From the NCBI GenBank assembly GCA_937891465.1, contig CALAHF010000028.1:1-32763 (forward strand): a stretch of 32,763 nt of DNA, written 5' to 3'. The DNA comes from an uncultured Verrucomicrobiales bacterium (GTDB lineage: Bacteria > Verrucomicrobiota > Verrucomicrobiia > Verrucomicrobiales > DEV007). Of this stretch, positions 1 through 32,763 are shown one piece after another. The notes under the pieces were generated by a model. It saw only the letters and a list, made by a program, of their open reading frames with translations, searched no databases and was not told the DNA's origin. A program made the translations under genes and the position numbers. Every line of letters starts with the position of its first letter. Within the stretch, counting starts at the first letter, position 1.

Positions 1-614
1 CCGGAAAGGCGATCGAGGCTTTCAAAATAGGCCTCCTGATTGAACTGGGGCGGGGCGGAGGTCACAGAAATGTAATCGGATCCGGGAATTTTCGCGCCAG
101 CAGTGTCTCCTGCGAAAAGCGTGCCTCCAATGGCGAAGGCGTGGTGGTGATAGGCATGCCCAGGGGTGTCGATCGCCCGAATTTTTAATCCGGCAATTTC
201 GGTGATGTCACCGTCTTCCAGCGAAATGATTTTGTCTTCAGGTGCAGGCTGCATTTCGCCCCAGAGACTTTCGAAGCGTGCGCCGTAAACCATTCGGGCG
301 CTTTCGACGAGACGGGCAGGATCGACGAGGTGTTTGGCCCCGCGATGGTGAACGTGAACGGGAATCCCCTGCCCTGCGAACCATCCCGCAGCTCCGGCGT
401 GATCAAGATGAATGTGGGTCACGAAAATGGCAGCGATGTCTTTTTCGGCGGAAAACCCCAGATTTTGGATGGCGGCAAGGAGGTTTTTGCGAGTCGATTC
501 CGGTCCGGTCTCGATCAAGACCAAACCCTCAGGGCCTTCGATCAAAAAAGCGGCGATCGCGTTGGAATGGCCCTGAAACTTAAGATCGAGGGTGTGTATG
601 GTGAATTCTGACAT
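1..614 (-). CDS. MBL-fold metallo-hydrolase (5' part, runs off window start)
   Basis: The reverse strand reads open from ATG at 614 to the window edge, giving 204 residues. It shows the metallo-beta-lactamase signature HIHLDH at residues 67-72 after a beta strand ending in VT, then a metal-ligand His in TPGHA (His153) and Asp in FAGDT (Asp170). These are the usual two-zinc ligands of glyoxalase II/lactonase/RNase Z-type hydrolases. No signal peptide is seen, so it is probably cytoplasmic. The substrate cannot be told from this part; glyoxalase-like thioesterase or lactonase activity is typical. The C-terminal third lies outside the window. The ATG was chosen because the reading becomes a plausible MBL N-terminus directly after it. 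Confidence 0.85.
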   Translation of the reverse strand, partial: MSEFTIHTLDLKFQGHSNAIAAFLIEGPEGLVLIETGPESTRKNLLAAIQNLGFSAEKDIAAIFVTHIHLDHAGAAGWFAGQGIPVHVHHRGAKHLVDPARLVESARMVYGARFESLWGEMQPAPEDKIISLEDGDITEIAGLKIRAIDTPGHAYHHHAFAIGGTLFAGDTAGAKIPGSDYISVTSAPPQFNQEAYFESLDRLS

Positions 615-759
615 GATGAGGAATTTTAGCCGAAAACAGGACCTCGTAACCGTATTTATTCTATGAATTTAGGAAAACCTGCTTAAATTTTCATAGAAAT
701 TTGCATAACAACTTTTCATGCCCGTCTGATCAGAAACAACAACTAAACAAACTCAACTC

Positions 760-990
760 ATGACGAACGAAAACGAATTTGAACTCCTTGCCTCATTTCT
801 CCAACACATGGAGCCTCAGGTGACAGGTCACGCGGCAGCTCCGGTTTCCGCAGAACAAAAAGAACTCATCACCAAATTTGCGAACGGCGAACTGGGCGAT
901 GCGGAATCCCGTAACGAACTGATCGCTGCACTGGTGGACAACGAGCGCGCCCTTCAAATGCTGGTCGATGCGGCAAAGGGCCAGGCGTAA
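760..990 (+). CDS. Small hypothetical protein, first gene of GAF/subtilase cassette
   Basis: This 76-aa acidic, mostly helical protein has no signal peptide, membrane segment or cysteines. Residues from about 37 on (KFANGELGDAESRNEL and following) resemble the N-terminal helical part of anti-sigma factors (a GEL...AER...L pattern) but lack the zinc-binding Cys/His, so the likeness is weak and no function is claimed. It lies 77 nt upstream of the GAF gene on the same strand, with an AT-rich region and no good Shine-Dalgarno before it. It could be an adaptor, inhibitor or substrate of the downstream protease; that is inference from position only. Confidence 0.6.
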   Translation: MTNENEFELLASFLQHMEPQVTGHAAAPVSAEQKELITKFANGELGDAESRNELIAALVDNERALQMLVDAAKGQA

Positions 991-1067
991 GGAAGATCCT
1001 TTCCCGCTCTCCAGTCTCTATTTCCCTGACAATTGGAAATATTCGCCCAATGCGCTAGGGTGATTCT

Positions 1068-1664
1068 ATGACGAACCGGCTGAATTTTATCGCTGATCCT
1101 GAGCTGGCTGCGGTAAGCGGCCTCCTCCAGGAACGGCTCGACGGATGGGTTGGTGGCCTTGATCCTTCAGGATTTGATCAGTTGCTCGATCCGGTCATGC
1201 AAACGGCGTTGCACCGCAGTTTTACGGTGGTGAACGGCGCGGAAGGCACTGTCTGGCTGATCGATCAATCCGGCGAAAATCTTGTCGCGGTCTTTAATTC
1301 CGGCCCTCAGGCGGAAAAACTGATCGGCTTCAAACAACCCCTGGGTAAAGGGATCATCTCAATGGTCTACTCTCACGAACGGCCCTACTGCGAAAACGAC
1401 ATCGCAAAAGAAAAGGACGGCAACACCCACGACAACACGCTCGATAAAAAGATCGGAACGACAACGGCGGCGATGATCGCGGTTCCCTTTTACTTCGGCT
1501 TTGGACTGCGAGGCGTCATTTCCTGCGTGCAATTGGAGAATCAAGAGGATGCCTCCGGCTTTGATTCTAAGAATGTCGATGAAATCTCTGCGGCCGTATC
1601 GGTCGTCGAAAGGCTGATTGATGGCCGTCTTATCACCGCAGCGCTCGGTTTAGAAGATGCCTGA
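1068..1664 (+). CDS. GAF domain-containing protein
   Basis: A 198-aa soluble protein. Residues about 30-190 fit a GAF fold: a helical entry, strands around GTVWLIDQSGENLVAVF, the GKGIISMVYSHERPYCEND segment typical of GAF ligand pockets, and strands AMIAVPFYF and GVISCVQLEN. There is no output domain such as a kinase, GGDEF or HTH, so it is a stand-alone sensor or scaffold. GAF domains bind cyclic nucleotides, small molecules or cofactors; the ligand here is unknown. The last 8 nt overlap the start of the subtilase gene, which implies translational coupling and a shared job with that protease. Confidence 0.8.
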   Translation: MTNRLNFIADPELAAVSGLLQERLDGWVGGLDPSGFDQLLDPVMQTALHRSFTVVNGAEGTVWLIDQSGENLVAVFNSGPQAEKLIGFKQPLGKGIISMVYSHERPYCENDIAKEKDGNTHDNTLDKKIGTTTAAMIAVPFYFGFGLRGVISCVQLENQEDASGFDSKNVDEISAAVSVVERLIDGRLITAALGLEDA

Positions 1665-2451
1665 ATCGACCCACATTTCGGCAGCTGAGAAATCGGCTGT
1701 AGCTTGGCCGACTCCGGCTGATGCGGTGCGCGCCATTCAGTCGGGCACGGGAAAAGGCGTTCGCGTGGCGATTATCGATTCCGGCATTGAATTAGATCAT
1801 CCCGCATTGAATGGCTTGAAGTTGCGCGACGACATTGCGGTTGCTAGCGATGGCATGCGGATGCAGATCAGTGAGGGTGGCGGAGTCGATGTGTATGGTC
1901 ACGGCACCGCGGTTGCAGCATTGTTGAAAAAGGCAGCCCCGGATGTCGAAATAGGGAGCTTTCGAGCGCTCGACAATCAGAATCACTCACGAAATTTCGT
2001 GATCGCAGAATGCGCCCGACAGGCAATTGAACGCGGCTATCACATCATCAACTGCAGCTTTGGAAGCCGCGGCCTGCCAAAATACGTGATGGATTTTAAA
2101 GAATGGGTCGATGCTGCCCATGTCGCTGGGGTTCATGTCGTTGCAGCATGCAGCAATGTCAGTGCATCAACTCGTGAATGGCCAGCGCATTTTCCCGAAG
2201 TAATCAGCGTGGGCACAGCGAGCCGTGAATGTGAAGCGCTGGAATTATTTCACCGACCTGGTGAAATGGTGTCACTCGCTGCCAAAGGCGAACGGGTGGA
2301 AGTTCCATGGTTGGAAAAAACCTGGCGGGTAGAAACCGGAAGCAGTTTTGCCGCACCGGTGGTCGCGGGGCTGGCCGCGAGAATTTTGGCAGAATACCCG
2401 ACGATGGCAAAAGGACTATTAAAGCCACTCCTGGAAGCCATCGCCGAATAA
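1657..2451 (+). CDS. S8 family (subtilisin-like) serine peptidase, cytoplasmic
   Basis: A 264-aa minimal subtilase. The catalytic triad is visible: Asp41 in VAIIDSGIELDHP, His82 in YGHGTAVAALL, and Ser230 in GSSFAAPVVAG (the GTSMAAP motif). Asn167 in AACSN is the probable oxyanion-hole residue. It has no signal peptide and no long prodomain (only about 35 residues precede the first core strand), so it probably acts inside the cell, unlike most secreted subtilases. It overlaps the GAF gene by 8 nt. Intracellular subtilases encoded with small proteins often process a specific partner; the 76-aa protein upstream is an obvious but untested candidate. The gene is convergent with the cold-shock gene downstream. 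Confidence 0.9.
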   Translation: MPESTHISAAEKSAVAWPTPADAVRAIQSGTGKGVRVAIIDSGIELDHPALNGLKLRDDIAVASDGMRMQISEGGGVDVYGHGTAVAALLKKAAPDVEIGSFRALDNQNHSRNFVIAECARQAIERGYHIINCSFGSRGLPKYVMDFKEWVDAAHVAGVHVVAACSNVSASTREWPAHFPEVISVGTASRECEALELFHRPGEMVSLAAKGERVEVPWLEKTWRVETGSSFAAPVVAGLAARILAEYPTMAKGLLKPLLEAIAE

Positions 2452-2500
2452 TTACCTATGAAGAAAGCAAAATCAGCTTCCTTCAGTGACTCGTGCGAAA

Positions 2501-2704
2501 TTACGCAGGTTTCACGTCCGTCGCGCAAGGGCCTTTCTGGCCCTCACCAACTTCGAACTCGACCTTTTGGCCTTCGTCCAGAGATGCATATCCCTGGGTT
2601 TTAATTTCTGAATGGTGGACAAAAAGATCTTTTCCTCCTTCGTCGGGAGTAATAAAGCCGTAGCCTTTTTCTGCGTTGAACCACTTAACGATACCGGTAC
2701 TCAT
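2501..2704 (-). CDS. Cold-shock protein, CspA family
   Basis: A 67-aa single cold-shock domain, the normal family length. RNA-binding motifs RNP1 (KGYGFI, residues 13-18) and RNP2 (LFVHH, 27-31) are intact, and the protein starts with the typical [11 protein letters not shown]. It binds single-stranded nucleic acid and acts as an RNA chaperone. The gene is monocistronic and divergent from the PhoD-like gene; 234 nt separate the two starts. That leaves room for the long structured leader common in cspA-type genes, although no specific element was identified. No Shine-Dalgarno is evident before the ATG at 2704. Confidence 0.95.
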
Positions 2705-2938
2705 ACTAATTTATTGCGTTGTTGTTGAATTTATCAGAGACATCAAAACGAGACCTGCCCAGTGGCAACATCTCGAATCGTCGTAACTAATATTGTACAC
2801 AGGAATAAGGGCGTACGTCCGCAAGTCAATGGTTAATGTGTTAGCTGTGAAATCGATAATTCGGAAAATTCCGCCCAATATTCCACGATTATCTGATTCC
2901 TTTTTACTGAAATCCCGTCATTCTCGGGGTTTATCTTT
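2705..2938. promoter_or_regulatory. Divergent intergenic region between csp and phoD-like gene
   Basis: This 234-nt region must hold promoters for both the cold-shock gene (minus) and the PhoD-like gene (plus). No confident -35/-10 pair could be assigned by eye. It contains no ORF of note. Confidence 0.4.
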
Positions 2939-4456
2939 ATGAAACTGATCCTCGCAATACTCTCCCTCTTAGCCTTCATGACATCCGGATTTGGGCAAAA
3001 CGACGCTACTTTAGGCATGGGCGCCATGGTCGGGGAAGTCACATCCACAGTTGCGCATGTTCAGGCGCGTCTGACGAAGGGTGATAAACTGGTCGATCGG
3101 GACTTGGCAGGAGCTGCGGGAACAATCACATTTTCACTTACCGAAAAGGGGATAAAATCCGCCCCTAGAACACAGTCCATTCAAGCGATAGCGGACACCG
3201 ATTTTATCGCTCGCGCGACATTCCAAAATTTGAAGCCGGGAACAGAATACAACTGTGAAATTTCGCACGGAGAGACTCCAAAGGACCGAATCGGAACGGA
3301 GCGAGAAGTCACTTTCAAAACACTCCCCGGAGCTGAAGGCAATGTTGCATCGAAATTCGTCGTCGTTACCGGCATGAATTACGCGAAGTTTCATGGCGAC
3401 GATCGGATCGATAAGAAACAGCATTTAGAAGAGAATAATACAGAACTTCCCAAACCCTACGAAGGACCGGACAAAGCTCTCGGCTACCCTGCATTAGAAA
3501 CCATCCTGAAAATGAAACCCGATTTCTTCGTGGGAACGGGCGACAATGTTTACTACGACACGCCGGATAATCCTCGCGCAGAAAAAATTCCTGACCTTCG
3601 TCAAAAATGGCACGAGCAGTTCATTCAGCCACGTTTTCGCGACCTTTTTGCTGCGGTGCCAACATATTGGATGATCGACGATCATGACTACCGGATCGAT
3701 GACGGGGACAACTCCGGTGACTACGATCCCACGTCGCAGGTCGCACGCGATTTGATGTTGGAGCAGCTTCCCGTTGCCGCAATGAATGATCGCGATGCCA
3801 AAACCTACCGCACTCATCGCGTGAACAAAGATCTCCAAATCTGGTACACAGAAAACCGGATGTATCGCAGCGACAATGCGATGGAAGATGGTCCCAAAAA
3901 GACCATTTGGGGCGCGGAGCAAAAAACATGGCTCAAGAAGACACTTCTCGAAAGCGACGCGACGTTCAAAATCCTCGTTTCTCCAACTCCGATGATCGGC
4001 CCCGATGATCTGCGTAAGACCGACAATCACACCAACATCGGCGGATTTCGACACGAACGAGACGAATTTTTTGGGTGGCTGAAGGAGAATGAACTCGATA
4101 AACACGATCGGTTTTTCATCGTCTGCGGGGACCGTCATTGGCAATATTTGTCCGTTGATTCGACTGGAATTGAGGAATTTTCCTGCGGCGCATTGATTGA
4201 TGCAAACTCACGTTTGGGCCGTAAACCGGGAGATCCGGCGTCAACCGATCCAGAGGGGCTCATCAAGCAGGCGTATGTGCAAAATCCCCGTTCCGGCGGT
4301 TTTTTGATGGTCGAATCCACTCCAAATCCGAATTCTGGTGAAGAAGGCACAGCCGCTAAACTGACTTTTACCTGGCACGATGAAAAAGGAGTCGTTCTCC
4401 ACACTACTGAAAAAAAGCCTCGGTTCCCAGCCAGTAAAAAAATCGAATTTTTCTGA
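2939..4456 (+). CDS. Secreted PhoD-like alkaline phosphatase/phosphodiesterase (paralog 1)
   Basis: 505 aa with a Sec signal peptide (hydrophobic stretch to about residue 18, likely cleavage near FGQ). An N-terminal beta domain precedes a metallophosphatase core. Metal-site motifs are GDNVYYD (201-207), DDHD (247-250) and CGDRHW (396-401), the order seen in PhoD-type enzymes that release phosphate from monoesters or diesters in the periplasm. A second copy lies at 22784-24274; both share TIWGAEQ, the ESDATF segment and the SPTP motif, so they are paralogs of one subfamily. The substrate is not predictable. The EF-hand gene begins 70 nt downstream and could be co-transcribed. Confidence 0.88.
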   Translation: MKLILAILSLLAFMTSGFGQNDATLGMGAMVGEVTSTVAHVQARLTKGDKLVDRDLAGAAGTITFSLTEKGIKSAPRTQSIQAIADTDFIARATFQNLKPGTEYNCEISHGETPKDRIGTEREVTFKTLPGAEGNVASKFVVVTGMNYAKFHGDDRIDKKQHLEENNTELPKPYEGPDKALGYPALETILKMKPDFFVGTGDNVYYDTPDNPRAEKIPDLRQKWHEQFIQPRFRDLFAAVPTYWMIDDHDYRIDDGDNSGDYDPTSQVARDLMLEQLPVAAMNDRDAKTYRTHRVNKDLQIWYTENRMYRSDNAMEDGPKKTIWGAEQKTWLKKTLLESDATFKILVSPTPMIGPDDLRKTDNHTNIGGFRHERDEFFGWLKENELDKHDRFFIVCGDRHWQYLSVDSTGIEEFSCGALIDANSRLGRKPGDPASTDPEGLIKQAYVQNPRSGGFLMVESTPNPNSGEEGTAAKLTFTWHDEKGVVLHTTEKKPRFPASKKIEFF

Positions 4457-4526
4457 AACTTTTTCATTCAATGAATGTTTCACCTATCAACAAGTTGAGA
4501 ACACTCGACCAACCCCAAAAATAAAA

Positions 4527-4922
4527 ATGAAAAAAATTCTGACAATTGCAATCGCACTCGTAGCTGGATTCTCCATCGCCAACGCTGATGATGAGAAAAA
4601 GCCAAAAGGTGAAAAAGGTAAGGGCAAAGGCAAAGGAGACATCGTTAAGATGCTCGACAAAGACGGTAACGGATCGATCTCCAAAGCTGAGTTCGAAGCC
4701 GGTCCAATGGCCAAGAAAATGAAAGAAGGCGGCAAAATGGATCCAGCGAAAGTATTCGCAAAAATCGATGCTGACAGCAACGGCGAGATCACCGGTGAAG
4801 AATTCAAAAAACACATGGCAGCTCGCAAAGGTGGCGGCGGTAAAGGCAAAGGCGGCGACAAGGGCAAAGGAAAAGGTGGCGAGAAAAAGCCTAAAGGTGA
4901 CAAGGATCCTAAGAGCGAGTAA
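4527..4922 (+). CDS. Secreted EF-hand protein with Gly/Lys-rich low-complexity regions
   Basis: 131 aa. The ATG at 4527 is preferred over an in-frame start at 4380 inside the PhoD gene because it gives a clean signal peptide (MKKILTIAIALVAGFSIANA). Two canonical EF-hand loops follow, DKDGNGSISKAEF and DADSNGEITGEEF, each with Asp/Asn at the calcium-ligand positions and Glu at the last position. Lys/Gly-rich repeats of the GKGKG type flank the pair on both sides, and the tail is KPKGDKDPKSE. It is likely an exported calcium-binding protein of unknown partner. It is followed by a strong terminator. Confidence 0.85.
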   Translation: MKKILTIAIALVAGFSIANADDEKKPKGEKGKGKGKGDIVKMLDKDGNGSISKAEFEAGPMAKKMKEGGKMDPAKVFAKIDADSNGEITGEEFKKHMAARKGGGGKGKGGDKGKGKGGEKKPKGDKDPKSE

Positions 4923-4951
4923 TCGCTGATCTTTTGATCAACTATTTTGAG

Positions 4952-4985
4952 AAACGCCGACGGAGAAATTCGTCGGCGTTTTTTT
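4952..4985 (+). terminator. Rho-independent terminator after EF-hand gene
   Basis: A perfect 11-bp stem (AAACGCCGACG at 4952-4962 paired with CGTCGGCGTTT at 4971-4981), an 8-nt loop and a T-run ending at 4985. It lies 30 nt after the EF-hand stop codon. Confidence 0.92.
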
Positions 4986-4988
4986 GTG

Positions 4989-5009
4989 TTCACGAACGAA
5001 CAGGGTTCG
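4989..5009 (+). repeat. Dispersed intergenic repeat, locus 1 (one unit)
   Basis: The unit TTCACGAACGAACAGGGTTC lies just after the EF-hand terminator. It matches the repeat units at 10791-10869, 19536-19679 and 29126-29219 (consensus approximately TTCRACGAACCAACAGGGT). CGAAC and GTTCG can pair to form a small hairpin. Confidence 0.55.
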
Positions 5010-5121
5010 ATTGGCGATCCGATACTATTGCTTCGTTTCGACCTGGTTGAAGCAGCCGGGTTCCGTATTTGCGGATTTTTCCAGCTGGACACTGAGGCCC
5101 GTATGATGAGATGACACGTGC

Positions 5122-6159
5122 ATGCAAAAACCTTCTCTGCTGATTTCCTCTGCCACATTAATTGCTTTCTCAATCGCAATTTTTCTTTCTGCATGTGGTG
5201 TCGAAACAAAAAGCCCTCCAAAACCGAAGCCCATTTCCGGCTGGGCAGCAGCTGACGCCGGATGGTTGAAATTGCCTGAAGGCCTAGAGCAAATGGGTGG
5301 CGCTCATGGCGATGTCGCGGTTTCGGAAAACGGAGATGTTTATGTGAGTTTGACCAATGGCCTGCGGGCGGGAGTTCAGGTTTATTCGGAGGATGGCACG
5401 TATCTGCGCAACGTCGAAAATGCACCGACTGACTTTCACGGATTTGTCATCCATAAAGACGCCGACGGAATCGAATACATTTATGGCCCACAGCTGAGCG
5501 GACAAAAAATCGTTAAACTGAATCTCGATGGCACGGTGGTAATGACGATTCCTGGTGATTCGATTCCGAAAGAGCATTGGAAAGTAAATCCGAAAAATAA
5601 AAAAGCGCAGCTGCGATTGACCGCCTGCGATGTTGCGCCAAATGGCGACATTTTTGTGACGGATGGGTATTCGACCGACTTGGTACACCGCTTCAATGCC
5701 GCGGGTGATTACCTTGCGACTTTCGGAGGAAAAGCCGCGCCTTACAATTTTTCGACGCTGCATAAAATCGCCGTCGATACGCGTTTTGAGCCAGCCCGAA
5801 TCGTCGGTGTAAGCCGGACAGATGGCCGCGTCGTTCACATATCGATGGATGGAGCATACATCGGCGATGTAGCAACGGATTTGAAGAAACCTGCCGCTTT
5901 GGTCGTGCAGGGAGATTTTCTCGCCGTGGGTGAAATCCTGGGCCGCGTCACGATTCTAGGAAAAGACGGCAGCATCGTGAAACAGCTTGGAGCAAACGAA
6001 GTTGCTGAAGAAACCGGCACTAACAAAACGGAGCCCGCCAAGTGGCGTCAGGGAATCGTCAACGCTCCTCACGGTGTGGCTTTCAATTCGAACGGCGATC
6101 TTTTTGTCTCCGAATACAGCATCTTTGGTCGCATCGTGAAGTATGACGCGGTATGGTAG
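5122..6159 (+). CDS. NHL/SMP-30-type beta-propeller lipoprotein
   Basis: 345 aa. The N-terminus has a lipoprotein signal ending in the lipobox FLSAC with Cys25. The remainder reads as a six-bladed propeller of the NHL/SMP-30 kind: repeated VSENGDVYVS, DGYSTDLVHRFNAAGDYLATFG and the final NAPHGVAFNSNGDLFVSEYSIFGRIVKYD are classic NHL blade sequences. It would sit on the outer surface or in the periplasm. Exact activity (peptidyl-glycine lyase-like, lactonase-like or binding) cannot be told. Its stop TAG overlaps the start of the SDR gene by 7 nt, so the pair is probably one translational unit. Confidence 0.82.
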   Translation: MQKPSLLISSATLIAFSIAIFLSACGVETKSPPKPKPISGWAAADAGWLKLPEGLEQMGGAHGDVAVSENGDVYVSLTNGLRAGVQVYSEDGTYLRNVENAPTDFHGFVIHKDADGIEYIYGPQLSGQKIVKLNLDGTVVMTIPGDSIPKEHWKVNPKNKKAQLRLTACDVAPNGDIFVTDGYSTDLVHRFNAAGDYLATFGGKAAPYNFSTLHKIAVDTRFEPARIVGVSRTDGRVVHISMDGAYIGDVATDLKKPAALVVQGDFLAVGEILGRVTILGKDGSIVKQLGANEVAEETGTNKTEPAKWRQGIVNAPHGVAFNSNGDLFVSEYSIFGRIVKYDAVW

Positions 6160-6938
6160 CGGCGGTGAGTGACGAAAAAACGACGACAACTTTTTCCGAT
6201 TTAGAGGATTCCCACATTGTCCTGACCGGTGGTGGTCAGGGAATTGGTGAGGCCATGGTTCGTGCCTTTGCTGCGCAGGGGGCTACGGTCTATTTCTGCG
6301 ATGTTGATGCAGAGCGCGGAGAAAAACTGGCTGCTGAAATTGATTCCGCAGTTTTTACAAAAGTCGATCTGCGAATCGAAATGGAAGTCGTCGAGTGGCT
6401 TGAGGGAATCACTACAGAGCAGGGAGGAAAGATTAAGGCGCTCGTCAACAACGCCGCCTGCGACCCTCGAATTCCGCTGGCTGAGCTAACCATGGAGAAA
6501 TGGGACGATCTTTTCGCAAGCAACATTCGGGCAATGGCGATCACGTGCCGCGAGCTCGCCCCGCATTTTGTCTCGGCCGACTACGGTGGATCGATCATCA
6601 ACTTTTCATCAGTCACTTTTAATATCGCTCCTACGGAGATGATCGCCTACATCTCAACCAAAGCGGGCATTCAAGGTCTGACGCGCGGACTGGCTCGCGA
6701 ACTCGGGCCTAAGAATATTCGCGTGAATACGATTTCTCCCGGCTGGGTCATGACTGAGCGGCAGCTTAAAGATTATGTGACGGACGAGGTGAAAGAGATG
6801 CTTCACGAGAAGCAATGCGTGCCGCGTTTACTCGAGCCAGCCGAAATCGCAGACGTGGCCCTTTTTCTCGCCAGCGACAAAAGCCGGGCGATGACCGGCC
6901 AGGAATTACTGGCCGATCTAGGGATGGCTTTCTCGTAA
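6153..6938 (+). CDS. Short-chain dehydrogenase/reductase (SDR)
   Basis: 261 aa, the classical SDR length. Rossmann glycine motif TGGGQGIGEA (residues about 26-35), NNAA stabilising motif, catalytic Ser in INFSSV and YISTK (YxxxK) are all present, followed by PGWVMTE. It is an NAD(P)H-dependent oxidoreductase of an unidentified alcohol, sugar or ketone. There is no signal peptide. It is translationally coupled to the NHL lipoprotein upstream, so both may act on the same sugar or lactone, but this is inference. The start ATG lies within the last codons of the upstream gene. Confidence 0.93.
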   Translation: MVAAVSDEKTTTTFSDLEDSHIVLTGGGQGIGEAMVRAFAAQGATVYFCDVDAERGEKLAAEIDSAVFTKVDLRIEMEVVEWLEGITTEQGGKIKALVNNAACDPRIPLAELTMEKWDDLFASNIRAMAITCRELAPHFVSADYGGSIINFSSVTFNIAPTEMIAYISTKAGIQGLTRGLARELGPKNIRVNTISPGWVMTERQLKDYVTDEVKEMLHEKQCVPRLLEPAEIADVALFLASDKSRAMTGQELLADLGMAFS

Positions 6939-6950
6939 AACAGGACGGTC

Positions 6951-9900
6951 TCACTCACGGCTCAAACTCAAGAAGCGCGATTTTCCTTTTGCTTCGATCT
7001 GACTGTCGCCGCCTTCAGGCCAACGAATTTTCACGACGATCTCCTTTTCGTTCATCGAATTCGGCATGGCGAAAATCAGATCGGTATTGCCCTGCGATAG
7101 ATAACCACCGCCCGCGTAGATTTCGGCAGTCTGCGTCGGTATTCCAGGCCCGGCGACTGAAACCCTCGCACCGATGCCTCGAGGATTACCCGCTTTGCCT
7201 TTCAAGCGAATCCGCAGTGGATGAGTATCCTTATTCTTCGTTTCATTTAGAAAAATCTTCGGCTCGTCATCATTTTGACCGATCACGTAGTCATTTTTAC
7301 CATCCAGATTCACGTCGACGGCAGTAACGCTTTTTGCATCACCCGGAACAAAAAGTCCACTTTCCTTAGGCCAAACTGGAGTAAATGGATTTGCGGAATC
7401 ACCTGTGCCACGAAGCAACATGCTCAATCCACAATCGAACTCACCTGTCTCTGGCTGCGGCGTGTAGAAATTCTGAACAAGGTAGCAATCGACTTTTCCA
7501 TCGAGGTCCACATCACTCAGCACTACTCCAAAAGCCATCGAAACTTCTGTAATATGAGGCAAAGGCAACGTGCTGAAATTTCCCTCCCCATCATTGATCA
7601 TGACTAAATTCTTGAAATTGGTCGCCGTGTAGTGCAGCGATTTTTCAAGCTTCTGAACGGGATACACTTCAGGCAACGTCGCTTTGGCAAATTGATCGTA
7701 GGTCGTAAATTTATTCGCAAGTCCCGGGATTGCTTCGGTCGAGCAACTTTTTCCCCGGAATGGAAACGGAATTTTTTCACCACTCTGAGTCGTTTCAAAC
7801 ATCGCTTCGATGATGTTGTATTTTCCGTTGCCCTCAATGTCGCTGTAAAAAATCATCCGCGGCATCTCCGTCGAAGCCTGGTATTGCGTATTCGTTCCGA
7901 GATTCGTCACGACAAAATCCATGTCGCCATCACCATCGATATCGCCTCCGCTGATCCCGTTGTACCAACCGGTTTTGCCAACAAACCCGGTTTCTTCATC
8001 GGACGCCAACTCCAATTTGCCTTCCCGGTTGCGAAACAATTTCACTGTTCCCCAATCGAGCGTCACCAAAAGATCGCTCCATCCATCGGAATCCACATCG
8101 GACCAAATGGCACTGGTCACCATTCCAATTTCAGCCAATTCTGGCGCCGCGGTTTCCGCAGCGGCAGTGAATCTCCAGCCTTCATTTTGCAGTAAAATGC
8201 TCTTTGGCGTCACGGGATACTGCCCCGGAATTGTGCGCGATCCGACAAATAAATCGAGGTCACCATCGTGATCATAATCAGCTGCCGTCACGACACTGCT
8301 GCTCTCTCTAAAATCGGGAGTCATCGTCTCAGGTGCCCGCTCGAAGTCACCTTTGCCATCATTTAAATAAAGGCGATCCCGCAAGGCCGGCCCGTTGGGA
8401 ACTGTTTCAGTCCCGCCGCTGGCAACATACAAATCCAAATCGCCATCACCATCGCAATCGAAAAACAAAACGCCCATGTCTTCAAACTGAGCGTCGCGAC
8501 TGAACGCCACTACCGGCTGTGGCTTCATCTCGACATCAGTCGAACCCGAAACGGTATCATTTAGAAAAAGCTGACCGGGCTGTCCACCAGCACCGCCGAG
8601 GTAAAAATCCGGATCGCCGTCACCATCGACATCGCCCCACGCTTGACCAGGCCCTAACTGGGACATCTTGAACGGCAACAAAATTTGACGGACAAAATCA
8701 TCAAACTCCAACTCACTGTGCTTGAATCCTGACAGCGCTTTGGACTCAGTGAACATTGGATTCTTCGGTGCCCGAGATTTCACCGGAGTCGATCGCACGC
8801 CTACACCGCTAGGTTCTGTAATGATGTAGCGGTGATTTGAAGCCAAATTTTCAAACTTCTGCTCATGACCGCTCGGCCATTCAATCTTCACGGAATCCAT
8901 CGCCGTAGCCCCCCCTAGACCGAAGTGAACGATCGTATCGTCGCCATCCAAATATCCGCCCGAAGGATAAAGCTGACGAACGTAACTCTCACTCCCGGCC
9001 TTCACCGTGACTGTTGCGCCGATACCAAATTTGTTGCTTCTCGTTCCGACCAAATCGAACACGGCGCGATTTCCTCCAGCACCACGGTTGTGATAAAAAC
9101 TCAGCGGATCTTCCAAATTCGCGACCAACAATTCAAGTCTTCCATCGCCGTCGAAATCAGCAGTCGACGCGCCGTAGCTAATCCCGATGTGATCGACACC
9201 CCATTTCCTGCCCACTTCTTTGAAGTTCAAATCGCCCTCGTTGTGATAAATCTGATTCTGCTCCCGACGCATCGGTGTGTCCTTGTAATGCGACCAGTGC
9301 GAGCGCCCCACGAGATCAGCATGTTCAAGATTTGGCAAATCCGAGTGATTGAATTGACGCGGAATTCCGTTGGTAAAAAACACGTCCATCAAGCCATCGT
9401 TATCGAAATCCTGACTCCGAATCGCCCACGTCCACTCCGTCGTCGCCAGTCCAGTCAGCCAGGCCCCCTCCATAAACTGATCCGCTCCCGTATTGATGTG
9501 AACCGCATTCCGCATCAATTGGCGCGCACCATCGACATATTCCAAATCATGCTGTCGTGCCCCCATCGATCCCATCGACGCTTTTTGCATGTAATGTGAA
9601 GATGGTAGCATGTCGGCGACCACAAAATCCGTCCAGCCATCGTTGTTCAAATCGGTCTGAACAGCTCCCATCGAAAACCAGGTGGAATGGCGAAGCTGTT
9701 CCTTTGAAACTTCAGCAAACGTTCCATCACCGTTGTTCCGATACATGTAGTCCGGGCTCTTGAAGTCATTTCCCACATACAGATCGGGCCAGCCATCGTG
9801 ATTAAAATCCCACCACGTTGCCGAGTTTCCCCAATGACGTCCGCGGCTAATTCCCGCTTCTTCCGCGACATCGGTGAACTTATCGCCGTCATTTCGGAAA

Positions 9901-10703
9901 AAATAATCCGGACGCCCCACCTCGGAATATTCGAACCGGTTTCCCTCCCCGCGATCTTCGTTCAGCTTGAAATACCGCTGCCACTTTTCATCGACCATAA
10001 ACACCCCGTTGCGCTCGATAATTTTAATCGGCTCTTCCGGACGCCCGTTTTCGCGATAAAGCTGGTGCGTCAAAACATATAAATCGAGGTCTCCATCGCG
10101 GTCATAATCCGCAAACGCCGGCATGACACATCCATCAATCAAATCAACACCCCACTCTTTCGCCTTATTCTCAAAACCCAACTTCCCGCGTTTTCCGTCG
10201 GTGATCAGCGTGTTCATAAACAGCTGATTTTCCCGATCGTAATTGCAGATATAAATGTCGAGATCACCGTCGTTATCGACGTCCACCATCGCAGCACCAA
10301 TTCCCCAATCCAATTCCTCGCCTGCTACGCCCATTTCCACTGCGACATTATCGAATTCGAGGCCATTGCCGTCCGGCTTTCCAAGCAACAGCGAATTGCC
10401 TCGCGCACCACTCGCCGCGAAAACATCGAGCTTTCCATCTAGATTGATGTCTCCGATCGCAATTCCGCCGCAAGCCGAGCTCGAGTGGTAAACGCGAACC
10501 AGCGGGTGATTTTCATCGATCGGATTGAAATGCTCAATTCCAGTCGTTTTTGGCGAAAGAAGCTCGAAAAGCGGACCATTAGCATTTGGTGATCCAGCTG
10601 CGAGCGGCTCTTTTACCAGGCCTTCCTGAGCACTCGAAAACGTGATCGAAATGCAGAGTAATGTGGCGATGAATAGGGGGCGAAATTTAAAAAACGAGAT
10701 CAT
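6951..10703 (-). CDS. Secreted FG-GAP/VCBS repeat protein with two ASPIC/UnbV domains
   Basis: 1250 aa from ATG at 10703, chosen over an upstream start at 10802 because it opens a good signal peptide (MISFFKFRPLFIATLLCISI, cleavage near SSAQ) and the upstream stretch holds an intergenic repeat unit. Fourteen calcium-type DxDxDGxxD motifs are visible. Seven (residues about 85-524) precede ASPIC/UnbV domain 1 (about 557-627); seven more (about 691-1138) precede ASPIC/UnbV domain 2 (about 1173-1245). The whole is thus a tandem duplication of an integrin-like propeller plus ASPIC module. Such proteins are abundant in Planctomycetes and Verrucomicrobia and are thought to be surface-associated; no enzymatic role is established. 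It ends 13 nt from the SDR stop, convergent. Confidence 0.9.
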   Translation of the reverse strand: MISFFKFRPLFIATLLCISITFSSAQEGLVKEPLAAGSPNANGPLFELLSPKTTGIEHFNPIDENHPLVRVYHSSSACGGIAIGDINLDGKLDVFAASGARGNSLLLGKPDGNGLEFDNVAVEMGVAGEELDWGIGAAMVDVDNDGDLDIYICNYDRENQLFMNTLITDGKRGKLGFENKAKEWGVDLIDGCVMPAFADYDRDGDLDLYVLTHQLYRENGRPEEPIKIIERNGVFMVDEKWQRYFKLNEDRGEGNRFEYSEVGRPDYFFRNDGDKFTDVAEEAGISRGRHWGNSATWWDFNHDGWPDLYVGNDFKSPDYMYRNNGDGTFAEVSKEQLRHSTWFSMGAVQTDLNNDGWTDFVVADMLPSSHYMQKASMGSMGARQHDLEYVDGARQLMRNAVHINTGADQFMEGAWLTGLATTEWTWAIRSQDFDNDGLMDVFFTNGIPRQFNHSDLPNLEHADLVGRSHWSHYKDTPMRREQNQIYHNEGDLNFKEVGRKWGVDHIGISYGASTADFDGDGRLELLVANLEDPLSFYHNRGAGGNRAVFDLVGTRSNKFGIGATVTVKAGSESYVRQLYPSGGYLDGDDTIVHFGLGGATAMDSVKIEWPSGHEQKFENLASNHRYIITEPSGVGVRSTPVKSRAPKNPMFTESKALSGFKHSELEFDDFVRQILLPFKMSQLGPGQAWGDVDGDGDPDFYLGGAGGQPGQLFLNDTVSGSTDVEMKPQPVVAFSRDAQFEDMGVLFFDCDGDGDLDLYVASGGTETVPNGPALRDRLYLNDGKGDFERAPETMTPDFRESSSVVTAADYDHDGDLDLFVGSRTIPGQYPVTPKSILLQNEGWRFTAAAETAAPELAEIGMVTSAIWSDVDSDGWSDLLVTLDWGTVKLFRNREGKLELASDEETGFVGKTGWYNGISGGDIDGDGDMDFVVTNLGTNTQYQASTEMPRMIFYSDIEGNGKYNIIEAMFETTQSGEKIPFPFRGKSCSTEAIPGLANKFTTYDQFAKATLPEVYPVQKLEKSLHYTATNFKNLVMINDGEGNFSTLPLPHITEVSMAFGVVLSDVDLDGKVDCYLVQNFYTPQPETGEFDCGLSMLLRGTGDSANPFTPVWPKESGLFVPGDAKSVTAVDVNLDGKNDYVIGQNDDEPKIFLNETKNKDTHPLRIRLKGKAGNPRGIGARVSVAGPGIPTQTAEIYAGGGYLSQGNTDLIFAMPNSMNEKEIVVKIRWPEGGDSQIEAKGKSRFLSLSRE

Positions 10704-10790
10704 TGCGTAAGTTATTGTCGCGGGCGTGACAAAAGAGGGGCAGAAATATACCAGATATTTACGAATTCGTCGATGGCGGGATACAAAACT

Positions 10791-10869
10791 TTCACGATCC
10801 AATAGGGCCTCTTTGTTATAGCGTCACGAACCAACAGGGTTCGTTCGACGAATCAACAAGATTAGATCG
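10791..10869 (+). repeat. Dispersed intergenic repeat, locus 2 (three units)
   Basis: Units lie at 10791-10808 (TTCACGATCCAATAGGGC), 10823-10840 (GTCACGAACCAACAGGGT) and about 10845-10869 (TCGACGAATCAACAAGAT, ending GATCG). The middle unit forms a 7-bp hairpin: ACGAACC (10826-10832), loop AACAG, GGTTCGT (10838-10844). It sits between the UnbV gene start and the PQQ gene stop. Confidence 0.6.
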
Positions 10870-10885
10870 AAAAACTCGATTTTTC

Positions 10886-12481
10886 CTACTTCCCCGCGAG
10901 CCGGAAACAAATAGCCTCTTCGCCATTTCGAACCAGCAAATACCGGCCTGCCAACGTCGGGGTATTCCATGTCATCGCAGTCAATACGGTATCGATTCGG
11001 GCCGTTTCTTCAAATTGTTCTGGATTCGTAGCCGCAACGACGAGATCACCGGGTTCTTCGGCCTGTATTAAAATCTGATCGCCTACGAGCAAATTTTGGC
11101 CAAACCCATATTTTTCACCTCGCCACTGCTGATCACCCGTTTCCAGATCAATGCAGGCAAGCCGCCCTTCGTTCAGCCCGTAGGCAAATCCATCATGCAC
11201 AACCGGCGACGAAAATTTTGTTTTGAGTTTCGTCGATTTCCAAACCGGCTCGACTGACCATTCGCCTTCGTTGCTTCGAATTTGAAGCAAGTGAGTCCCC
11301 ATATTATAACTCGCGCTGACGAGGATTCGATCGTTCTCAACAAGAATAGGCTGGCAAACCTTCGGATTTTCTCGAGGCCATTCGAAACGCCACAATTCCA
11401 CGCCCGTATCAGGCTCATGCCCGGTTAAATCACGCCCATTGACACTGACAATCTGTCGCTGCCCCGCGATTTCGAGAAGGCGCGGCGAGCTGTAACTGGC
11501 GCCGTGGCCTTCGTATTCCCAAGCCGGCTCGCCACTATCGACTTTATACGCCAGCAACGTTGGCCCGTTTTTTTCAGCAGCGGTTACCACAACCAATCCA
11601 AGATCTGGAATCACCAGCGGGGCTGAACTTTTGCCCCATTTTGGCAAGGGAGCACTGAATTCGGCCAAGGTGTCGCGCATCCATTTTTGCGTTCCAGTTT
11701 CCAAATCGAGACAATTCAGAACACCAGTGGATCCGAGCGAATACACGTTTTTTTCATGGATCGTCGGCGTTGCGCGCGGACCTTCTCCGCCCATCACCGC
11801 CATCACTTTATCATCTTCTCCAACGGCGCTTGTGAAACGGGTGCCTTCGTCGTTGTGAGTCCAAAGCCGAATGCCCGTTCCCAAATCGTAACAGGTCACC
11901 AATTCATCCTCACCCAACTGCTCCTGGGTAATCGCCCGGTTGCCAACGACCGCAAATCCTGACCACCCATCGCCAATCGGCTGACGCCATAACTCTTCCG
12001 GCGGATTTTTTTCAAAGTCGAGCGAAACCGCCGCGTCTGGAAAATGATTGTCTCGGTTCGGGCCACCAAATTGAGCGGAATCAATCTCCGCAGCAACCGC
12101 CCCTACTTTACCCGACGCTGCCGCCGTGGCTTGAAATGCTTTTTTCGGAGCCGTGTCACCAGCAAATCTGAATCGGTATTTCGGAAACGAACCGCCACCG
12201 GACGAACCGGCATATTCGAAAAGTCCGAAGAAAACAAAGCCAGCAGCAACCGCGCCTAGAAATCCATAGACGCTCCATAATATTCGTTTTGCGGCACGTG
12301 CTTTTCCAAAAACGGCATACCAAACCAGAAACATCAACAGGGCCAAAACCGGAGCAAAAATGATCCACCAATAGCGAAACCAGGCGTCACTTGCCAATTG
12401 CTGCCAAATCATCACGGGCGCGAACCCAAGAATGGCAAGGAGTGTGATGATTTTGAGAAACTTCCAAACAAGCTGTTTCAT
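10886..12481 (-). CDS. Membrane-anchored PQQ-like beta-propeller protein
   Basis: 531 aa from ATG at 12481; an upstream in-frame start at 12562 would overlap the divergent sulfatase start region and adds no sensible sequence. Three hydrophobic segments lie near residues 8-30, 38-60 and 68-92, followed by a soluble domain of PQQ/quinoprotein-like blades (tryptophan-docking style repeats such as GVLNCLDLETGTQKW, LLAYKVDSGEPAWEYEG and LACIDLETGDQQWRG). No dehydrogenase active-site Cys-Cys pair is evident, so it is a structural or binding propeller like BamB or outer-membrane PQQ-repeat proteins rather than a methanol dehydrogenase. It ends with TAG, showing TAG is an ordinary stop in this genome. 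It is divergent from the sulfatase with 83 nt between starts. Confidence 0.87.
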   Translation of the reverse strand: MKQLVWKFLKIITLLAILGFAPVMIWQQLASDAWFRYWWIIFAPVLALLMFLVWYAVFGKARAAKRILWSVYGFLGAVAAGFVFFGLFEYAGSSGGGSFPKYRFRFAGDTAPKKAFQATAAASGKVGAVAAEIDSAQFGGPNRDNHFPDAAVSLDFEKNPPEELWRQPIGDGWSGFAVVGNRAITQEQLGEDELVTCYDLGTGIRLWTHNDEGTRFTSAVGEDDKVMAVMGGEGPRATPTIHEKNVYSLGSTGVLNCLDLETGTQKWMRDTLAEFSAPLPKWGKSSAPLVIPDLGLVVVTAAEKNGPTLLAYKVDSGEPAWEYEGHGASYSSPRLLEIAGQRQIVSVNGRDLTGHEPDTGVELWRFEWPRENPKVCQPILVENDRILVSASYNMGTHLLQIRSNEGEWSVEPVWKSTKLKTKFSSPVVHDGFAYGLNEGRLACIDLETGDQQWRGEKYGFGQNLLVGDQILIQAEEPGDLVVAATNPEQFEETARIDTVLTAMTWNTPTLAGRYLLVRNGEEAICFRLAGK

Positions 12482-12564
12482 CGTGTATTTCAGGAGCCGC
12501 AATCCGTACGCGCCAAAGTGAAATCTTGACGCGACGGGCCGGAATGCGGAACGATAACTCAATC

Positions 12565-14082
12565 ATGAGAAATTCAATCTTCTATCTCGCCAGTTTTTTT
12601 GCGATTGGGCTGGCGACGGGCTTCGCTGCTGAAAAGAACGTCATTTTTATCATCGCAGATGACGAATCGCCGACGCTGGGTTGTTACGGAGACCCGATTG
12701 CGAAGACTCCTGCGATTGATGCAATCGCGGCGGATGGAACGCTTTTCCGAAGTGCATTTGCGACAACGGCGAGCTGTTCGGCAAGTCGGTCAGTGGTGAT
12801 GTCAGGGCTTCATAATCACCTGAATGGCCAATACGGGCACGCGCATTCGTTTCATAAATTTTCGAGTTTTCACAATGTAATCAGTTATAGCCTGCCTCGC
12901 GTAATGGCTGAGGAAGGCTATCGCACCGGTCATATTGGGAAATATCACGTCGCGCCGGAAGAGGTTTTTCACTACGAAACTTACATGAAAGCCAATAGCC
13001 GGAATCCTGTGGAGATGGCAAATACGGCGAAAGAATTCATCACGGCGGACAGCGAAAAACCATTCCTGCTTTATTTTGGAACGAGCGATCCGCATCGTGG
13101 TGGCGGGAAAGATCAGACGGCGGAAAGTGAGCTGAAACCCGACCTTTTTGGCAACAAACCAAATAAGCAATCGCATGAGGGCGTCGAGGAAGTTTTCTAC
13201 AAATTAGACGAAGTCGTGATTCCGCATTTTCTCTCTGACACGCAGGAAACTCGCGAAGAACTGGTTCAGTATTACCAGAGCATTTCCCGGGTTGATCAGG
13301 GAATCGCCGAGCTCGTAAAAATTCTCAAAGAGGCCGATCTTTACGACAAAACGATGATCATTTTCACAGCAGATCACGGCATGGCATTTGCGGGTGGAAA
13401 GACAACCGTTTACGAGGGTGGGCTTCGCGTCCCGTTCGTTGTCCGGAATCCATATGAGGAAAATCGCGGGATTGAGCACGAAGCGATGATCTCACACGTC
13501 GATATTACGCCGTCCATTTTGGACTTCGCGGGTGGGCTTGATCACAAAACGAATCAGCCGAAGAAAATGGTGGATGCGAAGAAATACTGGAAGGAAAAGG
13601 AATACGCGAACAAAGAAAACCTCGGGCCGCGCGGTGGCATCAAACAATATCACGGCAAAAGTTGGCTGCCGATTTTGGGCACGCCGGACGCCGAGCACTG
13701 GAACGAAATTTTCGCGTCTCACACGTTCCACGAAATCCAAATGTATTACCCGATGCGGGTTATTCGGGACAAAGAATACAAGCTGATCTGGAATATCGCA
13801 CACGGCTTGCCTTACCCGTTTGCGTCCGATTTGTGGGCCGCGAGTAGTTTTCAGGCTCAGTTTCAGAAATCGCTCGATGCGCCTTATGGCCAAAAATCTG
13901 TCGGCGAATACATCAATCGTCCGAAGTTTGAGTTTTTCAAAATCGGCGACGATCCGGTGGAGGCGAACAACCTTGCGAACGATCCTGCCTACGCTGAAAA
14001 ACTTGACGAGTATCAGAAAAAGCTGAAGGCGATGCAGAAGAAGATGAACGATCCGTGGATCACGAAATGGGAATACGAGTAA
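12565..14082 (+). CDS. Secreted sulfatase, heparan N-sulfatase (SGSH)-like
   Basis: 505 aa from ATG at 12565 (signal peptide MRNSIFYLASFFAIGLATGF, then AAEKN). The S1 sulfatase fold is shown by metal Asp32-Asp33 in FIIADDESP, the formylglycine motif CSASR (Cys71-Arg75, with Ala in place of the usual Pro), GHIGKYHVAPE, SDPHRGGG, and FTADHGMAFAGGKTTVYEGG. The overall pattern (GLHNHLNGQYGHAH, SRVDQGIAELVKIL) is closest to N-sulfoglucosamine sulfohydrolases of subfamily S1_8. It would remove sulfate from a sulfated glycan in the periplasm after the Cys is converted to formylglycine. The msrA gene starts 34 nt downstream. Confidence 0.9.
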   Translation: MRNSIFYLASFFAIGLATGFAAEKNVIFIIADDESPTLGCYGDPIAKTPAIDAIAADGTLFRSAFATTASCSASRSVVMSGLHNHLNGQYGHAHSFHKFSSFHNVISYSLPRVMAEEGYRTGHIGKYHVAPEEVFHYETYMKANSRNPVEMANTAKEFITADSEKPFLLYFGTSDPHRGGGKDQTAESELKPDLFGNKPNKQSHEGVEEVFYKLDEVVIPHFLSDTQETREELVQYYQSISRVDQGIAELVKILKEADLYDKTMIIFTADHGMAFAGGKTTVYEGGLRVPFVVRNPYEENRGIEHEAMISHVDITPSILDFAGGLDHKTNQPKKMVDAKKYWKEKEYANKENLGPRGGIKQYHGKSWLPILGTPDAEHWNEIFASHTFHEIQMYYPMRVIRDKEYKLIWNIAHGLPYPFASDLWAASSFQAQFQKSLDAPYGQKSVGEYINRPKFEFFKIGDDPVEANNLANDPAYAEKLDEYQKKLKAMQKKMNDPWITKWEYE

Positions 14083-14116
14083 GCCACTCTCGCCGCTCAC
14101 GTCGTATCTATTGATT

Positions 14117-14839
14117 ATGAATAACCTTTTTAAAACCGAGCAGGAGTTTCTCGCGCTCGAAGACGACATTGTTTCTGCCACGGAACTTCCCGCAGATGCG
14201 ACCGCCTCGAAGATTGCCTATGAAACGGCCACCTTTGGCATGGGATGATTTTGGGGACCTGACTCCCAGTTTGGGAGTATCGACGGCGTTCTACGGACTC
14301 GGGCGGGCTACTGCGGCGGCACGAAAAAATCGCCGACGTATCGCAGCATGGGCGATCATACCGAAGCATTTTCGGTCGATTTTGATCCCACCGCGTTAAG
14401 CTACGAAGACCTGCTTTCCATTTTTTGGAGCGGTCATCGCGCGACAACGAATCATCACAGCTCGCAGTATATGAACGCTGTCTTTTATCGGAACGATGCC
14501 CAAAAAGCACTCGCCGAAAGCACTCGTGATGCCGCTGCTGCTGAACTTGGGATTGATCCGGAGAAAGTCGCGACGCACTTGCTACCAATCGGCGATTTCA
14601 CCTATGCGGAAGAGTATCACCAAAAATATTACCTGACGCAACGCCCCGAAATTCGCGACTTTTTGAGCAGCGTTTATCCCGAAGGAAAGCAACTCGCCGA
14701 CTCCACTGCGGCGACATTGCTGAACGCCTATTTGGGAACGGGCATGGCGAAGAATTGGTCTGCATTTGCAGATGCGCTGCCGACTTTTGGATTGCCGGAA
14801 TCGCTTGAAAAACGGATTCGGCAAGCGGTGATTAGTTGA
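14117..14839 (+). CDS. msrA: Peptide methionine sulfoxide reductase MsrA, putative selenoprotein (TGA = Sec44)
   Basis: The frame opens at ATG 14117 and runs to TGA at 14839, with a single internal TGA at 14246-14248; 240 residues if it is read as selenocysteine. The internal TGA falls exactly on the catalytic Cys of the MsrA signature: ATFGMG-U-FWGPD (U44) replaces the family's GCFWG. Downstream family features are intact in the same frame: RTRAGYCGG (Cys66, probable resolving Cys and the only Cys in the protein), SPTYRSMGDHTEAF (Glu83 catalytic region), SYEDLLSIFWSGH, SQYMNAVFY and AEEYHQKYYL. A hairpin 13 nt after the TGA has bacterial SECIS geometry. MsrA reduces methionine-S-sulfoxide; Sec usually raises its rate. 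The last 50 residues are a C-terminal extension. The gene lies 34 nt after the sulfatase and may be co-transcribed. The alternative is a nonsense allele of a Cys-type MsrA, but no other damage is seen. Confidence 0.82.
14246..14248 (+). other. Putative selenocysteine codon (TGA) in msrA
   Basis: In-frame TGA at codon 44 of msrA, at the position of the catalytic Cys in the GCFWG motif. Family-conserved sequence continues without a break on both sides. Confidence 0.8.
14262..14278 (+). promoter_or_regulatory. Putative bacterial SECIS hairpin
   Basis: Perfect 6-bp stem ACTCCC (14262-14267) and GGGAGT (14273-14278) with the 5-nt loop AGTTT. The apical loop starts 19 nt after the TGA and has G at its second position. 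These values agree with the published bacterial SECIS model as I recall it (short upper stem, loop 16-37 nt from UGA, G in the first two loop bases). SelB would bind this hairpin. It lies inside the coding frame. Confidence 0.65.
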
Positions 14840-14854
14840 TGCTTTCCGAACCAC

Positions 14855-15929
14855 TCACTGGTTCCAAAAGTCGTGCATGAATTCCGCCGACGGAATTTCG
14901 ACTGGACGAACAATCCGAAATCCAAGCCATACGGCTTCCGGAAGCCACCAGATCGAATCGGTTTCTTCCCATGGAATAGAAATCGAAGAGTTAGCAACTT
15001 CGCGATTGGCACTCCGCAATTGATCTGCGGTATCATACTAGGATCCACCACGCATTACTCGCGGGAATCGTTCGCTCGGCCATACAACGGGATCCGTGAA
15101 ACGGCGTCCTGTATCAAATCGCTTTTGATAAAGATCCGGATAGTAGCGATCACAAACCCATTCAAAAACGTTTCCATGCATATCGTAGAGGCCCCAAGGA
15201 TTTGGTTTTTTCGTGCCGATTTTGGCGTAAGTGACCCGAGTTTGATCGGGATCCAAAATCGCAAAATCCGCTAGCTCGACTTCGTCACAGGAATAAAGCC
15301 CGGTTGATCCTGCGCGGCAGGCATACCCCCATTCCACTTCAGTTGTAAGTCGATAAAAATGAACAGCTTGAGCCGATAACCACTGACAGAATTTCTTAGC
15401 CCCAAACTGCGTCATTCGAACGGCTGGATATTCATCTGAAAATCCCATTCCCAAATCCAAACTTCCCCCATCCGGAACCCACATTTGAGAGGGAGCTGAA
15501 ATCAATTCGTGAAGTTCAAGATCCCGCTACTTCTTCTCGCCATCTATATTTGAATCGTAATTCTCGCGCACATCGCGCCAGAAGGCACTGTATTGGATCC
15601 AGTTCACTTCGTATTTCCCCATCCAAAAATCTCCTACCCTCACCTGATGTTGCGAACCTTCATCAGCATCTCGATCAGGCTCTTCCGGTGGACTCCCCAT
15701 CAAGAATTCCCCGCCTTCGATAAAGACCATCTCATACTCAGCATCTCTTGCCTCTGGGATTGTGCTCGTATAATTATTCAGAATCTGACCTTTCGGAGCC
15801 TCCCGAATTTTTTTCAAAAATCATTAGGCTGATTTCTTTCTCAGTCCGCTTTCCGTTTCCGTCTTTACCGATAAAAGTCAGCATCAGAATCCCGATCATG
15901 ATGGCGAGGCAAATCAAAATAATTTTCAT
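14855..15929 (-). pseudogene. SUMF1-domain protein, decayed tandem copy (one frameshift, two amber stops)
   Basis: A second SUMF1 (formylglycine-generating-enzyme-like) gene lies directly after the intact copy; its ATG (15929) overlaps that gene's TGA as ATGA. It starts with a signal peptide (MKIILICLAIMIGILMLTFI). An extra base in a run of seven A (15808-15814) then shifts the frame. The body aligns with the intact paralog throughout (FLMGS, FWMGKYEV, FCQWLSAQ, YACRAGSTG, PWGLYDMHGNVFEWV). It carries in-frame TAG at 15527-15529 and again at 15038-15040. The second TAG replaces the Trp of RGGSW, a single G-to-A change from TGG. After it the frame stays open and homologous (YDTADQLRSANR, then VWLGFRIV) to a TGA at 14855. 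TAG ends the neighbouring PQQ and NHL genes normally, so decay is more likely than recoding. Confidence 0.88.
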
Positions 15930-17134
15930 GGATTCGCTTCTACTGGAATTTTGTAAATGGGATCATCCCAATTCGGCAGAACATCGGTATCCTTGTAGTG
16001 CATGTTTCCGGAATTCCACATCTCAAACATGTCTTCCTCCGAAGGGATTTCGTCGGAGCGTACGAGACGAAATCCTAGCCATTGAGCGTCGGTGAGATAC
16101 CAAATTGATTTGGGCAACTGCGGATCCTGAATCTGCCAGGAAGTATCGGAAAAAATCCGTCTAGCCGAACGACATTCGTAAGCTGGATCATACCAAGATC
16201 CCCCGCGCGCCACTCTCGGATATCGCTGGGTCGGCCGCACCCACGGATCATCTATCGGCTCGGTAGCCCCTGAACGCTCCTCATAAGCTCTCGCATCGTA
16301 GCCGTCCATGGTCCATTCCATGACGTTTCCGTGCATGTCGTAGAGCCCCCACTGATTGGGTTTTCGGGAACCCATCTTGACATAACCGTCACGAATCTGT
16401 TCAGGATCAATAACCGCGTAGTCTTCAATTTCATCCGGCGGACAACTGAATGCGCCAGTGGTTCCAGCACGGCAGGCGTATTCCCATTCGGCTTCGGTGG
16501 GGAGTCTGTAAAAATCACCCGTCTGCATGGAAAGCCACTGGCAGTATTTACTGGCAGCATGATGCGTCATACAGATGGCGGGAAATCGACGCCCTATACC
16601 CATTCCAAAACTCATTTCCATGTAGGGCGTCGAAGGAGATGAAGTCCAATCGACCAGTCGCCCCAAATTTTGTTTAGTATCACGATAACCGTTCGGATGC
16701 CGAGAGACATTCGTGATCATGTAAGGTTGGTATTCCGCCCATGAAACCTCGAATTTCCCCATCCAAAATGGACTGACTCGAACCTTGTGCTGCGGTCCTT
16801 CATCTTCAAAGCGATCCGGCTCGTTTTCATCGCTTCCCATCAAAAATGTTCCGCCATCGATCGCGATCATTTCAAAATCGACGCCCGTTTCTGGAATCGT
16901 TCCGGTATACCCCTTGAACGCGGCGGCCTCGTTTTTTGCCTTTTTCGCGAGAATGGCTTCGCGAATTTTGCGGATCATCTCGCGCTCATTCAACTCCACC
17001 GACGGAATAAGTCCCCCTCGAAAACGCCAGTTATACAAGAGGGCTGCATCCTCTGTTTTCGCAGTCTGATTTTCAGTTTCGCCTTCACACCCAAGAAGGG
17101 CGAATGCGAATAAAATGGCACTCCAATTTCTCAT
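15926..17134 (-). CDS. SUMF1/formylglycine-generating-enzyme-like domain lipoprotein
   Basis: 402 aa. Lipoprotein signal with lipobox FALLGC (Cys16), a linker, then a SUMF1 domain from about residue 85: FEMIAIDGGTFLMGSDENEP, HKVRVSPFWMGKFEVSW, YCQWLS, YRLPTEAEWEYACRAGTTG, NQWGLYDMHGNVMEW, RYPRVARGGSWYDPAYECRSARR, and AQWLGFRLVR. The family includes sulfatase-activating FGE, ergothioneine synthase EgtB and many uncharacterised members. Only one Cys (Cys321) is present where true FGE has a CxxxxC pair, so it is probably not the maturase for the two Cys-type sulfatases in this window; a binding or structural role is equally possible. It is followed by a decayed copy with an ATGA overlap. Confidence 0.88.
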   Translation of the reverse strand: MRNWSAILFAFALLGCEGETENQTAKTEDAALLYNWRFRGGLIPSVELNEREMIRKIREAILAKKAKNEAAAFKGYTGTIPETGVDFEMIAIDGGTFLMGSDENEPDRFEDEGPQHKVRVSPFWMGKFEVSWAEYQPYMITNVSRHPNGYRDTKQNLGRLVDWTSSPSTPYMEMSFGMGIGRRFPAICMTHHAASKYCQWLSMQTGDFYRLPTEAEWEYACRAGTTGAFSCPPDEIEDYAVIDPEQIRDGYVKMGSRKPNQWGLYDMHGNVMEWTMDGYDARAYEERSGATEPIDDPWVRPTQRYPRVARGGSWYDPAYECRSARRIFSDTSWQIQDPQLPKSIWYLTDAQWLGFRLVRSDEIPSEEDMFEMWNSGNMHYKDTDVLPNWDDPIYKIPVEANP

Positions 17135-17224
17135 TAGCAGAGTTTCATCCTAATGATCAGGGCTGAAAGAAACACCCCACGAAAGTGCTGGCGCTATCGA
17201 TGTGGCGCTCGGGCGAAAACGGGA

Positions 17225-18400
17225 TCAATCATCCAACGCTTGCAGTCGCTTAATCGTCTTCGACTGGACGCGCAATTCTTTGTTATCAATCAAACCAATA
17301 TTGTGTTTTAGAATGAGATTCACAATTTGGGACGTTTCGGGCAACTTGTGAACTTCGTGATTGGAATCCAAAACCACTCGTGAAAACACCCCACCAATCA
17401 CCGTGCTGGCAAGTGGAACGATCCCGTCAGATCGCTTCTTTCCTTTTTTACCGGCAAGCGTGTGAACTTCGACCGCATCATCCACTGGTAGGTCGGCGAG
17501 CTGTTTACTGATCGGTGCCGACGGCTGAAGTGACGCAATCGAATTGACCGGATTTTCCAAAAACTCCCGAAATGCAGGCTGAATCTTCTCTTCGTTTTTC
17601 GGTCCGCGAAGTTCGTCGATGATATCCTCAATCACATCGGGCGGATCAGCTAAACCAAGCCCGATGGGCCCCAGAGTCTCTTCCGCAATCACACTACCCC
17701 GATGTGGAGCCGCGATAAAGATTCCTTTTTTGATGTGCGGTTTGGGCGAATACACGAATGCTTTTCGCACCAAATCCTGCTTCTCTTCGGATAATAACAG
17801 CTGATCGATCGGAACTGTGAACGCACTGTCGCGAAGCGCAGCGCCGCTTTCCGAAACCACCGATTTCGCCAGAATTCCACCCATGCTGTGCCCAATAATG
17901 ACGACTCGACGATCTAGCGAATGACCATGTTCCTCTTTCAGGGCATCAATGTAGGTGTCGAGGTGCAGTTTAAAGATCGCGGCAGAACCGATCACCGGCG
18001 TGGCTGAAGGATAGGCGTAATACCAAAATTGATAGTTCTCGCGAATAACCGGATCTCGAGACAGTCGTTTCGTCATTTTCTCCCAGGCATAGGGATCGCA
18101 GATCAGTCCGTGAACGAACAAAACCGCGATTTTATCAGGATCGTAGGGCTCGGTGATATAAATTCCGGTTCGCTCGCGAGCGCTCGCCCGATTCAGAAAA
18201 TCATTAATTTTATAGAATCGACCACCCCCTTTTCCCGGAATTTTGCCGGGGAATTTCGCCACCTTGGTGTCGATTTCGTAGTTCGCCCAACCGAGTTCAT
18301 ACCCCGGAGCCACCTGATGGGACGCGTAGCTGCAGTTTAGCAGCAATACAAAAACCAGACTACTGACAGCCGAAATAGAGAGTTGGAATCGGTAATTCAT
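17225..18400 (-). CDS. Exported alpha/beta hydrolase (lipase/PGAP1-like)
   Basis: 391 aa with an N-terminal hydrophobic signal; it may be lipidated at Cys23 (VLLLNC), though this is not a perfect lipobox. The hydrolase core shows the oxyanion motif LFVHGLICDPYAWEKM (HG at 97-98) and the nucleophile elbow GHSMGG (Ser172). A C-terminal His in SNHEVHKLPET is the likely base. The long segment between them, with a conserved APHRGS, matches lipases and PGAP1-like esterases. It would hydrolyse a lipid or ester in the periplasm; the natural substrate is unknown. It lies 49 nt downstream of the binding-protein gene, on the same strand. Confidence 0.87.
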   Translation of the reverse strand: MNYRFQLSISAVSSLVFVLLLNCSYASHQVAPGYELGWANYEIDTKVAKFPGKIPGKGGGRFYKINDFLNRASARERTGIYITEPYDPDKIAVLFVHGLICDPYAWEKMTKRLSRDPVIRENYQFWYYAYPSATPVIGSAAIFKLHLDTYIDALKEEHGHSLDRRVVIIGHSMGGILAKSVVSESGAALRDSAFTVPIDQLLLSEEKQDLVRKAFVYSPKPHIKKGIFIAAPHRGSVIAEETLGPIGLGLADPPDVIEDIIDELRGPKNEEKIQPAFREFLENPVNSIASLQPSAPISKQLADLPVDDAVEVHTLAGKKGKKRSDGIVPLASTVIGGVFSRVVLDSNHEVHKLPETSQIVNLILKHNIGLIDNKELRVQSKTIKRLQALDD

Positions 18401-18449
18401 AAGAAAACGATTCCTTTCAGACGCCTCTGGTTTCAGAGGGTTACACCCG

Positions 18450-19457
18450 CTATTCTTTACCCGTCTTTTTCTTCAGATCAGCCCAGAACGCATCCACCGT
18501 GTCCTTGCGAATTTGCCGAGCTGGAATGTCCATGAAACGGCCTTCTGGGACGACGGTTTCGTCGCCTTTCGCAAGCGCCGCGAGAATCCGAATCGACTCG
18601 TGACCATACATGTAAGGGTTCTGAACAACCGTTCCGTAAACTGTTCCGGCCTGAATTCCTGCAAGCGTTTCCGCGTCTTCGTCAAACCCGATCACTTTCA
18701 CTTTACCGAGTTTCCCACCGCCCTGAAGTGCTTGCAGGATCAACGGAGGATTGTAGGCGAACAGCCCGACCATCGCAGAAACGTCCGGATATCGTGACAT
18801 CGTATCTTCAGCATTGGCCTTCGCTTTGGCACGATCAAAATTGTCAGTCAACGTATCGAGGATGGTGAACTTCTCGCCTTTGATAGGGCTTCCCGGTGGA
18901 TCGTAACGGGTGTTGTCGTCACTGCGATCGAGCAATTCATCAATCACGCCCTGGCGACGACGTTTCGAATTATCTTGCTCCATGCGTCCAATCAAAAGCA
19001 TCACTTCACCACCTTCTGGAAGCGCTTCCTTCACCAGCTGCCCACACATCCGGCCCGCCTTGTAGTTGTCCATTCCAATGTAAAGCAAACGATCTGAATC
19101 CGGTGCGTCTGAATCGTGGGTGATCACATTTGTCATTGCTGCCGCTTGATTCAACAGCGCTGTTTGATTGACCGGATCAATCGGGCTCACCGCGATTCCA
19201 TCAACGCCGCGGGTCATCAAGTCTTCGATTTTTGACTTCTGCCCGGAACTGCCATCCGCCGGCATGACAACATCAACCTCTGCGCCTGCATCTGCGGCCG
19301 CTTTATTAGCCCCGGCTTCAGCGATCGTCCAAAAATCAGCAACGCCATTTGTTACAAAAGCTAATCTGAGCTTTTTCCCCTCAGGGTTGCTATCCCCACC
19401 ACCGCAGCCGGCCAGAAAAACGAGCGCACAAAGTGCCAAAAAACATTGTTTAATCAT
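18450..19457 (-). CDS. Sugar-type ABC transporter substrate-binding lipoprotein
   Basis: 335 aa. Lipobox FLAGC followed by a Gly/Ser spacer. The mature part is a periplasmic-binding-protein type I fold (RbsB/Peripla_BP_4): LAFVTNGVADFWTIAEAG, DGIAVSPIDP, NVITHDSDAPDSDRLLYIG, GEVMLLIGRMEQDNSKRRRQG, AMVGLFAYNPPLILQAL and VIGFDEDAETLAGIQAGTVYGTVVQNPYMYG. These features resemble ribose/xylose-like or inositol-binding proteins. No ABC ATPase or permease gene lies nearby, so it is an orphan component here; the rest of the transporter may be elsewhere, or the protein may serve as a sensor. The ligand cannot be predicted. Confidence 0.9.
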   Translation of the reverse strand: MIKQCFLALCALVFLAGCGGGDSNPEGKKLRLAFVTNGVADFWTIAEAGANKAAADAGAEVDVVMPADGSSGQKSKIEDLMTRGVDGIAVSPIDPVNQTALLNQAAAMTNVITHDSDAPDSDRLLYIGMDNYKAGRMCGQLVKEALPEGGEVMLLIGRMEQDNSKRRRQGVIDELLDRSDDNTRYDPPGSPIKGEKFTILDTLTDNFDRAKAKANAEDTMSRYPDVSAMVGLFAYNPPLILQALQGGGKLGKVKVIGFDEDAETLAGIQAGTVYGTVVQNPYMYGHESIRILAALAKGDETVVPEGRFMDIPARQIRKDTVDAFWADLKKKTGKE

Positions 19458-19535
19458 GGCTGGGAGCCTAGCGATTTGCCCATCGGAGTAAATAAAAAAA
19501 TCAGTCCGTCATCGTCTGATTTCGATCCGAAAAAA

Positions 19536-19679
19536 TTCACGATTCAACAGCAATATCGGACCGGCGATACCGCCTGTCAGAACCCCACCAATTCGCGACA
19601 ACGCTTTTATTCAAATTCAACGAGTGAACCCTGAAACGATTTGATAGGGAATGTTCGACGAATCAACTCTATTTGATCG
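19536..19679 (+). repeat. Dispersed intergenic repeat, locus 3 (two clear units)
   Basis: Units at 19536-19554 (TTCACGATTCAACAGCAAT) and about 19653-19679 (GTTCGACGAATCAAC... ending in GATCG). The second shares GTTCGACGAATCAAC and a terminal GATCG with the last unit at 10840-10869. The stretch between holds partial matches. It lies within the 527-nt gene-free region 19458-19984, which otherwise holds only the terminator and inverted repeats noted below. Confidence 0.55.
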
Positions 19680-19829
19680 TGGTGGGCTGACGCCAACTCT
19701 CACAATCCTGAGTTACTTTTGAACGTTTGTGAAAAATTCTGACGCGGGACGTAAAAATTTAAAGAACCTAGATGCATTCAAATTCCCCTTTTCTGCGGAA
19801 CGTTTTGTTTTTCAGGCAAAAAAGAAAAG

Positions 19830-19862
19830 AAAAAGGCGCCTCCAGAAAATCTGGAAGCGCCC
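19830..19862 (-). terminator. Rho-independent terminator, probably for marR
   Basis: Read on the minus strand, a hairpin with arms GGCGCTTCCAGA and TCTGGAGGCGCC (one mismatched position) and a 3-nt loop is followed by a T-rich run. On the plus strand the arms are 19835-19846 and 19850-19861, preceded by A5. It lies about 120 nt after the marR stop, with the large inverted repeat in between. Confidence 0.8.
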
Positions 19863-19900
19863 TAAATCGTAACTCTTTAAATTGTTTGGTATCGTAAGAA

Positions 19901-19979
19901 ACCCGTAAAACTGTCGTGTGCGTTTCGTTGCTCGCTGAAATAAAATTTTATTTCAGCAAATTCGTTTTACGTCGGGTCT
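19901..19979. repeat. Nested inverted repeats downstream of marR
   Basis: An inner perfect 24-nt palindrome at 19934-19957 (half GCTGAAATAAAA) is enclosed by outer arms CGTAAAAC (19904-19911) and GTTTTACG (19964-19971). The arms extend to ACCCG and CGGGT beyond a 3-nt bulge. The structure spans about 79 nt just after the marR stop. Confidence 0.7.
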
Positions 19980-19984
19980 CAAAA

Positions 19985-20443
19985 TTAACGATCGCCCAAA
20001 AATTCACGAAGACCTGAGTATACAGGCTGAAGGTCTTCTTCAGATCCGCTGGACTGCGCAGCCATGACGCCGGAGATGCTCTCAGCGATAAGATTTCGGA
20101 GACGTCCTACGAGTTCGATTCCTTTCCGGGTAATCTGAACCATCACCTTACGGCGGTCATCCGCAGCATGAAGCCGCTGAACGTATCCGAGCTTCTCCAA
20201 CCGGTCCACAAGGCCTGTGGCTGCAGCGGTTGAATGGCCCATCTTCTTAGAGATGTCGGTCATGGTGAGGTAATCCTCGTTTGCGAGGTATCCCAAGAGG
20301 AAAAACTGAGCGTAGGAAATATTTCCTTTGTTCAGTTCCTGAGAAAGGTCGAGCAGAAAAGACCGCTGTGCGAACATGATAAAATCCGCGAGACGGTCTG
20401 CCTCTCCATCAACCCCTGTTGTTCTTTCTTCTACAATTTGCAT
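19985..20443 (-). CDS. MarR family transcriptional regulator
   Basis: 152 aa, typical for MarR. Helical N-terminus, then a winged helix-turn-helix: LTMTDISKKMGHSTAAATGLVDRLEKLGYVQRLHAADDRRKVMVQIT, where the DDRR wing motif is diagnostic. It should bind as a dimer to a short palindrome and respond to small aromatic ligands or oxidants. Repeats overlapping its own start codon and a 19-bp palindrome upstream suggest autoregulation. No efflux pump or obvious target lies beside it; the divergent gene is the DUF2017-like protein, 340 nt away. Confidence 0.95.
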   Translation of the reverse strand: MQIVEERTTGVDGEADRLADFIMFAQRSFLLDLSQELNKGNISYAQFFLLGYLANEDYLTMTDISKKMGHSTAAATGLVDRLEKLGYVQRLHAADDRRKVMVQITRKGIELVGRLRNLIAESISGVMAAQSSGSEEDLQPVYSGLREFLGDR

Positions 20444-20483
20444 GATAATGTTATCGGTTACGATTTATGATAATTATGGTTAC
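20442..20483. promoter_or_regulatory. Direct repeats at marR start (candidate autoregulatory operator)
   Basis: Two copies of ATGATAAT-(3 to 6 nt)-GGTTAC occur at 20442-20461 and 20467-20483. The first overlaps the marR start codon. The first copy also contains a near-palindrome GATAATGTTATC. Their position fits a MarR autorepressor site. Confidence 0.45.
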
Positions 20484-20783
20484 AACAATAATTAAACTCT
20501 ACTGATTGGTTCCCGCAACTAATTATTTAACTTTTTTTCATAATTATTATGAAAGCTTAAAGCATCGCTGCGGCTTATTTTAAAATATTCTCTCACATTT
20601 GTCCTTAATCCGCAATCATTAAATTCTAAATTGAAAGTATTCTCACTTTTTGTAAAAATATTAGATCTACGGTCTTGGACGTTTGATTGGTTATTTCCCT
20701 TTCTTAAATAGCGGCGAGACCGTGGTTTTTTGTTCCGTTTGTGAGGTTGCGGTCCGAGGTCGTTTGTTTGAAGGTGACCAAAT
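20444..20783. promoter_or_regulatory. AT-rich divergent intergenic region, marR / DUF2017-like gene
   Basis: 340 nt, strongly AT-rich in its left half. It holds the marR-proximal direct repeats and the 19-bp palindrome at 20536-20554. No convincing gene is present; a minus-strand open stretch at 20519-20869 looks spurious. Confidence 0.5.
20536..20554. promoter_or_regulatory. 19-bp perfect palindrome (candidate MarR operator)
   Basis: TTTCATAAT-T-ATTATGAAA, arms of 9 bp around one central base. Length and symmetry fit a dimeric winged-helix repressor site. It lies 93 nt upstream of the marR start and 230 nt upstream of the divergent gene. Confidence 0.5.
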
Positions 20784-21377
20784 ATGAAATTCTCCGTTAC
20801 AGAGGATTCGTGGGTTCTCGACCAACTGCATCCGGCAGAGTGGCATTTTATCTGCGAATTGCCGCTCATCGCCGCCGGCCGCGAGTTGGGAGAGAAGCGT
20901 GCGCGTGAAGTATTGCTGCCCGATCCTCTCTCATTGGAAAATTCTCAGGGTGAAGAGGAGTTTATTGAAGATTGGCAGGAGTTTGTTCAGCCGGATTTAG
21001 CGGCTGCGTTTGAAAGCGACCGCTCAAAGGTCGCTACCGATCTCGAATCGGCTGAAATGAGCGATCCCCCTGAGATTGCTCTTCCGGAAGATGCCAGCCC
21101 CGAGCAAATCGCGATGTTGGAGGAATTCAGAAGCCTCACTTGGCGAAAACTGACAATCAGTCTCGATCATGTGGAGCCTTGGTATAGCGCGCTGAATCAG
21201 GCCAGGCTCATGATGAATGAGAAACATGAGCTCGCTGAAGATGAGACTCGTTTTATGGGGAACGTCATCAGAGAAACCGATGATGGGATGGAGCCTGACC
21301 GCGCGCTTCTGATGACTCAATATGAATTTTATTCGATTGTTCAGAGTATTTTGATCGATCAGCTGATGGAACCTTAA
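20784..21377 (+). CDS. DUF2017-like hypothetical protein
   Basis: 197 aa, soluble and acidic. The C-terminal half carries the pattern I associate with the DUF2017 family: EEFRSLTWRKL, then WYSALNQARLMMNEKHEL, then YEFYSIVQSILIDQLM at the end. DUF2017 is best known from Actinobacteria, where it often sits beside clpS; its function is unknown. The N-terminal half matches nothing I recognise. The cytidine deaminase starts 3 nt after its stop, so the two are probably co-translated. Confidence 0.7.
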   Translation: MKFSVTEDSWVLDQLHPAEWHFICELPLIAAGRELGEKRAREVLLPDPLSLENSQGEEEFIEDWQEFVQPDLAAAFESDRSKVATDLESAEMSDPPEIALPEDASPEQIAMLEEFRSLTWRKLTISLDHVEPWYSALNQARLMMNEKHELAEDETRFMGNVIRETDDGMEPDRALLMTQYEFYSIVQSILIDQLMEP

Positions 21378-21380
21378 AGA

Positions 21381-21830
21381 ATGAAAACTGACGAGGAAGA
21401 CATTCGAAAAACGGGTTCCCTATTAATAAGGGCAGCTCGTGGGACAGCGGATCGCGCCTACGCTCCCTATTCTAAATTCCGGGTCGGTGCTGCTTTGCAA
21501 ATGGCCGATGATGATAACGGCACCTTTTTCACCGGCTGCAACGTAGAGAACGCCAGCTACGGCGCGACGATTTGCGCGGAACGCGTCGCGATTTCAAGTG
21601 CTGTCGCCGCAGGGTTTCAAAAAATTCATCTCCTCGCCCTCACCCTTCTCGATGTGCCTGCTTCCTCTGATTTGGCGGATCGTTCACCGTGTGGAATCTG
21701 TCGGCAAGTAATCTACGAATTTTCGGTGCCTGATAAAACGCTTATTCTAATCGATCGCGGAACCGATGACCTGACCGATTTCGACATTCTGGATCCGGAA
21801 ACGCTTCTGCCTTTCGGATTTCGACTTTAA
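21381..21830 (+). CDS. cdd: Cytidine deaminase
   Basis: 149 aa, the length of homotetrameric bacterial cytidine deaminases. Substrate-loop motif YAPYSKFRVGAAL (27-39), NVEN (54-57), zinc/catalytic motif CAE (Cys65, Glu67) and PCGICRQ (zinc Cys104 and Cys107) are all present. It converts cytidine/deoxycytidine to uridine/deoxyuridine in pyrimidine salvage. It directly follows the DUF2017-like gene and its last 4 nt overlap the end of the convergent methyltransferase gene. Confidence 0.96.
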   Translation: MKTDEEDIRKTGSLLIRAARGTADRAYAPYSKFRVGAALQMADDDNGTFFTGCNVENASYGATICAERVAISSAVAAGFQKIHLLALTLLDVPASSDLADRSPCGICRQVIYEFSVPDKTLILIDRGTDDLTDFDILDPETLLPFGFRL

Positions 21831-22759
21831 GCCCCCTGCCCACCGCCGGTTCGCTTGACGGCTTCTGCCATATAATCGTCATCGATTTCGAATCCAATAA
21901 ATTTTGCGACATCATGCTTTCCGGCAGCCATCGCAGCGTGACCAATCCCTAAAAATGGCTCGAGCATCGTCGTTTCAGAAGGATCCGCTCCGTGCAAGAT
22001 CAGGCATTGCGTCGCCAATTTTATCGGAAAAGTCGCTGGATGAGGACGCTCACCTTTTCGCGAAGTAATCGTGTCGTAGGGAATATACCAGGCGTTCCCC
22101 CGACAGCGCTTGTCCCGACCGCCCGTGTGAGCCCAGCGTTTGATGTTCGATTTATCAGCATACGGAACGCCTGCCGCGATTCGATCAACAGGAACTTTTC
22201 CTGATTTCGTAAAATGGAAGACAAACTCGTGGCAGTCATTCACGAAACGTTTCGAATTGATAGGCTTGAAATGGCCCACCGAAATTGGCTCATCAGGCGT
22301 GGATTTTTCGTGAACGGAAATCGATTTTATCCAGTGGATCGTGTTTTGCAGAAAAAGCAGATCGCGCAGCTGCAACGCCACCTCATGCGGCATCCAGGGA
22401 TTCGAAGGCGCCGCGCCGATGTTTAAAAATAACGATCCCTCCGGCTTCAACACCCGTTTTACCTCCGCAGCCCACTCGCGCGTCCACTCCAAATAGTCTT
22501 CGGACGTCTTGTTGTCTTTATAGGTCCCGTAAGCAATTCCCAAATTGTAGGGCGGCGACGTCACCACCAAATCAACCGAATCGTCCGCGACATGCTCCCG
22601 CATCCCCGCGATGCAGTCCTGATGGTGCAGCACAAACTCCGTTTCAAACGATGGCATGGATGTGTCTTCAAATCCGGGGAGATTTTGAGTATCGTCATCG
22701 TTGTTGGACTTCGGCATTACGGAATCTTTCGGGAATTCCCCGAAGTCGGCAACTTCCAT
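21827..22759 (-). CDS. Site-specific DNA methyltransferase (beta-class, m4C or m6A), orphan
   Basis: 310 aa. The catalytic motif IV TSPPYN (67-72) precedes the SAM-binding motif FLGIG (269-273), the beta-class order. RPHPATFPIKLA and the terminal GFEIDDDYMAEAVKR are typical of these enzymes. The SPPY tetrapeptide is common in N4-cytosine enzymes, but N6-adenine cannot be excluded. No restriction endonuclease, specificity subunit or defence gene is adjacent, so it looks like a solitary (regulatory or housekeeping) methyltransferase. An alternative start at 22717 is possible. It is divergent from the second PhoD-like gene with only 24 nt between starts. Confidence 0.93.
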   Translation of the reverse strand: MEVADFGEFPKDSVMPKSNNDDDTQNLPGFEDTSMPSFETEFVLHHQDCIAGMREHVADDSVDLVVTSPPYNLGIAYGTYKDNKTSEDYLEWTREWAAEVKRVLKPEGSLFLNIGAAPSNPWMPHEVALQLRDLLFLQNTIHWIKSISVHEKSTPDEPISVGHFKPINSKRFVNDCHEFVFHFTKSGKVPVDRIAAGVPYADKSNIKRWAHTGGRDKRCRGNAWYIPYDTITSRKGERPHPATFPIKLATQCLILHGADPSETTMLEPFLGIGHAAMAAGKHDVAKFIGFEIDDDYMAEAVKRTGGGQGA

Positions 22760-22783
22760 TTATTTTAAATTTACAGCCCCAAT

Positions 22784-24274
22784 ATGAAATCTCAGATTTT
22801 TGCTCTTTTAGTATTCGCGTTCGCGATGTCCTCGCTCCTAGCTGAAACGAGCCCCCATCAGGCCTGTGGGATCAAAACCGGCGAGGTCACGACTGATTCA
22901 GCCATCATCTGGACGCGACTTACAAAAAATGCAGCGGCAAACGCCTCCGACGGTCCGTGGTTTGATATTCATTTTGAGAAGTCGGGTTGGCATCGAGCCG
23001 ACGAAAAAAAGAACAAACGTGAAGCCGTCACCGGAGTTCGTTTTGAAAAACCGGCCAAAGACGAAAGAGACATAGCGTGGGCGGTTCCAGGCATTGCTGG
23101 GGAGACACGTGTAAAATACCGTCGCTCGGGTGGTCAGGATTGGGAATTCAGTGATTGGAAAGCAGTCGAAGCTGAATGGGATTTTACGGTTCAGCACACG
23201 TTGCGTGATCTCACTCCCGGCAGCAAATACGAGGTCGTCGTGGAATCACGCGGAGTCGATCAGAAGTCCGGCGCCGAAGTCAGCGGAGGATTTAAAACAG
23301 CTCCCGCTGCCAATCAATCCGAGACCCCAATCGAATTTGCGGTATCAACTGGCCAGATTTTTCGCGATCGGAATTCCGATGACGGCTTTGTGATTTACGA
23401 CACGCTCCTCAAAAAACATAAAAATCTCAGCTTCTTCGTTCACACCGGAGACATCGTTTACTACGACCGCCTTGCCAAAACGCCCGGCCTGGCGAACTTT
23501 CACTGGCAACGCACATACAGCTTCCCGACGAATGTTCGGTTTCACAACCAGGTCGCGAGCTACTTTATTAAAGACGATCACGATGCGTGGACCAACGACA
23601 GCTGGCCGACGATGAACAATCCGAATATGGGCACGTTCACCTTTGCTCAGGGGCTCGACATTTTTGTGCATCAGGTTCCCATGAATGGTCGCAAGACCTA
23701 CCGCACCCAGAGATGGGGGAAAGACCTTCAGGTCTGGATGGTCGAAGGGCGTGATTTTCGAAGTGCTAACACCGATCCCGATGGCCCGGAGAAGACGATT
23801 TGGGGCGCGGAGCAATTGGCTTGGTTTAAAAAGTCATTTGCCGAAAGCGATGCAACTTTTCGGGTATTGATCAGCCCGACCCCTATTGTAGGACCGGATC
23901 GTGACAAGGGGAAAAACGACAACCATTCCAACAAAGTTTTCACTCACGAAGGGGATCAAGTCCGGGAATTCCTCGCTTCACAGAAAGATGCCTACGTTGT
24001 CTGCGGCGACCGCCATTGGCAGTATCACTCAATTCACCCAACAGTGGGCATCCACGAATTCTGCTGCGGCCCGGCGAGCGATGCCCATGCCGGTGGATGG
24101 AACCAGAAGGACTACCGCGAAGATTTTCACCAGTTTCTCCGCGTGAAAGGCGGCTACCTGACCGTGAAAACCGAGCGCTTAAAAAGTCAGCCCTCCATTT
24201 CATTTCGTCATCACTCCGAAACGGGCGACATTAAATACGAGCAGCAATTCAATTCAACCACTCGGAAACCGTAA
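22784..24274 (+). CDS. Secreted PhoD-like alkaline phosphatase/phosphodiesterase (paralog 2)
   Basis: 496 aa with signal peptide MKSQIFALLVFAFAMSSLLA. An N-terminal fibronectin-like/PhoD_N domain (ACGIKTGEVTTDSAIIWTR, then DLTPGSKYEVVVESRG) leads to a metallophosphatase core: TGDIVYYD (221-228), KDDHDAW (263-269) and CGDRHW (407-412). It resembles the copy at 2939-4456 in order and motifs (TIWGAEQ, ESDATFR, ISPTP, GPDRDKGKNDNHSN). Both probably release phosphate from organic esters in the periplasm. No Pho box was identified. It has the more complete N-terminal domain of the two. Confidence 0.9.
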   Translation: MKSQIFALLVFAFAMSSLLAETSPHQACGIKTGEVTTDSAIIWTRLTKNAAANASDGPWFDIHFEKSGWHRADEKKNKREAVTGVRFEKPAKDERDIAWAVPGIAGETRVKYRRSGGQDWEFSDWKAVEAEWDFTVQHTLRDLTPGSKYEVVVESRGVDQKSGAEVSGGFKTAPAANQSETPIEFAVSTGQIFRDRNSDDGFVIYDTLLKKHKNLSFFVHTGDIVYYDRLAKTPGLANFHWQRTYSFPTNVRFHNQVASYFIKDDHDAWTNDSWPTMNNPNMGTFTFAQGLDIFVHQVPMNGRKTYRTQRWGKDLQVWMVEGRDFRSANTDPDGPEKTIWGAEQLAWFKKSFAESDATFRVLISPTPIVGPDRDKGKNDNHSNKVFTHEGDQVREFLASQKDAYVVCGDRHWQYHSIHPTVGIHEFCCGPASDAHAGGWNQKDYREDFHQFLRVKGGYLTVKTERLKSQPSISFRHHSETGDIKYEQQFNSTTRKP

Positions 24275-24464
24275 AATCGGTGCCGTCGATATCGCCTTTA
24301 ACCGAAATCATTTCCCCTGAAAACTCAGCGATATCCCGATCGTTAGCGACGTCATCGGAGATCACCAACCGAAAATCTCCCATGCTCAAACGGCGGTGAA
24401 ATCCTTCGAATCCCAGCTTCGTAATCACTTTTCCATCATAAACACCCGTGTTCTTTTTTATCAT
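24249..24464 (-). CDS. Small hypothetical protein
   Basis: 71 aa, mixed beta-type composition, no signal peptide or recognised motif. Its 3' end overlaps the last 26 nt of the convergent PhoD-like gene. It is the only open frame between that gene and the MenE-like gene (24550). Support is limited to its plausible composition and location, so it may be spurious. Confidence 0.4.
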   Translation of the reverse strand: MIKKNTGVYDGKVITKLGFEGFHRRLSMGDFRLVISDDVANDRDIAEFSGEMISVKGDIDGTDFTVSEWLN

Positions 24465-24549
24465 CGGCTGCGTTGGAGCTTTTTTTGAACTGCCATGACT
24501 TAAAAATAGATCGGCAATTGAGAAGTCCGCAAGTTTGCAGAATGGAAAT

Positions 24550-25680
24550 TCACGAAATTCTCGAAACGACCTGTTGTCTCAGTTCACCTTTGGCGATTTT
24601 CCCAACTGCTGTGCGAGGCAACTCGTCCACAACGATGACTTCTCCGATGCGTTCAAACGGTGCCAACGTTTCGTTTACAATTTCAATATCAGCTTGTGAC
24701 CCGTTTTCGAGAACGGCAACAAACCGGTGCCCACGTCGTTCATCAGGTATTGCAAACACGACCCCAACCATGCCGCAGTCCTGAATTCGGTTTTCTAATT
24801 TTCGAATCGAAACCAGCTCGCCGAGTGATTTCACCAGATCATCGGTTCGCCCGAGAAAACTGAGCTCCGATTTGTCATGTCTTAATTGAATCCGATCACC
24901 GGTTCGAAACCAGCCCCCGTCGTCAATGGGTTTATCAGCTATCCATTGCCCTGATTCCGCATCGCGAGTCACGTATCCGGAAAAAAGCGCCTCTCCACGC
25001 ACCAAGCAAACATCACCTTCAGTGCGAACTTCCCATCCCGGCAATATAGTAGCCCAGCCGGAAAGCGCCGATTGCTCATCCAACCCGGTTGCGATTTGAG
25101 AACAGGTCTCAGTCATGCCATAGGTTGACCAAATCGGCCAGCCTAGCTCAATCGCACGCTTCGTGAGCGATTCATTCATGGCCCCGCCCCCTATCAAAAT
25201 TCCCCGAAGCGATGCCGGCGCTTCCAAAGAATGGGCAACTAGATCAGACAAATGCGTCGGCGTTAGAGCCGTCAAAGAAATGTCGTGATCGCGAATCAAC
25301 TGCTTAAATTCCGCACCAGTTTTGTCCCATCGAAGAGGATCGGTCACTGTAACGACTTCATTTTTCAACAACGCCGCCCGCGCAAAAATCCCAAGCCCAC
25401 CCACATGAAACAACGTCAGCGGAGCCAGCCAGCGATCATCTCCTGTAATTCCAAGATGCGTATTCACTGAATGGGCCGAAGCCCGCATCGCAGATTTTTT
25501 CAGAACAACGAATTTCGGACCGGAACCTGTCGTGCCGGACGTCGCCAATACGATAGCGGATGAAATCCCCATTTCGACGCGGACAAAATCAGCCAGTCCG
25601 GCGGAATCAAATGCGACACGGGGATTCAGCCGCACATCAATGCCCTGCTCATGCCAGTATTCCGGTCGCGGCAATTTCAT
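24550..25680 (-). CDS. menE: AMP-forming acyl-CoA ligase, MenE (o-succinylbenzoate-CoA ligase)-like
   Basis: 376 aa from ATG 25680, which shares one base with the upstream TGA (TGATG), a coupled start; a TTG two codons earlier is less likely. ANL-superfamily core motifs are present: SGTTGSGPK (48-56), STYGMTETCSQ (adenylate binding), WFRTGDRIQL, GRTDDLVKSLGELVSI, and PRTAVGKIAKGELR near the C-terminus with the catalytic Lys. Short length (typical ligases are 450-500 aa) and an N-terminus that begins close to the P-loop fit MenE-like enzymes. MenE activates o-succinylbenzoate in menaquinone synthesis. No other men gene is adjacent, so another acyl substrate is possible. Confidence 0.78.
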   Translation of the reverse strand: MKLPRPEYWHEQGIDVRLNPRVAFDSAGLADFVRVEMGISSAIVLATSGTTGSGPKFVVLKKSAMRASAHSVNTHLGITGDDRWLAPLTLFHVGGLGIFARAALLKNEVVTVTDPLRWDKTGAEFKQLIRDHDISLTALTPTHLSDLVAHSLEAPASLRGILIGGGAMNESLTKRAIELGWPIWSTYGMTETCSQIATGLDEQSALSGWATILPGWEVRTEGDVCLVRGEALFSGYVTRDAESGQWIADKPIDDGGWFRTGDRIQLRHDKSELSFLGRTDDLVKSLGELVSIRKLENRIQDCGMVGVVFAIPDERRGHRFVAVLENGSQADIEIVNETLAPFERIGEVIVVDELPRTAVGKIAKGELRQQVVSRIS

Positions 25681-26627
25681 CAGCAATCAGTGTCGCTTAA
25701 AATCCCCCGTGCTGTTTCTCCTGTCCGCACGATGCAATTTTTCAAAACCGCACCAGCCTCTGCGATCGCACCGTCCCACAAAATGGATCGCTCAATTTTT
25801 GAGCCTGCTCCCACCTGGGCTCCCGCGCCAATGACTGAAATGGAGTCAATCTCAGCGCTGGAATCAATCACGGCATCCGAATGAATTCTTGTTTCCCCAG
25901 CCCACTCGCCAAAATGATCGGCCGATGCTTCGAGATAGGATTCACGATTCCCTAAATCCAGCCACGTCCCGTCGTCAATAATCACACCACCCACACCGTC
26001 GCATTCTGAAATACAATCAATGTAGGAGTGAACGACACTTTCGATTTTTCCACGCTTTACGAAACGCTCAACAAATTCAGGTCGAACAAAGTAAATGCCA
26101 GTAAATTGGAATTTCTCTTTCGTATTGGTTTCCAGGAGATTCCGCAGATCGAGAACATGGCCGGATTCGCGATCAAAAGAGACATTCGCCCCCTGCCCTT
26201 CACTGCGGAGAACCAACGTCACCAAATTTCCAGATTTTTGGTGGACTGCAGCGGCCTCTGCCATTGGCAAATTGGTCAAAATATCCCCGTTGTAGACCAC
26301 AAACGATTCAACTCCGGTCGGCAGCCAGTCACGAATATTATCGATTCCTCCCGCCGTATCCAGCAGCGTTGTTTCGTAACGAAATTCCAACGGGCAGCCG
26401 CTATATTCGCCTACTGGGAACGTTTCTGAATAAACCTCAGGACAATGATGCGTGTTCACCAAGAACGACTCCACATCCAAATCAGCCAGCAAATGACCGA
26501 ACGCAAACGTGATGAGCGGTCGATTCCAGAGCGGAACCAGCGGCTTGGGAACCCTTTCAGTAAGCGGACGGAGTCGCGTGCCCAAACCAGCGCCGAGGAT
26601 GAATGCCTTTTTAATCGAAGTCGTCAC
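25680..26627 (-). CDS. Sugar-1-phosphate nucleotidyltransferase (mannose-1-P guanylyltransferase / MurU-like)
   Basis: 315 aa. N-terminal nucleotidyltransferase signature GAGLGTRLRPLT followed by VPKPLVPLWNRPLI, metal Asp in YNGDIL, and LDTAGGI substrate-loop. After about residue 230 come left-handed beta-helix type hexapeptides (VIDSSAEIDSISVIGAGAQVG), as in GDP-mannose pyrophosphorylases and related enzymes. It makes an NDP-sugar for cell-wall or exopolysaccharide synthesis; the exact nucleotide and sugar cannot be fixed. Its TGA overlaps the start of the MenE-like gene (TGATG), an odd metabolic pairing. Confidence 0.88.
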   Translation of the reverse strand: MTTSIKKAFILGAGLGTRLRPLTERVPKPLVPLWNRPLITFAFGHLLADLDVESFLVNTHHCPEVYSETFPVGEYSGCPLEFRYETTLLDTAGGIDNIRDWLPTGVESFVVYNGDILTNLPMAEAAAVHQKSGNLVTLVLRSEGQGANVSFDRESGHVLDLRNLLETNTKEKFQFTGIYFVRPEFVERFVKRGKIESVVHSYIDCISECDGVGGVIIDDGTWLDLGNRESYLEASADHFGEWAGETRIHSDAVIDSSAEIDSISVIGAGAQVGAGSKIERSILWDGAIAEAGAVLKNCIVRTGETARGILSDTDC

Positions 26628-26747
26628 GCGAGGAACCTCGGATGAAAAACTCCTCCGACAAGCCGAAAAAATTTAACAAAACGAGGTGATTTCCTGTCTC
26701 AACTCTCACTTTACAATTCGCAACGTCTCATCCATATTCCGCGCCTC

Positions 26748-27275
26748 ATGGCAGTCCTATCCATTCTCCTCACAGTCGTCCTCGTCGTGGTCAGTATTCT
26801 GATCGTGATGATTGTGCTTCTTCAACGTCCTAAACAAGAGGGGCTTGGCGCAGCATTCGGTGGCAGCACGCTCGACGGCGCCCTCGGTGCTCAAACGACC
26901 AACGTGCTTCAAAAAGCGACCACAATTTTTGCCGGAATCTTTTTTCTCTGTTCAATCGGTCTGGCCATGGTGAAAACCCGCGAGTTTGACAATACCGGTT
27001 CGAAAAATGTTCTCGATAAACTGGGCGAGCAGGAAGCTGCGCTCCCCAACATTCCTGCAGGGATCAGCTCGGCCCCACTGGAAGCACCACTGACACTTCC
27101 TGATGCGAAAACTGCTCCAGCTCCTGGAACGGTAGCTCCTGCACCCGGCGCTCCTGCAGCACCGAAAACAGCCGAAGAAAAGCCACCTGCAAAAACAGAG
27201 GCTCCAAAAGAACCGGAAAAAGCACCAGCTCCTGCACCAAAAGCTGAAACCGAAAAACCAGCTCCGAAGAACTGA
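26748..27275 (+). CDS. secG: Preprotein translocase subunit SecG with Pro/Ala/Lys-rich tail
   Basis: 175 aa versus about 75-110 in most bacteria. Two membrane helices (about 5-25 and 58-78) flank the conserved cytoplasmic loop LLQRPKQEGLGAAFGG. The remaining C-terminal part from about residue 100 is low-complexity (PAPGAPAAP, EKPPAKTEAPKEPEKAPAPAPK) and probably disordered. SecG assists SecYEG-mediated export. The gene is monocistronic and ends in a terminator. Confidence 0.92.
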   Translation: MAVLSILLTVVLVVVSILIVMIVLLQRPKQEGLGAAFGGSTLDGALGAQTTNVLQKATTIFAGIFFLCSIGLAMVKTREFDNTGSKNVLDKLGEQEAALPNIPAGISSAPLEAPLTLPDAKTAPAPGTVAPAPGAPAAPKTAEEKPPAKTEAPKEPEKAPAPAPKAETEKPAPKN

Positions 27276-27299
27276 TTTCTATCGCTTGTTTCAAATTTT

Positions 27300-27334
27300 A
27301 AAAAGAGAGTCCGTTTGCGCGGCCTCTCTTTTTT
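27300..27334 (+). terminator. Rho-independent terminator after secG
   Basis: Arms AAAAGAGAG (27301-27309) and CTCTCTTTT (27324-27332), with an inner CCG/CGG pairing, run into a T-tract. It lies 25 nt after the secG stop. Confidence 0.85.
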
Positions 27335-27488
27335 TATGTCTGTTGCATTTCACACTGCTGCTTGAAGCGCGAACTTCCGAAACCGGACTTGCATGCAGCG
27401 AGGCCAATTCCCGAAATTTTCAGGCAACCCCAATGCTGCCGCCGCGTTGCCGCGTTGCCTTGATTGAATAGTCATGGAAAAAACAGGG

Positions 27489-27728
27489 TTACCGGACGGC
27501 GTCCAGCAATTGATCCCGCCGATCGCGGGCTTCTTCCAATTCTCGGGTTTTCAACGAAACCCGCACCCGCTCTGAGGTGTGATTCGTCATGTGGAGCGTG
27601 AAGTGGCACCACCAGGTACCACGGTTATTCCACAGATGATGATCGGGATTTTTATCGTCTACCCGAACGGATAAGTGGCCAACATTAATGCCGCCACCGG
27701 CTACTTGAAGGATGTCTTCGTAAGTCAT
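27489..27728 (-). CDS. Small protein resembling the arm-binding domain of tyrosine recombinases
   Basis: 79 aa, no signal peptide. The segment GTWWCHFTLHMTNHTSERVRVSLKT followed by RELEEARDRRDQLLDAV has the pattern of the N-terminal arm-type DNA-binding domain of phage-type integrases (a W-rich strand, then SLKTREL-EAR-RRD), but no catalytic domain follows. It is complete, with ATG at 27728 and a stop at 27489. It may be a stand-alone DNA-binding protein or a domesticated integrase fragment. The surrounding gene-poor stretch with a pseudogene fits a mobile-element scar, but no att site or transposase is visible. Confidence 0.55.
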   Translation of the reverse strand: MTYEDILQVAGGGINVGHLSVRVDDKNPDHHLWNNRGTWWCHFTLHMTNHTSERVRVSLKTRELEEARDRRDQLLDAVR

Positions 27729-28064
27729 TTTATTTGATGCAGTTTGCTGGTTTTTTAATTTCAGTGAACCACATCAGGATCAAGACGGTTTCCCGCCCGG
27801 AGAAATATCTGTTCAGGGATTTTCACCCCGCACATCGGAAACTTACTCCTGAGACTTTTATCTCACTCGTAAGCATCCAAGGCACCTCAGCTTCTCCAAA
27901 CTAGGTTGCCGGACTCAACTTTCGAAGAGCCACTCCTGATGCTTGCTAAAAAACTACCAACTTCGGATGGGAAGGCAAGTGTTTTCGAGTGTCATACAAA
28001 TATCGTAAATTTATCGCAATCAGAAGCCCATAATTCAGAATTTGAGGCTCACGGACAAGCTCTC
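27729..28064. other. Gene-free stretch of unclear content
   Basis: 336 nt without a credible gene, repeat or terminator. A plus-strand open frame at 27906-28133 overlaps the 3' end of the FkbM pseudogene and shows no domain, so it was not called. Confidence 0.4.
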
Positions 28065-28874
28065 TCACTCGGCCGCGCGGGGAACGAACAATCCGTTGCC
28101 ATCAAATTCCTCGCGGAGCTCAAATCCCAATGATTCCAAATAAGCAATGACTGCCTTTTTGCTGGAGCCAAACAGCTTCAACTGGTAGTCCACCAGCTCT
28201 ACGATGAGGTTCGGTTTGTGCGTTTTCAGAAGTTCCTCCATTCACCGTAAAGCGCGTTCTTAAGCACCTTCAACGTCCATTTTTATGAGGCCGACGTTGA
28301 GCCCCAAGCCTGCCAAGTGATCCTGAAATAAACCATACTCATCCAGCTGTTCGACGCCGACCTCGTAACGGCTTCCCTCCTGAGCGTCTCCGCTCACTTC
28401 AAGAGCTGAGCCCCCTTTATTACTCGGATGCTCCACGAAAGTTGCCCGACATGTCTCATTTGACACCGCAACCTGAAAAATCTTCACTTTTTCATCCACC
28501 GCGTTGATCTGGATCAATTGACTAAAGAGGTCGGCAATCTTTGGATTCGGTTCAAAACTTATCACCGGCAAATTTAATAATTGAGCAGCCTCCAGACTGA
28601 AAAGGCCCATGTTTGCCCCAACATCCACAAAGATCTGGCCAGGTTTCGAATATTCCCGAATGACATTACTGGTCTCGAGTTCATATGATCCGTAACACCG
28701 AAGCCAACGAGACAAATCATCTCCCTTGCTGACAAATATTTGCAATCCATTCTTCAACAAAACTGGATTCTTGAGATCATCCAATTTCTTCTTAAATGCT
28801 TCAGGCAACATTCGAAAAAATCGGTCTCTTCCACGAACCAAAGGCCATAAACGGAGTAACTTTTGGATTATCAT
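28065..28874 (-). pseudogene. FkbM family methyltransferase, two in-frame nonsense codons
   Basis: The frame starts at ATG 28874 and shows the SAM-binding motif VDVGANMGLFSLEAAQL, then FEPNP and LIKMDVEGA, the FkbM signature. After DVEGA the expected Glu codon is TAA (28260-28262); five codons later TGA (28242-28244) stands where FkbM proteins usually have Gly. Beyond it the same frame continues as the family C-terminus (MEELLKTHKPNLIVELVDYQ, then a tail to TGA at 28065). There is no frameshift. Intact members methylate sugars, glycans or natural products. The broken state and isolated location suggest a decaying acquired gene; a truncated protein that lacks the C-terminal strands is also possible. 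Sequencing error needs excluding. Confidence 0.82.
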
Positions 28875-29241
28875 TTTTCAGGAAAAAGAACCGATCATTG
28901 AATTTAATATCAGTTCTTGAAACCGCTCGAATAAAATCCAAAACTGACCTTAGTGAATGGCCGCCAATTGTGTCAACTTTATGGCAGATTTTCTTCCAAG
29001 CTTAATTCAAATCATTTGAAGAAGAGAAAGGAATACACGCCAGCTTCTCAGCAAACCGCGCTCAGAAAAAACAGTAGAATCCCCTCAAGCGGCAGAGGCG
29101 ATAACTGGAGTCCTTGCACAGATCCGGTTCGAAGCAACAGGGTGCGTTCATCGAACCAACAGTGTCTGTTCGAAACGGCATTTCTATCCAATAGAGTACG
29201 TTCGACGAACATACCCTATCACTTCGAAAAAGTGCTGAGCA
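28875..29241. other. Gene-free stretch between FkbM pseudogene and sulfatase
   Basis: 367 nt with no convincing gene. Its right half carries the fourth locus of the dispersed repeat (29126-29219). Nothing else recognisable was seen. Confidence 0.5.
29126..29219 (+). repeat. Dispersed intergenic repeat, locus 4 (three to four units)
   Basis: Units: 29126-29143 (GGTTCGAAGCAACAGGGT), 29144-29165 (GCGTTCATCGAACCAACAG, ending TGT), a diverged unit to about 29197 ending CCAATAGAGT, and 29198-29219 (ACGTTCGACGAACATACC, ending CTAT). These match loci at 4989, 10791 and 19536. The array lies just downstream of the sulfatase stop. Confidence 0.6.
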
Positions 29242-30948
29242 CTACTTTTTCGGCATTGGCTCAGGGCGCTTGCCGTAGGGGATCCATTTCACTTTATCGC
29301 GAAGTTCTTTTTCTCGACGTGTTTTGTAATCGGTCGAAATCTCGATCGCTTTCGCTTTGTCGGCGCCGTCGTAATCCCAAAATTCCTGAATCACTTCTTC
29401 AGCTTTTGGATAGTCTTCACCGGTATCACCAATACGCGTGCGCAAATCAGCGAGACGTTGCTTCAACTCTGGGACGACGTCGGCGTATGCAGGATCATCG
29501 TAGACGTTGTTGATCTCGGTCGGATCATTTTTCATGTCGTAAAGCTCCCAGGCCGGCGGCGTGCGATACCCGCCTTCGTAGTTGCAGCCATAGTAGTAGA
29601 TCAGCTTGTGTTCTTTGGTCCGAATCCCAACATGGCCGGGATTGTCGTGATGAGCCATGTGCATCCAGTAACGGTAGTAAGCTTCTTTTTTCCAAGCGGC
29701 AGGCTCTTCACCGGTTTCACAGATCGTTTTGAAGCTTTTTCCCTGCATGTAATCCGGTGTCTCGATCCCCGCAAACGCAAGCATGGTTGGCGCGTAATCA
29801 ACGTTTTCAATAATCGCGTCGGTGCGAGTTCCCGCTTTGATTGACTTCGGATAACGCACGATAAAAGGCATTCTCATTGACTCTTCATACATCCAGCGTT
29901 TGTCCTGATAATCGTGCTCGCCAAGCATGAATCCCTGGTCGCCAGTGTAAATGATGATGGTATTATCCATCTCGCCAGACTCTTCGAGATAGGCAAAAAG
30001 CTTCGCCAGGTTGTCATCAATGCCTTTCACGCAGCGGAGATAATTCTTCAGATACGCGTTGTAGGAAATTCGCTTCACTTCTTCGTCGGTGAGTTTTTCA
30101 GGATCGTAATCTTTTGGGAAATCCTTCGGGAAACGGGACGGCAAATCACCCGCATAGGAGCGGCGTGGATTGCGCTCTCCGATGGACGTTCCCACGTGCG
30201 GCACCAATTCGTCATCGTATCCGCGTGTTGCGATCGATCCAAATTTCGGCTGATTTTCGAGCCACATGTTTTCCGGCTCTGGAATATCGACGTCAGCGAG
30301 GTAGTCGTCGTAGCGCTTGGCATGCTCGAAGTAATCGTGCGGCGCTTTGTAGTGATGCATCAGAAAAAATGGCTGATCTTTTTTGCGATCTTCTTCCAAC
30401 CATTTCAAGGCGATTTCGGTGATGGCGTCGGATGAGTGATAGCCATCAAATTTGATCAAATCTTTCGGCCAGCCTTTTTCGCCCTGTACCCGAAACTCCG
30501 GATTGTGATATTTTCCTTGACCTGGAAGGACACTGTAAAAATCAAAACCAGCCGGTTCTTTTTTCAGGTGCCATTTGCCAATCATCGCCGTTTGATAACC
30601 GGCTTTTTTCATTTCCATCGGCAAAAACTGTTGGTCCTTTCCAATCTCACCACCGAGATCATACGAACCATTGGTGTGGGCATACTGCCCGGTGATCACG
30701 CAAGCCCGACTCGGTGAACAGATCGAATTCGTGCAAAACGCGTTTTCAAAAAGCATGCCTTCCTTCGCCAGTTTATCGAGCATCGGCGTTGGATTGAGAG
30801 CAGCCAAACGACCACCATAAGCTCCGATCGCATGCGCGGTGTGATCATCCGACATGATATAAAGGATGTTTGGCTTATCCGCCGCAACGGACGAACCAGC
30901 TGCCATCAGAGCAGCTAAAACGAGAGAAAAGATCGGTCCTGTTTTCAT
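29242..30948 (-). CDS. Secreted sulfatase, GlcNAc-6-sulfatase/mucin-desulfating-like
   Basis: 568 aa from ATG 30948, chosen because it opens the signal peptide (MKTGPIFSLVLAALMAAGSS); an upstream ATG at 30975 adds nine residues. S1 fold: metal Asp34-Asp35 in YIMSDDHTAHA, canonical formylglycine motif CSPSR (Cys77-Arg81), GKWHLKKEP, APHDYFEHA, and YTGDQGFMLGEHDYQDKRWMYEE. GFDFYSVLPGQGKYHNPEF is reminiscent of N-acetylglucosamine-6-sulfatase and mucin-desulfating (S1_11-like) enzymes, so a sulfated sugar is the probable substrate. This Cys needs conversion to formylglycine before activity. It is monocistronic. Confidence 0.92.
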   Translation of the reverse strand: MKTGPIFSLVLAALMAAGSSVAADKPNILYIMSDDHTAHAIGAYGGRLAALNPTPMLDKLAKEGMLFENAFCTNSICSPSRACVITGQYAHTNGSYDLGGEIGKDQQFLPMEMKKAGYQTAMIGKWHLKKEPAGFDFYSVLPGQGKYHNPEFRVQGEKGWPKDLIKFDGYHSSDAITEIALKWLEEDRKKDQPFFLMHHYKAPHDYFEHAKRYDDYLADVDIPEPENMWLENQPKFGSIATRGYDDELVPHVGTSIGERNPRRSYAGDLPSRFPKDFPKDYDPEKLTDEEVKRISYNAYLKNYLRCVKGIDDNLAKLFAYLEESGEMDNTIIIYTGDQGFMLGEHDYQDKRWMYEESMRMPFIVRYPKSIKAGTRTDAIIENVDYAPTMLAFAGIETPDYMQGKSFKTICETGEEPAAWKKEAYYRYWMHMAHHDNPGHVGIRTKEHKLIYYYGCNYEGGYRTPPAWELYDMKNDPTEINNVYDDPAYADVVPELKQRLADLRTRIGDTGEDYPKAEEVIQEFWDYDGADKAKAIEISTDYKTRREKELRDKVKWIPYGKRPEPMPKK

Positions 30949-31088
30949 TTCCAGACTTCCCATGATCTGACTCAACTACAAGCAGCATTTTCGTGGGTTG
31001 AAATTCTGTTACCCCCACGATCGCGCCACCTCATCGCGTCTCCCGCTTTCATTGTGAAATTCAGTTTCCGCCCCGAAGCTAAAACTCG

Positions 31089-31931
31089 ATGCAACGCCGA
31101 TTTTTTCTTCGTAAATCTACAACAGGAGCTGCCGCAGCTGCGGTTTCTCCGCTGATTGGGCTCGCGGCAACCCTGCGTGCCGAATCAGAAGGCGAAAAAT
31201 CGGCTCCACTCATCGATACCAACATCTCATTGGATCGCTGGCCATTCTCTAACGTGGGATCAGCCTCTGCAGAAGCCCTCGCATCAAAGCTCCACGAAAA
31301 TGGTGTGGTTCAGGCCTGGGCAGGTAGCTTCGACGCGTTACTTCATCCCAATCTCGATGCGGTAAACGATCGGCTCGCTGCCGAAGCAAAATCTCACTCT
31401 ATTTTCTTACCGATGGGAGCAGTGAATCCAAATTCACGCTCGTGGAAACGCACTCTCGACCGCTGCGCCAGCGTTCATCGCATGCGGGGAATCCGCCTGC
31501 ATCCCGACTTTCATGGGTATTCGCTCGACGATCCAAAATTTGCCGAGCTACTCGATGCGGCTGCCGAACGTGGATTGCTGGTTCAGATTGCTCTGGGTTT
31601 GAATTCAAAATCCCGCCCGCTTTCGCCCCGGTTCAAATTGGAAAAGCCCAATCCCGCAGCATTGCTTTCAGTCATTAAACCTGAGCATCGCATTCAAATT
31701 CTCGGAGCTACTGAATCTATCAAGTCCGTTAAATTGATTTCCAAACTTGCTGCGGTCGGCGTTCACTTCGAATCATCGAGCGCAGCAGAAAATTGGATCG
31801 CCAGCGTTTCACCGGAGAGGATTCACTTTGGATCAAACGCTCCGTTTCAGCCATTTTCCAAGCCCGACGAAACGGTGCTCACGGCATCGATCGCGAGCCA
31901 CAATGCTGAGAACTTGATGCTTCAGGCCTGA
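31089..31931 (+). CDS. Tat-exported amidohydrolase-like TIM-barrel protein with degenerate metal site
   Basis: 280 aa. A twin-arginine signal (RRFFLRKS, then an Ala-rich hydrophobic region) leads to an Amidohydrolase_2-like TIM barrel: GVVQAWAGSFDALLHP, LPMGAVNPNSRSWKRTLDRC, RGIRLHPDFHGYSLDDPKF. The first metal motif, usually DxHxH, is DTNIS (residues 43-47), and the C-terminal metal Asp in FGSDxP is Asn in FGSNAPF. The His in RLHPDFHG remains. Catalysis like that of metal-dependent amidohydrolases is therefore doubtful. I recall similar degenerate sequences in planctomycete and verrucomicrobial proteins, so this may be a family trait. It converges on the RlpA-like gene with 12 nt between them. 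Confidence 0.75.
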   Translation: MQRRFFLRKSTTGAAAAAVSPLIGLAATLRAESEGEKSAPLIDTNISLDRWPFSNVGSASAEALASKLHENGVVQAWAGSFDALLHPNLDAVNDRLAAEAKSHSIFLPMGAVNPNSRSWKRTLDRCASVHRMRGIRLHPDFHGYSLDDPKFAELLDAAAERGLLVQIALGLNSKSRPLSPRFKLEKPNPAALLSVIKPEHRIQILGATESIKSVKLISKLAAVGVHFESSSAAENWIASVSPERIHFGSNAPFQPFSKPDETVLTASIASHNAENLMLQA

Positions 31932-31943
31932 TTGACTTGGACA

Positions 31944-32333
31944 TCAGTCCAAAATTTCGACTTCAACCGGAACAACCCCGGCATTGATAAAATCGAGTTT
32001 CTTCGCGACGCCAACGGTCACATCGATGATCCGTCCTTTAATGTAAGGCCCGCGGTCGTTGATTCGAACGACCTCGCTGCGACCGTTGATGAGGTTCGTG
32101 ACTTTTACCATCGTTCCCATCGGCAACGTCTTATGGGCAGCTGTGTTAGCGCCGTTACTCAGACGTTCGCCACTCGCTGTGTGTCGTCCCCCATTGGTCC
32201 GAATGCTGTAGAAGCTCATCTTCCCCTGAAGAATTTTTGACTCATCACGGGAGCGCCCGCCAGTCGCCGTGCAACTGGACAGCGCAAAAACAGCAAGGAG
32301 GGATGGAATGACTAGAAACGTCGATAACTTCAT
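31944..32333 (-). CDS. rlpA: RlpA-like double-psi beta-barrel lipoprotein
   Basis: 129 aa. Lipobox ALSSC, a short linker, then the RlpA/DPBB domain: SFYSIRTNGGRHTASGERLSNG, AAHKTLPMGTMVKVTNLINGRSEVVRINDRGPYI, GRIIDVTVGVAKKLDF and a terminal strand VEVEIL. RlpA proteins are outer-membrane lytic transglycosylases or peptidoglycan-binding proteins at the septum; this is a minimal version without a SPOR domain. Its start lies 58 nt from the fumarase gene stop, on the same strand. Confidence 0.9.
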   Translation of the reverse strand: MKLSTFLVIPSLLAVFALSSCTATGGRSRDESKILQGKMSFYSIRTNGGRHTASGERLSNGANTAAHKTLPMGTMVKVTNLINGRSEVVRINDRGPYIKGRIIDVTVGVAKKLDFINAGVVPVEVEILD

Positions 32334-32391
32334 AATTCCCAGATTTTCACTACGAACCTAACCACGTCAAGTCTCCTAAACAGCCTCGAAA

Positions 32392-32763
32392 TCAGGCCAC
32401 AGGGCACTGATTCAGGTCGCGGAAGAAGTCGTGGCCTTTGTCATCAACAAGAATGAATGCAGGAAAATCTTCCACTTCGATCTTCCAAACCGCTTCCATT
32501 CCAAGTTCTGGAAAATCCAGCACCTCGACTTTGCGAATGTGATTCTGCGCCAAAATCGCCGCCGGCCCACCAATCGACCCCAAATAGAATCCGCCGTGTT
32601 CCTTGCAAGAATCCGTCACTGCCTGACTCCGATTCCCTTTTGCAATCATCACCATCGATGCCCCATGAGATTGAAATTGCGCCACGTATGGATCCATTCG
32701 GCCAGCAGTCGTCGGTCCGAAGGAACCACTCGCCATGCCCTCCGGCTTCTTCGCCGGCCCTGC
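32392..32763 (-). CDS. fumA: Class I fumarate hydratase, C-terminal part (runs off window end)
   Basis: 123 residues to the stop at 32392, with the frame open to the window edge. Conserved features are [22 protein letters not shown], the [14 protein letters not shown] motif, [18 protein letters not shown] and [19 protein letters not shown], typical of the beta-domain of the iron-sulfur class I fumarase (fumarate to malate). The [4Fe-4S] part lies outside the window, so single-chain or split form cannot be told. Confidence 0.93.

What the first reader, a model, noticed from the sequence alone, without database searches (positions are those of the whole stretch)
14117..14839. MsrA with TGA at the catalytic cysteine: a probable selenoprotein
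One reading frame runs from ATG 14117 to 14839 with a single internal stop, TGA at 14246-14248, exactly where MsrA has its catalytic Cys (GMG-U-FWG for GCFWG). Upstream and downstream family sequence are intact and in the same frame. Sec-type MsrA is known from a few bacteria and algae; I know of none described in Verrucomicrobiota. Standard gene callers would start at ATG 14348 and lose the active site. TGA is also an ordinary stop in this window (UnbV, GAF and secG genes).
Basis: partly seen in the sequence, partly recalled or inferred. Interest (0 to 1): 0.92.

Follow-up and report, generated by a model that had tools for sequence, protein, structure and literature searches.

The report
Selenocysteine-containing MsrA repair enzyme
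A bacterial enzyme that repairs oxidised methionine is almost certainly built with the rare amino acid selenocysteine at its active site, read from a codon that normally means stop; the enzyme type is known, and our searches found no earlier report of it from this group of bacteria.

Summary
In detail: frame 14117-14839 is an intact MsrA (Pfam PMSR, 2.4e-37) with one internal stop, TGA 14246-14248, at the catalytic cysteine. The selenoprotein reading is strongly supported. The genome has selA, selB (with winged-helix domains), a selD-type fusion, a putative selenate transporter beside selB, and a tRNA-Sec(UCA) gene split over two overlapping contig ends. In a scan of named genomes, 49 of 49 verrucomicrobial loci that reach the codon have TGA, two of them cultured strains; no Cys form of this clade turned up in the phylum. 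The 20 genomes with the gene among 190 relatives all match selA (19 over the cut-off, one a fragment; 66 of 190 overall). A hairpin at 14262-14278, 13 nt after the TGA, G in its loop, is kept against synonymous codon choice across 51 genes, and one of its pairs flips C-G to G-C: a bacterial SECIS. The protein has the C-terminal helical domain of the Clostridium oremlandii selenoprotein MsrA, but in 48 of 48 clade members also a Cys at one of two alternative positions (66 or 109), a possible resolving Cys. Sec-MsrA is a known kind; new is its spread through Verrucomicrobiales. Protein-level proof is lacking.

The parts
14117..14839 (+). msrA coding sequence, read through the internal TGA: 240 codons plus ordinary TGA stop
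   Evidence: same layout in 49 of 49 verrucomicrobial loci covering the codon; start codon not proven
14246..14248 (+). TGA read as selenocysteine (residue 44, catalytic position of MsrA)
14262..14278 (+). SECIS-like hairpin (RNA): 7-bp stem, loop GUU at 14269-14271, 13 nt after the TGA
   Evidence: synonymous-shuffle mean z -2.30 over 51 genes, the only such peak of 45 positions; coupled codon choice; window alone not above shuffles
14225..14641 (+). MsrA catalytic domain (PMSR, residues 37-175)
   Evidence: AlphaFold model mean pLDDT 93.9
14312..14314 (+). Cys66 codon (GYCGG), the only Cys besides residue 44; candidate resolving Cys
14645..14836 (+). C-terminal helical domain (about residues 177-240) of the C. 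oremlandii selenoprotein-MsrA type

Best explanation
The gene encodes a selenoprotein peptide-methionine (S)-S-oxide reductase (MsrA) whose catalytic cysteine is selenocysteine. Ribosomes reach UGA 14246-14248; SelB with GTP and selenocysteinyl-tRNA-Sec(UCA) binds the hairpin just downstream (14262-14278) and delivers Sec instead of termination; the second UGA (14837-14839) ends the protein. The Sec selenolate attacks methionine-S-sulfoxide and methionine leaves. The oxidised selenium is then resolved either by Cys66 inside the protein (selenenyl-sulfide, then thioredoxin-like reduction) or directly by an outside partner such as glutaredoxin, as in C. oremlandii MsrA; we cannot decide between the two. 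The C-terminal helical domain probably holds the active site in shape, as shown for C. oremlandii. Shown by computation: frame, family, active-site residues, machinery, conserved TGA, selection on the hairpin. Inferred: actual Sec insertion, enzyme activity, the way of regeneration.
For: Family and residues; the C. oremlandii active-site residues Tyr47, Glu55, Gln89, Tyr90, His137, Tyr140 (PMC4333827, passages) align by my counting with Y75, E83, Q117, Y118, H168, Y171, all invariant in the 18 TGA proteins of A1 (18 of 21 matches used). Machinery in the same genome: selA 496 bits; selB 283-295 bits with SelB-wing_2 and wing_3; selD 276-278 bits as part of an oxidoreductase fusion; tRNA-Sec(tca) once two contig ends with a 41-nt overlap are joined; TIGR04553 putative selenate-binding protein beside selB, 253 bits, cut-off 250. 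Conservation: TGA in 49 of 49 verrucomicrobial loci covering the codon and in 20 of 21 matches among 190 relatives, the other a fragment that starts after the codon; the two sets share genomes. Co-occurrence: 20 of 20 genomes with the gene match selA, 19 over the cut-off and G008 by a fragment, against 66 of 190 overall. tRNA-Sec over the cut-off in 14 of those 20; ARAGORN agrees in 13. Purifying selection on both sides of the TGA. Hairpin. Structure.
Against: No protein or selenium data. The window's hairpin alone folds no better than dinucleotide shuffles (z -0.03 and -0.15); its support comes from the family. On well-supported branches only 3 independent codon switches count, too few for significance (p 0.25). 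tRNA-Sec was not found at E 1e-7 in 5 of 20 genomes with the gene, and the own copy is broken by a contig end. The selD-type fusion also matches TIGR04369 'fusion_not_SelD' (497 bits, under its cut-off of 700) and two other SelD models under their cut-offs, so its SelD activity is likely but not certain. 46 of the 66 genomes with selA show no such MsrA at 1e-30, so selA does not imply this gene. The 20/20 figure ignores kinship. How the enzyme is regenerated is unknown.
Confidence: 0.96

Rival explanations
1. A pseudogene or a sequencing/assembly error: the codon is really TGC/TGT, or the gene is broken by a nonsense mutation.
For: One internal stop in an otherwise intact gene is what a young nonsense mutation or a base error looks like; the assembly is fragmented (229 contigs).
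Against: Same TGA in 49 of 49 verrucomicrobial loci covering it, two of them from cultured strains; dN/dS 0.03-0.18 after the TGA and 0-0.41 before it, each in the 11 of 13 hand-picked pairs with defined values; invariant active-site residues downstream.
Confidence: 0.01
2. TGA is read as another amino acid (code change or near-cognate read-through), with no selenium involved.
For: An in-frame TGA with selection downstream would also fit a recoded UGA; Cys insertion at Sec UGA is known when selenium is short (recalled).
Against: TGA is an ordinary stop here, 18 of 36 hand-picked ORFs; the only in-frame TGA of the gene sits at the catalytic Cys; selA, selB, selD and tRNA-Sec are present and selA co-occurs with the gene; a hairpin kept against codon choice lies where a bacterial SECIS belongs.
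Confidence: 0.02
3. Translation restarts at ATG 14348 and yields a 163-aa protein without the active site that has another role.
For: The ORF 14348-14839 is open.
Against: It lacks the catalytic residue and the first strands and helix of the model; the stretch between the TGA and 14348 is strongly conserved (FWGPDS, GY.GG invariant or nearly so).
Confidence: 0.01

Closest known systems
Selenoprotein MsrA of Clostridium (Alkaliphilus) oremlandii, CoMsrA (PDB 4LWJ, 4LWK, 4LWL, 4LWM, 4U66; 4W8C without the helical domain)
   Same: Sec at the GUFWG position; catalytic plus C-terminal helical domain aligned (profile 25-225, E 4e-59 for 4LWJ; Foldseek TM 0.88 by target over 206 columns for 4LWL); same active-site residues.
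   Different: About 35% identity. CoMsrA has no Cys at all (PMC4333827, passages); the window protein has Cys66, and 48 of 48 members of its clade have Cys at 66 or 109. Other host lineage; reductant untested.
Sec-MsrA of other bacteria and of algae (Syntrophobacter fumaroxidans in a table of PMC1794560; 9 listed in the GOS survey PMC2398784; Chlamydomonas, recalled)
   Same: Sec reported in MsrA.
   Different: No passage seen reports one from Verrucomicrobiota; whether they carry the helical domain was not tested.
Ordinary Cys-MsrA, including the one in the same genome (L002, G000:C217) and E. coli 1FF3
   Same: PMSR family and fold of the catalytic domain.
   Different: Cys at the catalytic codon; align only over the catalytic domain (to profile position 163-168); L002 and nine phylum copies lie on the other side of a 100/99 branch.
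Nearest non-verrucomicrobial homologues: two Dehalococcoidia (L135, L138), two Thermoplasmatota (L137, L142), Halorutilus (L139), two Carnobacteriaceae (L140, L143), bacterium UBA2219 (L141)
   Same: Matches of 35-45% identity that reach query residue 206-235, into the helical domain.
   Different: TGA only in L138; the other seven have TGC or TGT. None of the eight has the extra Cys at +22 or +65.

Membership tests
Bacterial selenoprotein | In-frame UGA at a position where homologues have a redox Cys, flanked by conserved family sequence | tested here: met
Bacterial selenoprotein | UGA conserved among orthologues under purifying selection | tested here: met
   49 of 49 verrucomicrobial loci covering the codon
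Bacterial selenoprotein | SelA, SelB, SelD and tRNA-Sec in the genome | tested here: met
   SelD is a fusion that also matches 'fusion_not_SelD' under its cut-off; tRNA-Sec only after joining two contig ends that overlap by 41 nt
Bacterial selenoprotein | SECIS hairpin immediately downstream of the UGA, small apical loop containing G (features as in passages of PMC1088965) | tested here: met
   single-sequence fold not significant
Bacterial selenoprotein | Selenium actually present in the protein | not testable with these tools
   needs 75Se labelling or mass spectrometry
C. oremlandii-type selenoprotein MsrA | PMSR catalytic domain with GC/UFWG and the active-site Tyr, Glu, Gln, Tyr, His, Tyr | tested here: met
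C. oremlandii-type selenoprotein MsrA | C-terminal helical domain | tested here: met
C. oremlandii-type selenoprotein MsrA | 1-Cys/Sec type: no resolving Cys | tested here: inconclusive
   no Cys position is shared by all, but Cys66 or Cys109 is present in 48 of 48 clade members: 8 only 66, 24 only 109, 16 both; whether either resolves is untested
C. oremlandii-type selenoprotein MsrA | Reduction by glutaredoxin, higher activity with Sec than Cys | not testable with these tools
   enzyme assay needed

The most novel reading that the evidence does not exclude
Selenocysteine in MsrA is an old, fixed trait of Verrucomicrobiales: no return to cysteine was seen in this clade, and the SECIS inside the active-site coding region steers protein evolution, so that Gln/Glu/Arg at residue 51 (and in L103 even Ser to Val at residue 54) changes only together with codon changes that keep the hairpin. 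The clade also turned a 1-Sec enzyme into a Sec/Cys pair with a resolving Cys at either of two places (66 or 109). The gene type is shared with Dehalococcoidia, where L138 uses Sec and L135 has Cys, shows no tRNA-Sec, and keeps the hairpin as a relic.
Probability: 0.45. Interest if true: 0.55.

Novelty: new member of a known kind. Interest (0 to 1): 0.45.

Why it matters
It extends a selenocysteine enzyme to a large, mostly uncultured bacterial order and to two cultured strains, where it can be tested directly. MsrA start and active site will be miscalled in such genomes by tools that treat every TGA as a stop. It is also a natural case of an RNA element and a protein active site evolving in one stretch of sequence.

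Tried and rejected
Single-sequence folding of the region after the TGA gave no excess stability over dinucleotide shuffles; the family-wide synonymous-codon test was used instead.

Operon partner: ORF clustering in flanks of up to 6 kb of 51 verrucomicrobial loci and the window gave no neighbour shared by more than 19 loci (the 14 widest clusters were printed). A sulfatase ends 34 nt upstream in the window; sulfatases end 48 and 173 nt upstream of the match in L136 and L114. No functional link is claimed.

Reductant: VPGUxxT type-2 thioredoxin-like proteins (NF041383) occur in 10 of 22 genomes searched, besides the MsrA's own hit in G000; an MsrA-like stretch in their tail reaches Pfam's cut-off in 1 of 4 tested, lies under it in 2 and is absent in 1. 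The window genome has only one weak partial hit (7.8e-4), so they cannot be the general partner.

The 66/109 pattern is suggestive only: none of 48 lacks both (chance 0.002 if rows were independent), but on the tree only 3 supported independent pairs exist and the test is not significant.

tRNA-Sec in the own genome first looked absent by Rfam's cut-off; the 39.7-bit hit at a contig end was followed up. The two hits in the L135 genome (49.2 and 45.5 bits) are tRNA-Ser by ARAGORN.

Full report
OBSERVATION. Searches confirm the frame 14117-14839 with a single internal TGA at 14246-14248. Translated with TGA as U the protein has 240 residues; Pfam PMSR matches residues 37-175 at 2.4e-37 and TIGR00401 msrA is over its cut-off. 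The TGA stands at the catalytic cysteine of MsrA (GCFWG).

MACHINERY. The window lies in a genome of 5.97 Mb in 229 contigs, 95.6% complete. It holds selA (496 bits), selB (283-295 bits) with the winged-helix domains SelB-wing_2 and SelB-wing_3, and selD (276-278 bits, cut-off 125) as the C-terminal half of a 748-aa fusion with a pyridine-nucleotide oxidoreductase. The fusion also matches TIGR04369 'fusion_not_SelD' at 497 bits, under its cut-off of 700, and PRK00943 and PRK14105 SelD models under their cut-offs; SelD activity is likely, not certain. Beside selB, on the same strand, lies a phosphonate-type ABC transporter whose binding protein is just over the cut-off of TIGR04553, putative selenate ABC transporter (253.1 against 250). 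tRNA-Sec scored under Rfam's cut-off because it is cut by a contig end; contig C120 ends with the missing 3' part, the contigs overlap by 41 nt, and the joined sequence is a 95-nt tRNA-SeC with anticodon tca by ARAGORN. By eye it resembles the complete gene of the other genome of the genus (L164).

CONSERVATION. Among 190 related genomes, own included, 20 have a match at E 1e-30 or better. Of the 21 matches 20 contain a TGA (L043 also a TAA) and one (G060) is a fragment that begins after the codon. selA matches 66 of 190 (63 over the cut-off) and all 20 of these 20, G008 only by a fragment; 20 of 20 by chance has probability 7e-11, which ignores kinship. 46 of the 66 selA genomes have no such MsrA at 1e-30. 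tRNA-Sec was found at E 1e-7, over Rfam's cut-off, in 14 of the 20, 13 of them also by ARAGORN (not L169 of G063); in the own genome it needed joining; in G020, G034, G042, G055 and G065 it was not found. A scan of the named genome collection gave 70 loci, some from the same genomes. 49 verrucomicrobial loci (one titled only 'Bacterium') cover the codon and all 49 have TGA; two more are fragments without it. One of the two search patterns (GCFWGPDS) needs a Cys codon, so the scan favoured Cys forms; none came up in Verrucomicrobiota. In a phylum-wide draw of 387 genomes 12 matched at 1e-30: the own gene and G139 with TGA, and ten at 1e-30 to 1e-32; nine of these ten were read and have Cys, L080 was not read. 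Elsewhere, a Dehalococcoidia MAG (L138) has TGA and its genome a tRNA-SeC; another (L135) has TGC, and the two tRNA-Sec hits in its genome (1.9 Mb, completeness not told) are tRNA-Ser.

SELECTION. In 13 hand-picked pairs, dN/dS after the TGA is 0.03-0.18 in the 11 with defined values, before it 0-0.41 (11 defined). Active-site residues are invariant in the 18 proteins of A1.

THE HAIRPIN. From the T of TGA as 1, nt 17-33 (window 14262-14278) form a 7-bp stem with loop GUU. Alone it is no more stable than shuffles. Over 51 TGA genes (49 verrucomicrobial, L138, the window), shuffling synonymous codons within each gene gives mean z -2.30 (median p 0.04) for nt 13-39; over the other 44 positions the lowest mean z is -0.84. 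In 12 Cys genes the same position has mean z -1.02, median p 0.37 (their lowest elsewhere is -1.15, five genes); L135 keeps all six pairs counted, L141 and L143 four, the others fewer. Two forms exist: where the codon of residue 51 begins with C (Gln, Arg) the Gly codon is GGG in 18 of 18; where it is Glu GAG the Gly codon is GGA, GGT or GGC in 33 of 33 and Phe is TTC in 33 of 33 (TTT in 12 of the 18), against a background of 21% GGG and 47% TTC. The pair at nt 22 thus flips from C-G to G-C by changes on both sides. L103 replaces Ser by Val and still closes the stem. With L135 and L141 added (53 rows) both traits change 7 times on the tree; on well-supported branches 3 of 3 independent pairs go together, a control codon does not, and 3 pairs cannot reach significance. 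The distant second TGA-MsrA of G020 (L045) has a like hairpin. Position and a G in a small apical loop agree with bacterial SECIS elements as described in PMC1088965 (passages).

WHAT KIND OF MsrA. The best solved chains are the C. oremlandii selenoprotein MsrA, aligned over catalytic and C-terminal helical domain (4LWJ E 4e-59, profile 25-225), while MsrAs of other organisms align only to profile position 163-168, and so does the C. oremlandii form without helical domain, 4W8C. 7C13, whose title names a glutaredoxin, holds a chain named MsrA with the same sequence stretch. The AlphaFold model (mean pLDDT 93.9) finds seven full-length chains of these entries first (TM 0.88 by target for 4LWL). 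PMC4333827 (passages) says that CoMsrA has a single Sec and no Cys, needs the helical domain for activity, is 20-fold more active with Sec than Cys, and is reduced by glutaredoxin, not thioredoxin. Here 48 of 48 proteins of the verrucomicrobial clade have a Cys at residue 66 (8), 109 (24) or both (16); L132, L133 and the eight nearest homologues outside Verrucomicrobiota (L138 among them) have neither. This may be a resolving Cys at alternative places; the association is not significant on the tree. The own genome also has an ordinary Cys-MsrA (L002).

TREE. 48 verrucomicrobial TGA proteins form one clade (97/94); L132, L133 and L045 fall outside it, with CoMsrA, Dehalococcoidia, Thermoplasmatota and Carnobacteriaceae proteins, partly on long branches; ordinary MsrAs are on the other side of a 100/99 branch. 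Whether Sec is ancestral to the helical-domain family is open.

LITERATURE. Reviews of 2022 and 2026 (PMC9312934, PMC13188914; passages) list MsrA among prokaryotic selenoproteins; the latter gives the motif GUFWG/H 'in certain bacteria'. The GOS survey (PMC2398784, passages) lists 9; a table of PMC1794560 (passages) lists one in Syntrophobacter; PMC1088965 (passages) one judged eukaryotic. PMC4807772 (passages) reports planctomycete selenoproteins without MsrA in the main text. No passage seen reports a Sec-MsrA from Verrucomicrobiota. The search selenoprotein + Verrucomicrobia + MsrA found one paper, on SELO; searches showed none in the listed titles and abstracts. The library lacks most subscription papers and no supplements were read.

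VERDICT. A genuine selenoprotein gene, of a known kind, seen here as a widespread trait in Verrucomicrobiales; protein-level proof outstanding.

Noticed in passing
G000 contigs C120 end, C113 start, C156:623-691 (L180, L003, L181): A 66-69-nt copy of the 3' part of tRNA-Sec, ending in the anticodon arm, lies on another contig: it looks like an attachment-site scar of an element that integrates into the tRNA-Sec gene, and it may have broken the assembly there. No integrase was recognised by eye among the ORFs of the 2.2 kb read; no family search was made.
   Followed up: partly
window 14855-15817, minus strand: Sulfatase-modifying-factor (FGE-like) gene with two in-frame TAG stops (15527-15529 and 15038-15040) and an otherwise open frame; TAG is an ordinary stop in 5 of 36 hand-picked ORFs, so a decaying copy beside an intact FGE-like gene at 15926-17134 is likely.
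   Followed up: partly
L182-L185 and further loci: VPGUxxT type-2 thioredoxin-like proteins with an in-frame TGA in several relatives; a tail stretch resembling a degenerate MsrA domain reaches Pfam's cut-off in L182, lies under it in L183 and L184, and is absent in L185.
   Followed up: partly
L019 10300-16012 (G000:C39): selB sits beside a phosphonate-type ABC transporter with a putative selenate-binding protein (TIGR04553), a possible selenium uptake system.
   Followed up: partly
L045 (G020:C28:7414-7998): A second, distant MsrA with TGA at the catalytic codon and a like hairpin in a genome that also has the main form.
   Followed up: partly
L135 and L138 (Dehalococcoidia): One Dehalococcoidia MAG has TGA-MsrA and tRNA-SeC; another has TGC but keeps the complete hairpin and shows no tRNA-Sec: a candidate Sec-to-Cys switch.
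   Followed up: partly
residues 66 and 109 of the clade proteins: Each of 48 clade members has Cys at one or both of two positions, and the homologues outside have neither: a possible movable resolving cysteine.
   Followed up: partly
L146-L152, L154: A near-identical short Cys-MsrA recurs in Acinetobacter, Aeromonas, a Shewanella plasmid, Hydrogenophaga, Diaphorobacter and Limnobacter, which suggests a mobile copy.
   Followed up: no
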